Below, one piece after another: positions 1-64,000 of a stretch of DNA of 64,000 bases; position 1 is the first letter of the stretch, and each line of letters begins with the position of its first letter. Both the position numbers and the translations under genes were made by a program. This DNA is from Trichomonas vaginalis G3. Taxonomy: Eukaryota > Parabasalia > Trichomonadida > Trichomonadidae. The notes beneath the pieces were generated by a model that was not told the DNA's origin, ran no database searches, and was given only the letters and a program-made list of their open reading frames with translations. The stretch spans positions 15,000,205-15,064,204 of the forward strand of contig NC_067206.1 in NCBI RefSeq assembly GCF_026262505.1. Reading direction: 5' to 3'.

Positions 1-411
1 GAACAAATAAGACCCGCTATGTTTGAGATGAAGAGAGCAATTGACGCCTTAGTTGTTCTAGCTGGTTTTATTTCAATGTATAACGCAAAAATGAATCCGC
101 AATGTTCAAAATGTAAAGCAGCAATGAGGAAATATAACTACTCAGTCAAAGAGATAGAAAGAATGCGAAACGACTATGCAGACTTAAAGAAAGAAGCAGA
201 AAAGCCAGCAGAAGATAAAATGGATATGTTGACATTTCTTAATAAAAACTATCCAACAGCAGAAGATTTCCTTCTGTCTGACGTCAAGAAGAAATATAAA
301 GAGACTTTCGGCATGATTAAAACATTCAATGTACTAAAAGAAGAAATAGAAGCTACGAAATTGTTTAGGATTTCAAATATACATCGTACAATTCATGTAA
401 AACGCTTGTGA
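1..411 (+). CDS. C-terminal part of Polinton-specific 313-aa unknown protein (copy A)
   Basis: The reading frame is open from base 1 and matches the last ~136 residues of the 313-aa gene at 35075-36016 and of the gene at 57634-58597. A CxxC pair (CSKCKAAM) sits near its start, followed by a charged, probably helical region (KEIERMRNDYADLKKEAEKP). An upstream Cys/His cluster exists in the full-length copies, so a zinc-binding fold is possible. I do not recognise the family. It is followed by the palindrome at 420-477 and then by the T5orf172 gene on the same strand, an arrangement kept in copies B and C. This copy is cut only by the window edge. Confidence 0.7.
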   Translation, partial: EQIRPAMFEMKRAIDALVVLAGFISMYNAKMNPQCSKCKAAMRKYNYSVKEIERMRNDYADLKKEAEKPAEDKMDMLTFLNKNYPTAEDFLLSDVKKKYKETFGMIKTFNVLKEEIEATKLFRISNIHRTIHVKRL

Positions 412-419
412 AAAAACAG

Positions 420-477
420 GTGAGAAAACAGGTGAGAAAACAGGTGAGAAAACGGGTGAGATCTCACCTCTTCACCT
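420..477. promoter_or_regulatory. Intergenic covarying palindrome, GGTGAGATCTCACC type
   Basis: Several (A)GGTGA(G)AAAAC units lead into the perfect palindrome GGTGAGATCTCACC (455-468), then CTTCACCT, which can pair with any of the upstream GGTGA units. ACATTATTTTT follows. It starts 9 bases after the stop of the preceding gene and lies about 110 bases before the next ATG. At the equivalent position in copy B (35033-35069) both arms are changed together to GGTTAG/CTAACC. It could be a transcription end, an RNA structure or a protein-binding site; the sequence does not decide. Confidence 0.7.
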
Positions 478-587
478 AAACATTATTTTTGCTGAAAAAT
501 GACCAAATTTCATGAATTTTCATAAAAGATAAAAATAAAGTTAGTTTTATTTTTATTTATTTTTTTATCTTGTATGTAAAGACAGTA

Positions 588-1199
588 ATGTCAAACATTG
601 AGTTTGAAACAGTTAGAAAGATTGACAATGACACCAAAGTGGTTAGAATTGGTGATTTAAACGTAAGATACTGTAAGAAATACAACAAATATTCTTTGTC
701 AGACATTATAACACCATCTGGAAAGAAAACAAAGGACTGGGTTAGAATTGCTTCTACTCAGAAAATTTTGACAAGAAATCCTGAGCTTATGATATCAGTA
801 AGATTCTATGGAACTACAGCATATCTCATTGACAAAAGTCTTATACCAATAATTCTTCTATGGATTGACCCAGTTGTTGGATATAACTTCATAACTTATG
901 GTTCATTCGATACGGAACGTTGCAGTGAAGGCTTACTTAACATCGTTCAGAAACCGAAGGACTTCAATACAAAGAGATATAAGATAGGAAGAACATATAA
1001 TATAACTCAAAGATATGACTCTACCGTCAATAGAGTCAAGGTTGTGTTCGTTAATGATATGAGAGCTGCAGAAACAGAACTACTTGAAAAGTTTGAGAAA
1101 ATGTATGGTGCTCCCATGAAAGGTAAAGAAACGTTTGAAGTAGATGAGATAGATAAAGCTATAAAATTATTTGACGAAGTTGCTGAAAAATACATGTAA
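588..1199 (+). CDS. KilA-N/T5orf172 (GIY-YIG-like) protein, intact copy A
   Basis: The protein has 203 residues. The N-terminal half (YNKYSLSDIITPSG, then DWVRIASTQKIL) resembles a KilA-N/MSV199-type DNA-binding domain. The C-terminal half has the T5orf172 pattern: GLLNIVQKP, the core YKIGRTYNITQRY, an acidic helix with AAETELLEKF, and ETFEVDEIDKA. The family belongs to the GIY-YIG nuclease superfamily and is common in large DNA viruses and phages. The ATG at 588 is chosen over the in-frame TTG at 570, because the stretch from ATTTTTTATCTTGTATGTAA to this ATG is a leader conserved before several neighbouring genes. In copy B this gene is fused to PolB. Role inferred: DNA processing or regulation during element replication. 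Confidence 0.8.
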   Translation: MSNIEFETVRKIDNDTKVVRIGDLNVRYCKKYNKYSLSDIITPSGKKTKDWVRIASTQKILTRNPELMISVRFYGTTAYLIDKSLIPIILLWIDPVVGYNFITYGSFDTERCSEGLLNIVQKPKDFNTKRYKIGRTYNITQRYDSTVNRVKVVFVNDMRAAETELLEKFEKMYGAPMKGKETFEVDEIDKAIKLFDEVAEKYM

Positions 1200-1286
1200 A
1201 GCGTTTATTTTTGGTCTTTTGTGAAAGTCAGAAAATAACGCTAATTTTTTCTAACAAAATTTTTTATCTTGTATGTAAGAACAGCA

Positions 1287-2047
1287 ATGACAACAACTGC
1301 TATCGTTCATGAAGCCATTAAAGAAGAATATGAATACATACAGTATAACAAACAATTGAGACTCATTCGTTCAGTCAAAGATGACATGTACCAAATGCAG
1401 AGTATTTTGACAGCATGTTTTGCTCCAGAGAATAAAACACCAAATGAATGGTTTGAATTAAATAGCACTCATGAACTCCTCAGTGAGTTTGAACATGTAG
1501 AACTTAAAAAGATGTACCAAGACAGACAAAACTTACCATCACATCTAAAAGATATGTTCATAAGTTCCTAGTTAGTTCAATAGCAATGTGGGCTTCACCT
1601 CGTTATGCAATCTACATACTTATGCTACTTGACGAACTTTGTACAAAGCAGAGAGAAGATATGATGAAAGAAGACAAAAGCATACAGAAAAGAATACCGC
1701 GTTCAGTACCAAAAGGAAAGGAAAAGAGTTATAAGTATATGATTTACACTGAAGAGATGGAGAAAGAAGAAGATAAAGATATGGTTATGTTACATTTAGT
1801 CAGAAGAAACAACAAGAGCTTTTATGACCTCGCTAAAATATATAAATCTGACAGAAACTGGTTCTATCGTGAAAACTTACCGATTTCAATGACACCGAAT
1901 GAGCAAATAAAAGAAATTGTCAAAAATACTCTTCCTCAAACACACTATGACATCAAAGGTTGCACAATACTTACATTCAAAGAAGACTTAACATTACTGA
2001 AGGAAAAAATAACAGAATATTTCGATAACTTCAAAGAGGAAGAATGA
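1287..2047 (+). pseudogene. KilA-N/MSV199 protein with DUF3627-like C-terminus, frameshifted (copy A)
   Basis: Two frames together cover the protein. Frame one starts at ATG 1287 and carries YEYIQYNKQLRLIRSVKDDM and YQMQSILTA. Frame two carries the KilA-N end motif AMWASPRYAIYILMLLDEL and a C-terminal domain with LHLVRRNNKSFYDLAKIY, RENLPISMTPNEQIK and a final helix ending FDNFKEEE, like the DUF3627 partner of MSV199 domains in nucleocytoplasmic DNA viruses. The frame is lost near 1570. The middle segment also differs from copy C (59419-60243), which keeps more residues before WASPRY. It shares the TCTTGTATGTAA leader with the gene upstream. Probably a DNA-binding accessory factor, broken here. 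Confidence 0.72.
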
Positions 2048-2900
2048 AAAAAATCTCGTCGGGTGCCACTTTAGGGCCATAGTGGAGAAAACCATGATAA
2101 AAACAAAACCCTTCGTCATTATTTTGTTTTTACCATTTAATTGTTTCCATAAACGCTCCATGTCGAACATAATTGACGAAGAGAGAATCGTCTGATCGTC
2201 AAGTTTATTTTGTTTTTACCATTTAATTGTTTCCATAAACGCTCCATGTCGATCATAATCGACGAAGAGAGAATCGTCTGATCGTCAATTATGTTCGACA
2301 CTGATAACATTAACGATAACATAAACGATAACATAAACGATAACATTAACGATAACATTAACGATAACATAAACGATAACATTAACGATAACATAAACGA
2401 TAACATTAACGATAACATAAATGCTCCATGTCAATTATGTTCGACACTGATAACATTAACGATAACATAAACGATAACATTAACGATAACATTAACGATA
2501 ACATAAACGATAACATTAACGATAACATAAACGATAACATTAACGATAACATAAATGCTCCATGTCAATTATGTTCGACACTGATAACATTAACGATAAC
2601 ATTAACGATAACATAAATGCTCCATGTCAATTATGTTCGACACTGATAACATTAACGATAACATAAACGATAACATTAACGATAACATTAACGATAACAT
2701 AAACGATAACATAAATGCTCCATGTCAATTATGTTCGACACTGATAACATTAACGATAACATTAACGATAACATTCATTTTTGCATTAATCCTGCTGTGT
2801 TGTCAAAATGTCATGTTGTCATCATTTTTAAGAGAAGTTAATTAACCTGGTGACACATAGTGACGTGGTGACACCATCAGTTATTCAAAAATAAATTTTC
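2048..2900. repeat. Minisatellite: 12-bp ACGATAACATTA/AACGATAACATA array plus longer composite repeats
   Basis: Two ~75-bp direct copies containing CATAAACGCTCCATGTCGA and GAGAGAATCGTCTGATCGTC lie at about 2140-2290. From 2297 to about 2780 there are arrays of 12-mers (AACGATAACATA / AACGATAACATT), interrupted four times by a spacer with ATGCTCCATGTCAATTATG. The unit is four codons long, so long reading frames (repeated NDNI, or MLSF/MLSL in reverse) appear on both strands; I treat them as by-products. Copy C has a small gene (60298-60513) in the equivalent interval, so the array is specific to copy A. Nothing else was seen between 2780 and 2900. Confidence 0.85.
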
Positions 2901-3374
2901 TTATAAAGCTTCAGGGTCTATTTCTTCAACCATTTCACTTCCTTCGTCAATGTCAATAGAAGCTTCTTCAACCTTTGGTAAGAATTTCTGTATAACATCT
3001 TTGTTCGTTATTGTCTTCAGAGATGAAGGATAATATTTCACAGATGTTTCACCCTTCTTATATTCTTTCTGTTCGGAAAGATTCATAGCAATACTGAAGA
3101 AGTCAACGTTAGAGTTCTTTATGACAGTATAATGAGTATCTTTGACATTCACGAAGAAACTCTTTTGTTTCAAAACTACTGCTAACTCTTGTGAAGTATA
3201 ACGTTTGCGGTCAATGACGATAGTTAATAGTCTGACATACTGACCAAACTTAGATTCTTTCACAAACTTCTTGTTAAAGATAACATTAACATTTGAAGCA
3301 TTATTGAACTCATTCTTGATGGCAGTAGCGAGAGCATTGTATGAAAAGAACTTGCAATCTTGCATGTGTTTCAT
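2901..3374 (-). CDS. Polinton-specific unknown protein, 157 aa, divergent to PolB
   Basis: This is an intact 157-residue frame starting MKHMQDCKFFSYNALATAIK. The middle is basic and beta-rich (NVIFNKKFVKESKFGQYVR, VIDRKRYTSQELAVVLKQ) and the tail is acidic (EEASIDIDEGSEMVEEIDPE). It is transcribed away from PolB across an 89-bp intergenic region that is nearly identical in copy C, where the homologue (60532-61003) has a 2-base deletion. Copy B has lost it. I recognise no family. Position next to a protein-primed polymerase makes a replication accessory role (single-strand binding, priming) conceivable, but that is only a guess. Confidence 0.7.
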   Translation of the reverse strand: MKHMQDCKFFSYNALATAIKNEFNNASNVNVIFNKKFVKESKFGQYVRLLTIVIDRKRYTSQELAVVLKQKSFFVNVKDTHYTVIKNSNVDFFSIAMNLSEQKEYKKGETSVKYYPSSLKTITNKDVIQKFLPKVEEASIDIDEGSEMVEEIDPEAL

Positions 3375-3463
3375 TAAAATAAAAATATTAAATTATTTTG
3401 AAAAATAACTTAAAAAATCTAATCTAATTTTTTCAAAAAATATTTTTTTATTTCCTACTAAAG
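3375..3463. promoter_or_regulatory. Divergent promoter region between the 157-aa gene and PolB
   Basis: 89 bases of A/T-rich DNA separate two divergent start codons. The region contains AATCTAATCTAATTTTTTC and TATTTTTTTATTTCC just before the PolB-side ATG. It is conserved essentially base for base in copy C (61004-61092), which suggests functional sequence. No classic TATA box can be claimed in DNA this rich in A/T. Confidence 0.5.
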
Positions 3464-6400
3464 ATGTATCGGAAGTTGTCTAAGTTAGAACACTCGGAAA
3501 TAAAACAACTTCTTACAGAAGCTAATATAGATGTTGCAAAGCATTACGCAACAAACAAAAAAGCACTTGCTGACTTCATTAAAGACTATAATGGTGCAAT
3601 AAGTTATGATATAATTCATGAGTTCATAAAGCCGCAACGCGGCGAGGACGAAGTCCATGCAAGAGCATTTCCTTTAAATGACGTTGCTATTGACTTATAT
3701 CATAGACGTTTAGTACCTCATGAAGTAAGAAGAGAAATGTTTGACATAACAAATGCAAACGTTGGTGAAACAAGAAGAAGAGACGACACACTGAAACAAC
3801 AGAGAAGAGAGATGTTTAAAAGTGCTATAGATCAAGTTCGCAAAGCTAACGATGTCATTCGTTCCATTGACGACAAACCAAAAGAAGGTGAGAGATGGTT
3901 AAAGAAAGATGAAGAGAATAGGAAGAGGAATGTTAAGACAGGCAATAGACTCATTGACTTTAACATCGAAGCTTTAGATGAACCAAACAGAGACTACTTA
4001 CACAAACATTTCGGTAAGGTTTTCATGAGACTCTTAGAGAAGATTAAAATAAACTCCCAACAAAGATGGATGGTATGTTATAAACTTGGTGGAAAGTATG
4101 AATGTTCTACGTTAAACCTCAATAATATTGGAACATTACTACATCAGCTCTTGAAGGAGAACTTTATATCAGAGATAGAAGCAAATGCTGCAGGTATTGT
4201 TGAAATGCACTATGACTTCTTCTTGACAAACATAAAGAATCTTACTGAAATAAAGATGTATGATTTAACAGAATATGAAGGCTTAACGATGTCAGATGTA
4301 AAGAAAGGCAAACCAAAAAAGAGACCATATAGAGATGAAAGCACACTGACAAATGACCAGAAAGCCATTTTGGAAGCTCTTAAGCAAACAGGAAACCCAG
4401 CACTTATAGAAAGCTTTTGGAAAGATAATGGTGAAAAGAAGTTTTATAAGAAGAGAAGCGGTCAGTTCTGGAAGTATCTTTGCACATTACCTATAAATCT
4501 TGAACGCTACCAAATCTTCAATGAACTGAACAAAAGAACTGCACACTTATGACAGAAGACAATTGTTTCGTTTATGCTTGCATTCAGGCTGGAGTAAATG
4601 GAAGAACTATTGACCACATGAGAGAAGTCATTCGTGTTAGAGACTTTCCTCAAAGTAAAGTACAAGAAATTTCTGACGCAACAGGTATAGCATTTAATGT
4701 TACCATTGGTTACTTCAATGACTCAAGACATAATGAAATAAAGAGATACATACCAAAAGAATGTGAAACTGTTCGAACTATTGACTTACTTCTTGTTGAA
4801 GACCACTACATGCTAAATGAAAGATTACCAATGACAACATATTTCATTCGCAACTATATAGAAATCTTGAAGGAGTGTGGTGGAATGAACATTGAGAAAC
4901 AGATGAAGATTTATACAAAGAGAGAGAACAAATATGTAGTTCGTTATGATAGAACAACACCGTTATGGGATGTTATGAAAACATTGTGGGAGTGCAAATA
5001 TTTCGAACCTATTTCTTATGGAGAACTTTTCACATATACGACTGACTTATATAAACAGAACCTTGCACCATTTAAAGATTTGACATATGCTCCAAAGTAT
5101 TGTGTACAACTGAAGAAGAAAGCCGAGTCAAAAGAAGTAAATAAAAATAAGTGTAAGTTCATTCCTGAGCACGTTTTCTTTGCTGACTTTGAGTGTAGCA
5201 CTGATGGAGTTCATAAAGCCTTTAACATATGTTACGACAGTGAAGATGGTTCTGTGAGTGAAAGCATATGGGGTCAAAACTGTGCAACAGAATTTTTGGA
5301 ACGACTTCCTGACAAGAGTTTAATATATTTCCATAACCTCAGTTATGATATAAACTTCATCTTAAGACACATGACAGAAGTGAAAGGAACTCCCATCATT
5401 AAAGGTTCACGAACAATGCAGATAACTGGCTTATATAAAGGAAGGGCAATTATTATAAAAGATTCATACACTGTTATAAATAAGAAGCTTAAACTATTTC
5501 CTGAAATGTTTCATTTGCAGTGTGGTGAAAAGGAAGTATTTCCGTATCAATATTATTCAAGCTCTTTGTTAGCAAATGACAACAGAACTGGTGTCATTTC
5601 TGAAGCGTGTAAGTTTGTAAAAGATATTGATACGTTCATGAAAAACATAGATTCCATCAAAGGTTGCAGAATAGATGAAAACTACTTCGACTTAGAAAAG
5701 TATAGCACATTTTATTGCAAACAAGATGTAAGAATTTTAAGAGAAGGTTTTGTTAAGTTCCGCAATGACATATTAAAAGAATTTGATTTAAACGTTTATG
5801 ATTACGTTAGAATTTGTTCAATTGCTAACAAATTATTTGAGAACAGAGTGTACTTCCCGAATGGAAATTTATATGACCTCTCAAATAAACCAAGAGAATT
5901 TATTTCGCTGTATTCAAGGTGGAAGATGTATGCTGTCAGATAACATGAAACAAAAGAGCGAAAAGAAACTCATTGCTGATTTCGACGCTGTTTCATTATA
6001 TCCATCAGCTATAGCAAGACTTTATACTTTAGAAGGTATTCCAAAGGTTATGAAGAAAGAAATGTTAAGCACAGAGTATCTCATGAGACATTTATTCGAT
6101 GACGACCAAAAGGAACCCATTGGTGAAAAGTTTATGTCTGGCTTCTTTGTTCTCATTAAGATAACAGAGATTGGAATACATAGACACTTTCCTTTAATAG
6201 TTTGTGACCCTGAACTAAATCCAGAACTTAACGTTCCCAGAAGTTCAAACACTTGCTGTTTAATGTATGTTGACCATATAACATTACAAGACCTCATAAA
6301 ATATCAAGGTGTCAAATGTGAAGTGTTGCAAGGATACTATTACGATGGAAACAGAGATATTAGAATAAGAGATGAAGTAAAGAAGTTGTTTGAGTTAAGG

Positions 6401-7240
6401 TTAAAGTATAAGAAAGAAGGAAATCCTTTGCAAGAAAATATAAAGCTCATTCTGAACAGTATTTATGGCAAAACTATTCTATCTCCTATTGAGTCAAAAA
6501 TAACCATAGTAAATGACAAAGATGCTATAAGATATGCCATCAGAAACTACAACCATATAGTGAAGTTCGAAGGTTTGGATGGTTCAGATAAAACTATTTT
6601 CAAGCTAACGAAAAGCATTTGCAGACACTTTAACTTCTGTCCACTTGGTGTTAACATTCTGTCTATGTCGAAGAGAATAATGTGTGAAGTATTCTGTACT
6701 GCTGAAGATATGGGACTTCAAATATTTTACCAGGACTGTGATAGCATGCATATTTTCAATGAAGACATACCAAAGCTTGCAGCAGAGTTTAAGAAGAGAT
6801 ACGGTCGCGAACTTATAGGAAAGAACCTTGGTCAATTTCATTCTGACTTCGCAGAAATAACACCTGGAAAACAAAGTTTAGCATACAAGTCAATATTTTG
6901 TGGAAAGAAGACTTACATAGACTTACTCACGAATGATTTAAATGAAGTTGCATTCCATGCACGTTGCAAAGGTGTCAAACAAGACGTCCTTGCTTTAACA
7001 GCAAATGAAATGTTTCCTGAAGCTATACAATGCTATTACAATGAAGATAAGAACATTCACATACCTGTTGGAACATATGACAAAGACTCTGAGTTCAGTT
7101 TAATGAAACTTTACAAAGCACTTCATGATGGTCAAGAGATTGGATTTGACTTATGTAAGTCATGTCAACCTTGCTTTGCTGAAAAGTTTAACTTCTCAAT
7201 AACGACTAAAACAAGCTTTATTCGTAAGTTGAAGTTCTGA
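3464..7240 (+). pseudogene. polB: Protein-primed family B DNA polymerase with long N-terminal extension (copy A, two frameshifts)
   Basis: About 1250 residues in three frames. Residues 1-360 (3464-4552) form a basic extension that could hold the terminal protein. A second segment begins EDNCFVYACIQAG and runs to VEDHYMLNE. Then come the exonuclease motifs ADFEC (about 5182), HNLSYDINFI and YCKQDVRIL, and the polymerase motifs A DFDAVSLYPS (about 5980), B KLILNSIYG and C YQDCDSMH (about 6730). Motif C is DCDS here but DTDS in copy B. The frame breaks at about 4540, where copy B reads straight through, and at about 5912, where two bases present in copy C are missing. Extension and polymerase are therefore probably one protein. 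It replicates the element by protein priming, as in the phi29-like group. Confidence 0.92.
3631..3659 (+). repeat. GC-rich palindromic module inside PolB extension
   Basis: GCCGCAACGCGGC (stem GCCGC, loop AAC) is followed by GAGGACGAAGTCCATG (stem GGAC, loop GAA, stem GTCC). The module is read in frame as KPQRGEDEVHA. The same module is at 34314-34342 (reverse) and 61260-61288, and variants occur elsewhere in the elements. Its G+C content stands out against the surrounding sequence. Confidence 0.75.
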
Positions 7241-7267
7241 GGTCATTTATTTTTGTCAGCAATGAGG

Positions 7268-8173
7268 TCATTCGTGATAAAAATAAGCCGCTAGCGGCAA
7301 GGCGAAGCCCATGTGGTCATTTACAATACTGCGATGGTAGAGTTTAAGAGTTTGTGCTTCAATGTAGAGACAGTCCTTATGGTCTGGAGGTAAGAACACT
7401 GGGCAGTTATGGTCATGAGTGGAGAACATGTCTATCCAAAACTCACGATTGAAGCCAGTTAATTTATAGTATTTAGGGTTAGGAAGTGGTGAAGTTCTTG
7501 TATGACCAATGAACTCATTTTCAACTCCCTTACTTAAGTTTGAATATAATATAGCTTGCTTTCTATCCCAAATGGGTGTTACAATCTTTGAAAATTCATT
7601 TTTCCTCGGAAGCATTGCATCATAATTGAAAACATTTTGAAATCATCACTTGGTTCAGAGATTTGAAATCTTATACGTAATGGATTTTCTTTCTTTTTAG
7701 CTACTTCATTGAATGGTGAATATATAACAAACTGACAGTCATGAGTTCCATCTTCATTTTCATTAAATTCATAATGAAAGTCTATAAGTTGTGGCTGACT
7801 ACCTTCTTCTTTCAGTTGTGCAAGAAACTCACGTAAAGGCTGTAAAGTTTGTACTTCAATGTTGAACTTTTTCTCGAACATCTCATTAAATGAAGTCATA
7901 CATTGTTGCAATGTTGTATCGTCTTTAAAGTATTTGTATATGTGAATGTTTTGGGCGCTTAAAGACTGTTCGTCATTTTCTATCTCGACTTGAAGTATAA
8001 AGTCAACCTTTCTGAAAGCACGTGTTATATACATATGTTATGCCAATGTACTTCTCTTCATTTATGTTCACAATGCAGTCTGTTGGAAACTTAAACGTTA
8101 CTCTGTTCCCCTTTATTTTGACGTCAGGGTTTTCACTACTGAACGCAACAGATAAAGGTATTTGTCTATACAT
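7268..8173 (-). pseudogene. Beta-rich virion-like protein, minor-capsid candidate (copy A, frameshifted)
   Basis: About 300 residues are spread over three frames, starting at ATG 8173 (MYRQIPLSVVFSSENP). The first 60 residues (PLSVVF, NRVTFKFPTDCIVNI, EKYIGITSMYITRAF) match the short-strand pattern that opens many Polinton and adenovirus-like minor virion proteins. The C-terminal half has HTRTSPLPNPKYYKLTGFN and DHNCPVFLPPDHKDC. The frame breaks near 8034 (two bases fewer than copy B) and near 7630 (one base fewer). Copy B (29810-30719) breaks elsewhere, so the ancestral gene was continuous. It converges on PolB, with 27 bp between the stops. Structural role inferred; the family was not identified with certainty. 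Confidence 0.6.
7287..7313 (+). repeat. GC-rich palindromic module at 3' end of virion-like gene
   Basis: GCCGCTAGCGGC is followed by AAGGCGAAGCCCATG. It forms the very end of the reverse-strand gene (reading DHMGFALPLAA). The copy-B equivalent (30673-30700) has GGGCGAAGCCC, a perfect GGGC/GCCC stem; copy A has lost one G, which also shifts its frame. Confidence 0.7.
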
Positions 8174-8196
8174 TTAGTTCGATAAAAATAAACCAT

Positions 8197-8457
8197 TTAC
8201 TCTTTCTTTGCTTCAGCTTCTTTAGATTTTGCTTCAGCTTCTTCTCTAGCTTTCTTCGCCAGCAAACGTGGGTTCTTCTGTCTTCCAGCAGCTAATGCAG
8301 CAAGTTGTTTTTCACTAAGTTTTCTCTTTGGTCTCTCTGGCTTTTGTTCTTGTTTTTGTTCCTTCAGTTCGGATAAAATTTGCTCACGAATTTCTTTCTT
8401 CAATGCTTCAACATCTATGACCCCTTGGGTCTTGTCCGTAGGGCTTGTCTGAGTCAT
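8197..8457 (-). CDS. Small Lys/Glu-rich protein, 86 aa, probable nucleic-acid-binding virion protein
   Basis: The 86-residue frame starts MTQTSPTDKTQG. It has a charged helix (KKEIREQILSELKEQKQEQK), then RPKRKLSEKQLAALAAGRQ and a Lys/Ala/Glu-rich tail. The segment with LSEKQLAALAAGR resembles short basic motifs in DNA-virus core proteins. The ATG at 8457 is chosen because the copy-B counterpart (29525-29785) begins at the same codon, just after TTTTTATCTGCAG. It is divergent from the 8503 gene with 45 bp between start codons. The sequence is essentially identical in both copies. DNA compaction or virion assembly is an inference from composition. Confidence 0.65.
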   Translation of the reverse strand: MTQTSPTDKTQGVIDVEALKKEIREQILSELKEQKQEQKPERPKRKLSEKQLAALAAGRQKNPRLLAKKAREEAEAKSKEAEAKKE

Positions 8458-8502
8458 TTGACTGCAGATAAAAAACAAAATTAAAACTTTAACCGATGTA
8501 AA

Positions 8503-8937
8503 ATGAGCTTGTCAAAATCAGAGCGAGAGTCTATTATATTAAATGACGCAAGAGGAATACAACATCCTTTCTATTACGTAAGTCAGAGTAAAGATGGTAA
8601 AATATACGTAAGAAAAAGAAAGGTTCCATTAGCGAATGCAGAAAGCGACAACATTAAGGTGCATGGCAAGGGTGAAGTCCACGAAGCCCATGTTAAGCCT
8701 TCTATTCAAACTGAGCCACCAAAAGAACAAGAAGAAAAGAAGCCAGATGTACTTTCAATAACGAACCAAGAGCTTATTGCAAAGTTCGTGAATTTCATTG
8801 AAAAACAAACCGAGTCAAAGAATCCTGACCCGCCAGTGAAAGAAGTTGAGACAAAAGAGAATGTACAGTTCATTGAAAATGTCAAGAAACAACTTCCACC
8901 ACGAATGCCAAGAAGAAGAGTGAGAATAATGAAGTAA
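8503..8937 (+). CDS. Polinton unknown protein, 144 aa, with FYxxxxxDGxxxxRK motif
   Basis: The protein starts MSLSKSERESIILNDARG. The N-terminus holds HPFYYVSQSKDGKIYVRKRK, which resembles the motif GFYIHTMKDGRVQFRKIKQ in the small gene at 11057. A Pro/Glu/Lys-rich linker follows, then SITNQELIAKFVNFIEKQ and a very basic C-terminus (PRMPRRRVRIMK). A GC-rich module (8661-8692) is embedded in frame. It lies 27 bp before the major capsid gene on the same strand. Family unknown. The basic tail and position suggest a minor virion or scaffold role. Copy B (29044-29478) is intact and nearly identical. Confidence 0.65.
   Translation: MSLSKSERESIILNDARGIQHPFYYVSQSKDGKIYVRKRKVPLANAESDNIKVHGKGEVHEAHVKPSIQTEPPKEQEEKKPDVLSITNQELIAKFVNFIEKQTESKNPDPPVKEVETKENVQFIENVKKQLPPRMPRRRVRIMK
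8661..8692 (+). repeat. Divergent GC-rich module inside the 144-aa gene
   Basis: The module starts GCATGGCAAGGGTGAAGTCC and continues ACGAAGCCCATG. It keeps the GGGTGAAGTCC and CGAAGCCCATG ends of the module but lacks the GCCGC stem. The copy-B version is at 29290-29320. It reads in frame as VHGKGEVHEAH. Confidence 0.5.
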
Positions 8938-8964
8938 ATAGATATTTTTATCTGAAGTAAATAC

Positions 8965-10537
8965 ATGCAGAACGAACAGTTAAACGAATTTACTCCAGCA
9001 GAGCATATTCATCAGATTCGCTCATATTTCGATATCATAGACAATGCAGTTCAAATTGGTGACACTAATAGAAAATATTCTGACGCAAAGATTCCATCAC
9101 AACCTGGAACTGCTAAAGATAACACATGGGTAACATTCAATCTCTCACCTCCTGGTGAAAATATGTTGGACCTTTACAATACATTCATTACGTATAAAAT
9201 GGAAGGTCAATTTATTGTAGATAAAGAAATTGGTTCAGGTTCCAATAAAACAAACCCACCAGGATTTTGGATTGGTTTCGATGACGCTTTCTATGCAGTT
9301 GCTGGATATCAAATCCTTGCAAATGGTCGTATCGTATATTCTCAAGACAACGCAAGAGAAGAAGCATATATAACTTCAAACTCACAAACTACCGAACAAA
9401 TAAAGAAAGTAGATGTTTTCTCAAAGACTCGACATGAAGATGTATGGAGTCATTCGGGAACATGCAGAACAGGACAAATTGTTAGTGGTCCAATTACAGC
9501 AGGAAAATCATTTGATTTTAAGCTTCGTTTAAGAATTCCTGTTAGAAGATTCCTTCCATTAGAAGCTATTCGATTTATTCCAGCTTTTGCAGGAAACATT
9601 CAGCTTAAAGTAAAGTTCAGTAGCGACGCCTTACAATGCACATCTATATCTGTAAATGATATCATTGCTTTCAATCCAACTCTTAAAGTTGCATTTGCTT
9701 CAGATTCAAATCCACCGACAAATAAATTTGTTCCATGGAATGAACCATTCACTATGATAACGAAGGCAGTAGAAGCTAGTGGAACAGTTACTATTACAAC
9801 TGTAACCCAGCAACTATTTCGAACAAAGATGGATTTTAATGAATGTTTCATTCATCCAAAGTCATTCTCTTTAGACCCTAACATTTATACAGAACTTGTA
9901 GAACATTATACAAACGAGGCTTTATGTTTTCCTGTTAAAGTTATGGATTGGATTCCTATGGACGGTTCATTCTCAAAGAATACAGATAGTTCAAGTGCAA
10001 CATTTACAGCAGCTTATACGCCTATTAATGTTAAAAGTATTTGGGCACTATTTAGAAAGAAAGACAACTATTATGTTAATTTTGAGAACCCTAAGTTTAA
10101 ATATCTTCAGCTTTCCATGGGAGCTTATGGAAATATGCCTGCAGAACCTGAAAAATCATATGGACCTGTATTTTATGAAATGGTTGCGAACGCTTGCAAT
10201 ACAAACAATGATATGATAGGATTTAATGAAGATGTTATGAGGTCATTGGTGGATGATGGTAGTGTGGAACATAAATGGATAGCTATGACAACACACATTT
10301 CTTATGTGGTTTTCCAACAGAAGTGGACTTTTGCTTCCAGCAAGGTCAAACATCTACTGCTCCAATAACATACAAATTGTCTGTTAAAGGACCTATTGAA
10401 CTAGCAACTGAAAATGTACCAAAGCCACTTATTGGATTTATGAGGGATTGTTGCTTTGCCATTCAGGTGCGTGCTAATGGCATCCCATAATAAGATTAGA
10501 TGACTATAACTTAGCTACGGACGACAGTGAGGAATAA
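8965..10537 (+). pseudogene. mcp: Major capsid protein, double-jelly-roll type (copy A, C-terminal frameshifts)
   Basis: About 520 residues, starting MQNEQLNEFTPAEHIHQIRS after TATTTTTATCTGAAGTAAAT. The first 460 residues are open. Capsid-like features are an N-terminal beta segment (WVTFNLSPPGENMLDLYNTF), a probable strand-rich region with GYQILANGRIVYS, and the jelly-roll-style strand end RIPVRRFLPLEAIRFIPAF then GNIQLKVKFSS. Length and order fit Polinton major capsid proteins, which form trimeric double-jelly-roll capsomers. One G is missing near 10278 and another base near 10487 relative to copy B, so the last ~90 residues shift frame twice. The next gene, a membrane protein, starts 30 bp downstream. 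Confidence 0.82.
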
Positions 10538-10567
10538 AGGATGAACGTTTATTTTTAAAGCTTATAA

Positions 10568-11008
10568 ATGAGTTCTTCATCAAGCTCTCGTGAACCTTCA
10601 CCATCTATGAAACAAACTTTACCAAACGATTATGGAGCACCTATTGAATATTTCTTACGAGCTGCACAATGGCAAAGAGCAGTCTCACCAAGGTTAGGTG
10701 TTCCACCAGCTCCTGTCAAAAATAGCATTTGGTCAAGTCCTTATATAAAATATGGTCTCCCACTAGGTTTGCTAGCTACAGCAGGAGCAGTTATGATGTT
10801 GAAAAGAAATAAAGCAAATGTTGTAAATAATACTGAAGTAGCTGAAGTTAAACAAACTCCAACACCTTCACAAGCAAAACCTTCAATGACTCCTGAACCT
10901 ATGGAAGTACAAACTCCTGTTCAAAAGTCAACTCCTAAACCGACTCCAACATTTAAACCAGAACCTACTCCTCAAATAAATCGTAAAACTCCTGCGTTTC
11001 CTTACTGA
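10568..11008 (+). CDS. Single-span membrane protein with Pro-rich tail, 146 aa
   Basis: A Ser-rich start (MSSSSSSREPSPS) is followed by IEYFLRAAQWQRAVSPRLG, one hydrophobic segment at about residues 59-78 (YIKYGLPLGLLATAGAVMML), a short basic stretch (KRNKAN) and a ~60-residue tail rich in Pro, Thr and Lys (TPKPTPTFKPEPTPQ). The basic residues just after the span suggest that side faces the cytosol. No family was recognised. Its place directly after the capsid gene suggests a virion membrane or assembly protein. Copy B (26253-26693) is identical in sequence as far as I compared it. Confidence 0.65.
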   Translation: MSSSSSSREPSPSMKQTLPNDYGAPIEYFLRAAQWQRAVSPRLGVPPAPVKNSIWSSPYIKYGLPLGLLATAGAVMMLKRNKANVVNNTEVAEVKQTPTPSQAKPSMTPEPMEVQTPVQKSTPKPTPTFKPEPTPQINRKTPAFPY

Positions 11009-11056
11009 AAAAATAACGTTATTTTTATTTAATATTAAAATTTTTATTTGATTGAA

Positions 11057-11293
11057 ATGACAAATAAAGTCACTGAAGCAATGAAACAAAAGTTTTTGGT
11101 AGAATACATTAAATCAGGAACTATTCCAGAAGGTTTTTACATTCATACTATGAAGGATGGTAGAGTTCAGTTTAGAAAGATAAAGCAACCATTAGATAAA
11201 GAAGGAATTTTGAGAAAGATTAAACTTCATGAGGACAACATTGCTGAACTTAAGAAGAAGTTAGAAGAGTTGGAGAAAGGAAGAGAGTTATAA
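11057..11293 (+). CDS. Small coiled-coil protein, 78 aa
   Basis: The frame starts MTNKVTEAMKQKFLVEYIK. The middle GFYIHTMKDGRVQFRKIKQ matches the N-terminus of the gene at 8503. The C-terminus is a heptad-like charged helix (ILRKIKLHEDNIAELKKKLE). The ATG at 11057 is preferred to an upstream in-frame TTG. The stop lies at the inner edge of the terminal repeat: from AGAGTTATAAAGCAATGA outward, the sequence matches the other end of copy B. Function unknown; oligomerisation through the helix is likely. Confidence 0.62.
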   Translation: MTNKVTEAMKQKFLVEYIKSGTIPEGFYIHTMKDGRVQFRKIKQPLDKEGILRKIKLHEDNIAELKKKLEELEKGREL

Positions 11294-11446
11294 AGCAATG
11301 AATTCAACAGGGTGAAAAACCGGGTGAAAAAAGAGGTGAGATTTCACCACTTCACCTAAATTTATTTTTGTGCTATGTTTTCATACGTGTGAGGGTGGTG
11401 ATATCATTAATTTTTATATAAATGTGGGAACAAAAATAAAGCATAT
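11294..11446. promoter_or_regulatory. Inner part of terminal repeat with GGTGAG palindrome
   Basis: GGGTGAAAAACCGGGTGAAA leads into GGTGAGATTTCACC (11335-11348) and ACTTCACCT. It continues with CTATGTTTTCATACGTGTG and GGGTGGTGATATCATTAATT. The whole stretch is repeated at 45575-45690 (copy B right end) and in reverse at 48300-48405 (copy C left end). The right arm has one change (TTTCACC for TCTCACC) that weakens the palindrome here. Confidence 0.65.
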
Positions 11447-11881
11447 CTACTCAACAGGAATGAGACCCTTACTGACTATGTATTCGTTTAATGCTTGATG
11501 AAAACAATGGTACATATTATCGTATGGGTATACACAATGTCTGTTTCCATCGTCGTCGTATATGTAGAGCTCAAATCCAGTCCAACCTTCTTTTGTACAA
11601 TATGTAGCTTTATTTAAGTATGCATTTATGTAGATAAGGCAATTTTCTTCATCGCTCCAGAAATAATTTTTCGTCATTGTTGAAATAGTTTTCGTTCCTC
11701 TGCGACCATAAGGAATGTATGCAATGAACTTTGCGTCATAATGGATTGTAATATATTCAGGGTTTCTTTCATCGTCAATGGGTCTGTCTTTGTTAAAATG
11801 CATGTTTCTCAGTTTTACTTGAGTTTTGAATAGTTCACGGAAACGTTCTGGGAAAGAGTCATAGTAAATGTAGTCGGACAT
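11447..11881 (-). CDS. Unknown protein, 144 aa, in terminal region of copy A
   Basis: This intact frame starts MSDYIYYDSFPERFRELFKT. It is rich in Tyr, Asp and Asn (ITIHYDAKFIAYIPYGRRG, FELYIYDDDGNRHCVYPYD) and ends NEYIVSKGLIPVE. It occupies the place where copies B and C carry the acidic TIR gene (25565-25891, 45730-46057, 47933-48260), and it shows no similarity to that gene. It may be an alternative cargo gene of the terminal repeat. No signal peptide or membrane span was seen. Family unknown. Confidence 0.6.
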   Translation of the reverse strand: MSDYIYYDSFPERFRELFKTQVKLRNMHFNKDRPIDDERNPEYITIHYDAKFIAYIPYGRRGTKTISTMTKNYFWSDEENCLIYINAYLNKATYCTKEGWTGFELYIYDDDGNRHCVYPYDNMYHCFHQALNEYIVSKGLIPVE

Positions 11882-12060
11882 GTCTTTGTAATGAAATAAA
11901 AAATTTAAAAAAATAAAAATAAGGTTATTTTTTATTTAGTGAGGATGGTAGTGAATTCGTTAGTGAAGTCATTAGTGAAGTCATTAGTGAAGTCGTTTAT
12001 GTGTCAGATGGTTTTGTAAATATTTAAGGTTAAGTTGGTGTTATGGTTGTGTTGTAAAAT
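11882..12060. repeat. Outer terminal-repeat remnant of copy A
   Basis: Three near-copies of GTTAGTGAAGTCATTAGTGA-type 15-mers are followed by GGTTTTGTAAATATTTAAGG and TTGTGTTGTAAAAT. This matches the reverse of 47815-47910 in copy C. The element tip (AGTTAGTATACATATC with hairpin) is missing and the satellite begins at once. Confidence 0.65.
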
Positions 12061-14700
12061 ATTGTCACTCAAATCGTCAGTCATATTGTCACTCAAACTG
12101 TCAGTCATTCACTCACTCAAATCAACAGTCATATTGTCACCCAAACCACAGTCATATTGTCACTCAAACTGTCAGTAATATTCTAATTAAACCGTCAGTC
12201 ATATTGTCAGTCAAACTGTAAGTCATACACTCACTCAAATCAACAATCATATTGTCACTCAAACTATCAGTCTTATTCTCACTAAAACCGTCAGTCATAT
12301 TGTCACTCAAACTATCAGTCATATTGTCACTCAAACTGTCAGTCATTCACTCACTCAAATCAACAGTCATATTGTCACACAAACTGTCAGTCTTATTCTC
12401 ACTAAAACCATCAGTCATACACTCTCTTAAACTATGAATCATATTGTCAGTCAAACTGTAAGTCATACACTCACTCAAATCAACAATCATATTGTCACTC
12501 AAACTATCAGTCTTATTCTCACTAAAACCGTCAGTCATATTGTCACTCAAACTATCAGTCTTATTCTCACTAAAACCATCAGTCATACACTCTCTTAAAC
12601 TATGAGTCATATTGTCACCCAAACTCTCAATCATACACTCACTCAAATCAACAGTCATAGTGTCTGTCAAACCACAGTCATATTGTCACTCAAACTGTCA
12701 GTAATATTCTAATTAAAGTCGTCAGTCATATTGTCAGTCAAACTGTAAGTCATACACTCACTCAAATCAACAGTCATATTGTCACACAAACTGTCAGTCT
12801 TATTCTCACTAAAACCATCAGTCATACACTCTCTTAAACTATGAGTCATATTGTCACCCAAACTCTCAGTTATATTCTAAATAAAACCGTAAGTCATAGA
12901 GGCTGTCAAACCGTCAGTCATATTGTCGGTCAAACTGTCAGTCTTACTCTCAATAAAAAGCTAATTCATAGTGTCTGTCAAACCACAGTCATATTGTCAC
13001 TCAAACTGTCAGTAATATTCTAATTAAACCGTCAGTCATATTGTCAGTCAAACTGTAAGTCATACACTCACTCAAATCAACAATCATATTGTCACTCAAA
13101 CTATCAGTCTTATTCTCACTAAAACCATCAGTCATACACTCTCTTAAACTATGAGTCATATTGTCACCCAAACTGTCAGTCTTATTCTCACCCAAACCGA
13201 CAGTCATATATTCATTCAAATTAGCAGTCATATTGTCACTCAAACTGTCAGTCTTATTCTCACTAAAACCATCAGTCATACACTCTCTTAAACTATGAGT
13301 CATATTGTCACCCAAACTCTCAGTTATATTCTAAATAAAACCGTAAGTCATAGAGGCTGTCAAACCGTCAGTCATATTCTAACTAAAAAGCTAATTCATA
13401 GTGTCTGTCAAACCATCACTCATATTGTCACTCAAATTGTCAGTCATACACTCACTCAAATCAACAGTCATATTGTCACCCAAACTGTCAGTCTTATTCT
13501 AACTAAAACCGTATGTCATAGAGGCTGTCAAACTGTCAGTCATATTCTAACTAAAACCGTAAGTCATAGTGTGTGTCAAACCATCAGTCATATTGTCAGT
13601 CAAACTATCAGTCTTACTCTCAATAAAAAGCTAATTCATAGTGTCTCTCAAACCGAAGTCATATTGTCAGTCAAACTATCAGTCTTATCCTAACTAAAAA
13701 GCTAATTCATAGTGTGTGTCAAACCGTCAGTCATATTGTCACTCAAACTGTCAGTCTTATTCTAACTAAAACCGTAAGTCATAGTGTGTGTCAAACCGTC
13801 AGTCATATTGTCAGTCAAACTGTCAGTTTTACTCTCAATAAAAAGCTAATTCATAGTGTCTGTCAAACCGAAGTCATATTGTCACTCAAACCGTCAGTCA
13901 TATTGTCATTAAAACGGTCAGTCATACACTCACTCAAATCAACAGTCATATTGTCAGTCAAACTGTCAGTCTTATTCTCACTAAAACCATCAGTCATACA
14001 CTCTCTTAAACTATGAGTCATATTGTCACCCAAACTCTCAATCATACACTCACTCAAATCAACAGTCATATTGTCTGTCAAACCGTCAGTTATATTGTCA
14101 GTCAAACTATCAGTCTTATTCTAACTAAAACCGTAAGTCATAGTGTGTGTCAAACCGTCAGTCATATTGTCAGTCAAACTGTCAGTTTTACTCTCAATAA
14201 AAAGCTAATTCATAGTGTCTGTCAAACCGAAGTCATATTGTCACTCAAATTGTCAGTCATACACTCACTCAAATCAACAGTCATATTGTCACCCAAACTG
14301 TCAGTCTTATTCTCACTAAAACCATCAGTCATACACTCTCTTAAACTATGAGTCATATTGTCACCCAAACTCTCAATCATACACTCACTCAAATCAACAG
14401 TCATATTGTCAGTCAAACCGTCAGTTATATTGTCAGTCAAACTATCAGTCTTATTCTAACTAAAACCGTAAGTCATAGTGTGTGTCAAACCGTCAGTCAT
14501 ATTCTCAGTCATACTGTAGTTCATACTATCACCCAAACTGTTGTTCATACTGTCACTCAAACTCTAAGTCATATTGTCAGTCAAACTGTGAGTCATATTC
14601 TCTCTCAAACCTTGAGTTATACTGACAACCAAACCCTCATTCAAAATGTCACTCAAACTGTCAGTTATATTCCTAGACACATTCAAACTTTCAGGCATAT
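12061..14700. repeat. 24-bp minisatellite, ~2.6 kb, several monomer types
   Basis: Units are variants of CAGTCATATTGTCACTCAAACTGT. The main types carry TTATTCTCACTAAAACC, TACACTCACTCAAATCAA or TACACTCTCTTAAACTATGA. The period is 24 bases (8 codons), so many frames on both strands stay open (e.g. MTDSLSDN on the reverse strand, SHIVTQTV on the forward). Monomer types recur in the same order, giving a higher-order repeat: GTCAAACCGAAGTC at 13862 and 14221 is 359 bases apart. The array degenerates after about 14600. I treat it as non-coding satellite DNA attached to the broken end of copy A. Confidence 0.9.
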
Positions 14701-15800
14701 TGTCAGCCAGATACTCAGTTATAGAGTCACTTTTTTGTCATTAATGAATTCAGTTATAGATTCAAACATACATTCGGTCCAATATTGGATCATGCAGTTA
14801 ATTCTACATTTTTTTAACTTGTAAGTCATTATTTATGAAAATATTTAAAATAGTGTAATTGCACAATGATGTGCAGTATTATCTTTAATATTAATATTGT
14901 AATATGCAATGTTATATTCTAATTTGAATGTTCCTTTTTAACCTCATGATTTCTTCTCACTGATCTGCCTTTTTATGCAGCATTTTGTATTTAATCTCTC
15001 TTATCCTTTAGATTCTCTATGCTTTCCATCTTTCTAAACCAGATTCCATTGTTAATTCTTAAATTAACACAAATCTTAAATTTCATATTAGTCATTGATC
15101 TGAAGTTATTGAAACATCTGACGTCTTTAGATTATCTTATCTAATATTAAAATGATTGATCTATTTACATTTTTAAAATAGTCCTAAAAAGTCTCAATAT
15201 TTATAAAAGCATAATAAAATTAAATTTTTTAATATCATTTTGTAAATTATTCGTTTACTTTATGGCATAGTCTTGAAAAAGTATCAAAAACATTATCTTA
15301 ATGGTCTCTAAAGAGGTTAAGTAGCATACACACAGATATGCTAATGTGGTAAAAAGAGATTTATTGCAAAAAGTCCAAAATAGTATATTTATTATCAAGA
15401 TTTGCGTGGAAACGTACGAGTTTGGGACGAATAACTAACATTCTTAAACATTTAGTAATACTCTGATAAGTACAAGTCCTTCGATGCGACATATGGCTTC
15501 TTTTGTTCTAACTTACCAAATTCAAGAACTCAAGTTGGCAGTAACTCTGTACTAAACATACTCTAAGAGCTTGTCATTATTCCGTGTATGACAAATCATA
15601 CTTTAATGTTTTACTCGTTGAATAAAGAATGCTTGATTTTGAAATCGAATGTTTTTGCTTAAATAGTTCCAGATTCTTGAACTAGGGACGGAATTAGAGG
15701 ACACGTCTTTGCTGGTTAGTCGCGTGCTTGATGACAATATGCTACAATTATAATAAACGTACAAAAGGGACGAAAATTGAGAGCTTGTAACTTTCAACCA
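14701..15800. other. AT-rich intergenic stretch without recognisable genes
   Basis: The first half is very A/T-rich with decayed satellite remnants near 14700-14830. The part from about 15290 to 15800 is less A/T-rich and has no frame longer than about 65 codons with any recognisable motif. AAATTGAGAGCTTGTAACTT near 15775 resembles AAATTGAGAGCTGTCACTTT near 16650, so the palindrome that follows may lie between two related flanks. No RNA gene was recognised. Confidence 0.6.
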
Positions 15801-16316
15801 TTAGCAAAAAATGTTAAATGTTAACACTCAGTCCATTTGAATATGAAAAATAAAATTGACTTTGATTAAATGTTTTTATTTATCATGCAATTCTTCTTGC
15901 GACCAAAGATTTAAATAAAATTTCAAAAAATAAGATAGCTTAAAAAATAATATACGGTAGTGTTTACTAATAGATGAATAGTATATAAATTCTATTAAAA
16001 TGGATTTGATCCAAAAAATATAAAACCAAAAATAATTGTTATAATTTAAATGAAGAAGTAATTTAAAACGATTTTATTTATGATCAAATTTTATATATTT
16101 TTTTGGATCAAATACATTTTAATAGAATTTATATACTATTCATCTATTAGTAAACACTACCGTATATTATTTTTTAAGCTATCTTATTTTTTGAAATTTT
16201 ATTTAAATCTTTGGTCGCAAGAAGAATTGCATGATAAATAAAAACATTTAATCAAAGTCAATTTTATTTTTCATATTCAAATGGACTGAGTGTTAACATT
16301 TAACATTTTTTGCTAA
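15801..16316. repeat. Near-perfect 516-bp palindrome (fold-back element)
   Basis: The left arm begins TTAGCAAAAAATGTTAAATG and the right arm ends with its exact complement (TTTTTTGCTAA). About 205 bases of each arm pair with only one or two mismatches around a ~90-base A/T-rich centre near 16060. No reading frame lies inside. No convincing target duplication was found next to the arms. It looks like a fold-back transposon or the head-to-head ends of one. Such near-identity implies recent origin or continued correction. Confidence 0.85.
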
Positions 16317-16931
16317 TTGTCGTCAAAAATTAGGCGTAAAGCAAAAATTGATATTTCATATGGTTTTATGATAGATAAGCATTATATTCCCACTCATTAT
16401 ATTCGTAAATTTTGAGGTTTATCCTTCGCTTTTAAGATCATTGAATTTGATTTTTATATAAAATAGTTATATATTAGAAAATAATATGAGTTTATGTGAT
16501 ATTATTTTTCAGAAGATTTCATTCTATATGCCTATGAAAAGTACTCTCAAAACTAACTTTTTCCTAATTATAATTAAATCTAGAATATTGTATTATGCTT
16601 AGTATTATTTCATTTTTCTCATTCAATTTAGAATTTACAAATGTCAAAAAATTGAGAGCTGTCACTTTTGATGAATTTCTGTTTATTACATATCAATACC
16701 CTTTTACGATTATTGCTACTTTTTCGAAATAAAAGTAAAAACAAATTTATACTAATTTACTTCAAAATACAAAAGTATTTGACAGCTAAAATTAGTTACT
16801 TTAGCAAGCTTATCAATACCCTTTTACGATTATTGCTACTTTTTCGAAATAAAATAAATTTATTATCAAAAACCTTTTTTCTTAGTAAAAATAAAAATGT
16901 TATTTTATATCAAGTTTTTATTCATAAATTT
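16317..16931. repeat. AT-rich spacer with a 44-bp direct repeat
   Basis: TATCAATACCCTTTTACGAT and the following 24 bases occur twice without change, at 16691-16734 and 16811-16854, 120 bases apart. The rest is A/T-rich DNA without a supported gene. The stretch lies 3' of the reverse-strand transposase gene and may be part of its element. Confidence 0.7.
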
Positions 16932-18400
16932 TTATAATGTTGTATAAATTTGAAGGTGGAAATCTGTAATAATTTTATCTTGAAAAGACTTGGCATTCTC
17001 AACAATGAATTGAGGGGTATTGCATCCAAATTCTGTAATTTGCGTGAGAATACTAAGCTTGATTTTCATTGGGATACTTAATTTCGAAAAATACTGGGTC
17101 ATTCGTTTTTGAACCTTTGCTGCCTTGACAACTTTATCAAGTAGGTCATCTAAACCCAATTGAAGCGTATTTATGTTTGCTGATGAGTTAACTATTAACG
17201 ATTTAATTTTATCAGTGAGCATTATACATTTTTCTGTATCCAGTCTGATTGTAGACTTTTTTGGCTTTTTTTCAGATGGCAACAGATTTGGAATTTTGTC
17301 TCTGAGCCTTATATCTTGAGAAATTCTGTAATAAAATGAAGGAACAATAAAATCGATTAATTTCATCACAAATCGATCAAATCTCATGAAAATTGTTCCG
17401 CCAAAGTAGTAATATTTAATTTTTTTGTTAATCGATTGTGAAATGTTATTTGTGAGAGCTAAATTTTCATCTCTTTCAGCGGCTGTCCATCTTTCTTGGT
17501 TTGATATCCATTGATTTTGTATGTATTTTGAAAATTCTGGGAATTTTTCGGCTATTTCCAGAATTTTTTTGAACGTTGGTTCAATCCATTCTTTCTTGCC
17601 ATTTCTGCCGTATGCAAGATAGTTCATTTTTGTATCTAATATCAATTTGTCTGAACTCTCAAATGCATAATCTTTCAAATTTTTTCTGAACGCCCTCATT
17701 ACATGAACTGCACACCAATGAAGGATAACTTCTGGAAAAGAGTTGATAATCGCATTTTCGATTTCTTGTGCACAATCTGACATAAAATATTTTGGTTTTA
17801 CTTTTGCCCAGTTAAAAAATGCCTTGAGACAGAATGCAATATTTTCTGAAGTGTTTGGATAAACGACAAATTGAAAAATTGGGAATGCATGTGTATTTGG
17901 AAATTTGGCTGATATCATGTAAAACAACATTTTAAATTCAAGTAATGAATGGGTTGCATCAATAAAATGCTCTTTCACAATTTTGATTATGTCCAGAAAT
18001 TTGAAAGAAGCATAATAAAAGATTAATTTCTTTGGTTTGTTGTAATTATCGACATCGAAATAAATTAAATCTTTTGGTGACTCTTGTTCTTTGATACCCT
18101 TAAATAATTGAGTTGACTTGAATTGATCATCATCGTACTTTTGAATACCTTTGATCTTTTTATTTCCTTTTTCCTGAATTGTTTTCATTTGATCTGAAGA
18201 TGCATTCAAAAAAGATGGCCTGTTAAGTGGATCATCCAGATCAAGTTTTTTGTCGCATTCAATTTGAGCCATTTTCAGATCACCCCCCTGTTTTATAAAA
18301 TTAATAAGTACCCGACGATAGCATTGTGATAATGTGTGGTATTCTTATATACGAAAAAAGGAGATTTGACATTCTGTCAAATCTCCTCAAAAAGTGACAG
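16659..18400 (-). mobile_element. Candidate limits of a Mutator-like element (TvMULE type)
   Basis: CTGTCACTTTTGATGA at 16659 and, inverted, CTGTCACTTTTTGAGGA ending at 18400 bracket the transposase gene and share about 14 of 17 bases. No matching 9-11 bp target duplication was seen outside them, so these limits are tentative. A perfect small hairpin (GGAGATTTGACA / TGTCAAATCTCC) lies just inside the right limit. Confidence 0.35.
16932..18272 (-). CDS. Mutator-like (MULE) DDE transposase, 446 aa
   Basis: The frame is intact. MULE signatures are HFIDATHSLL (first catalytic Asp, about residue 105), KYFMSDCAQEIENAI (second Asp, about 166) and LHWCAVHVMRAFRKN (the C-x2-H feature after the second Asp, about 187-190). 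A Trp/Glu-bearing helix follows (QERWTAAERDENLALTNNIS), which could supply the third acidic residue. The N-terminal ~70 residues are charged and may bind DNA. The length is short for plant MULEs but plausible for trichomonad ones. The enzyme would cut and move an element with short inverted ends. Because the frame is complete it may still be active, and it could mobilise the related 1-kb element at 46184-47235. Confidence 0.82.
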   Translation of the reverse strand: MAQIECDKKLDLDDPLNRPSFLNASSDQMKTIQEKGNKKIKGIQKYDDDQFKSTQLFKGIKEQESPKDLIYFDVDNYNKPKKLIFYYASFKFLDIIKIVKEHFIDATHSLLEFKMLFYMISAKFPNTHAFPIFQFVVYPNTSENIAFCLKAFFNWAKVKPKYFMSDCAQEIENAIINSFPEVILHWCAVHVMRAFRKNLKDYAFESSDKLILDTKMNYLAYGRNGKKEWIEPTFKKILEIAEKFPEFSKYIQNQWISNQERWTAAERDENLALTNNISQSINKKIKYYYFGGTIFMRFDRFVMKLIDFIVPSFYYRISQDIRLRDKIPNLLPSEKKPKKSTIRLDTEKCIMLTDKIKSLIVNSSANINTLQLGLDDLLDKVVKAAKVQKRMTQYFSKLSIPMKIKLSILTQITEFGCNTPQFIVENAKSFQDKIITDFHLQIYTTL

Positions 18401-18430
18401 TTTACATGGCAAACAATTGCGAGCAATTTT

Positions 18431-18622
18431 TAGCCAATTTGGCTGAGAACTAGGGTCTGCCAGGTACATAGATAGAATCAGTACCTCGCAGACTCTAGTT
18501 CTCTATATGGCGCCGAGAAATTTTGGTGAAATGCGACGACATTTCACCAAATTTTTTTCGACGCCATAGGATGAATTGGAGGGTGTGAGATACTATTACA
18601 TATAATAGTACTCACACCCTCC
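18431..18622. ncRNA. Conserved block of four hairpins beside the MULE gene
   Basis: In order the stems are TAGCCA/TGGCT(G), GAGAACTAGGGTCTGC/GCAGACTCTAGTTCTC, ATGGCG..TTTTGGTGAAATG/CATTTCACCAAA..CGCCAT around the loop CGACGA, and GAGGGTGTGAGA/CTCACACCCTC. The same block occurs at 46485-46676 inside another element. There one base pair of stem 2 has changed on both sides, while a G opposite T is kept. This favours a structured RNA or a DNA cruciform over chance. No known RNA family was recognised. Confidence 0.5.
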
Positions 18623-19337
18623 AAAATCTCGAAAATCTCAAAATTTCCTGCAATTATCATCAACTTTGCATAGCACAATCGGCCAAAAATTCATTCAATT
18701 GTCCTTCTTCTCAATATTTCTTAACTCTTTCGATTTCTTTCAAAATATCTTTCAATAATCTTTCAATGATAAATATTATACAAAAACGATTAGTATGAAA
18801 CTTTTTTGCATTTTAAAAATATTTTATATTTCTGTTTTTATTTCAATTTTTATATTTTTATTTTCCTTTTTTTAGATGAAACTTATTTGTTTACCAATAT
18901 TCCTTATTTTATAAAATTTTTCAATTGAATACTACAATAATTTTATCTCTCCTTTATTAAATTTTCGATTTTTATGTTAATTCTAATTCTTTGCACTATT
19001 TCTTGTCTAAATCTTCTAAAATTTTTATTTTAATTTAATTTGACACATAATCATCCTTTTAATTTTCGATTCAAATCCTTATCCTCTTCATTATTTTTCA
19101 ATAATTTTTTATCGTAATTTGTAAAATTCGTTCTTTTATAGCTGTTTAAATAATCCAAAACCATGATATTTATTATTGTTAATTATTCCTAATCATGTTT
19201 TTTCCATTAATTTTAATTTTTTATTTTCTGAACCATTTAAATTAATTTTGTTAAGAATATTTTTTCAATATAGACTTCTGAAATAATTAAATTATTCTCA
19301 AATTCTCACAAATTATTTCATTTCAAATTTGTTTAAA
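18623..19337. other. AT-rich upstream region with trichomonad-type initiator
   Basis: This is mostly homopolymer-rich A/T sequence with no supported gene. Near its end TCATTTC (19318-19324) fits the core of the Trichomonas initiator (TCA followed by pyrimidine and T/A), 18 nt before the ATG at 19338, the usual spacing for this organism. Confidence 0.55.
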
Positions 19338-20612
19338 ATGAATTTGTACACCTTAGTTGATTCAGCTTGGCTTGAAACAGCTCTAGCACAGATTCAAAGG
19401 CGCACACCGTTAGCCATTGTTCTCACAAATGTTCCATTAGTCAACAACACTATTCGTTCATCAATTAACAAGATAACATTTTACAAAGCTCTCTTATGTA
19501 ATAGACTAATTACTATTGAAGAGTACTTACATCATACATACAAACTTCAAGAGTTTACTACTTTCTACATTAAATATAATAATCGACTCTACGAGTGTTC
19601 ATCCATTTTGAAACACAGAGATGACACTCTCCTTACCGATTATTTGATATTACAAAGTTCAAACGACTCTCGTATACAGGAAGAACCCTCATCAGCCAAC
19701 GCTCCTCTTCAACGCCAGCTTTCATCAGCCAGCACTACCAACTCTGTTCCACAGCAACAGCTCTCAACAGCCAACGCTCCTCTACAAAGCCCACTTTCTG
19801 CCAACACCCCGCCACAACGCCAGCTCTCTGCCAACGCTCCTCTTCAACGCCAGCTTTCATTAGCCAGCAGTACCAACACTCCCTCACAACCACAACTCTC
19901 TGCCAGCACTCCCCCACAACGCCAGCTCTCTGCCAACTCTCTTCCACAGCAACAACTCTCTGCCAACACCCAGACACAACGCCAGCTCTCTGCCAACTCT
20001 CTTCCACAGCAACAACTCTCTGCCAACACCCAGACACAACTCCAGCTCTCTGCCAACACCCAGACACAACGCCAGCTCTCTGCCAACAACCCTCTTCAGC
20101 GCCAGCTATCTGCCAACACTTCGGCACAGCAACAACTCTCTGCCAACACTCCCCCACAACGCCAGCTCTCTGCCAACACTCCTCTTCAACGCCAACTCTC
20201 TGCCAACACTCCCCCACAACGCCAGCTCTCTGCCAACACCTCGGCACAGCAACAACTCTCTGCCAACACTCCCCCACAGCAACAGCTCTCTGCCAATACT
20301 CAGCCTCAGCCTCACCCATCTGTGTCTATTCCCCTTAAGCGCGGGAGACCCAACGTTAATGTACCAAAAGATCTTAAGGTAACTATTAGAAACCTAATTG
20401 AGCAGCATGGCCATCTTGGAATAATCTCCGCCTATAACCAAATAAATAAAGATATCGAATATGCCAAATCTCATTTTGAGGCATTTTTGGACATGAAGAC
20501 GGGTATTGTTCCACAGACAACGCCTACCCAAGCATGGTTCTCCGCTATTGAACGTTTTAAGCCCCTGAATCAAATTTCTTCCACAATTCCTTCCGGACTT
20601 AAGGTCAGGTAA
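19338..20612 (+). CDS. Unknown repeat protein, ~424 aa, with ~20 ten-residue SANTPPQRQL-type repeats
   Basis: The N-terminal ~110 residues (MNLYTLVDSAWLETALAQIQ, then ITFYKALLCNRLITIEEYL) form a compact, probably helical domain. About 20 tandem 30-bp repeats follow (consensus LSANTPPQRQ). The C-terminal domain begins PLKRGRPNVNVP, an AT-hook-like KRGRP, and continues IRNLIEQHGHLGIISAYNQ to about residue 424. The ATG at 19338 is preferred to an in-frame TTG nine bases upstream. The repeats are far more GC-rich than the flanks. The initiator suggests a genuine host gene, though it sits between transposons and could be element cargo. Function unknown; DNA binding by the KRGRP segment is possible. 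Confidence 0.68.
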   Translation: MNLYTLVDSAWLETALAQIQRRTPLAIVLTNVPLVNNTIRSSINKITFYKALLCNRLITIEEYLHHTYKLQEFTTFYIKYNNRLYECSSILKHRDDTLLTDYLILQSSNDSRIQEEPSSANAPLQRQLSSASTTNSVPQQQLSTANAPLQSPLSANTPPQRQLSANAPLQRQLSLASSTNTPSQPQLSASTPPQRQLSANSLPQQQLSANTQTQRQLSANSLPQQQLSANTQTQLQLSANTQTQRQLSANNPLQRQLSANTSAQQQLSANTPPQRQLSANTPLQRQLSANTPPQRQLSANTSAQQQLSANTPPQQQLSANTQPQPHPSVSIPLKRGRPNVNVPKDLKVTIRNLIEQHGHLGIISAYNQINKDIEYAKSHFEAFLDMKTGIVPQTTPTQAWFSAIERFKPLNQISSTIPSGLKVR

Positions 20613-20842
20613 GTGGGGCTTCCAGGCGCGTTGCGCCCTCTAGCCCATAAGAAATTTTGCCCAAGACCCAAGAGGAGGACCGAACCCCAGCCGACCAGCC
20701 GGTGACAAAACCAAAACCGTTGTTATTTACATCATATTAATGGTGTCACTTTTGTTTCACTTTTCACAAATTATATATGTTTTCCTGTTTTGTCACTTTT
20801 CTGTCACTTTTCGGGTAAAAACATTTTTATTATTATATATAA
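20613..20842. other. GC-rich hairpin island and upstream region of element D
   Basis: Immediately after the stop comes GGGGCTTCCAGGCGCGTTGC followed by GCCCTCTAGCCC. It can fold with the outer stem GGGCT/AGCCC and inner stem GGCGC/GCGCC, in the style of the GC modules in the Polintons. A C-rich stretch follows (CCAAGAGGAGGACCGAACCC). From about 20712 the sequence turns A/T-rich with repeats of TGTCACTTTT, probably the upstream region of the methyltransferase gene. Confidence 0.45.
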
Positions 20843-21653
20843 ATGAATTTTACAAAACCGCCGTTAACGTTCTTTGGAAATAAGAGTAGATGTAAAGATA
20901 TTATATTGAGAGAACTTAAGAAACTACCGAATGGTCTAACATTTGTAGATTTGTTCGGCGGAAGTTTCTATATATCCCATTTATGTCATACAATATTCCC
21001 AGACTCAAAGATTATATGCAATGACTTCGACAACTATATGGACCGTCTCAAACATATACCAGACACAAACAATATATTGAAAGAGTTAAAAGAAAAGATA
21101 CCTATAGGTAAGATGGAACGTATACCATTAGATAACAAAATATTGTGAGAGAGGTTTTGAAAAAAGCAGAATATATAGACTGGGATAGTATATCTGCTAG
21201 ACTATTATATAGTGGTTCTATAAGAGTTCATGACATTGAAACACTTATGTCAAAAGTTTTATATCTTAACTATACAAATGTTTTCAAAGAGGACATAGAA
21301 AATATATCGAGGGTATAGAGTTTGTGAGATGTCATTGGACAGAGTTGTATGAAAAATATAAAGACAAGGAAAATGTTTTCTTTATAGTGGACCCGCCGTT
21401 CTATAACACATGGGATTTTCAATACCAAGTAGACTGGACTTTGAGAGACTCTTTAGAAACTTTAGACGTTATACATAACTGTCCATGCTTTTACTTTACA
21501 TCCGATAAAAGTGGTTTGGAAACCGTTATGAGATGGTTAGAGGACATACATGACTATGAGTTTATATATGACAAGATAGAATATGAGAGAGGTCCTATAA
21601 ACTGGAGAAAGTGTCACAATAAAGAAATTTTATTAGTAAGTAAATGTGGTTGA
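20843..21653 (+). pseudogene. D12-class (Dam-like) N6-adenine DNA methyltransferase, frameshifted
   Basis: Three frames together make about 265 residues. The start PLTFFGNKSRCKDIILREL fits motif X (FxGNKSR). FVDLFGGSFYIS is the AdoMet-binding motif I, ICNDFDNYM follows, and FFIVDPPFYNTWDF is the catalytic DPPY-type motif IV with Phe for Tyr. The end HNKEILLVSK is the usual closing strand. Frames are lost near 21140 and 21320. It is the first gene of element D seen here. A methyltransferase could mark element DNA, in keeping with the reported occurrence of 6-methyladenine in Trichomonas. It is probably inactive now. Confidence 0.78.
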
Positions 21654-21795
21654 AATAGGACTACTTGTTTTAGGTTTTTTCCATTGTGTCATTTATTTAT
21701 TTGACGTGGCAGAAAAGTACAGAGAATATGAAGATGAACCAATGCCTGCAAATGTTCAGCAATGTACTCGTAAGAGATATTTTTATCTAATATTA

Positions 21796-22106
21796 ATGGA
21801 CGCACAGAACTTAGCGAATGCACAGCAACCTGGACAACCAAACCCAGAGAATATTCCAAATGAAGTTAGAATACAAACTGCAATGGCAAACTATGGTCAA
21901 GTGCCAACAGATTACAAATGCAAACTGCCATGTCAAATGACGCTGCGTTAGGTTTGCCACCATGGTATGCAAATATGAGATGGAAAGAGTTTTATACAAA
22001 CCCTGAAGTGGGATATAAACAACTTTATGCAGATGACGCGAACACAGGAGTTGACCCAGAATATGTTTTCTACCAGAGGAGAAACAGAATGTATGAGCTC
22101 AGTTAA
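21796..22106 (+). pseudogene. Small unknown protein of element D, frameshifted
   Basis: It starts MDAQNLANAQQPGQPNPENI after TATTTTTATCTAATATTA, the same ATTTTTATC signal seen before Polinton genes. A frame change near 21910 leads to PPWYANMRWKEFYTNPEVGY and DPEYVFYQRRNRMYE. About 100 residues in total. Family unknown. It lies between the methyltransferase and an amphipathic small gene, where other Polintons have small virion genes. Confidence 0.5.
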
Positions 22107-22173
22107 AGAATGCTATGTAACTCAACAGGAAACGTAAGAGACTAGGCGGACATTAGATTTTTACATATAGTAA

Positions 22174-22450
22174 ATGGGTTTCTTCAGTAGTATTGGAAAC
22201 TTCTTCAGAAGAGTTGGAAGAGGTATATGGAATGGCGTCAAAACGTAGGAAAAGGAATTTGGAACGGTGTCAAAAATATTGGTAAAAGAGTAGGTCAGTT
22301 CGTTGGTATTATACCTAAAGACCCGAACCAGAAGAACAAGCTCCTGTTATACAACAGCCTGAACCTGCACCACAGTCTAGTTGCAACCAAATCCAAAACC
22401 TCAACCGTATTAAAAATTATATTTTTACCGTTCGATAGTAGTTGTATATG
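22174..22450 (+). pseudogene. Small amphipathic Gly-rich protein of element D (pVI-like candidate), frameshifted
   Basis: It starts MGFFSSIGNFFRRVGRGIWN and contains a near-duplicate segment VGKGIWNGVKNIGKRVGQFV, giving an N-terminal amphipathic, glycine-spaced helix. A Pro/Gln-rich tail (PEPAPQ) is out of frame. Similar short amphipathic proteins in adenovirus-like viruses help disrupt membranes during entry. That role is only an analogy here. Confidence 0.45.
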
Positions 22451-23259
22451 AAACTAAGTTCTAAGTAAAACGCATGGTATAATGGAATTATTCTTTTTCT
22501 TCCATCTGTAGTAAACCATACTTGAAAGTCTGAAATACTTCCACTTGGTGGTTCGTATAACTTTGTAGGTTTTTCGTAAAAGTCATTTGCCAAGCATAAG
22601 AAAGAGTTTTGGGCGCCAGAAAATGAAGCATGAACAATAATAGCATCTTGGTCGAAAATATTTTCATATGTTCCATTAGGGTTTTCGACTTCATAAAGTC
22701 CGGGTGTACTGGATATGCTGCAGGCTGATTTAACATCCTCATAAATCTATACCATGCCAAGTTGTTATATTTGTAGAAATATAAACGTTTTCTCCAAGGT
22801 CTTCTATTTTATTGATTTTAACAGTTGCATTTTTCCTGTCATAAATTAATATCGAGATGGTATTCTCCTTCGTCAATGTTAAACTGGTTTGCATATTCAA
22901 TATAGATATCGTTTATTTTTCTTGAAAAGCTTGAAGAGTTGTTTCTAAGTTTATAAGCAAACTAACTTGTAAAAGTTTTCCGTTCAAATTTCTCATACAT
23001 ACGTTTTTCTTTGTTATAGTATCGAACTTCAAAACCGACCGTAAATGGGAAACCATGTATGGCTTCTGAAATGAACTTCATTCTACGAAAGCCAATAGCT
23101 TTTGTGACGGATGGGTCTCTTAACCATCTTAATGGGTAGTCAAACGATAGCCTTCATGCTTTACGGTATCTGTCTCAAACTTTTGACCGACATTAGTAAA
23201 AGTTCATCTAATGGTTTAGTTGTAGCAACTCTAGAATTTTCTTTTTCTATTGGAAGCAT
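22417..23259 (-). pseudogene. Capsid-associated (minor capsid-like) protein of element D, multiply frameshifted
   Basis: It starts MLPIEKENSRVATTKPLDEL after TTTTTATTATAGATAAAAT. The last third reads VENPNGTYENIFDQDAIIVH, SFSGAQNSFLCLANDFYEKP, FQVWFTTDGRKRIIPLYHAF, then LELSFIYNYYR. This closing beta pattern (DG-hydrophobic-IP, ending in alternating hydrophobic residues) resembles the ends of minor capsid candidates in B and C. At least two frame changes occur. It is divergent to the fibre gene with 18 bp between start codons, the same arrangement as in copy B at 40948/40966. Confidence 0.5.
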
Positions 23260-23277
23260 ATTTTATCTATAATAAAA

Positions 23278-25080
23278 ATGTCAAATGAAACAGCGTCTAT
23301 GAGAGAAATACAACACAACCGACAACTCATTATGCAAGCTCTAAATAAGAACACAACAAACTTTTTCAACTATTCTAAGATATCTGAGTCATTGAAGAAG
23401 GAAACTTAAAACTGACAATAAACCCAATGACAGATGAGTTTCTGTTTCAAGACAATAAGAACCATACTGTCTGTATAAATCCAACAAAAGGAACTTTAAA
23501 CGAGAAACCTATAAATGGGACTTCTTTGAAAGCAGATGTTGACAACAAAGCTGACAAAGAATATGAGACGATGCAATAGCAAAAGAAGAAGAAAGAGCTA
23601 ACAATGCTTATGCAACAAAAGAACATACTCATCCTGAACTAGCAACAAACATATGTTGACAATAAAATGTCAAGTGAAGTGACAAGAGCTGAAAACGAAT
23701 ATTCTAAAAAGACTCATATACATTATATTAACCAAATACCAAGTCTTAAGGAAACATTGGAGACAAAAGCAGATAAGACTCATGCACATACCATTGCAAA
23801 TATTACAAACTTACAAGAAACCTTAAACAGGAAAGTGACGTTGACATACACATTCTATATCTGATATTACAAACTTACAAGAAACCTTAAACAGGAAAAG
23901 TGACGTTGGACATACACATTCTATATCTGATATTACAAACTTAAACGTTAGCCTTGAAAATAAAGCAGATAAACATATTCAATGAAATATACCAAAGTTT
24001 GTATAGGAACAAAATTTGAAACTATTGTTGGTGACTTTTCTGTCAATGAAGAAAATAAATATTTTAGATGGCAGTTGGTACAGTCCTTAGAAAATGGTAC
24101 ACGGCATAAACTCATTCCGAAAAATAACAATGAAATGTATGTAAGCTATAAAAAGAATGATGGTACATAAGTTAAAGTTCCATTAGATAACAACTGCTAC
24201 TTAAACTTATATGGAGACGAACAAAAGAAATATTTAAGAGTTTATGAAATGGCAGATATGACATTGCCTGACCTAGCTCCAGCACCACATTATTATGACT
24301 ATGGAGATGACGACAGAACACCACATGTAGATGAACAAAAGCTACCATTATATTAGATTATTATAGATATAAAAGATAATGCAATAGAAAAAACGAGAAT
24401 AGTATATTATTATACAGATGACAGAAATAAATATTATAGTCAAGACTTTACCTACCCTGAAAAACATAAGATTATATTATAAAAATATTCTGACACAAAC
24501 CAGAAGAAACCTGAAATAGTTGCACTATATTTTAAGTTCAAAAGAGACAATCCTAATAATATCTCATATGTTGATTTAATGAACCCATAGGTTCTATTTA
24601 TACATCTATGGATGCAAGAGGTCCTCAAGTAATGTTTGGTTTGGTGCATGAGAACAAATAGTCGACATGTTTTTGTATTGTGCAAACTCTTCAAAGGAAA
24701 CAGGTGGAAGTAAAACGATTTCAGGTGAAAATTTACCTGCACACAGTCATTACATAGATTTAAGTACATCTCAAGCAGGTTGGCATAAGCATAGATATGG
24801 ATTGGTCAGGAATGACAAAAGGTAAAGGATATGATGTTAAAGACGACGTTAAGTTTGCTATAAATTGTTACTGGAGTGACACTCAGGAGAAGGAAACCAT
24901 ACACATTTCGTTTCAGGATATACACAAACAACGGACAAAAGTAAAGAATACATGCCACCTTACATGACAGTTTACGCATGGGTATATAATTGCTTAGTCG
25001 TCATTTTCAACTTCTTAGCATATTCGTCAGGAGTTGTCTTATATTTGTTAGGAACTGTCTTTGAAAGTATACCACCTTGA
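23278..25080 (+). pseudogene. Phage-type tail-fibre protein of element D, frameshifted
   Basis: It starts MSNETASMREIQHNRQLIMQ. The shaft has repeats of the KADKTHAHTIANITNLQETL type (23760-23950). The C-terminal region has GSIYTSMDARGPQ, then FLYCANSSKETGGSK, LPAHSHYID and MPPYMTVYAWVY. These are the hallmarks of the phage tail-collar fold (GSIY.S...P...FG, H.H repeats, PPY..VYAW). The frame breaks several times. The true stop is uncertain because the sequence after VYAW overlaps the reverse integrase gene. The fibre gene adjoins the integrase in D, B and C alike. Confidence 0.68.
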
Positions 25081-25276
25081 ACTTTGACAAGTTTGAAACG
25101 AGGTCTGGCAATAGTAGTTTTATCTTCTGCTTGCAGTGTGTACATTTTGCCATGTTTGCCTAAAACTTCATAATATTCTCTTGTATACTTTCTTCTATTT
25201 TTACGAACACGAATGTGAGTACCTATCGGGTTCCCATTGTTGTCATAGTCAATAGTATTTTCATATGGGTCGCGTT
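24972..25276 (-). pseudogene. Integrase C-terminal part of element D (interrupted by element B)
   Basis: On the reverse strand the frame reads RDPYENTIDYDNNGNPIGTH, IRVRKNRRKYTREYYEVLGK, HGKMYTLQAEDKTTIARPRF and ends QLYTHA. This is the SH3-like C-terminal region of retroviral-type integrases (GTHIRVRK..Y..EYYEV). The sequence continues without loss into 47401-47725 if element B and one copy of CGCGTT are removed. It is therefore the target gene of B's insertion. Confidence 0.78.
25271..25276. repeat. Left 6-bp target duplication of element B (CGCGTT)
   Basis: CGCGTT lies directly before AGTTAGTATACATATC and again directly after GATATGTATACTAACT at 47401-47406. A 6-bp duplication with ends AG...CT is standard for Polintons. 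Confidence 0.9.
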
Positions 25277-25285
25277 AGTTAGTAT

Positions 25286-25334
25286 ACATATCTTCAGTAC
25301 GGTGGCACTGCGCACCATCTTACCGAAGATATGT
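25286..25334. repeat. Terminal hairpin of element B, left end
   Basis: ACATATCTTC...GAAGATATGT forms the outer stem, and GTA/TAC with GGTG/CACC the inner stems around CACTGCG. It lies 9 bases from the element tip. Related hairpins are at 47343-47391 and, with paired changes, at 47735-47783. Confidence 0.8.
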
Positions 25335-25564
25335 CAATCTGACACTTTACAAAACCACTAACGTATATTTTACATTGCAGATGCAATATTTCTAATAACC
25401 TTAAACTATTTCTGCCACGTAAAGTATTTATCACATAAACCACCTCATCTCACCTCTCTGTATGTTATATATTGTGCGCAGGTCATTGCCCATGGCAACT
25501 CCCCGCGACACAATGCACGTGCATGAAAAAATAAACGTTCTCACTAACGTTCTCACTAACGTTC

Positions 25565-25891
25565 TCATTTACAAAAGTATTGCAACTCTTTCCATTGTTG
25601 TACTTCACATAATAGTTCATATTCTTCAGTATCACTACTGTCGCTCCAATCGTCTGAGTCAAAGTCGCTGTCATAATTAATGTTTATAAGTTTTGACAAA
25701 GCTAATGAAACACGCTTACCGTTTGTATCTACTGCTTGTATATATCTTCCATTATGTTTGCTATCATAAATGCTTAAACTAACTTTACCCTTTCTCCCTC
25801 GTATCTGATAGAATGTATTTTCACGAGGAACGAAGAACAAATTCTTGAACTCATGACCGTTGTAGTTTGTTATCTCAATAGTTTTCGTCAT
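25565..25891 (-). CDS. Terminal-repeat gene, 108 aa, acidic C-terminus (intact left copy)
   Basis: It starts MTKTIEITNYNGHEFKNLFF. The N-terminal ~65 residues look like a small beta domain (ENTFYQIRGRKGKVSLSIYD, GRYIQAVDTNGKRVSLALSK). An acidic stretch follows (DSDFDSDDWSDSSDTEEYEL) and then WKELQYFCK. The ATG at 25891 is preferred to an upstream in-frame TTG. The gene lies wholly inside the terminal repeat, so it exists at both ends. The right copy and copy C share an extra G that breaks the frame. Family unknown. The basic beta part with an acidic tail would suit a nucleic-acid-binding or chaperone-like role, but this is only inferred. Confidence 0.65.
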   Translation of the reverse strand: MTKTIEITNYNGHEFKNLFFVPRENTFYQIRGRKGKVSLSIYDSKHNGRYIQAVDTNGKRVSLALSKLININYDSDFDSDDWSDSSDTEEYELLCEVQQWKELQYFCK

Positions 25892-25967
25892 TACATCCAA
25901 ATAAAAATTTTCAGTAAAAATAAAACTAACGTTAAAAATTTCTCATAACATAAACGTTCTCATTGCT

Positions 25968-26204
25968 TTATAACTCTCTTCCTTTCTCCAACTCTTCTAA
26001 CTTCTTCTTAAGTTCAGCAATGTTGTCCTCATGAAGTTTAATCTTTCTCAAAATTCCTTCTTTATCTAATGGTTGCTTTATCTTTCTAAACTGAACTCTA
26101 CCATCCTTCATAGTATGAATGTAAAAACCTTCTGGAATAGTTCCTGATTTAATGTATTCTACCAAAAACTTTTGTTTCATTGCTTCAGTGACTTTATTTG
26201 TCAT
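25968..26204 (-). CDS. Small coiled-coil protein, copy B
   Basis: This 78-residue counterpart of the gene at 11057-11293 is identical in protein sequence as far as compared. It starts MTNKVTEAMKQ and ends in KKKLEELEKGREL. Its stop marks the inner edge of the left terminal repeat. The perfect match between copies, while neighbouring genes carry indels, suggests selection or recent exchange. Function unknown. Confidence 0.62.
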   Translation of the reverse strand: MTNKVTEAMKQKFLVEYIKSGTIPEGFYIHTMKDGRVQFRKIKQPLDKEGILRKIKLHEDNIAELKKKLEELEKGREL

Positions 26205-26252
26205 TTCAATCAAATAAAAATTTTAATATTAAATAAAAATAACGTTATTTTT

Positions 26253-26693
26253 TCAGTAAGGAAACGCAGGAGTTTTACGATTTATTTGAGGAGTAGGTTC
26301 TGGTTTAAATGTTGGAGTCGGTTTAGGAGTTGACTTTTGAACAGGAGTTTGTACTTCCATAGGTTCAGGAGTCATTGAAGGTTTTGCTTGTGAAGGTGTT
26401 GGAGTTTGTTTAACTTCAGCTACTTCAGTATTATTTACAACATTTGCTTTATTTCTTTTCAACATCATAACTGCTCCTGCTGTAGCTAGCAAACCTAGTG
26501 GGAGACCATATTTTATATAAGGACTTGACCAAATGCTATTTTTGACAGGAGCTGGTGGAACACCTAACCTTGGTGAGACTGCTCTTTGCCATTGTGCAGC
26601 TCGTAAGAAATATTCAATAGGTGCTCCATAATCGTTTGGTAAAGTTTGTTTCATAGATGGTGAAGGTTCACGAGAGCTTGATGAAGAACTCAT
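26253..26693 (-). CDS. Single-span membrane protein with Pro-rich tail, copy B
   Basis: This is the same 146-residue protein as at 10568-11008, with the hydrophobic span YGLPLGLLATAGAVMML and a tail of repeated TP/KP pairs. It is intact. It follows the major capsid gene on the same strand, separated by 30 bases holding AACGTTTATTTTTAAAGC, a sequence also present in copy A. The conserved placement supports a joint function with the capsid, perhaps anchoring it to membrane during assembly (inferred). Confidence 0.65.
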   Translation of the reverse strand: MSSSSSSREPSPSMKQTLPNDYGAPIEYFLRAAQWQRAVSPRLGVPPAPVKNSIWSSPYIKYGLPLGLLATAGAVMMLKRNKANVVNNTEVAEVKQTPTPSQAKPSMTPEPMEVQTPVQKSTPKPTPTFKPEPTPQINRKTPAFPY

Positions 26694-26723
26694 TTATAAG
26701 CTTTAAAAATAAACGTTCATCCT

Positions 26724-29015
26724 TTATTCCTCACTGTCGTCCGTAGCTAAGTTATAGTCATCTAATCTTATTATGGGGAAGCCATTAGCACGCACCTGAA
26801 TGGCAAAGCAACAATCCCTTATAAATCCAATAAGTGGCTTTGGTACATTTTCAGTTGCTAGTTCAATAGGTCCTTTAACAGACAATTTGTATGTTATTGG
26901 AGCAGTAGATGTTTGACCTTGCTGGAAGCAAAAGTCCACTTCTGTTGGAAAACCACATAAGAAATGTGTGTTGTCATAGCTATCCCATTTATGTTCCACA
27001 CTACCATCATCCACCAATGACCTCATAACATCTTCATTAAATCCTATCATATCATTGTTTGTATTGCAAGCGTTCGCAACCATTTCATAAAATACAGGTC
27101 CATATAATTTTTCAGGTTCTGCAGGCATATTTCCATAAGCTCCCATGGAAAGCTGAAGATATTTAAACTTAGGGTTCTCAAAATTAACATAATAGTTGTC
27201 TTTCTTTCTAAATAGTGCCCAAATACTTTTAACATTAATAGGTGTATAAGCTGCTGTAAATGTTGCACTTGAACTATCTGTATTCTTTGAGAATGAACCG
27301 TCCATAGGAATCCAATCCATAACTTTAACAGGAAAACATAAAGCCTCGTTTGTATAATGTTCTACAAGTTCTGTATAAATGTTAGGGTCTAAAGAGAATG
27401 ACTTTGGATGAATAAAACATTCATTAAAATCCATCTTTGTTCGAAATAGTTGCTGGGTTACAGTTGTAATAGTAACTGTTCCACTAGCTTCTACTGCCTT
27501 CGTTATCATAGTGAATGGTTCATTCCATGGAACAAATTTATTTGTCGGTGGATTTGAATCTGAAGCAAATGCAACTTTAAGAGTTGGATTGAAAGCAATG
27601 ATATCATTTACAGATATAGATGTGCATTGTAAGGCGTCGCTACTGAACTTTACTTTAAGCTGAATGTTTCCTGCAAAAGCTGGAATAAATCGAATAGCTT
27701 CTAATGGAAGGAATCTTCTAACAGGAATTCTTAAACGAAGCTTAAAATCAAATGATTTTCCTGCTGTAATTGGACCACTAACAATTTGTCCTGTTCTGCA
27801 TGTTCCCGAATGACTCCATACATCTTCATGTCGAGTCTTCGAGAAAACATCTACTTTCTTTATTTGTTCGGTAGTTTGTGAGTTTGAAGTTATATATGCT
27901 TCTTCTCTTGCGTTGTCTTGAGAATATACGATACGACCATTTGCAAGGATTTGATATCCAGCAACTGCATAGAAAGCGTCATCGAAACCAATCCAAAATC
28001 CTGGTGGGTTTGTTTTATTGGAACCTGAACCAATTTCTTTATCTACAATAAATTGACCTTCCATTTTATACGTAATGAATGTATTGTAAAGGTCCAACAT
28101 ATTTTCACCAGGAGGTGAGAGATTGAATGTTACCCATGTGTTATCTTTAGCAGTTCCAGGTTGTGATGGAATCTTTGCGTCAGAATATTTTCTATTAGTG
28201 TCACCAATTTGAACTGCATTGTCTATGATTAGTCATGTGATTTTATCCCAAGCATATGGGGATTCTAAATTTTTGTCCCTATCGTTATCCCAATTGAATT
28301 TTTTTTTGGAATTTAAAAATTTTTTTCTCCATGTAAACTTAAATTTTAATTTTTACCACTAAAATGCAATATTTCAACAAATTAATGAGTAATAATATTT
28401 TAATTTATAATAAATATTATAAATCTCCTCAATTTAATGTAATTATTGTATTAATTTTTGTTGAAAATATAAAATCTTCAAGTAAATGATGTGAATTTAA
28501 TATTTTTAGAATGTTGTTTAATTGTACTATATTATGCATGTAAAATTTTGTTACAATACATTTTATATGGATCCCCATTGCCCAATTGAGAGAAAATTGA
28601 GAGGTGGGATTGGGCTAGCCCAATTCAAAATATCCCAGGTGGAAATAAAAAAATTAACAATTCAACATAAAAAAGCATCTTAAATAATAATGATAAAAAG
28701 AAATTTTGTATGAATTTCAATCAAATTTGTTTTTATTCAACTTAAGAAATCACTTCATTAATGAAAGAAGTCGGGTTCACAACATATCCCGATCTTGAAA
28801 CGAAACAACATGTTTTTTTGATGCCCTAAACGGGGGGTCGCCAGCAAAAAAAAAGATGTCAAAATTTATCCCAAAAATTTAAAAAAAATCGAAGAAAGTG
28901 CATCCCAGGGATTATAAAATTTAAGTTTTCACATCTCTATCTATGATATCGAAATATGAGCGAATCTGATGAATATGCTCTGCTGGAGTAAATTCGTTTA
29001 GCTGTTCGTTCTGCA
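26724..29015 (-). pseudogene. mcp: Major capsid protein, copy B, split by an hAT-like insertion
   Basis: The first ~24 residues (28948-29015, MQNEQLNEFTPAEHIHQIRS) are separated from the rest (26724-28221) by the insertion at 28230-28939. The remainder of about 490 residues is open to the end, including the C-terminus that is frameshifted in copy A (HFLCGFPTEVDFCFQQGQTS to LATDDSEE). This copy thus shows the full-length C-terminal part and copy A the undisturbed N-terminal part. The strand pattern and RRFLPLEAIRFIP motif are as in copy A. Without excision this copy cannot make full-length protein. Confidence 0.85.
28230..28939. mobile_element. Non-autonomous hAT-like element, 710 bp, in the capsid gene
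   Basis: The flanks carry the 8-bp duplication TCTATGAT (28222-28229 and 28940-28947). The ends are TAGTCATGTGATTTTATCCC and, inverted, TAGAGATGTGAAAACTTAAA. The TAGnnATGTGA tip and 8-bp duplication are typical of the hAT superfamily. Inside is A/T-rich DNA without a coding frame, and GGGAT/ATCCC-rich blocks recur near both ends. It postdates copy B. Confidence 0.8.
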
Positions 29016-29043
29016 TGTATTTACTTCAGATAAAAATATCTAT

Positions 29044-29478
29044 TTACTTCATTATTCTCACTCTTCTTCTTGGCATTCGTGGTGGACGTTGTTTCTTGAC
29101 ATTTTCAATGAACTGTACATTCTCTTTTGTCTCAACTTCTTTCACTGGTGGGTCAGGGTTCTTTGACTCGGTTTGTTTTTCAATGAAATTCACGAACTTT
29201 GCAATAAGCTCTTGGTTCGTTATTGAAAGTACATCTGGCTTCTTTTCTTCTTGTTCTTTTGGTGGCTCAGTTTGAACAGAAGGTTTTATATGGGCTTCGT
29301 GGACTTCACCCTTGCCATGCACCTTAATGCTGTCGCTCTCTGCATTTGCTAATGGTACCTTTCTTTTTCTTACGTATATTTTACCATCTTTACTCTGACT
29401 TACGTAATAGAAAGGATGTTGTATTCCTCTTGCGTCATTTAATATAATAGACTCTCGCTCTGATTTTGACAAGCTCAT
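29044..29478 (-). CDS. Polinton unknown protein with FYxxxxxDG motif, copy B
   Basis: This intact 144-residue counterpart of 8503-8937 differs at only a few residues. It carries HPFYYVSQSKDGKIYVRKRK, the embedded GC module read as VHGKGEVHEAH, and the basic end PRRRVRIMK. The start codon is 46 bp from the divergent Lys/Glu-rich gene, with TTTTTTATCTGCAG between them. Function unknown; probably virion-associated from its place before the capsid gene. Confidence 0.64.
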   Translation of the reverse strand: MSLSKSERESIILNDARGIQHPFYYVSQSKDGKIYVRKRKVPLANAESDSIKVHGKGEVHEAHIKPSVQTEPPKEQEEKKPDVLSITNQELIAKFVNFIEKQTESKNPDPPVKEVETKENVQFIENVKKQRPPRMPRRRVRIMK

Positions 29479-29524
29479 TTTACATCGGTTAAAGTTTTAA
29501 TTTTGTTTTTTTATCTGCAGTCAA

Positions 29525-29785
29525 ATGACTCAGACAAGCCCTACGGACAAGACCCAAGGGGTCATAGATGTTGAAGCATTGAAGAAAGAAATTCGTGAGC
29601 AAATTTTATCCGAACTGAAGGAACAAAAACAAGAACAAAAGCCAGAGAGACCAAAGAGAAAACTTAGTGAAAAACAACTTGCTGCATTAGCTGCTGGAAG
29701 ACAAAAGAACCCACGTTTGCTGGCGAAGAAAGCTAGAGAAGAAGCTGAAGCAAAATCTAAAGAAGCTGAAGCAAAGAAAGAGTAA
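29525..29785 (+). CDS. Small Lys/Glu-rich protein, copy B
   Basis: This 86-residue protein matches the gene at 8197-8457 (MTQTSPTDKTQG start, RPKRKLSEKQLAALAAGRQ, Lys/Ala/Glu tail). It is intact and is followed after 24 bases by the virion-like gene on the same strand, with TTTATTTTTATCGGAACTAA in between. The pair is probably expressed together. DNA binding is inferred from composition only. Confidence 0.65.
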   Translation: MTQTSPTDKTQGVIDVEALKKEIREQILSELKEQKQEQKPERPKRKLSEKQLAALAAGRQKNPRLLAKKAREEAEAKSKEAEAKKE

Positions 29786-29809
29786 ATGGTTTATTTTTAT
29801 CGGAACTAA

Positions 29810-30719
29810 ATGTATAGACAAATACCTTTATCTGTTGTGTTCAGTAGTGAAAACCCTGACGTCAAAATAAAGGGGAACAGAGTAACGTTTAAGTTTCCAA
29901 CAGACTGCATTGTGAACATAAATGAAGAGAAGTACATTGGCATAACATCTATGTATATAACACGTGCTTTCAGAAAGGTTGACTTTATACTTCAAGTCGA
30001 GATAGAAAATGACGAACAGTCTTTAAGCGCCCAAAACATTCACATATACAAATACTTTAAAGACGATACAACATTGTTGCAATGTATGATTTCATTTAAT
30101 GAGATGTTTGAGAAAAAGTTCAACATTGAAGTACAAACTTTACAGCCTTTACGTGAGTTTCTTGCACAACTGAAAGAAGAAGGTAGTCAGCCACAACTTA
30201 TAGACTTTCATTATGAATTTAATGAAAATGAAGATGGAACACATGACTGTCAGTTTGTTGTATTCTCACCATTCAATGAAGTCGCTAAAAAGAAAGAAAA
30301 TCCATTACGTATAAGATTTCAAATCTCTGAACCAAGTGATGATTTCAAGAATGTTTTCAATTATGATGCAATGCTTCCGAGGAAAATGAATTTTCAAAGA
30401 TTGTAACACCTGGCATTTGGGATAGAAAGCAAGCTATATTATATTCAAACTTAAGTAAGGAAGTTGAAAATGAGTTCATAGGTCATACAAGAACTACACC
30501 ACTTCCTAACCCTAAATACTATAAATTAACTGGCTTCAATCGTGAGTTTGGATAGACATGTTCTCCACTCATGACCATAACTGCCCAGTGTTCTTACCTC
30601 CAGACCATAAGGACTGTCTCTACATTGAAGCACAACTCTTAAACTCTACCATCGCAGTATTGTAAATGACCACATGGGCTTCGCCCTTGCCGCTAGCGGC
30701 TTATTTTTATCACGAATGA
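29810..30719 (+). pseudogene. Beta-rich virion-like protein, minor-capsid candidate (copy B, frameshifted)
   Basis: The first 198 residues are open from MYRQIPLSVVFSSENPDVKI, including the segment broken in copy A. The frame is lost near 30385 (one A fewer than copy A), within the shared segment MLPRK. Further indels follow near 30410 and 30550. Comparing copies gives a continuous ancestral gene of about 303 residues. The 3' end carries the GC module (30673-30700). It converges on PolB with under 30 bp between stops. Confidence 0.6.
30673..30700 (-). repeat. GC-rich palindromic module, copy B virion-like gene end
   Basis: Read on the reverse strand it is GCCGCTAGCGGCAAGGGCGAAGCCCATG: stem GCCGC/GCGGC and stem GGGC-GAA-GCCC, both perfect. 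Compare 7287-7313, which lacks one G. Confidence 0.7.
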
Positions 30720-30746
30720 CCTCATTGCTGACAAAAATAAATGACC

Positions 30747-33700
30747 TCAGAACTTTCAACTTACGAATAAAGCTTGTTTTAGTCGTTATTGAGAAGTTAA
30801 ACTTCTCTTCTCAAAGCAAGGTTGACATGACTTACATAAGTCAAATCCAATCTCTTGACCGTCATAAAGTGCTTTGTAAAGTTTCATTAAACTGAACTCA
30901 GAGTCTTTTCATATGTTCCTTGCGGAACCATTAAACCTTTATCTTCATCATAGAAACACTGAACAGAGTCAGGAAACATTTCATTAGCGGTTAAAGCAAT
31001 AACATCTTGCTTCACGCCTTTCATTCTGCAGTGAAATGCAACTTCATTTAAATCATTCGTGAGTAAGTCTATGTAAGTCTTCTTTCCACAAAATATTGAC
31101 TTGTATGCTAAACTTTGTTTTCCAGGTGTGATTTCTGCAAAGTCGCTATGAAATTGACCAAGGTTTTTACCAATAAGTTCTCTACCGTATCTCTTCTTAA
31201 ACTCTTCAGCTAAACGAGGGATATCTTCATTGTAGAGATGCATACTGTCCGTATCGCTATAAAAGATGTCCATTCCTAAGTCCTCAGCAGTACAGAATAC
31301 TTCACACATTATTCTCTTCGACATAGACAGAATGTTAACACCAAGTGGACAGAAGTTAAAGTGTCTGCAAATGCTTTTCGTTAGCTTTTGAAAATAGTTT
31401 ATCTGAACCATCCAAACCTTCGAACTTCACTATATGGTTGTAGTTTCTGATGGCATATCTTATAGCATCTTTGTCATTTACTATGGTTATTTTTGACTCA
31501 ATAGGAGATAGAATAGTTTTGCCATAAATACTGTTCAGAATGAGCTTTATATTTTCTTGCAAAGGATTTCCTTCTTTCTTATACTTTAAACCTTAACTCA
31601 AAACAACTTCTTTACTTCATCTCTTATTCTAATATCTCTGTTTCCATCGTAATAGTATCCTTGCAACACTTCACATTGACACCTTGATATTTTATGAGGT
31701 TTGTAATGTTATATGGTCAACAATACATTAAACAGCAAGTGTTTGAACTTCTGGGAACGTTAAGTCTGGATTTAGTTCAGGGTCACAAACAATTAAAGGA
31801 AAGTGTCTATGTATTCCAATCTCTGTTATCTTAATGAGAACAAAGAAGCCAGACACAAACTTTTCACCAATGGGTTCCTTTTGGTCGTCATCGAATAAAT
31901 GTCTCATGAGATACTCTGTGCTTAACACTTTTCTTCATAAACCTTTGGAATACCTTCTAAAGTATAAAGTCTTGCTATAGCTGATGATATAATGAAACAG
32001 CGTCGAAATCAGCAATGAGTTCTTTTCGCTCTTTTGTTTCATGTTATCTGACAGCATACATCTTCCACCTTGAATACAGCGTGAAATAAATTCTCTTGGT
32101 TTATTTGAGAGTCATATAAATTTCCATTCGGGAAGTACACTCTGTTCTCAAATAATTTGTTTAGCAACTGAACAAATACTAACGTAGTCATATACGTTTA
32201 AATCAAATTCTTTCAATATGTCATTGCGGAACTTAACAAAACCTTCTCTTAAAATTCTTACATCTTGTTTGCCAATAAAATGTGCTATACTTTTCTAAGT
32301 CGAAGTGGTTCTCATCTATTCTGCAACCTTTGATGGAATCTATGTTTTTCATGAATGTATCTGCATCCTGGATAAACTTACACGCTTCAGAAATGACACC
32401 AGTTCTGTTGTCATTTGCTAACAAAGTACTGCTGTAGTAGTTGTATGGAAATACTTCTTTCGGTCCTGTTTGTAAGTTAAACATAGCAGGAAATAGTTTA
32501 AGCTTCTTATTTATAACACTGTAAGAGTCTTTTATAATAATTGCCCTTCCTTTATATAAGCCAGTTATTTGCATTGTTCGTGAACCTTTAATGATGGGAG
32601 TTCCTTTCACTTCTGTCATGTGTCTTAAGATGAAGTTTATATCATAACCGAGGTTATGGAAATATATTAAACTCTTGTCAGGAAGTCGTTCCAAAAATTC
32701 TGTTGCACAGTTCTGACCCCAAATGCTTTCACTCACAGAACCATCTTCACCGTCGTAACAGATGTTAAAGGCTTTATGAAAGCCGTCTGTGCTACACTCA
32801 AAGTCAGCAAAGAAAACGTGCTCAGGTATGAACTTACACTTAGCTTTATTTACTTCTTTTGACTCTGCTTTCTCCTTCAGTCGAACACAATACTTAGGAG
32901 AATATGACAAGTCTTTAAATGGTGCAAGGTTCTGTTTATATAAGTCAGTCGTATATGTGAAAAGTTCTCCATAAGAAATAGGTTCGAAATATTTACACTC
33001 CCACAATGTTTTCATAACATCCCATAGAGGTGTAGTTCTATCATTACGAACAACATATTTGTTCTCTCTCTTTGTATAAATCTTCATCTGTTTCTCAATG
33101 TTCATTCCACCACACTCCTTCAAGATTTCTCTGTAATTTCTGATGAAGTATGTTGTCATTGGTAATCTTTCATTTAGCATGTAGTGGTCTTCAACAAGAA
33201 GTAAGTCAATAGTTCGAGCAGTTTCACATTCTTTTGGTATGTAGTGAATTATTCTGTTATCTTTGGAGTTGTCGAAATAACCAATGGTTGCGTCAGAAAT
33301 TTCTTGTACTTTACTTTGAGGAAAGTCTCTAACACGAATGACTTCTCTCATGTGGTCAATAGTCTCTCCATCTACTCCAGCCCGAATGCAAGCATAAACG
33401 AAACAATTGTCTTCTGTCATAAGTGCTGCAGTTCTTTTGTTCAATTCATTGAAAATTTGGTAGCGTTCAAGATTTATAGGTAATGTGCAAAGATACTTCC
33501 AGAACTGACCGCTTCTCTTCTTATAAAACTTCTTTTCACCAAGGATTTCATTCCAGAAGTCATCTATATCTTGTTTATCTCCTGTTTGTTTAAGTCTGTT
33601 CAATAATCTTTTCTGTCTTTCTGTCAGTGTGCTTTCATCTCTATATGGTCTCTTTTTTGGTTGGCCTTTCTTTACATCTGACATCGTTAAGCCTTCATAT

Positions 33701-34923
33701 TCTGTTAAATCATACATCTTTATTTCAGTAAGATTCTTTATGTTTGTCAAGAAGAAGTCATAGTGCATTTCAACAATACCTGCAGCATTTGCTTCTATCT
33801 CTGATATAAAGTTCTCCTTCAAGAGCTGATGTAGTAATGTTCCAATATTATTGAGGTTTAACGTAGAACATTCATACTTTCCACCAAGTTTATAACATAC
33901 CATCCATCTTTGTTGGGAGTTTATTTTAATTTTCTCTAAGAGTCTCATGAAAACCTTACCGAAATGTTTGTGTAAGTAGTCTCTGTTTGGTTCATCTAAA
34001 GCTTCGATATTAAAGTCAATGAGTCTATTGCCTGACTTCACATTTCTCTTCCTATTCTCTTCATCTTTCTTTAACCATCTCTCACCTTCTTTTGGTTTGT
34101 CGTCAATGGAACGAATGACATCGTTAGCTTTGCGAACTTGTTCTATAGCGCTCTTAAACATCTCTCTTCTCTGTTGTTTCAGTGTGTCGTCTCTTCTTCT
34201 TGTTTCACCAACGTTTACATTTGTTATGTCAAACATTTCTCTTCTTACTTCATGAGGTACTGAACGTCTATGATATAAGTCAATAGCAACGTCATTTAAA
34301 GGAAATGCTCTTGCATGGACTTCGTCCTCGCCGCGTTGCGGCTTTATGAACTCATGAATTCTATCATCTACTTCAAACGTTTCTTTACCTTTCATGGGAA
34401 CACCATACATTTTCTCAAACTTTTCAAGTAGTTCTGTTTCAGCAGCTCTCATATCATTAACGAACACAACCTTGACTCTATTGACTGTAGAGTCATATCT
34501 TTGAGTTATATTATATGTTCTTCCTATCTTATATCTCTTTGTATTGAAGTCCTTCGGTTTCTGAACGATGTAAAGTAAGCCTTCACTGCAACGTTCCGTA
34601 TCGAATGAACCATAAGTTATGAAGTTATATCCAACAACTGGGTCTAACCATAACAAAACTATTGGTATAAGACTTTTGTCAATGAGATATGCTGTAGTTC
34701 CATAGAATCTTACCGATATCATAAGCTCAGGATTTCTTGTCAAAATTTTCTGAGTTGAAGCATTTCTAACCCAGTGGTTTGTTTTCTTTTCAGATGGTGT
34801 TATAATGTCTGACAAAGAATATTTGTTGTATTTCTTACAGTATCTTACGTTTAAATCACCTATTCTAACCACTTTGGTGTCATTGTCTATCTTTCTAACT
34901 GTTTCAAACTCAATGTTTGACAT
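30747..34923 (-). pseudogene. polB: T5orf172-PolB fusion gene (copy B), polymerase part frameshifted
   Basis: From ATG 34923 a single open frame of ~896 residues joins most of the KilA-N/T5orf172 protein (to ETFEVDD) to the PolB extension from IHEFIKPQRGEDEV. It reads on through RTAALMTEDNCFVYACIRAG into the exonuclease domain (ADFEC, HNLGYDINFI). A 4-base microhomology (ATGA) marks the join. The deletion removed the KilA-N gene, the small reverse gene, the PolB promoter and ~49 PolB residues. From about 32270 to 30900 the frame shifts repeatedly. Motif C here is SDTDSMHLY, the canonical form. The uninterrupted extension-polymerase frame shows that the two were originally one protein. Confidence 0.88.
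34314..34342 (-). repeat. GC-rich palindromic module, copy B PolB extension
   Basis: The forward strand reads CATGGACTTCGTCC, then TCGCCGCGTTGCGGC. It is identical to the module at 3631-3659 in reverse. Both stems are perfect. Confidence 0.7.
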
Positions 34924-35032
34924 TACTGTCTTTACATACAAGATAAAAAATTTTCTTAGAAAAAAATTAGCGTTATTTTTCTAACTAATGAAATTCATGA
35001 AATTTGGTCATTTTTCAGCAAAAATAATGTTT

Positions 35033-35069
35033 AGAGTAGAAGGTTAGATCTAACCTCATTTCTACCCTC
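35033..35069. promoter_or_regulatory. Intergenic covarying palindrome, GGTTAGATCTAACC type
   Basis: AGAGTAGAAGGTTAGATCTAACCTCATTTCTACCCT has an inner palindrome at 35042-35055 and outer arms (A)GTAGAA/TTCTAC. It sits between the stop of the 313-aa gene and the T5orf172 start, where copy A has the GGTGAG/CTCACC version. Both arms have changed together. Confidence 0.75.
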
Positions 35070-35074
35070 ATTAT

Positions 35075-36016
35075 TTATAACTGTTTTACATGGTAAACGT
35101 TATGAATTCGTGAGATTCTAAACAGTTTTGTAGCTTCTATTTCTTCGCTGAGGATATCAAAAGTTTTAACAATGCCGAAGGTTTCTTTATACTTCTTCTT
35201 GACGTCAGATAGAAGGAAATCGTCAGCAGTTGGATAGTTTTTGTTCAGAAATTTTAACATATCCATTTTATCTTCTGCTGGCTTTTCTGCTTCTTTCTTT
35301 AAGTCTGCATAGTCGTTTCTCATACGTTCTATCTCTTTGACGGAGTAGTTATATTTCCTCATTGCTGCTTTACATTTAGAACATTTCGGATTCATTTTTG
35401 CGTTATACATTGAAATAAAACCAGCTAGAACAACTAAGGCGTCAATGGTTTTCTTTAAATCTGAAGCAGTTGGTTTTATCTGTTCATTCCATACCTTACC
35501 TCTTCTATCTTTATCTCTTATCTGCCATACACATTTTGCAGCTAATGAAACAAAGTTGTCGTATGTCTTAAACTCCCCAGATTTATATATGTCAGAGATG
35601 TTCTTATATACCATGTCGCAATCTTTGTCCATAACTTTATGGTTGCAATGATATCCTAAAAACTCATAGTTTACTTTACGTATGAACTTCTTTATTTCTA
35701 CTGAGTCAGTTGCTTTGACTTCAATTTCGTCGAATTCAGGAATAGTGAGCTTTTGTTGTTGGATTTCAGGCAATTTGGGTAAATGGTCAATAATGTCCTG
35801 CATTTCATAAAGATACTGTTCATTTTCTTCATCCTGTGCGGTACAGTCTAAATTACTTGTTAAAAGTTCTTGCTTTATCTTCTGGATTTCTGTTTCAAAA
35901 GTATATGAAGAAGGAATGAAGCTTTTCATCTCTACTAACATAGATGTTGGATTCATGACTAACGAGTTTGGTGCTGTTGTTGTTTGAATTGTTGTTGTAC
36001 CGATTGTTGAAATCAT
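35075..36016 (-). CDS. Polinton-specific unknown protein, 313 aa (intact, copy B)
   Basis: It starts MISTIGTTTIQTTTAPNSLV after ATTTTTATCTTGTATAAAAG. A Thr-rich N-terminus is followed by a charged region (EIQKIKQELLTSNLDC), then EIKKFIRKVNYEFLG, a Cys/His cluster (YHCNHKVMDKDCDMVYKN), VWQIRDKDRRGKVWNEQIKP, a hydrophobic helix (IDALVVLAGFISMYNA), CSKCKAAM and a helical C-terminus ending YHVKQL. Two Cys/His clusters may bind zinc. I recognise no family. It is conserved in A (end only) and C. It heads a same-strand group with T5orf172, KilA-N and integrase, so an early non-structural role is likely. Confidence 0.68.
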   Translation of the reverse strand: MISTIGTTTIQTTTAPNSLVMNPTSMLVEMKSFIPSSYTFETEIQKIKQELLTSNLDCTAQDEENEQYLYEMQDIIDHLPKLPEIQQQKLTIPEFDEIEVKATDSVEIKKFIRKVNYEFLGYHCNHKVMDKDCDMVYKNISDIYKSGEFKTYDNFVSLAAKCVWQIRDKDRRGKVWNEQIKPTASDLKKTIDALVVLAGFISMYNAKMNPKCSKCKAAMRKYNYSVKEIERMRNDYADLKKEAEKPAEDKMDMLKFLNKNYPTADDFLLSDVKKKYKETFGIVKTFDILSEEIEATKLFRISRIHNVYHVKQL

Positions 36017-36098
36017 ATCTTTTATACAAGATAAAAATTTTTCTTAGAAAAAAATTAGCGTTATTTTTCTATCTTAAGGAAATTCATGAAAATTCAAG

Positions 36099-36132
36099 AG
36101 GGTAGAAATGGGGTTAGATCTAACCATCTACC
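36099..36132. promoter_or_regulatory. Intergenic covarying palindrome (GGTTAG type), upstream of 313-aa gene
   Basis: GGGTAGAAATGGGGTTAGAT then CTAACCATCTACC. The inner palindrome GGTTAGATCTAACC is at 36112-36125, with the outer arms GGTAGA/TCTACC. It is followed by ATAAACATTATTTTTGG and preceded by GAAATTCATGAAAATTC, the cassette shared by neighbouring genes. Confidence 0.72.
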
Positions 36133-36176
36133 ATAAACATTATTTTTGGTGAATTCAGCAAAAATAATGAGTTCAT

Positions 36177-36842
36177 TTACTCACAATATTTTTGTACAAA
36201 ACGACCCCAAACTTTTAACTTCTTTTCTGCAGCTTCTAATGCTATCTTAGCGAGTTCATATTCTCTAAATTCTCTCTTTAAATCTTCTTGTTCCCATTGG
36301 TCTAGTTCGTATGGAGAATCTCTATAACCATAACACATCTCACGTTCATGTTCTAATTGTTTTTCATGCATTTTCCTAACTTCTTCTTCAAACAAATGTT
36401 TTGCATTCTCTACTGTATCTTCAAGTTCTTCTTCATCTAATTTCTCATGAACTTTCTTGTCTATGGAGTCCATAATATCTTTGACATAAAATGCATACTT
36501 TACAGAGCACCATTCAGCAACAAAATGAACGAGGTCAGGATGTATGTAAATACCTTTGAATTCATTTATAACACCCCTAGTAAGCTCATAAAATGCTTGT
36601 TTTGAGGTCGAGCCACTTTTGGCTTGACCGTATTCGTTCATCCAAAACTCAAGAATTTCCTGCATTTTAGTACTATTGAGAAATCTGTTTAAATGGTTTA
36701 ACCTTCTCGCTTCTCTTGCCATCTTTGTTGCATTAATGTAACCATCCTTGTCTCTACGTAAGACTTCAATACCGTTATAAGTGCCTTTTGTGAACGTTTC
36801 GCCATTAGATTTGTTCGTGAATGTTTTTGCTTCGACTGACAT
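36177..36842 (-). CDS. KilA-N domain protein, 221 aa (intact, copy B)
   Basis: The domain is clear: GTYNGIEVLRRDKDGYINAT, KMAREARRLNHLNRFLNSTK, then RGVINEFKGIYIHPDLVHFV and AEWCSVKYAFYVKDIMDSID. A long charged helix follows (EEEVRKMHEKQLEHEREMC). KilA-N proteins bind DNA and are typical of phages and large DNA viruses. The start at 36842 follows the leader TTTGTATGTAAGAACAGTA. This gene is not the same as the MSV199-type KilA-N genes in A and C. It stands in a different place, between the 313-aa gene and integrase, so it looks like an exchanged accessory gene. Confidence 0.85.
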   Translation of the reverse strand: MSVEAKTFTNKSNGETFTKGTYNGIEVLRRDKDGYINATKMAREARRLNHLNRFLNSTKMQEILEFWMNEYGQAKSGSTSKQAFYELTRGVINEFKGIYIHPDLVHFVAEWCSVKYAFYVKDIMDSIDKKVHEKLDEEELEDTVENAKHLFEEEVRKMHEKQLEHEREMCYGYRDSPYELDQWEQEDLKREFREYELAKIALEAAEKKLKVWGRFVQKYCE

Positions 36843-36928
36843 TACTGTTCTTACATACAAAATAAAAAATTTTCTTAGAAAAAAATTAGCGTTATTTTTC
36901 TAACTAATGAAATTCATGAAAATTCAAG

Positions 36929-36963
36929 AGGGTAGAAATGAGGTTAGATCTAACCATCTACCC
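36929..36963. promoter_or_regulatory. Intergenic covarying palindrome (GGTTAG type), upstream of KilA-N
   Basis: GGGTAGAAATGAGGTTAGAT then CTAACCATCTACCC. The inner palindrome is at 36942-36955, and the outer arms GGGTAGA/TCTACCC are perfectly complementary. In the same cassette AAATTCATGAAAATTC precedes it and TAAACATTATTTTTGG follows. Confidence 0.75.
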
Positions 36964-36980
36964 TAAACATTATTTTTGGT

Positions 36981-37009
36981 CATGGACTTCATCCTCGCCG
37001 CTTTGCGTC
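36981..37009 (-). repeat. GC-rich palindromic module, intergenic between KilA-N and integrase genes
   Basis: The reverse strand reads GACGCAAAGCGGCGAGGATG then AAGTCCATG. It resembles the PolB-extension module but has one mismatch in stem 1 (GACGC/GCGGC) and one in stem 2 (GGAT/GTCC). Being outside any gene, it may be decaying. Confidence 0.6.
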
Positions 37010-37058
37010 TTTATGTTAAAATAAATGGTACCATTAATGATATCATGACTGTTCTCAT

Positions 37059-38174
37059 TCATGTCTGATTTACATCTAATGAAAAAGTTTGGAAGAATTT
37101 TCTTATTCTTTCTGGCTTATTTTTGTCTTTCCAGTACTCCCGCTCTAATGGTCCCAGATGTGTTGGCTTTGACTCTCTCAAGTTCTTAGATGGTATAACA
37201 TCTTCAACGCCTCCTTCATATCTTACTTTATAAGTGTCATCGTTTATGTTATAGCCAAGTATTTCAATAACCACTCCTCGCTTTGCTTCGTCAATGGTTT
37301 CAGCAAGTTTGCCATTACTACTTTCAACTAATTTGTGACGAGGATAAAACGCAATAGAGTCGTCAGCAGCTTTTATAAGATATCCATTACCTTGCGTAGA
37401 GTCTACGATATAATAGTTTCTACTTAACCTTAAACGTTTCTTTGTCAACGGTTTGTCGTCAAGAACTACACGAACTTTTGTACCAGGAATGAGGGTAAAT
37501 TGTGTTGAATTTCTGATATTTTGTGTTTGGCTTCGTTTCTTTTGTATATACTTTTCTTCTTGTTGTTGTGTCATTGAATTTGGTGTATGTCCTGTTGTAG
37601 AATGTGTTGAGGAATTATATACTTCGAGAAAATGTTTCATTGTTTCTTCGGTAAAGTCTCGCTCTTGGTTTAAATCTCTGAGCGTTCTTATGAAGCGGTT
37701 TATGATGCCGAGTATGTTATGGTTATGGTCTTCAGTAGTGTAGTGAGTTATGTTATGCTTAATGAGAAAATCTGTGATTTCATTGCTGAGGTATGCACTG
37801 TCTTGGTCTGATGTTAAAGTACTTGGGCTATGTTCTGCTACAAACTTTTGTAAAACTCTTAAAACTTCATGAGTTCCTTTATTCCTCATTGGATATGCAT
37901 ATGCTTTACGAGTGTTAACATTAATGAAGATGAGGAATGGTTTATGTCCTCCTTTTCTGCTTTGAATGAGAGCGTCAAATTGGTATGCGTCAGGAGTGTT
38001 GGAGTAAATTGGTAAAAAGTAGTCGTAAGGGTTTATTTTTGTTTGATGTACAACATTTTTGTCAAAGAACCTTTTCACTTCAGCTCTGTTAGTAAATCCC
38101 CAACTCTTTGCAGCTTCATTGAACTTCTTAAATGACCTCCATGGATGTTGTTCGAATACTTCTTTCAAGCTCAT
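37059..38174 (-). CDS. int: Retroviral-type (rve) integrase, 371 aa (intact, copy B)
   Basis: An N-terminal helical region (MSLKEVFEQHPWRSFKKFNE) has no HHCC finger. The RNase H-like core follows: YQFDALIQ (first Asp, residue 67), LTSDQDSAYLS (second Asp, 123) and ILGIINRFIRTLRDL, where the third catalytic position (159, exactly 35 residues on) is Asn. Copy C has the same Asn and element D has Asp. The C-terminal part has an SH3/chromo-like region (VVIEILGYNINDDTYKVRYE then GGVEDVIPSKNLRES). It joins element ends to target DNA with 6-bp stagger. Given the Asn, catalytic competence is doubtful unless the family uses another residue. It is tail to head with the fibre gene, 40 bases apart. Confidence 0.88.
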   Translation of the reverse strand: MSLKEVFEQHPWRSFKKFNEAAKSWGFTNRAEVKRFFDKNVVHQTKINPYDYFLPIYSNTPDAYQFDALIQSRKGGHKPFLIFINVNTRKAYAYPMRNKGTHEVLRVLQKFVAEHSPSTLTSDQDSAYLSNEITDFLIKHNITHYTTEDHNHNILGIINRFIRTLRDLNQERDFTEETMKHFLEVYNSSTHSTTGHTPNSMTQQQEEKYIQKKRSQTQNIRNSTQFTLIPGTKVRVVLDDKPLTKKRLRLSRNYYIVDSTQGNGYLIKAADDSIAFYPRHKLVESSNGKLAETIDEAKRGVVIEILGYNINDDTYKVRYEGGVEDVIPSKNLRESKPTHLGPLEREYWKDKNKPERIRKFFQTFSLDVNQT

Positions 38175-38214
38175 TTATGTAAAGTTAAAGATTTTATTCT
38201 AGGCTCAAGCGCGT

Positions 38215-40948
38215 TCATTGAACGCGGTACCATGCGAATATAGTCACAAATGGTGGCATATAATCTTCACCCGAGCCTGTTGGATTTGTTGTGAAAGTGT
38301 GTGAATGATTTCCTCCCGGTTCAGTTGGTCAAAAAATCTTTTTTGCTGCATTGTTATAAGATGGAGATAAAACGTCATGGCCAGCTTCATACTCTGAGTT
38401 GTATAATGGATGGTCTTTTAATGAGTGGCTATGGTCGCCAGAAAAGTTTGTCGTTCCTGTATGAGTGTGTGGTGGAAGGTTTGCTTCTTTAATTTTCTTC
38501 GAACCTCCTGTTTGCTTTGAAGAGTTAGCACAGTATAAGAATTTGTCTACAATCTGCTTCCACGTACCAAAACCTAAAACTGTTTCTGGATTTGTTGAGT
38601 TCATTGACGTATAAATAGAACCAACAGGATATAATGTTTGAAGTATTTCAGTCTTTAATGTTTGAAGCTCTGTTTTGTCTGCTTTTTTATCTAACATTGC
38701 TGGTAGTTCATATGCTTCAAAGTTTCTGGCATGACCTTCAATGTTCATACATCTGTTATCTAAATTGTTTAGTGTATCTTTTACGCTTGTACTTGGATTC
38801 TCTAAAGGTGCACTTGAACCAAGGGTATAGTTCAATATTATGTCGTCTGCTCTAACAGTAGTGAAGGATTCATGTGTATGGTTCTTGTCGGCTTTACTGT
38901 CTAATGTAGCTTGAAGTTCATTTATATCGGAGATGTTGTGTTTATGATATTTCAAAACTTTGTTCATTGCTTCGAGTTCAACTTTGTCAGCTTTACTTTT
39001 AATAGCATCTTCAAACGTTATTTTTGACTTAACTCTCAAAGTAAATCTTGGTTCAACTAATACACCGTTAACATTGAAAGTAGAGGCATAAATTTCACCG
39101 GTATAACCAAATGCTTCTGGTGCTTTAGCTACATCATACTGTACAGTACAGCTTATGTCATAACCTTTAGCACGAATGTATTTATATCTTCTTTCATTAA
39201 CATTTTTGTCTTCGCTTCATCACTTCGTGTTAAATATCCATGGTAGTCCGTTATAATCTGTTCGTCTGAAGTTATATAATGAACGTGGTTCTTGACTTTA
39301 TCACTCAGAGCTAAAAGCTCATTTTTGTCTGCTTTTTCGGCTAATTTCTCATTAACATCATTCACTTCTAATTCAACTCTTCCGCCAGAACTCTTATTAT
39401 CATTAATCTTTTTCATTAATTCGGTAATTACGTCATAAAGACTATATTCTGTTTTCGGTTTTGTAAATAATGAGTCAAAATTTCTTTTCATCATTACATC
39501 GCTGACATTAATGATATCACTTCCTTTTTCATTTATTCTCTTCATTAATTCTGCAATAATGACGAATATATAATCTGTTAATTTATTCTCTTCATCGAGG
39601 GTTATAGAATGTTTTGAAATTGAATCATTAACTCCTCTAAATAAATCAATAACTTCAGGATACACGTTTTTAATGTCTCGAATAACCCGACCAGTATCCT
39701 GTTGTTCATGTTCTTCGTTCCCGTCGTTACGTGGTTTTATATCTCTAACCATCATCAACGCAGCCATAACCGGAGGGTTTGTTGCTACTGTTCGAAAATC
39801 TCCGTTATGTATGGTATATCTAAATAATTTCTTTGTGTTTGTTAAAACATTTGAAACAAGTCTTTTAAAACCATCTACAAAATTTCCTGTTTCACCTAAT
39901 GTTCTTGCAGCATTTACAAGCTCACCCATTCCCGCTTTTGACCCCAAAAACGTCCATATTGCATTTATTTCACTCTGTATAGTTGTCCATTCAGCGAAAC
40001 TAACACCCGCATTCGCTAAGCTGAAAATGAAATTCAGTGGATCGAACTTAATTCCACCTTCTTTTTCAATTTCAACGAACTCACTAACATGAGATTTTAA
40101 GTATTCTTTCGTTAAAATTGTTTTCCCCGATGTTATGTCATTAACGAAACTATCACCGTCAAAAGTTAACGAATTCAATTTCGTCGTTGATGCTTTTATT
40201 TCATACACCGCTTTATCATAGTTTTTGGCTCACCTTCTTTAGAAGCATATGAAACATTAATGAATGAATTATATGTATTCGTGAATGAATTAAAATCAAT
40301 GATTTTCATTAATGACGCCTTTAATGATTCATTTACTGTCGAATCCCTTAAAGTAATTAATGAACTGTCATTTATGAAAGGTACACTGCAAACCGTCGAG
40401 TTTGGATCAAATGCTGTAGTTGGTGCAGGAATATTAATGATATAAGTCATTAAATCATTAAGTGACGTAAATAATGTTGTCGTTTTTGATTTAATTTCTT
40501 TAGCATCTGTTATATATGGTAATTTTATTTCTGTAGTTTCTGAATTAAAGATATTCGCTAAAATGTTTTGTAAACTGTTTTGAACAGCTGTGTAAACCGT
40601 TGAATCCGGAACTCTTACGATTTCACCGTCCTTAATAAAAGGCATTGCACATGGTGTAGTGCTTGGGTCAAATCTTTTTGGGTTATGATTCAACATATAT
40701 TCTAATGCTTCATAAACAGACCTATATACGGTTGTATTATCTTTTTCAATAATTTCACCGTCCTTTATAAACGGCATAGTACATGGAGTTAAAATAGGGT
40801 CAAACTTTTCATAGTCCTTCCATGTTATGTATTTCTCAGTATTTCCATCAGTGATAACAATATATTTGTCAGTAAGTGTGAGAGAGTATTGACCAAAATA
40901 TAAACGTTTAGCTCTGTCAGCTTCATACGCATATGCAGCTATACTCAT
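38215..40948 (-). pseudogene. Phage-type tail-fibre protein with collar domain (copy B, frameshifted)
   Basis: About 900 residues. The start MSIAAYAYEADRAKRLYFGQ is shared with copy C. Then come 3-4 repeats of ~45 residues (FDPxTTxCxMPFIxDGEI), a central non-repetitive region, KADK.HTH shaft repeats (SKADKNHTHESFTTVRADD) and a C-terminal collar-type domain: YPVGSIYTSMNSTNPETVLG, FGTWKQIVDKFLYCANSSK, NLPPHTHTGTTNFSGDHSHS and a terminal PPFVTIFAWYRV. This is the layout of phage receptor-binding fibres, which form trimers. Frame breaks lie near 40200, 39100 and 38330. The start is 18 bp from the divergent gene at 40966. A host-attachment role is inferred. Confidence 0.8.
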
Positions 40949-40965
40949 ATTTTAATGAGAATAAA

Positions 40966-41742
40966 ATGTTGTTCTATTTGCAAAGTACAGACCCAAACGA
41001 ATACGGGACAGTAAAGCTACAAACAAACTTAGGTCTACAGAATGAGGCGCTTGCATTCAGAATGGTTGACTTCAATACTATCGCTTCATTCGTTATAACA
41101 GATGAAACAGATTTCATGGAGATTGAAATAGATGGAAAGAAGCACGAAATAAGATTTCACAATAATGTAGAATATAAGATGGAAACATTAGCTGGAGTGT
41201 TAAATGCTCTCATAAATACTACAATAAACAAGGATAACGAAGAAAACTTAATGAATGTTAAACTTATTGCAGGAGTTTTGAAGTTCAGTTATGTGAAGGA
41301 GTTTAAGATACCAAGAATGAGTCATAGAGTACAACTTCTTTTGGGTGCATACCATATGACATTTCCTTTGAAAAGTGTTGACAAAACGATTGAGATGAAA
41401 TCTGTTCCATACGTATGTTATGGCAACTGTTTGTACATTGAGTCTAAAATAGCTAATGTCACAGGCATTTCAGGAGTTAATAGTAAAGGTTCAGTAGAAT
41501 ATAAGTCTTTCTGTTATGAAGGAAATTCAATGTTCATTCCAAACGTTCCTGTCATAGCAACTCATTTAGGTAAATGGGTTCGCATTAGTCCTCATAATTT
41601 GAAAGGCATGCAATTCAGACTTGTTGACTTTCAAGGAGAGCCTGTAGAACTGAAGGCACCAGTGCGAATGACTGTTGAAGTTGACTTTTTAGAAAATATT
41701 AAATGCAACAGCTTACAAGAGAACTCAGAGCTAAAAATATAA
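40966..41742 (+). CDS. Minor capsid (penton-like) candidate 1, 258 aa (intact, copy B)
   Basis: The start MLFYLQSTDPNEYGTVKLQT at ATG 40966 is chosen over the ATG at 40933, which would overlap the fibre start. It leaves an 18-bp divergent gap like that of other gene pairs. It looks beta-rich: FMEIEIDGKKHEIRFHNNVE, YKMETLAGVLNALINTTIN, then SHRVQLLLGAYHMTFP and a final jelly-roll-like segment (NLKGMQFRLVDFQGEPVELK then APVRMTVEVDFL). The LA..LN and LLLGA segments match a pattern in Polinton minor virion proteins. Copy C (52218-52990) is nearly identical but frameshifted. Structural role inferred. Confidence 0.6.
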   Translation: MLFYLQSTDPNEYGTVKLQTNLGLQNEALAFRMVDFNTIASFVITDETDFMEIEIDGKKHEIRFHNNVEYKMETLAGVLNALINTTINKDNEENLMNVKLIAGVLKFSYVKEFKIPRMSHRVQLLLGAYHMTFPLKSVDKTIEMKSVPYVCYGNCLYIESKIANVTGISGVNSKGSVEYKSFCYEGNSMFIPNVPVIATHLGKWVRISPHNLKGMQFRLVDFQGEPVELKAPVRMTVEVDFLENIKCNSLQENSELKI

Positions 41743-41945
41743 AGTATGAATGTTATGTATTAGGTCATGAACTTTGGTTGTTGCTGTTTGATGAAACAAA
41801 TGAATTAGTTATGTCAGTCAAGAGAACAGAAAAATATTGTGTTAGTGAAAACTGCACCAAGTCAATAAGATTAGGTTTGCATTATGAAGATGAGTTCAAT
41901 ACTGTTGAAGAAGTTTTGGATAGATATTACAAATTGCTAACTTGA
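41703..41945 (+). CDS. Small unknown protein, 80 aa, overlapping the minor capsid candidate
   Basis: It starts MQQLTRELRAKNIKYECYVL inside the last 40 bases of the preceding gene, in another frame. This translational overlap is kept in copy C (52015-52257). The middle is hydrophobic (GHELWLLLFDETNELVMSVK) and there is a C-terminal helix (TVEEVLDRYYKLL). Both copies are intact and almost identical, which argues that it is a real gene. Family unknown. Confidence 0.6.
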   Translation: MQQLTRELRAKNIKYECYVLGHELWLLLFDETNELVMSVKRTEKYCVSENCTKSIRLGLHYEDEFNTVEEVLDRYYKLLT

Positions 41946-41954
41946 AATTTTTTG

Positions 41955-41998
41955 ACTGACGGCGCAAAGCGCCAAGATGGGCTCAAAGAGCCCTCCTG
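41955..41998. repeat. GC-rich double hairpin between convergent genes
   Basis: TGACGGCGCAAAGCGCCAAG then ATGGGCTCAAAGAGCCCTCC. Stems are GGCGC-AAA-GCGCC and GGGCTC-AAA-GAGCCC, both perfect. It lies between convergent stops (41945 and 42005), where a bidirectional terminator would be expected. Copy C has instead GTCAGTCAGTCTGACTG (51970-51990), also palindromic. Confidence 0.65.
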
Positions 41999-42004
41999 AC
42001 TGCT

Positions 42005-42617
42005 TTAATTTACTAAAACATATTTCAAGCAAAGTTTATATTCTGTTGAAAGTTTTGTATACTCGTTCGAATATTTATACTTAAACTCAACTCCTGTAGT
42101 TCCTGGTGTTTCAATGATGCGGATGTTACCTATTTTCATGAATAGTGGCGTTTGACCACAGCATTCGATTTCAGGGTCGAGATAGTCAATGACACATTGT
42201 TTCCCTGTTATTCGTGAGATAACATTTTCAAGGTCCTCCTTTGTTAGAATTATTTGGTTCTTGCTTATAAGATTTGTCAAAAGCTTCTTATCGTCTTTGA
42301 GTAAAATTGTTTGGTATAACTGAAGAAGGTAATGGTCTACGTTATCTGAAGGATTTGTTTGAACATTTGTGTAAGGGTTGTCGTTGGCTTCTCTTGAAAG
42401 AATTTGGTCCAGTGGTGGATACTCTAACTTAACATCTGATGTAGCGTTAGCGTTTGAAGCTGAGTTTAAATTCACGGATTTCAGCTCTGGTTCTTTCTTT
42501 CAAACACTCTGAACTATAGTTCTTTATGACAATATTGTTTGTCGTTCGTGAGTCAACATTTGATGTTGGTTCAATTGGAACATTAACGGCACCAGCTAAG
42601 ATGGATTTGCTTCTCAT
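42005..42617 (-). pseudogene. Polinton unknown protein, ~200 aa (copy B, one frameshift)
   Basis: It starts MRSKSILAGAVNVPIEPTSN. One extra base near 42478, compared with copy C, breaks the frame. The rest reads LEYPPLDQILSREANDNPYT, VDHYLLQLYQTILLKDDKK, then ISRITGKQCVIDYLDPEIEC and RIIETPGTTGVEFKYKYSNE, ending LKYVLVN. Several Cys residues but no recognised catalytic triad. It starts 25 bp from the divergent gene at 42643. Unknown; a virion or scaffold function is a guess from neighbours. Confidence 0.58.
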
Positions 42618-42642
42618 TTCATATAGAATAAAAACCTTTTAT

Positions 42643-43044
42643 ATGTATGAAATGAACAATATACTCGACAAGGGTTTGAATGTAAAGCTAACGAATGAAA
42701 ATATTGTTGAATTCACTGAGACAGGAGCTGTGTATAAAGATGTAGAACTACTGAACAAAAGAGCTAAGGGAAGAAGCAGGAACATGAACAAAGGGTGGAA
42801 GCCTATAAAAATTTATGTCAATGATGGCTCAGGAGGTTCAAACATAAAGTATGCAGAAAGTTATAGAGTTTATGCTCTCAAAGGTGAAAAGCCTTCATTT
42901 AAGAACAGCTATTCTAACGCATATCCTCAAAAGCTAACGGATGGGGAAGTGGATGATATGAATGACAGCAAAAATATTAACAGAAATGGCGACAGAGATG
43001 CATGGAATTTGTTTACCATCAGTCAATTGAAGGTTAAACTTTAA
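42643..43044 (+). CDS. Polinton unknown protein, 133 aa (intact, copy B)
   Basis: It starts MYEMNNILDKGLNVKLTNEN. The ATG at 42643 is preferred over the longer in-frame start at 42526, because that would run through the divergent gene and because AGAATAAAAACCTTTTATAT directly precedes 42643. Basic and Gly/Asn-rich: KRAKGRSRNMNKGWKPIKIY, NDGSGGSNIKYAESYRVYAL and the end ISQLKVKL. Its stop overlaps the convergent ATPase stop by 4 bases. Copy C (50938-51339) is identical as far as compared. Family unknown. Confidence 0.6.
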   Translation: MYEMNNILDKGLNVKLTNENIVEFTETGAVYKDVELLNKRAKGRSRNMNKGWKPIKIYVNDGSGGSNIKYAESYRVYALKGEKPSFKNSYSNAYPQKLTDGEVDDMNDSKNINRNGDRDAWNLFTISQLKVKL

Positions 43045-43923
43045 AACAATGTTGGTCGTTCCCATGGAATATTTTTGACTTTAATGGTATTAGTCATGAT
43101 ATGAATCTCAAGGTATGAACGAGGAGAGATGAGAGACTTATATGCTTCCCAAATTTCTTCAAAAGGTAATGTTATACCTGACTGTTTCCAAATGAGTTCA
43201 ATATCATAGCGTGAGAAACCTTGAAAGATAACGAAGTCAGTTATGAGACGTTTTATGTTTAAAGCTAAAAACCTCCATGTTTGCATAAGTATTGCTACAG
43301 TTAAATGGTAATGTCTGACTTTAGTAATGATGTTAGCTAATGGTGAGTCAGGTTTGACACTAAACCTTTTCCGCGAAGTCGTCACAAACGAGCAGAGTGT
43401 TTGAAGGATATTTTTTGAAGGGGTATTTTGAAAGTTTTGACAGAATGTAGTTTGTAAGTCGTTTCATATCGTAAACTCCTGAGTATTGACGTAAGTGGTG
43501 TTTGTCAATAATTCTTTCCATCTCTCAGAAGTCTTTTGCATTCCTGACTGTATAAATTCAACGATGGCATAATATTTCCTCTTACGTCGAATGTAACGTT
43601 GAAGAAATTCAATGAGTTCACTGTCTGGAACTTTAACGACAGAGGCTTGAACTTTTGACATAAATGTTTTCGCTGTTGAGTCCATAGAGTCTGAAGTTGC
43701 TGATATAATGATTTGGTCATAATATGAGTCGTTTCCTAAACGCTCTGTTATGAGTATATGACGAATGAGGTTAAATGTCTTACCTGAACCCATCTTTCCA
43801 CAATAGAAATACACCATTTGAACAGAACTCATAGTCCTTACTGAAAGGAAGAATAAGAGAAGAGTTAAGTTTGTCTGTAGTTTCATTCATGTCTTCATCT
43901 ACGTCATGTATTAAATGCTTCAT
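43041..43923 (-). pseudogene. A32-type FtsK-HerA packaging ATPase (copy B, frameshifted)
   Basis: Walker A GKMGSGKTFNLIRHI, an acidic/hydrophobic core and the C-terminal part (VAILMQTWRFLALNIKRLIT then DFVIFQGFSRYDIELIWKQ) are present but in different frames. Breaks lie near 43830, 43550, 43470 and 43400. Copy C shows Walker B (NTLLVCDDFAG). Proteins of this family pump DNA into capsids. The start at 43923 is 16 bp from the divergent minor capsid candidate 2. The gene order ATPase-penton is kept in copy C. Confidence 0.85.
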
Positions 43924-43939
43924 TTTATCTCCATTAAAA

Positions 43940-44820
43940 ATGCAAGTCAGAAATATTCAGAACATAGCACCGAGTCTAACTGACAAGAGTATAAAGATAT
44001 ACTATGAACATGTTATGATGAAACCACCAAAATTCAAGAAAGTCAGTATACTTATGAATATCCAAGACACTGGGTAGAGTATGTAGGAGGTGAGAAAGCT
44101 ATTGAAATCAGACAGGTTCGAAGTATTCCAGCAGGAAGAACAATATTATTGAAGAACTTTAATGTTTTGAGGTATAATGATGAAACAAAGAAGCAAGATA
44201 GTTTCCCTGTTGCTGTGTATGTGAACTTAGATACAGGAGATGACATGAAAGTTTTTAATACAAAGCTTCAAACGGTAGTGAGAGAACAACTGACTGCGGA
44301 AGGACATCCATTACCTTCAGAAGTTACCATAGCATATAATTTTGAAACAAACTCAATAGATTTTAAAGTCATCTCTGCAAAGAAGTCAGGTTTTACATTT
44401 AATGAAGCAGATGTATATTCGAATGAAAACTTCAAAGCTATTGCATGGTTAGATAATGACGATTGCTTTAAGAAAATATTTAAATACAGTGACTCAACGA
44501 TGTCAATAGATGACCTTCGTGGAATGTTACCATCGACGTTTACAGTAGAAGGTTCAGCAGGATTGCTTACAAGATTGTCAATTGGTGGTATTTGGTCTCG
44601 TGAGAACATTGTTATAAAATCCAGTATAAGTGAATTTGCTGAAGAATCTATATTATGTCTTTCAAACTACATGTATTCGCCGCCGAAGCATTATAGTATA
44701 ACAAACTTTGTCAGTAAGTTTAACATAAGACTTGTCGAACCTTCTTCAATGAAAGATGTTGTGCTACCTAAAGATGGAAAGGATGGACTCATTATTGAGA
44801 TGATTTTAATAGCATATTAA
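43940..44820 (+). pseudogene. Minor capsid (penton-like) candidate 2, ~293 aa (copy B, frameshift near 44035)
   Basis: It starts MQVRNIQNIAPSLTDKSIKI. After the break the frame is open: RSIPAGRTILLKNFNVL, VAVYVNLDTGDDMKVFNTKL, SMSIDDLRGMLPSTFTVEGS, GGIWSRENIVIKSSISEF and the end FNIRLVEPSSMKDVVLPKDG then LIIEMILIAY. The closing pattern of strand, DG and alternating hydrophobic residues to the last residue is like single-jelly-roll penton proteins of Polintons. Its position beside the packaging ATPase supports a virion role. Which of the two candidates is the true penton cannot be decided here. Confidence 0.6.
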
Positions 44821-45045
44821 ATGAGCTTGTTCTTGAAGGTCATTCATGATGAAATAACTGTTGTAGAAGATGTTAGCAATTGTTCAGACATTTTGAAGCG
44901 TATAGATGATATAAGAAAGAAGTTAGATAGACCGCAAAGCGGTGAGGGCGAAGCCCGTGAGAACGCTTATGTTTCATTGACTTTCTCCAGTAACGAGAAC
45001 TTTTATGAGATAATATTGAAGAGAGATGATTTTAATATGGTGTAA
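44821..45045 (+). CDS. Small unknown protein, 74 aa, carrying a GC module
   Basis: It starts MSLFLKVIHDEITVVEDVSN on the base after the previous stop. RIDDIRKKLDRPQSGEGEAR spans the embedded GC module (44932-44959), and the end is YEIILKRDDFNMV. The next gene's ATG follows immediately, so three genes are stacked without spacers and are probably on one transcript. Copy C (48938-49162) is intact and differs by one residue in the part compared (NAY/NVY). Family unknown. Confidence 0.6.
   Translation: MSLFLKVIHDEITVVEDVSNCSDILKRIDDIRKKLDRPQSGEGEARENAYVSLTFSSNENFYEIILKRDDFNMV
44932..44959 (+). repeat. GC-rich palindromic module in 74-aa gene (copy B)
   Basis: CCGCAAAGCGGTGAGGGCGAAGCCCGTG in two parts: stem CCGC-AAA-GCGG and stem GGGC-GAA-GCCC. 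The second stem is GGGC/GCCC here and GGAC/GTCC in the PolB module, a paired change. Confidence 0.75.
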
Positions 45046-45574
45046 ATGGTAGCTTGGGCAGCTTTAGGCGCAATTGGAACAAAAGCATTAGCATTTGGAG
45101 CAAAAGCACTTGGAGCTTATGACGCAGTAAATAAAATGAGTGGAGGAAGGGTTTCGAAGACATTAGATGCAAATAAAGGGAAAGATTGGAGGCTGGGTTG
45201 CAAAGAAGTTAAGATTAAATAAAATAGGGCTCATAAATAAAGCATCCAATTTGGTTGCGACTGAGTCAGAAAATGCTTTAGGAAAGGATGATGAGTTTGC
45301 AAAACACGCAAAATACTTTAATGACCAGATGAAAGGTGAAACAATGCATTTAAATAGATTCGATGGAACTAAAGAAAATGTTTCTTCTCCACCAGTAGTT
45401 CTTCCGTATGGTCCCTATGGAATGTATGGAAACCCTTACGAAAGACCATTTAACCCATTGACTGGTGGAAGTAACTGGTATCATTACGGACGAAGAAGAA
45501 AGACCGTCAAGTTGGAGACAGACGTGAAGAAAGCAACTAAAAAGAAACCAAGGAAGAGAGTTATAAAGCAATGA
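45046..45574 (+). pseudogene. Small hydrophobic/basic virion-like protein, ~175 aa (copy B, one frameshift)
   Basis: The N-terminus MVAWAALGAIGTKALAFGAK is an Ala/Gly-rich hydrophobic helix. The frame changes near 45178, and then comes GGWVAKKLRLNKIGLINKAS, a middle with PPVVLPYGPYGMYGNPYERP and a strongly basic end (KKATKKKPRKRVIKQ). A hydrophobic helix plus basic tail recalls adenovirus-like minor core or pVI proteins; this is analogy. The last codons coincide with the inner edge of the right terminal repeat (AGAGTTATAAAGCAATGA). Confidence 0.52.
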
Positions 45575-45582
45575 ATTCAACA

Positions 45583-45632
45583 GGGTGAAAAAACAGGTGA
45601 AAAAGAGGTGAGATCTCACCACTTCACCTAAA
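45583..45632. promoter_or_regulatory. Terminal-repeat palindrome (GGTGAG type), copy B right end
   Basis: GGTGAAAAAACAGGTGAAAA then GAGGTGAGATCTCACCACTT and CACCT. It has a perfect inner GGTGAGATCTCACC and an alternative outer pairing with TTCACCT. It is absent from the left end of the same element. Confidence 0.68.
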
Positions 45633-45729
45633 TTTATTTTTGTGCTATGTTTTCATACGTGTGAGGGTGGTGATATCATTAATTTTTAAGTTTATTTTTT
45701 ATTTTATTTTTTATTTTATTTTTATATAA

Positions 45730-46057
45730 ATGGCGAAAACTATTGAGATAACAAACTACAACGGTCATGAGTTCAAGAATTTGTTCTTCGTTCCTCGTGA
45801 AAATACATTCTATCAGATACGGGGGGAGAAAGGGTAAAGTTAGTTTAAGCATTTATGATAGCAAACATAATGGAAGATATATACAAGCAGTAGATACAAA
45901 CGGTAAGCGTGTTTCATTAGCTTTGTCAAAACTTATAAACATTAATTATGACAGCGACTTTGACTCAGACGATTGGAGCGACAGTAGTGATACTGAAGAA
46001 TATGAACTAGTATGTGAAGCGCAACAATGGAAAGAGTTGAAATACTTTTGTAAATGA
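45730..46057 (+). pseudogene. Terminal-repeat gene, right copy (frameshifted at a G run)
   Basis: This is the same protein as 25565-25891 (MAKTIEITNYNGHEF at this end), but ATACGGGGGGAG near 45820 has one base more than the left copy's ATACGAGGGAG. The frame changes in front of GRKGKVSLSIYD. Copy C (47933-48260) carries the same G run. The rest, including the acidic DSDFDSDDWSDSSD stretch, is preserved. Confidence 0.62.
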
Positions 46058-46183
46058 GAACGTTAGTGTGAACGTTTATTTTTTCATGCACGTGCATTGT
46101 GTCGCGGGGAGTTGCCATGGGCAATGACCTGCGCACAATATATAACGTACAGAGAGGTGAGATGAGGTGGTTTATGTGATAAA

Positions 46184-47235
46184 TGTAATGCATGAAAAAT
46201 AGCGTGACTTCATTTTTGACAGTTTACAAATGTAAAGTGTTGCATCCTTAAAAACTTGGAAATATATACATTCATGAATTATCTTGTATATTAATTGAAA
46301 ATCCATAAAACCCTAACAATATTTTTTCTTAAAAAACTATAAAAATATAAATAAAATTAATCGTTAAATAAAAATATTTGATATTAGAATTTTATTGGAA
46401 AAATAAAAAACTTAATATTTTAAAGAAATACTTAAATACTTGAATGTTTTAACTTTTACATTATCATATAGACTCTCAAATTATTAGCCATTTTGGCTGA
46501 GAACTATGGTCTGCGAGGTACATAGATAGAATCAGTACCTCGCAGACTATAGTTCTCTATATGGCGCCGAAAATTTTTGGTGAAATGCGACGACATTTCA
46601 CCAAAAATTTTTCGGCGCCATAGGAAGAATTAGAGGGTGTGAGATACTATTACATGCTATAGTACTCACACCCTCCAAATCCCAATCAAAATCGCATAAA
46701 ATTTGCTACTTATCTTCAGATTACCTCCCATTATAAAATATATCATTGCTATCTCATCGTACTATATTTCCACCCTATTGTATTTAAAAATATAAAATTT
46801 TTTGATAATATATTTTTATATCTTGAATTTTCAAACAATATATTCACAGATAATATAATGGGAAATCTATCTCAACCCAGCCTTAAAGTACCAAACTCCT
46901 GCTTGCATTCTCACTCACAAATATTAAACATCCATCTCCAAAAAACTAAATTCTTCACAATTTTTTTAAAATTGAGAACATAAAAAACGTATGCATTCAA
47001 TAATTTAAGATACTAACAAATATTAAAAACTTCAAAATATCAGATATTAACGTTTTTCAATTAAAAAAATATCATTTTGCTTTTCAATTCGAACATAAAT
47101 CGTAAATATTTTTAATTAATATCTGATTTACAGCATTATTATCCATTTATAAATCTGACAAATAAATGACAAAACCATCAGAAATAGTGTCACTTTCTGT
47201 CAAAAGTGAAGTCACGCTATTTTTCATGTACAACA
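46184..47235. mobile_element. Non-autonomous DNA transposon, 1052 bp, in B's right terminal repeat
   Basis: It is flanked by the 15-bp direct repeat GGTTTATGTGATAAA (46169-46183, 47236-47250), present once at the left end of B (compare the reverse of ~25430-25444), so the insertion site is proven by comparison. The ends are TGT...ATGAAAAATAGCGTGACTTC on the left and the inverse on the right, ~39 bp with an internal 5-base difference. There is no coding frame. It carries the hairpin block 46485-46676 also found near the MULE gene. A 15-bp duplication is long for Mutator-like elements (usually 8-11). Confidence 0.82.
46485..46676. ncRNA. Second copy of the four-hairpin block
   Basis: The stems are TAGCCA/TGGCT, GAGAACTATGGTCTGCGAGG/CCTCGCAGACTATAGTTCTC, GGCGCCG..TTTTTGGTGAAATG around CGACGA, and GAGGGTGTGAGA/CTCACACCCTC. 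Compared with 18431-18622, stem 2 has A-T in place of G-C at one pair while keeping a neighbouring G-T pair. It lies ~300 bases from the element's left end. Confidence 0.5.
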
Positions 47236-47342
47236 GGTTTATGTGATAAATACTTTACGTGGCAGAAATAGTTTAAGGTTATTAGAAATATTGCATCTGC
47301 GATGCAAAATATACGTTAGTGGTTTTGTAAAGTGTCAGATTG

Positions 47343-47391
47343 ACATATCTTCGGTAAGATGGCGCGCAGTGCCACCATACTGAAGATATGT
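47343..47391. repeat. Terminal hairpin of element B, right end
   Basis: ACATATCTTCGGTAAGATGG then CGCGCAGTGCCACCATACTG and AAGATATGT. It is the inverse of the left hairpin with a few changes inside the loop. Confidence 0.78.
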
Positions 47392-47400
47392 ATACTAACT

Positions 47401-47725
47401 CGCGTTTAGGTATTTCTATTTTTACTTTGTCACCTTTCTGAAGTTTGAAGCCCGGCATTCTTTCTTGTTTGTCTCTTTTGACTAAATTATTAAATATATA
47501 GTCTTTCTCTAAGTCAGGGTTGTTTTTCATTTCTTCGGGGGAGTGGTTTCCCAAACCTTTTTGTTTACGGTTATTGTAAATATTTAAAACTTGTCTCATC
47601 TTTGCCATGGAGAAGTGTCTATACTTGTCGTCATATGACATTTCATTTGCTTCACCACCTTGTGGTTGGTTTAAGTCTCTTAACATTTTTATACATCCGT
47701 CAATGACACCAAGAGCAGAATGGTT
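47401..47725 (-). pseudogene. Integrase middle part of element D, between insertions B and C
   Basis: The reverse-strand frame reads NHSALGVIDGCIKMLRDLNQ (third catalytic region, with Asp where E is usual), YRHFSMAKMRQVLNIYNNRK, GLGNHSPEEMKNNPDLEKDY and GFKLQKGDKVKIEIPKR, then continues at 25276. The usual RF after the catalytic residue is GC here. The upstream part of the gene lies beyond element C. This isolated 325-bp segment shows that two Polintons hit one integrase gene. Confidence 0.78.
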
Positions 47726-47734
47726 AGTTAGTAT

Positions 47735-47783
47735 ACATATCATGTGTACGGAGGCACTGCGCGCCTCCTTACCCATTATATGT
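47735..47783. repeat. Terminal hairpin of element C with paired changes
   Basis: ACATATCATGTGTACGGAGG then CACTGCGCGCCTCC and TTACCCATTATATGT. The inner stem is GGAGGC/GCCTCC where copy B has GGTG/CACC; GTA/TAC is kept. The position relative to the tip is the same as in B. Confidence 0.72.
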
Positions 47784-47932
47784 GAATTTGACACTTTACA
47801 AAACCGTTAACGTTTATTTTACAACACAAACGACAACACTAACTTAACCTTAAATATTTACAAAGCCGCCAACCACTTCACCTCACTAACGTTTTCACAA
47901 ACGACTTCACTACTGTAAAAAAATAAACGTTC

Positions 47933-48260
47933 TCACTTACAAAAGTATTGCAACTCTTCCCATTGTTGTGCTTCACACAATACTTCATATTCTTCAGTAT
48001 CGCTGCTGTCACTCCAATCGTCAGAGTCAAAGTCACTGTCAAAATGAATGTTAGTAAGTTTTGACAAAGCTAATGAAACACGCTTACCGTTTGTATCGTA
48101 TGCTTGTATAAACTTTCCATTCTTCATTCCTTCATAAACGCTCAAACTAACTTTACCCTTTCTCCCCCCGTATCTGATAGAATGTATTTTCACGAGGAAC
48201 GAAGAACAAATTCTTGAACTCATGACCGTTGTAGTTTGTTATCTCAATAGTTTTCGCCAT
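47933..48260 (-). pseudogene. Terminal-repeat gene, copy C (frameshifted at the same G run)
   Basis: It starts MAKTIEITNYNGHEF at 48260. The run of six G near 48170 breaks the frame exactly as in B's right copy. Downstream it differs more from B than the flanks do (SVYEGMKNGKFIQAYDTNG against SIYDSKHNGRYIQAVDTNG), while keeping the acidic DSDFDSDDWSDSSD stretch. Confidence 0.6.
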
Positions 48261-48349
48261 TTATATAAAATAAAATAATAAAATAAAAAATAAACTTAAA
48301 AATTAATGATATCACCACCCTCACACGTATGAAAACATAGCACAAAAAT

Positions 48350-48400
48350 AAATTTAGGTGAAGTGGTGAGATCTCACCTCTTTTTCACCTGTTTTTTCAC
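48350..48400. promoter_or_regulatory. Terminal-repeat palindrome (GGTGAG type), copy C
   Basis: AGGTGAAGTGGTGAGATCTC then ACCTCTTTTTCACC. Inverse of 45583-45632, with the inner palindrome GGTGAGATCTCACC intact. Confidence 0.66.
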
Positions 48401-48410
48401 CCTGTTGAAT

Positions 48411-48937
48411 TCATTGCTTTATAACTCTCTTCCTTGGTTTCTTTTTAGTTGCTTTCTTCACGTCTGTCTCCAACTTGACGGTCTTTCTTCTTCGTCCGTA
48501 ATGATACCAGTTACTTCCACCAGTCAATGGGTTAAATGGTCTTTCGTAAGGGTTTCCATACATTCCATAGGGACCATACGGAAGAACTACTGGTGGAGAA
48601 GAAACATTTTCTTTAGTTCCATCGAATCTATTTAAATGCATTGTTTCACCTTTCATCTGGTCATTAAAGTATTTTGCGTGTTTTGCAAACTCATCATCCT
48701 TTCCTAAAGCATTTTCTGACTCAGTCGCAACCAAATTGGATGCTTTATTTATGAGCCCTATTTTATTTAATCTTAACTTCTTTGCAACCCAGCCTCCAAT
48801 CTTCCTTTATTTGCATCTAATGTCTTCGAAACCCTTCCTCCACTCATTTTATTTACTGCGTCATAAGCTCCAAGTGCTTTTGCTCCAAATGCTAATGCTT
48901 TTGTTCCCATTGCGCCTAAAGCTGCCCAAGCTACCAT
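48411..48937 (-). pseudogene. Small hydrophobic/basic virion-like protein, copy C (one frameshift)
   Basis: This is the counterpart of 45046-45574 with the same Ala/Gly-rich start and basic end. The frame changes near 48805, within the same short segment as in B. That could mean a shared ancestral lesion, since the two copies have the change at nearly the same place. The middle and end (ATESENALGKDDEFAKHAKY to KPRKRVIKQ) are open and identical to B. Confidence 0.52.
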
Positions 48938-49162
48938 TTACACCATATTAAAATCATCTCTCTTCAATATTATCTCATAAAAGTTCTCGTTACTGGAGAA
49001 AGTCAATGAAACATAAACGTTCTCACGGGCTTCGCCCTCACCGCTTTGCGGTCTATCTAACTTCTTTCTTATATCATCTATACGCTTCAAAATGTCTGAA
49101 CAATTGCTAACATCTTCTACAACAGTTATTTCATCATGAATGACCTTCAAGAACAAGCTCAT
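48938..49162 (-). CDS. Small unknown protein, 74 aa, copy C
   Basis: It is intact and nearly identical to 44821-45045, with the GC module at 49024-49051 read in frame as DRPQSGEGEAR. It abuts its neighbours without spacers, again suggesting one transcript for three virion-side genes. Function unknown. Confidence 0.6.
   Translation of the reverse strand: MSLFLKVIHDEITVVEDVSNCSDILKRIDDIRKKLDRPQSGEGEARENVYVSLTFSSNENFYEIILKRDDFNMV
49024..49051 (-). repeat. GC-rich palindromic module, copy C 74-aa gene
   Basis: The forward strand reads CACGGGCTTCGCCCTCACC then GCTTTGCGG. Identical to the module at 44932-44959 in reverse. Confidence 0.72.
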
Positions 49163-50042
49163 TTAATATGCTATTAAAATCATCTCAATAATGAGTCCAT
49201 CCTTTCCATCTTTAGGTAGCACAACATCTTTCATTGAAGAAGGTTCGACAAGTCTTATGTTAAACTTACTGACAAAGTTTGTTATACTATAATGCTTCGG
49301 CGGCGAATACATGTAGTTTGAAAGACATAATATAGATTCTTCAGCAAATTCACTTATACTGGATTTTATAACAATGTTCTCACGAGACCAAATACCACCA
49401 ATTGACAATCTTGTAAGCAATCCTGCTGAACCTTCTACTGTAAACGTCGATGGTAACATTCCACGAAGGTCATCTATTGACATCGTTGAGTCACTGATTT
49501 AAATATTTTCTTAAAGCAATCGTCATTATCTAACCATGCAATAGCTTTGAAGTTTTCATTCGAATATACATCTGCTTCATTAAATGTAAAACCTGACTTC
49601 TTTGCAGAGACGACTTTAAAATCTATTGAGTTTGTTTCAAAATTATATGCTATGGTAACTTCTGAAGGTAATGGATGTCCTTCCGCAGTCAGTTGTTCTC
49701 TCACTACCGTTTGAAGCTTTGTATTAAAAACTTTCATGTCATCTCCTGTATCTAAGTTCACATACACAGCAACAGGGAAACTATCTTGCTTCTTTGTTTC
49801 ATCATTATACTCAAAACATTAAAGTTCTTCAATAATATTGTTCTTCCTGCTGGAATACTTCGAACCTGTCTGATTTCAATAGCTTTCTCACCTCCTACAT
49901 ACTCTACCCAGTGTCTTGGATATTCATAAGTATACTGACTTTCTTGAATTTTGGTTGGTTTCATCATAACATGTTCATAGTATATCTTTATACTCTTGTC
50001 AGTTAGACTCGGTGCTATGTTCTGAATATTTCTGACTTGCAT
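49163..50042 (-). pseudogene. Minor capsid (penton-like) candidate 2, copy C (frameshifted)
   Basis: It starts MQVRNIQNIAPSLTDKSIKI. The region broken in B is open here to VEYVGGEKAIEIRQVRSIPA and LLKNFNVL. Breaks occur near 49810 and 49490, where B is open. The C-terminal 106 residues are identical to B. Together the copies define one gene of ~293 residues. Divergent from the ATPase with 16 bp between start codons. Confidence 0.6.
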
Positions 50043-50058
50043 TTTTAATGGAGATAAA

Positions 50059-50941
50059 ATGAAGCATTTAATACATGACGTAGATGAAGACATGAATGAA
50101 ACTACAGACAAACTTAACTCTTCTCTTATTCTTCCTTTCAGTAAGGACTATGAGTTCTGTTCAAATGGTGTTTATTTCTATTGTGGAAAGATGGGTTCAG
50201 GTAAGACATTTAACCTCATTCGTCATATACTCATAACAGAACGTTTAGGAAATGACTCATATTATGACCAAATCATTATATCAGCAACTTCAGACTCTAT
50301 GGACTCAACAGCGAAAACATTTATGTCAAAAGTTCAAGCCTCTGTCGTTAAAGTTCCAGACAGTGAACTCATTGAATTTCTTCAACGTTACATTCGACGT
50401 AAGAGGAAATATTATGCCATCGTAATTATACAGTCAGGAATGCAAAAGACTTCTGAGGAGATGGAAAGAATTATTGACAAACACCACTTACGTCAATACT
50501 CAGGAGTTTACGATATGAAACGACTTACAAACTACATTCTGTCAAAACTTTCAAAATACCCCTTCAAAAAATATCCTTCAAACACTCTGCTCGTTTGTGA
50601 CGACTTCGCCGGAAAAGGTTTAGTGTCAAAGCCTGACTCACCATTAGCTAACATCATTACTAAAGTCAGACATTACCATTAACTGTAGCAATACTTATGC
50701 AAACATGGAGGTTTTTAGCTTTAAACATAAAACGTCTCATAACTGACTTCGTTATCTTTCAAGGTTTCTCACGTATGATATTGAACTCATTTGGAAACAG
50801 TCAGGTATAACATTACCTTTTGAAGAAATTTGGGAAGCATATAAGTCTCTCATCTCTCCTCGTTCATACCTTGAGATTCATATCATGACTAATACCATTA
50901 AAGTCAAAAATATTCCATGGGAACGACCAACATTGTTTTAA
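50059..50941 (+). pseudogene. A32-type FtsK-HerA packaging ATPase, copy C (frameshift after residue ~207)
   Basis: The first 207 residues are open: MKHLIHDVDEDMNETTDKLN, Walker A YCGKMGSGKTFN (43-50), TERLGNDSYYDQIIISATSD, and Walker B NTLLVCDDFAGKG (Asp pair 181-182). One T is missing near 50681 and another base near 50772 relative to B. The downstream part (AILMQTWRFLALNIKRLI and ending WERPTLF) is otherwise conserved. The ~290-residue length fits the family. Function: ATP-driven genome packaging, as known for A32-like proteins of poxviruses, Polintons and virophages. Confidence 0.86.
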
Positions 50942-51339
50942 AGTTTAACCTTCAATTGACTGATGGTAAACAAATTCCATGCATCTCTGTCGCCATTTCT
51001 GTTAATATTTTTGCTGTCATTCATATCATCCACTTCCCCATCCGTTAGCTTTTGAGGATATGCGTTAGAATAGCTGTTCTTAAATGAAGGCTTTTCACCT
51101 TTGAGAGCATAAACTCTATAACTTTCTGCATACTTTATGTTTGAACCTCCTGAGCCATCATTGACATAAATTTTTATAGGCTTCCACCCTTTGTTCATGT
51201 TCCTGCTTCTTCCCTTAGCTCTTTTGTTCAGTAGTTCTACATCTTTATACACAGCACCTGTCTCAGTGAATTCAACAATATTTTCATTCGTTAGCTTTAC
51301 ATTCAAACCCTTGTCGAGTATATTGTTCATTTCATACAT
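50938..51339 (-). CDS. Polinton unknown protein, 133 aa, copy C
   Basis: It is intact and identical in protein to 42643-43044 over the compared length (MYEMNNILDKG start, GSGGSNIKYAESYRVYAL, ISQLKVKL end). Its stop overlaps the ATPase stop. Start codons of this gene and the one at 51365 are 25 bp apart, over TATATAAAAGGTTTTTATTC. Conservation while neighbours carry indels suggests a real, constrained gene. Confidence 0.6.
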   Translation of the reverse strand: MYEMNNILDKGLNVKLTNENIVEFTETGAVYKDVELLNKRAKGRSRNMNKGWKPIKIYVNDGSGGSNIKYAESYRVYALKGEKPSFKNSYSNAYPQKLTDGEVDDMNDSKNINRNGDRDAWNLFTISQLKVKL

Positions 51340-51364
51340 ATAAAAGGTTTTTATTCTATATGAA

Positions 51365-51973
51365 ATGAGAAGCAAATCCATCTTAGCTGGTGCCGTTAAT
51401 GTTCCAATTGAACCAACATCAAATGTTGACTCACGAACGACAAACAATATTGTCATAAAGAACTATAGTTCAGAGTGTTTGAAAGAAAAAACCAGAGCTG
51501 AAGTCGTGAATTTAAACTCAGCTTCAAACGCTAACGCTACATCAGATGTTAAGTTAGAGTATCCACCACTGGACCAAATTCTTTCAAGAGAAGCCAACGA
51601 CAACCCTTACACAAATGTTCAAACAAATCCTTCAGATAACGTAGACCATTACCTTCTTCAGTTATACCAAACAATTTTACTCAAAGACGATAAGAAGCTT
51701 TTGAAATCTTATAAGCAAGAACCAAATAATTCTAACAAAGGAGGACCTTGAAAATGTTATATCACGAATAACAGGGAAACAATGTGTCATTGACTATCTC
51801 GACCCTGAAATCGAATGCTGTGGTCAAACTCCACTATTCATGAAAATAGGTAACATCCGCATCATTGAAACACCAGGAACTACAGGAGTTGAGTTTAAGT
51901 ATAAATATTCGAACGAGTATACAAAACTTTCAACAGAATATAAACTTTGTTGAAATATGTTTTAGTAAATTAA
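51365..51973 (+). pseudogene. Polinton unknown protein, ~200 aa, copy C (two frameshifts)
   Basis: It is open for 128 residues from MRSKSILAGAVNVPIEPTSN through LEYPPLDQILSREANDNPYT. The frame is lost near 51705 (KLLKSYKQEPN for KLLTNLISKNQ) and again near 51948. Copy B is open in these places but broken near 42478. Function unknown. Confidence 0.57.
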
Positions 51974-52014
51974 AGCAGTCAGTCAGTCTGACTGCTTGGT
52001 TAGTCAAAAAAATT

Positions 52015-52257
52015 TCAAGTTAGCAATTTGTAATATCTATCCAAAACTTCTTCAACAGTATCGAACTCATCTTCATAATGCAAACCTAATCTTATTGACT
52101 TGGTGCAGTTTTCACTAACACAATATTTTTCTGTTCTCTTGACTGACATAACTAACTCATTTGTTTCATCAAACAGCAACAACCAAAGTTCATGACCTAA
52201 TACATAACATTCATACTTTATATTTTTAGCTCTGAGTTCTCTTGTAAGCTGTTGCAT
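52015..52257 (-). CDS. Small unknown protein, 80 aa, copy C
   Basis: It is intact and nearly identical to 41703-41945 (MQQLTRELRAKNIKYECYVL start), with one N-to-D change near the C-terminal helix. It again overlaps the end of the upstream minor capsid candidate by 40 bases. The conserved overlap and equal length in two copies support coding. Confidence 0.6.
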   Translation of the reverse strand: MQQLTRELRAKNIKYECYVLGHELWLLLFDETNELVMSVKRTEKYCVSENCTKSIRLGLHYEDEFDTVEEVLDRYYKLLT

Positions 52258-52990
52258 TTAATATTTTCTAAAAAGTCAACTTCAACAGTCATTCGCACTG
52301 GTGCCTTCAGTTCTACAGGCTCTCCTTGAAAGTCAACAAGTCTGAATTGCATGCCTTTCAAATTATGAGGACTAATGCGAACCCATTTACCTAAATGAGT
52401 TGCTATGACAGGAACGTTTGGAATGAACATTGAATTTCATAACAGAAGGATTTATATTCTACTGAACCTTTACTATTAACTCCTGAAATGCCTGTGACAT
52501 TAGCTATTTTAGACTCAATGTACAAACAATTGCCATAACATACATATGGAACAGATTTCATCTCAATCGTTTTGTCAACACTTTTCAAAGGAAATGTCAT
52601 ATGGTATGCACCCAAAAGAAGTTGAACTCTATGACTCATTCGTGTTATCTTAAACTCCTTCGCATAACTGAACTTCAAAACTCCTGCAATAAGTTTAACA
52701 TTCATTAAGTTTTCTTCGTTATCCTTGTTTATTGTAGTATTTATGAGAGCATTTAACACTCCAGCTAATGTTTCCATCTTATATTCTACATTATTGTGAA
52801 ATCTTATTTCGTGCTTCTTTCCATCTATTTCAATCTCCATGAAATCTGTTTCATCTGTTATAACGAATGAAGCGATAGTATTGAAGTCAACCATTCTGAA
52901 TGCAAGCGCCTCATTCTGTAGACCTAAGTTTGTTTGTAGCTTTACTGTCCCGTATTCGTTTGGGTCTGTACTTTGCAAATAGAACAACAT
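52218..52990 (-). pseudogene. Minor capsid (penton-like) candidate 1, copy C (one frameshift)
   Basis: It starts MLFYLQSTDPNEYGTVKLQT at 52990, 17 bp from the fibre start. The frame is lost near 52435 (GAATTTCATAACAG, bases fewer than B), after YKSFCYE. The C-terminal jelly-roll-like part (NVPVIATHLGKWVRISPHNL to MTVEVDFL) is open in the other frame and identical to B. Confidence 0.6.
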
Positions 52991-53007
52991 TTTATTCTCA
53001 TTAAAAT

Positions 53008-56000
53008 ATGAGTATAGCTGCATATGCGTATGAAGCTGACAGAGCTAAACGTTTATATTTTGGTCAATACTCTCTCACACTTACTGATAAATATATTGTT
53101 ATCACTGATGGAAATACTGAGAAATACATAACATGGAAGGACTATGAAAAGTTTGACCCTATTTTAACTCCATGTACTATGCCATTCATTGTAAATGGTG
53201 AAATTGTGTCAAAAAATAATGAAACAGTGTATAAGTCAGTGTATGAGGCGCTGAACTATATGCTTCATTTCAATCCTTCTGGTTTTGACCCACAAATAAC
53301 TTCATGTACTATGCCATTCATTGTAAATGGTGAAATCGTCATGAAGAACGACACAACTGTCTCAAAGTCTGTTCGTGATATTTTAGACTACTTGCTTCAT
53401 TTGGGTCCTACAGGATTTGACCCATATACAACTCAATGTCAAGTACCATTCATAAACGACTCAGCAGAAATAAAACTCAAAACATCAACAGTAGATGAAG
53501 CAATTGCTGACTCATTGACAAAACTTCTTGATATAATAATGAGGTTCAATACATTCAAAACAACATATGAAACCTTTAAGAAAAATTATGACGATTTCTT
53601 TAAAATTACATACATCGAGCCTTCTGCTCCTCAAACACCAGACTATGCATGCCTTAAAATAAAGGCTGCACGGACACAAGTTAGAACATTGACTTTTGAC
53701 GGAGATAATATCGTTAGAGACGTTACACCTGGAGACACATTACTTACGAAAGAATACTTAAAAAGTCATATCAGTGATTTTGTGAAAGTAGAACAAAGTG
53801 GAGCAGGTAAGAGTTGGTTAGGGTGGTTGTTTACTTTATTTTCATCAGGTGTAACAACCGCATCTCTTATAACCATGCAAAGTGAGATATATGCACTCTG
53901 GGCTTTTCTTGGTGGCATAGATAGCATGAAGTTTTATGTTGAGTTTGCTAAATTACATGGAAATACAGGAAGTTTCTTTGACGGTCTCAAAAATTTATGG
54001 GGTAAAGTAACATATAATACAAAGAAACTAACTAACTGGGCACTCAAACGTAAAAATACGTTCGACGGACTTGCTTACAACCCTCGTCTCGGAATTATTG
54101 AACCAATTAATTTACATCCTTTAATGGCAGCAAGAGATTTAGATGAAGGAGGACAAGTGGTTCAAACAATTGTTGAAAATCTACTGAATATATATCCTGA
54201 GTTTAAAGAAGTTTTAACAGCAACAAACACAACAATTCGTGAAAACTGTATAGTGTTTAACACTGAAGATAATATTTTAGACTATATGTTCGTTGTTTTA
54301 GGTCAGTTAGCTAAGACAATAAAAGAGAAAGGTATTGACTCAGTCATAACAGTTGAAGATGTAATGTTAAGAAAGACTTTTGACTCATTGTTTCAAGAAC
54401 CAAAAGAAGTAGTTAGTCTTTATGAAGTTTTGAACGCAATGCTGACAAAAATAAATGAAAGTGACACTGGTAACATAAGTGAAGCAAAAGTTGTTGAACT
54501 TCTTTCACAAAAAGCAGAGAAAAACCATGTTCATTATATAAGTTCAGACGAACAGATTATAACGGACTACCATGGATATTTAACACGAAGTGATGAAGCG
54601 AAGACAAAAAATGTTAATGAAAGAAGATATAAATACATTCGTGCTAAAGGTTATGACATAAGCTGTACTGTACAGTATGATGTAGCTAAAGCACCAGAAG
54701 CATTTGGTTATACCGGTGAAATTTATGCCTCTACTTTCAATGTTAACGGTGTATTAGTTGAACCAAGATTTACATTGAGAGTTAAGGCAAAAATAACGTT
54801 TGAAGATGCTATTAAAAGTAAAGCTGACAAAGTTGAACTCGAAGCAATGAACAAAGTTTTGAAATCTCATAAACACAATATCTCCGATATAAATGAACTT
54901 CAAGCTACATTAAATAGTAAAGCTGACAAGAACCATACACATGAATCCTTCACTACTGTTAGAGCAGACGATGTAATATTGAACTATACCCTTGGTTCAA
55001 GTGCACCTTTAGAGAATCCGAGTACAAGCGTAAAAGATACACTAAACAATTTAGATAACAGATGTATGAACATTGAAGGTCATGCCAGAAACTTTGAAAC
55101 ATACGATCTACCAGCAATGTTAGATAAGAAAGCTGACAAAGAACATACACATAAATCCTTCACTACTGTTAGAGCAGACGACATAATATTGAACTATGAT
55201 TTGGTTCAAGTGCACCTTTAGAGAATCCGAGTACAAGCGTAAAAGATACACTAAACAATTTAGATAACAGATGTATGAACATTGAAGGTCATGCCAGAAA
55301 CTTTGAAACATACGATCTACCAGCAATGTTAGATAAGAAAGCTGACAAAGAACATACACATAAATCCTTCACTACTGTTAGAGCAGACGACATAATATTG
55401 AACTATGATTTGGGTTCAAGTGCACCTTTAGAGAATCCGAGTACAAGCGTAAAAGATACACTAAACAATTTAGATAACAGTTGCAGGAATATCGAAGGTC
55501 ATGCCAGAAACTTTGAAGCATATGAACTACCAGCAATGTTAGATAAGAAAGCCGACAAAACTTATGTAGATGAAAATTATGCAAAGAAGTCGGAAGTAAA
55601 TGCTGCGCTTAATGGAAAAGCTGACAAGAACCATACACATGAAGAATTTCAAACAATCAAGATTAAAGAAATTAAAGCATGCATCGAAATAGTAACAAAA
55701 ACAGGAAGAAACGGTGCAACTGTACAAGAACAAAGAATTTATCCTCCTACTTTTCCTAATGGTTTAATAACAAACAATATAAATATTGTAGATGACAAAG
55801 GATTTATAAATGTTAAACATGAACTTCAAACAATGAAGACTCAGATTCTTGAAACCATATATCCTATAGGCTCTATTTATACGTCAATGAACTCAACAAA
55901 TCCAGCAAGTGTTTTAGGTTTTGGTACATGGCAGCAGATTGTAGACAAATTCTTATACTGTGCTAACTCTTCAAAGCAAACAGGAGGTTCGAAGAAAATT

Positions 56001-56274
56001 AAAGAAGCAAACCTTCCACCGCACACTCATACAGGAACTACAAACTTTTCTGGCGACCATAGCCACTCATTAAGAGACCACCCATTATACAACTCAGACT
56101 ATAAAGCTGGCAATGACGTTTTATCTCCATCTTATAACAATGCAGCAAAAAAGACTTTTCGACAACTGAACCGGAGGAAATCATGTCCATACTTTCACAA
56201 CAAATCCAACAGGCTCGGGTGCAGATTATATGCCACCATTTGTGACTATATTCGCATGGTATAGAGTTCAATGA
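53008..56274 (+). pseudogene. Phage-type tail-fibre protein, copy C (longer, frameshifted)
   Basis: It is open for 737 residues from MSIAAYAYEADRAKRLYFGQ. N-terminal ~45-residue repeats (FDPxxTxCxMPFIVNGEIV) differ from B in number and sequence. A central region follows (ITMQSEIYALWAFLGG), then KADK.HTH repeats. A ~71-residue unit (KADKEHTHKSFTTVRADDII to YDLPAMLDK) is tandemly repeated three to four times, against one in B, and a one-base loss near 55200 breaks the frame inside it. A further segment (KADKTYVDENYAKKSEVNAA) precedes the collar domain: YPIGSIYTSMNSTNPASVLG, FGTWQQIVDKFLYCANSSK, PPHTHTGTTNFSGDHSHSL and PPFVTIFAWYRV (out of frame). Host attachment is inferred. Confidence 0.82.
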
Positions 56275-56314
56275 ACGCGCTTGAGCCTAGAATAAAATCT
56301 TTAACTTTACACAA

Positions 56315-57428
56315 ATGAGCTTGAAAGAAGTATTCGAACAACATCCATGGAGGTCATTTAAGAAGTTCAATGAAGCTGCAAAGAGTTGGGGATTTACTAA
56401 CAGAGCTGAAGTGAAAAGGTTCTTTGACAAAAATGTTGTACATCAAACAAAAATAAACCCTTACGACTACTTTTTACCAATTTACTCCAACGCTCCTGAC
56501 GCATACCAATTTGACACTCTCATTCAAAGCAGAAAAGGAGGACATAAACCATTCCTCATCTTCATTAATGTTAACACTCGCAAAGCATATGCATATCCAA
56601 TGAAAAATAAAGGAACTCGTGAAGTGTTAAGAGTTTTACAAAAGTTTGTAGCAGAACATAGCCCAAGTACTTTAACATCAGACCAAGACAGTGCATACCT
56701 CAGCAATGAAATCACAGATTTTCTCATTAAGCATAACATAACTCACTACACTACTGAAGACCATAACCATAACATACTCGGCATCATAAACCGCTTCATA
56801 AGAACGCTCAGAGATTTAAACCAAGAGCGAGACTTTACCGAAGAAACAATGAAACATTTCTCGAAGTATATAATTCCTCAACACATTCTACAACAGGACA
56901 TACACCAAATTCAATGACACAACAACAAGAAGAAAAGTATATACAAAAGAAACGAAGCCAAACACAAAATATCAGAAATTCAACACAATTTACCCTCATT
57001 CCTGGTACAAAAGTTCGTGTAGTTCTTGACGACAAACCGTTGACAAAGAAACGTTTAAGGTTAAGTAGAAATATTATATCGTAGACTCTACGCAAGGTAA
57101 TGGATATCTTATAAAAGCTGCTGACGACTCTATTGCGTTTTACCCTCGACATAAATTAGTCGAAAGTAGTAATGGCAAACTTGCTGAAACCATTGACGAA
57201 GCAAAGCGAGGAGTGGTTATTGAAATACTTGGCTATAACATAAACGATGACACTTATAAAGTAAGATATGAAGGAGGCGTTGAAGATGTTATACCATCTA
57301 AGAACTTGAGAGAGTCAAAGCCAACACATCTGGGACCATTAGAGCGGGAGTACTGGAAAGACAAAAATAAGCCAGAAAGAATAAGAAAATTCTTCTAAAC
57401 TTTTTCATTAGATGTAAATCAGACATGA
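56315..57428 (+). pseudogene. int: Retroviral-type integrase, copy C (two frameshifts, one nonsense change)
   Basis: It is nearly identical to 37059-38174. Single-base losses near 56866 and 57070 and a CAA-to-TAA change near 57396 disrupt it. The first two catalytic Asp motifs (YQFDTLIQ, LTSDQDSAYLS) and the Asn at the third position (ILGIINRFIRTLRDL) are the same as in B, so the Asn is inherited rather than a lesion of one copy. The order fibre-integrase-313-aa gene is kept. Confidence 0.85.
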
Positions 57429-57496
57429 ATGAGAACAGTCATGATATCATTAATGGTACCATTTATTTTTGTCATAAATTTACACCAAAAATATAT

Positions 57497-57546
57497 TTTA
57501 GGTGAAGAGGTGAGATCTCACCCGTTTTTTCACCTCTTTTTTCACG
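57497..57546. promoter_or_regulatory. Intergenic palindrome (GGTGAG type) after integrase, copy C
   Basis: AGGTGAAGAGGTGAGATCTC then ACCCGTTTTTTCACCTCTTT. The inner palindrome is at 57509-57522. Here the GGTGAA arm is on the left and the repeated TTTTCACC arm on the right, the mirror of 420-477. It is followed by GATGAATTTTCATGAATTTC, part of the shared upstream cassette. Confidence 0.68.
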
Positions 57547-57633
57547 CCTCAGATGAATTTTCATGAATTTCCTTAAGATAGAAAAATAAAGTTAGTTTTA
57601 TTTTTATTTATTTTTTTATTTTGTATAAAAGAT

Positions 57634-58597
57634 ATGATTTCAACAATCGGCACAACAACAATTCAAGCCACGAACGGCGGGACTCTGTCCACAACTACAG
57701 CACCAAACTCGCTAGTCATGAATCCTACGTCAATGTTGGTAGAGATGAAAAGCTTTATTCCTTCTTCATATACTTTTGAAACAGAAATCCAGAAGATAAA
57801 GCAAGAACTTTTAACAAGTAATTTAGACTGTAGTGCGAAAGATGAAACAAATGAACAGTATCTTTATGAAATGGAGGACCTCATCGACCATTTGCCTAAA
57901 CTACCTGAAATTCAGCAGCAAAAACTAACTATTCCTGAATTCGACGAAATTGAAGTCAAAGCAACTGACTCAGTAGAAATTAAGAAATTCATACGTAAAG
58001 TAAATTATGAATTCCTTGGTTTTCATTGCAACCATAAAGTTATGGACAAAGATTGCGACATGGTTTATAAAAATATTTCTGACCTTTACAAATCCGAAGA
58101 ATTTAAGACATACGATAACTTTGTTTCATTAGTTGCAAAATGTGTATGGCAGATAAGAGATAAAGATAGAAGAGGTAAAGTATGGAATGAACAGATAAAA
58201 CCAGCAGCTTTTGAGTTAAAGAAAACCATTGACGCCTTAGTTGTTCTAGCTGGTTTTATTTCAATGTATAACGCAAAAAAATGCCGCAATGTTCAAAATG
58301 TAAAGCAGCAATAAGAAAATATAACTACTCAGTCAAAGAGATAGAAAGAATGCGAAACGACTATGCAGACTTAAAGAAAGAAGCAGAAAAGCCAGCAGAA
58401 GATAAAATGGATATGTTGACATTTCTTAATAAAAACTATCCAACAGCAGAAGATTTCCTTCTATCTGACGTCAAGAAGAAGTATAAAGAAACTTCGGCAT
58501 TGTTAAAACATTCGATGTACTAAAAGAAGAAATAGAAGCTACGAAATTGTTTAGGATTTCAAATATACATCGTACAATTCATGTAAAACGCTTGTGA
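57634..58597 (+). pseudogene. Polinton-specific unknown protein, ~318 aa, copy C (two frameshifts)
   Basis: It starts MISTIGTTTIQATNGGTLST, with a few extra residues against B. It is open to FISMYNAK; a one-base change near 58282 shifts the frame before PQCSKCKAAIRKYNYSVKEI, and another near 58495 shifts it before the C-terminus (ATKLFRISNIHRTIHVKRL, as in copy A). The zinc-like Cys/His clusters are conserved. It follows TTTTTTTATTTTGTATAAAA, the shared leader. Confidence 0.66.
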
Positions 58598-58601
58598 AAA
58601 A

Positions 58602-58648
58602 AGAGGTGAAAAACAGGTGAAAAAAGGTGAGATCTCACCTCTTCACCT
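58602..58648. promoter_or_regulatory. Intergenic palindrome (GGTGAG type), copy C, before T5orf172
   Basis: AGAGGTGAAAAACAGGTGAA then AAAAGGTGAGATCTCACCTC and TTCACCT. The inner palindrome is at 58626-58639. Positionally equivalent to 420-477 and 35033-35069. Confidence 0.72.
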
Positions 58649-58719
58649 CAACATTATTTTTATTGAATTCAGCACAAAAATAATGAATTTCATTAGTTAT
58701 TTTGTATGTAAAGACAGTA

Positions 58720-59330
58720 ATGACAAACATTGAGTTTGAAACAGTTAGAAAGATAGACAATGACACCAAAGTGGTTAGAATAGGTGATTTAAACGTAAGA
58801 TACTCAAAGAAATACAACAAATATTCTTTGTCAGACATTATATCTCCATCTGGAAAAAAACAAACGACTGGGTTAGAAATGCTTCAACTCAGAAAATTTT
58901 GACAAGAAATCCTGAGCTTATGATATCAGTAGCATTTCATGGAACAAGAGCATATCTTATAGACAAAAGTCTTATACCAATAGTTTTGTTATGGTTAGAC
59001 CCAGTTGTTGGATATAACTTCATAACATATGGTTCATTCGATACGGAACGTTGCAGTGAAGGCTTACTTTACATCGTTCAGAAACCGAAGGACTTCAACA
59101 CAAAAAGATATAAGATAGGAAGGACATATAATATAACTCAAAGATATGACAGTACAGTCAATAGAGTCAAGGTTGTGTTTGTTAATGATATGAGAGCTGC
59201 TGAAACAGAACTGCTTGAAGTTTTTGAGAAAATGTATGGTGCTCCCACGAAAGGTAAAGAAACGTTTGAAGTAGATGAGATAGATAAAGCTATAAAATTA
59301 TTTGACGAAGTTGCTGAAAAATACATGTAA
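58720..59330 (+). pseudogene. KilA-N/T5orf172 protein, copy C (one frameshift)
   Basis: The start MTNIEFETVRKIDNDTKVVR follows TTTTGTATGTAAAGACAGTA. The frame is lost near 58860 (AAAAAACAAACG). The rest carries the T5orf172 core YKIGRTYNITQRYDSTVNRV and the end EIDKAIKLFDEVAEKYM. A few residues differ from A (VAFHGTRAYLIDKS against VRFYGTTAYLIDKS). Confidence 0.76.
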
Positions 59331-59418
59331 AGCGTTTATTTTTGGTCTTTTGTGAAAGTCAGAAAATAAAGTTAGTTTTATTTTTATTTATTTTTTTATT
59401 TTGTATGTAAAGACAGTA

Positions 59419-60243
59419 ATGACAACATCAGAGAACACAACAACAGTTATAGTCCATGAAGCTATAAATGAAGAATACGAATACATACAATATAACAAAC
59501 AACTTCGCTCATTCGTTCGTCAAAGACGATATGTACCAAATGCAAAGTATAATGAATGCTCTTCGTTCTACAAAGCAAGCATATCATTGGTTTGAAAACC
59601 AACAGACAAAAGAACTTTTAGAAGAATTTCCTCATATGATTGCTTCCCTCGGAAAACCGAGAGAAGAGATTCCGTACGAAAATCGCAAGAATTTGGCTCC
59701 TGGTTTGAAAGGTTATTATGTTCATAGACTTTTAGTAAACGCTGTAGCAATGTGGGCTTCACCTCGTTATGCTTGTTATATTTTCATGATGTTAGATGAA
59801 CTATATAAAGCAGAACGTGGAGAGATGGAAAAGAAACTTCAAGCAAAAGATGAAGTCATTGAATCCAAAGACAAAAGCATACAGAAAAGAATACCGCGTT
59901 CGTACCAAAAGGAAAGGAAAAGAGTTATAAGTATATGATATATACTGAAGAGTTGGAGAAAGAAGAAGATAAAGATGTGGTTATGTTGCATTTAGTCAGA
60001 AGAAACAACAAGAGCTTTTATGACTTAGCTAAAATATATAAATCTGACAGAAACTGGTTCTATCGTGAAAACTTACCGATTTCAATGACACCGAATGAGC
60101 AAATAAAGGAAATTGTCAAAAATACTCTTCCTCAAACACACTATGACATCAAAGGTTGCACAATACTTACATTCAAAGAAGACTTAACATTACTGAAGGA
60201 AAAAATAACAGAATATTTCGATAACTTCAAAGAGGAAGAATAA
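59419..60243 (+). pseudogene. KilA-N/MSV199 protein with DUF3627-like end, copy C (two frameshifts)
   Basis: It starts MTTSENTTTVIVHEAINEEY. A more complete KilA-N domain than copy A: YQMQSIMNALRSTKQAYHWF, PREEIPYENRKNLAPGLKGY, then VHRLLVNAVAMWASPRYACY and a coiled helix (GEMEKKLQAKDEVIESKDKS). The C-terminal domain has LHLVRRNNKSFYDLAKIYKS and RENLPISMTPNEQIKEIVK. Both frame losses fall where copy A has TTCAG and C has TTCG (about 59513 and 59899). The gene is deleted in B. Confidence 0.75.
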
Positions 60244-60297
60244 AAAAATCTAAGCTAATTTTATTTTTTTATAAAATTTTATCTCATATGAAAGAAC

Positions 60298-60513
60298 ATG
60301 AATTTAGAATATTCGGAACTCATGACAGAAGAAGAGAACGAACAACATGTAAAAGATTATGCAAAATTTCTGAAGACATACAAAGCATTTAAACAATATC
60401 TAAATGCTTCTAAAGATTATGCAAAATTTCTGAAGGTATATAAAGCTTATGAAAAAGCGTATGAAAAGTTTATACATTGGGGAATTGTTGTAAAATATCG
60501 ATATGAAGACTAA
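60298..60513 (+). CDS. Small charged protein, 71 aa, with internal repeat (copy C only)
   Basis: It starts MNLEYSELMTEEENEQHVKD. A 10-14 residue unit is duplicated (KDYAKFLKTYKAFKQ / KDYAKFLKVYKAYEK), and the end is WGIVVKYRYED. It occupies the interval that is a minisatellite in copy A. The upstream TTTTATTTTTTTATAAAATT is typical for the element. Family unknown; helical and probably soluble. Confidence 0.5.
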   Translation: MNLEYSELMTEEENEQHVKDYAKFLKTYKAFKQYLNASKDYAKFLKVYKAYEKAYEKFIHWGIVVKYRYED

Positions 60514-60531
60514 CCAAAAATATATTTTTGC

Positions 60532-61003
60532 TTAAATAGCTTCAGGGTCTATTTCTTCAACCATTTCACTTCCTTCGTCAATGTCAATAGAAGCTTCTTC
60601 AACCTTTGGTAAGAATTTCTGTATAACATCTTTGTTCGTTATTGTCTTCAGAGATGAAGGATAATATTTCACATTTGTTTCACCCTTCTTATATTCTTTC
60701 TGTTCGGAAAGATTTAAAGCAATACTGAAGAAGTCAATTAGAGTTCTTTATAACAGTATAATGAGTATCTTTGACATTCACGAAGAAACTCTTTTGTTTC
60801 AAAACTACTGCTAACTCTTGTGAAGTATAACGTTTGCGGTCAATGACGATAGCTAATGGTCTGACATACTGACCAAACTTAGATTCTTTCACAAACTTCT
60901 TGTTAAAGATAACATTAACATTTGAAGCATTATTGAACTCATTCTTGATGGCAGTAGCGAGAGCATTGTATGAAAAGAACTTGCAATCTTGCATGTGTTT
61001 CAT
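60532..61003 (-). pseudogene. Polinton-specific 157-aa unknown protein, copy C (2-base deletion)
   Basis: It is identical to 2901-3374 for most of its length (MKHMQDCKFFSYNALATAIK start). Two bases are missing near 60738, so the frame shifts after VIKNSN. The acidic end (EEASIDIDEGSEMVEEIDPE) is preserved in the other frame. Shares its divergent promoter with PolB. Confidence 0.65.
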
Positions 61004-61092
61004 TAAAATAAAAATATTAAATTATTTTGAAAAATAACTTAAAAAATCTAATCTAATTTTTTCAAAAAATATTTTTTTATTTCCTACTAAAG

Positions 61093-64000
61093 ATGTATCG
61101 GAAGTTGTCTAAGTTAGAACACTCGGAAATAAAACAACTTCTTACAGAAGCTAACATAGATGTTGCAAAACATTACGCAACAAACAAAAAAGCACTCGCT
61201 GACTTCATTAAAGACTATAATGGTGCAATAAGTTATGATAGAATTCATGAGTTCATAAAGCCGCAACGCGGCGAGGACGAAGTCCATGCAAGAGCATTTC
61301 CTTTAAATGACGTTGCTATTGACTTATATCATAGACGTTCAGTACCTCATGAAGTAAGAAGAGAAATGTTTGACATAACAAATGCAAACGTTGGTGAAAC
61401 AAGAAGAAGAGACGACACACTGAAACAACAGAGAAGAGAGATGTTTAAGAGCGCTATAGAACAAGTTCGCAAAGCTAACGATGTCATTCGTTCCATTGAC
61501 GACAAACCAAAAGAAGGTGAGAGATGGTTAAAGAAAGATGAAGAGAATAGGAAGAGAAATGTGAAGTCAGGCAATAGACTCATTGACTTTAACATCGAAG
61601 CTTTAGATGAACCAAACAGAGACTACTTACACAAACATTTCGGTAAGGTTTTCATGAGACTCTTAGAGAAAATTAAAATAAACTCACAACAGAGATGGAT
61701 GGTATGTTATAAACTTGGTGGAAAGTATGAATGTTCTACGTTAAACCTCAATAATATTGGAACATTACTACATCAGCTCTTGAAGGAGAACTTTATATCA
61801 GAGATAGAAGCAAATGCTGCAGGTATTGTTGAAATGCACTATGACTTCTTCTTGACAAACATAAAGAATCTTACTGAAATAAAGATGTATGATTTAACAG
61901 AATATGAAGGCTTAACGATGTCAGATGTAAAGAAAGGCAAACCAAAAAAGAGACCATATAGAGATGAAAGCACACTGACAAATGACCAGAAAGCCATTTT
62001 GGAAGCTCTTAAGCAAACAGGAAACCCAGCACTTATAGAAAGCTTTTGGAAAGATAATGGTGAAAAGAAGTTTTATAAGAAGAGAAGCGGTCAGTTCTGG
62101 AAGTATCTTTGCACATTACCTATAAATCTTGAACGCTACCAAATCTTCAATGAATGAACAAAAGAACTGCAACACTTATGACAGAAGACAATTGTTTCGT
62201 TTATGCTTGCATTCAGGCTGGAGTAGATGGAGAGACTATTGACCACATGAGAGAAGTCATTCGTGTTAGAGACTTTCCTCAAAGTAAAGTACAAGAAATT
62301 TCTGACGCAACAGGTATAGCATTTAATGTTACCATTGGTTACTTCAATGACTCAAGACATAATGAAATAAAGAGATACATACCAAAAGAATGTGAAACTG
62401 TTAGAACTATTGACTTACTTCTTGTTGAAGACCACTACATGCTAAATGAAAGATTACCAATGACAACATATTTCATTCGCAACTATATAGAAATCTTCAA
62501 AGTGTGGTGGAATGAACATTGAGAAACAAATGAAGATTTATACAAAGAGAGAAGATAAATATGTAGTTCGTTATGATAGAACAACACCGTTATGGGATGT
62601 TATGAAAACATTGTGGGAGTGCAAATATTTCGAACCTATTTCTTATGGAGAACTTTTCACATATACGACTGACTTATATAAACAGAACCTTGCACCATTT
62701 AAAGATTTGACATATGCTCCAAAGTATTGTGTACAACTGAAGAAGAAAGCCGAGTCAAAAGAAGTAAATAAAAATAAGTGCAAGTTCATTCCTGAGCACG
62801 TTTTCTTTGCTGACTTTGAGTGTAGCACAGACGGCTTTCATAAAGCTTTTAACATTGTTATGACAGTGAAGATGGTTCAGTGAGTGAAAGCATTTGGGGT
62901 CAGAACTGTGCAACAGAATTTTTGGAACGACTTCCTGACAAGAGTTTAATATATTTCCATAACCTCAGTTATGATATAAACTTCATCTTAAGACACATGA
63001 CAGAAGTGAAAGGAACTCCCATCATTAAAGGTTCACGAACAATGCAAATAACTGGCTTATATAAAGGAAGGGCAATTATTATAAAAGACTCTTACAGTGT
63101 TATAAATAAGAAGCTTAAACTATTTCCTGCTATGTTTAACTTACAAACAGGACCGAAAGAAGTATTTCCATACAACTACTACAGCAGTGTTTTGTTAGCA
63201 AATGACAACAGAACTGGTGTCATTTCTGAAGCATGTAAGTTTATAGATAGATACATTCATGAAAAACATAGATTCCATCAAAGGTTGCAGAATAGATGAG
63301 AACCACTTCGACTTAGAAAAGTATAGCACATTTTATTGCAAACAAGATGTAAGAATTTTAAGAGAAGGTTTTGTTAAGTTCCGCAATGACATATTGAAAG
63401 AATTTGATTTAAACGTTTATGACTACGTTAGTATTTGTTCAATTGCTAACAAATTATTTGAGAACAGAGTGTACTTCCCGAATGGAAATTTATATGACCT
63501 CTCAAATAAACCAAGAGAATTTATTTCACGCTGTATTCAAGGTGGAAGATGTATGCTGTCAGATAACATTAAACAAAAGAGCGAAAAGAAACTCATTGCT
63601 GACTTCGACGCTGTTTCATTATATCCATCAGCTATAGCAAGACTTTATACTTTAGAAGGTATTCCAAAGGTTATGAAGAAAGAAATGTTAAGCACAGAGT
63701 ATCTCATGAGACATTTATTCGATGACGACCAAAAGGAACCCATTGGTGAAAAGTTTATGTCTGGCTTCTTTGTTCTCATTAAGATAACAGAGATTGGAAT
63801 ACATAGACACTTTCCTTTAATAGTTTGTGACCCTGAACTAAATCCAGAACTTAACGTTCCCAGAAGTTCAAACACTTGCTGTTTAATGTATGTTGACCAT
63901 ATAACATTACAAGACCTCATAAAATATCAAGGTGTCAAATGTGAAGTGTTGCAAGGATACTATTACGATGGAAACAGAGATATTAGAATAAGAGATGAAG
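61093..64000 (+). pseudogene. polB: Protein-primed PolB, copy C (frameshifted, continues past window)
   Basis: The N-terminal extension is open from MYRKLSKLEHSEIKQLLTEA for 354 residues. Frame changes near 62153, 62500, 62865 and 63245 follow. The OTU-like segment (EDNCFVYACIQAGVDG to VEDHYMLNE), the exonuclease motifs ADFEC and HNLSYDINFI, and polymerase motif A (DFDAVSLYPS, about 63605, out of the initial frame) are present. Around 63520 it has the two bases missing from copy A (TTTCACGCTG), so there C shows the correct frame. Motifs B and C lie beyond the edge. Confidence 0.88.
61260..61288 (+). repeat. GC-rich palindromic module, copy C PolB extension
   Basis: GCCGCAACGCGGCGAGGACG then AAGTCCATG. 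Identical to 3631-3659. Confidence 0.72.

Follow-up and report, generated by a model that had tools for sequence, protein, structure and literature searches.

A probable mobile 27-bp double-hairpin micro-element in the Mavericks of Trichomonas vaginalis

Rickettsia palindromic elements (RPEs) are described as dispersed palindromes that interrupt protein-coding genes of unrelated function without breaking the frame (PMC10969869). The module studied here resembles them in being palindromic and in frame in unrelated genes, with six ORF sites and existing empty alleles. However, RPEs are about 150 bp long and bacterial, whereas the module is 27 bp long and eukaryotic, has so far been found in Maverick-type DNA only and uses a short target word. 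Mitochondrial GC clusters and double-hairpin elements (yeast GC42 and relatives) are described as short, G+C-rich palindromes in A+T-rich DNA, with presence/absence variation and flank-mediated exchange (PMC4478555). The module likewise consists of two G+C-rich hairpins in A+T-rich DNA. GC clusters are organellar and, as that account describes them, mostly intergenic, with AG/ACT repeats read as target duplication, but the module lies mostly in ORFs and shows no target duplication of 2-3 bp. It is also located on chromosome-size contigs of 20-40 Mb and not in mitochondrial DNA.

Two further systems share single features with the module. The byp elements of Magnusiomyces mitochondria are nucleotide blocks inserted in coding genes (PMC5009743). 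Byps disrupt the reading frame and ribosomes skip them, whereas the module is open and in frame. They have a hairpin form and are mobile. Pandoravirus MITEs are reported as small non-autonomous repeats in the genomes of large DNA viruses (PMC4495683). The module is far shorter than these. MITEs have terminal inverted repeats and target duplication; the module has neither terminal inverted repeats around an interior nor target duplication, and its inverted arms form two adjacent hairpins instead of termini. A sequence-only reading of this DNA had likened the module to the Rickettsia and mitochondrial elements. This likeness concerns manner and not demonstrated descent. The portions of the open-licence literature covered by our search contain no description of such a module and no eukaryotic nuclear counterpart of the coding palindromes or organellar double hairpins.

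Architecture and copies in the window

We analyzed a stretch of 64,000 nucleotides of T. vaginalis G3 (the window), whose gene content includes the PolB, rve integrase and KilA-N of Mavericks. The insert is very probably a mobile 27-bp double-hairpin micro-element of these Mavericks. It is built from stem 1 (5 bp, loop of 3 bases), the linker GA (once AA), stem 2 (4 bp, GNA loop) and one purine, and its junctions are AA on the left and YG on the right. The module is G+C-rich and the surrounding window has about 34% G+C. A strict structural descriptor, which specified nothing beyond base pairing, linker and GNA loop, matched five places in the window, and none of 60 dinucleotide shuffles yielded a match. 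A letter pattern gave six matches in the window against 0.17 expected.

Twelve places in the window had been named as carrying the module, and ten of them do (five exact, one with two changes, two short and two decayed; Table 1). The two dropped, at 20616 and 41955, had been considered related members and are stable hairpins of other geometry. These G+C-rich hairpins (window 20612-20650 and 41955-42000) lie immediately 3' of ORF ends and are possibly transcript-end signals. Inverted module copies about 11-12 kb apart occur in the window and in many of the listed pairs.

Table 1. Copies of the module in the window
Feature	Position	Strand	Remarks
27-bp insert, exact, PolB-1 N-terminal region	3631-3657	+	in-frame (I)KPQRGEDEVH; homologues P0028-P0032 exactly 9 residues shorter at the insert
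27-bp insert, exact, PolB-1 site, another Maverick copy	61260-61286	+	structural descriptor
27-bp insert, exact, PolB-1 site behind a different N-terminal head (T5orf172)	34316-34342	-	structural descriptor
27-bp insert, exact, 74-aa gene, form A (A-T closes stem 1)	44931-44957	+	157 empty copies of the gene site elsewhere in the genome
27-bp insert, exact, 74-aa gene, form A	49026-49052	-	structural descriptor
27-bp insert, two stem positions changed, short ORF directly 3' of the rve integrase ORF	36983-37009	-	empty copies elsewhere
Shortened module, 25 nt, 3' of PolB-1 (stop codon, 7240)	7287-7311	+
Shortened module, 26 nt, flanks as at 7287, another Maverick	30675-30700	-
Decayed module in the 144-aa gene	8658-8681	+	stem GGTGC-ATG-GCACC in intact relatives
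Decayed module in the 144-aa gene	29300-29323	-

The copies at 7287 and 30673 had been assigned to the end of a virion-like gene. That assignment was not borne out, as these copies do not clearly lie in a conserved gene end. The window ORFs at these copies are on the minus strand (115 aa) and the plus strand (73 aa), and the antisense ORFs of relatives are mostly absent. No antisense ORF of at least 60 aa spans the post-PolB-1 module in the loci L040, L045, L049, L054 and L055, and L108 has one of 62 aa. The post-PolB-1 site appears to be non-coding. In some copies, its module is tandemly duplicated 75-76 bp apart (L045 on the minus strand, L054 and L055 on the plus strand, near 1498-1600).

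Two other features of the window were observed. PolB-1 has two N-terminal heads, T5orf172 (GIY-YIG-like; window 34941-32233, minus strand) and MYRKLS (3464-4552, plus strand), and the head switch is about 20 nt upstream of the module. In a rough string test, the MYRKLS class made up 29 of the 30 PolB-1 matches in the fetched loci, with overlapping loci counted twice. Long tandem arrays of 24-bp and 30-bp repeats lie at 12045-14400 and 19770-20327.

Genome-wide sites and empty alleles

All DNA-level evidence comes from searches of one assembly (180.85 Mb, 86 contigs). With up to two mismatches, CCGCNNNGCGGNGAGGNCGAAGNCC matched the genome 1920 times (980 + 940), and the reversed control gave no match. 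The 100 matches listed for it are mainly in PolB-1 and the 74-aa gene, both amplified with Mavericks; most module copies arise through Maverick amplification. There are seven distinct sites, which is a lower bound. Six are in Maverick/Polinton ORFs (PolB-1, PolB-2, the 74-aa gene, a fibre-like gene, a short ORF after the integrase and the 144-aa gene) and one is 3' of PolB. New insertions are rare or other module forms were overlooked, since only seven sites turned up with the genome patterns.

The expectation that further copies exist was confirmed in the fibre-like gene, in a second PolB and in an intact 144-aa form with a different first stem. A pattern excluding PolB-1 and the 74-aa gene gave 21 matches, 16 in the fibre-like gene, which carries phage-tail-repeat domains, and 5 with post-PolB-1 flanks. 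At the integrase-end site, 67 copies were listed in the short ORF that follows the integrase ORF. The PolB-2 site has at least 100 zero-mismatch copies, and all eight of those fetched are in a second, diverged PolB. The pattern that led to the 144-aa gene had 65 matches (control 1), comprising the intact 144-aa form with its very different stem 1 (Table 1), copies in decay and the match L110, which is unrelated. When the pattern was widened for other first stems, one of the 20 genome matches was apparently due to chance and the others were known sites in decayed or displaced form. A fixed-letter module pattern had no match in viral_contigs; its single match among the collected prokaryote genomes, to an actinobacterium, is probably due to chance.

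Some details of the 144-aa gene and of PolB-2 should be recorded. The 144-aa form occurs six times on one strand with a spacing of about 8.8 kb (G000:C4:8166219-8210093), which suggests that a Maverick segment is tandemly repeated there. In some copies of the 144-aa gene (L105, L112 and window 8658-8690), the final bases of the insert occur a second time behind it (ACGAAGCCCA), through a later duplication that added a few codons in frame. PolB-2 is classed as a polymerase by the source name ("DNA/RNA polymerase superfamily") and by a sub-threshold Pfam match of one relative, and we also take its motifs to be those of a polymerase. Pfam detected no polymerase in the fetched PolB-2 piece itself, no PolB-2 relative was confirmed in viral_contigs, and the two matches among solved structures (E 0.63 and 0.91) are not meaningful.

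Empty alleles without exactly 27 bp or nine codons were found at six sites, four at the DNA level and two (PolB-1 and the 144-aa gene) at the protein level. Homologous genes thus do not always carry the residues, as the sequence-only reading had anticipated for an inserted module. In PolB-2, a near relative reads STVK-LN-DKT where the filled form reads STVK-IKPQSGEVVDR-DKT, a difference of nine codons (27 bp), and the insert point is inside the Asn codon, between AA and T/C. Seven PolB-2 proteins (P0001-P0007) are 9 residues shorter in this way. The empty pattern for this site, composed after the empty protein P0001 was known, matched 508 copies with up to two mismatches, and all 100 listed were exact. 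The empty alleles of the fibre-like gene, the 74-aa gene and the integrase end were predicted from the model beforehand and then searched for. The fibre-like gene has 4 empty copies in the genome (2 exact), and the 74-aa gene has 157 within three mismatches, with all 100 listed being exact. The integrase end gave 29 within three mismatches, none exact; 21 are good fits, and the 8 doubtful ones, which read GTCATAAACGACC, were left out of the count. Two of the GTCATAAACGACC places are about 850 bp from a filled copy (G000:C2:17870402 and 17969786), so the eight matches are probably another place, and the element there may contain a second, related site. Reversed-pattern controls gave zero at all four sites searched.

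Forms A and B of the 74-aa gene differ in the insert and in the adjoining upstream seven bases (L002 and L003 vs L015 and L030; window 44931). Its empty alleles have the form B flank in all 100 listed.

At the protein level, the closer aligned PolB-1 homologues P0015 and P0019 have the insert that P0028-P0032 lack. In the 144-aa gene, two of the 120 homologues listed (P0136 and P0142) are exact empty forms, 9 residues shorter: P0136 has ESDSI-N-IKPS vs ESDNI-KVHGTEGEAH-VKPS in P0041. P0133, P0138 and P0139 have other deletions and were not counted, and P0145-P0160 are too diverged at this spot to judge. The more distant PolB-2 homologues P0008, P0009 and P0011 are also without the insert. Because distant homologues are without it, the insert is the derived state and was gained by insertion. 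In the closest pair, empty L122 and filled L095, the flanks agree at 79/80 and 80/80 positions (159/160). No duplicated word of two or more bases was found between empty and filled alleles.

Base pairing and encoded residues

For the covariation analysis, we aligned nine inserts that differ from one another, each site contributing one or two, without gaps; this set excludes copies that are decayed or 25-26 nt long, further occurrences of an insert already included and single variants such as L033, L056 and L094. In this set, 98.8% of the pair cells are paired. Four of the nine pairs changed on both sides between sites, a value reached in none of 500 shuffles, and sliding the partner strand abolishes the signal. 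The covariation thus exceeds that of the shuffles. The paired change in stem 2 between GGAC/GTCC and GGGC/GCCC, noticed from the letters alone, is real, and there is a third form, GGTC/GACC. Loop 1 is free. The constancy of stem 2, its GNA loop and the YG end is partly built in, because all genome patterns specified parts of stem 2 and the majority also specified the loop or the YG end. Two broken pairs were found, an A.G mismatch in stem 1 of all 67 integrase-end rows listed and an unpaired A in stem 2 of 6 of the 100 PolB-2 rows listed.

The paired changes may also be mechanical. Where DNA is replicated by strand displacement, hairpin-templated correction, in which one arm is copied from the other, can act on short perfect palindromes, and stems could remain paired by this process instead of by structural selection. 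We consider this rather unlikely. Arm copying leaves the shared GNA loop of stem 2 unexplained, yet the search patterns favored that loop.

In single-strand folding, four of the six typed inserts were clearly better than shuffles as DNA, and most also as RNA. The after-PolB insert and the window integrase-end insert were not clearly better as DNA (16 and 14 of 200 shuffles as good). The window copies near 7287 and 8655 fold no better than shuffles (45 and 139 of 200 as good). Short DNA hairpins closed as C-GNA-G have unusual stability. Rfam gave no match at the gathering score in the window, and a known RNA family was therefore rejected for the copies there. The retained pairing across sites, the folding of most typed inserts and the inverted copies would also suit domesticated hairpins, kept for a role in Maverick RNA or DNA (packaging, translation control or replication pausing) rather than selfish. 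This is improbable, because many Maverick gene copies do without the module (508 in PolB-2, 157 in the 74-aa gene, at least 21 at the integrase end and 4 in the fibre-like gene), the sites are scattered over unrelated genes and the window has no Rfam match.

The insertions keep the frame, as had been claimed: intact copies have one common frame at all six ORF sites. Another sense frame hits TAA within the common ATAAA flank. At these six sites, the module adds nine codons and sits between the second and third bases of an Asn codon (AAY), a position deduced from the protein for two of the six. The homologue P0032 is an exception with His, and in form A of the 74-aa gene the codon would be one for Ser. 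The inserts are hairpins within coding genes, as the mobile byp elements of yeast mitochondria are, and might be skipped in translation. This is scarcely credible because the insert is open and in frame and needs no bypass; no matched codons were seen at the module junctions.

The residues encoded under the stems (DEV, GEA and VVD) and under loop 1 (QR, QS, RS, LC and VH) vary while the pairing is kept. The conserved thing is the nucleic-acid form and not the peptide, since encoded residues change while the stems stay paired. The common frame of the intact copies at six ORF sites and the acidic, hydrophilic peptide could point to an ancestral or functional motif (IKPxxGExEAH) common to Maverick proteins. 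However, such a motif is highly improbable: residues of stem and loop 1 vary under constant base pairing, homologues lack the residues and empty sites exist, the post-PolB-1 site appears non-coding, and the G+C-rich insert stands out from the window. The ancestral motif was ruled out by the homologues without the insert and the free change of residues.

Possible route of movement

The form B insert of the 74-aa gene and the PolB-1 insert are identical (27/27) and have unrelated flanks. In PolB-2, the flank base at -5 and the two insert versions occur in all four combinations (L090, L091, L093 and L095), and for this reason the insert is exchanged as a unit, via recombination or repeated insertion. 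The empty targets read AA^YGA (the caret marks the insert point) at the four DNA-level sites, and AA^TG is deduced for the other three.

We infer that the module is selfish and would spread as single-stranded DNA. During the protein-primed replication of a Maverick, both mini-hairpins would form in the displaced strand. At a place like ATAAA^YGA, an end that is broken or stalled could pair with a donor copy through the short flanks that match, copy 27 bases from the donor and then rejoin. Insertions that break genes would be lost, whereas hydrophilic peptides of the KPxxGExExH type in tolerant places would survive, and the surviving inserts would then be multiplied along with the whole Maverick. 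We favor this microhomology-guided copying of single-stranded hairpin DNA as a candidate route. Because the donor has the same short flanks, such copying would account for the exact length as well as for orientation, codon phase and the missing duplication.

The main rival is movement by a dedicated enzyme that recognizes AA^YG specifically, be it a nuclease, an integrase or a recombinase, of Maverick or host origin. We regard it as a distinct possibility, if short of probable. The junctions and the 27-bp length are uniform, and the Mavericks in the window encode an rve integrase, KilA-N and T5orf172 (GIY-YIG-like). However, target duplication, expected from an rve integrase, is not seen, no candidate is linked to the module, and sites are few although AAYG is a short and common word.

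It is quite possible, though we say so tentatively, that the module is a new mobile unit in a eukaryotic nucleus. It would be a 27-nt double mini-hairpin moving between genes of protein-primed, virus-like elements by self-copying through single-stranded DNA at AA^YG(A), and its length of exactly nine codons and its codon phase would let it live in replication and structural genes. The insert is very short with defined ends and a defined target, and a single genome contains hundreds of gene copies with and without it, so the movement of palindromic micro-elements becomes directly testable. The insert also shows that coding sequence grows by a fixed step of nine codons within PolB and fibre-like genes.
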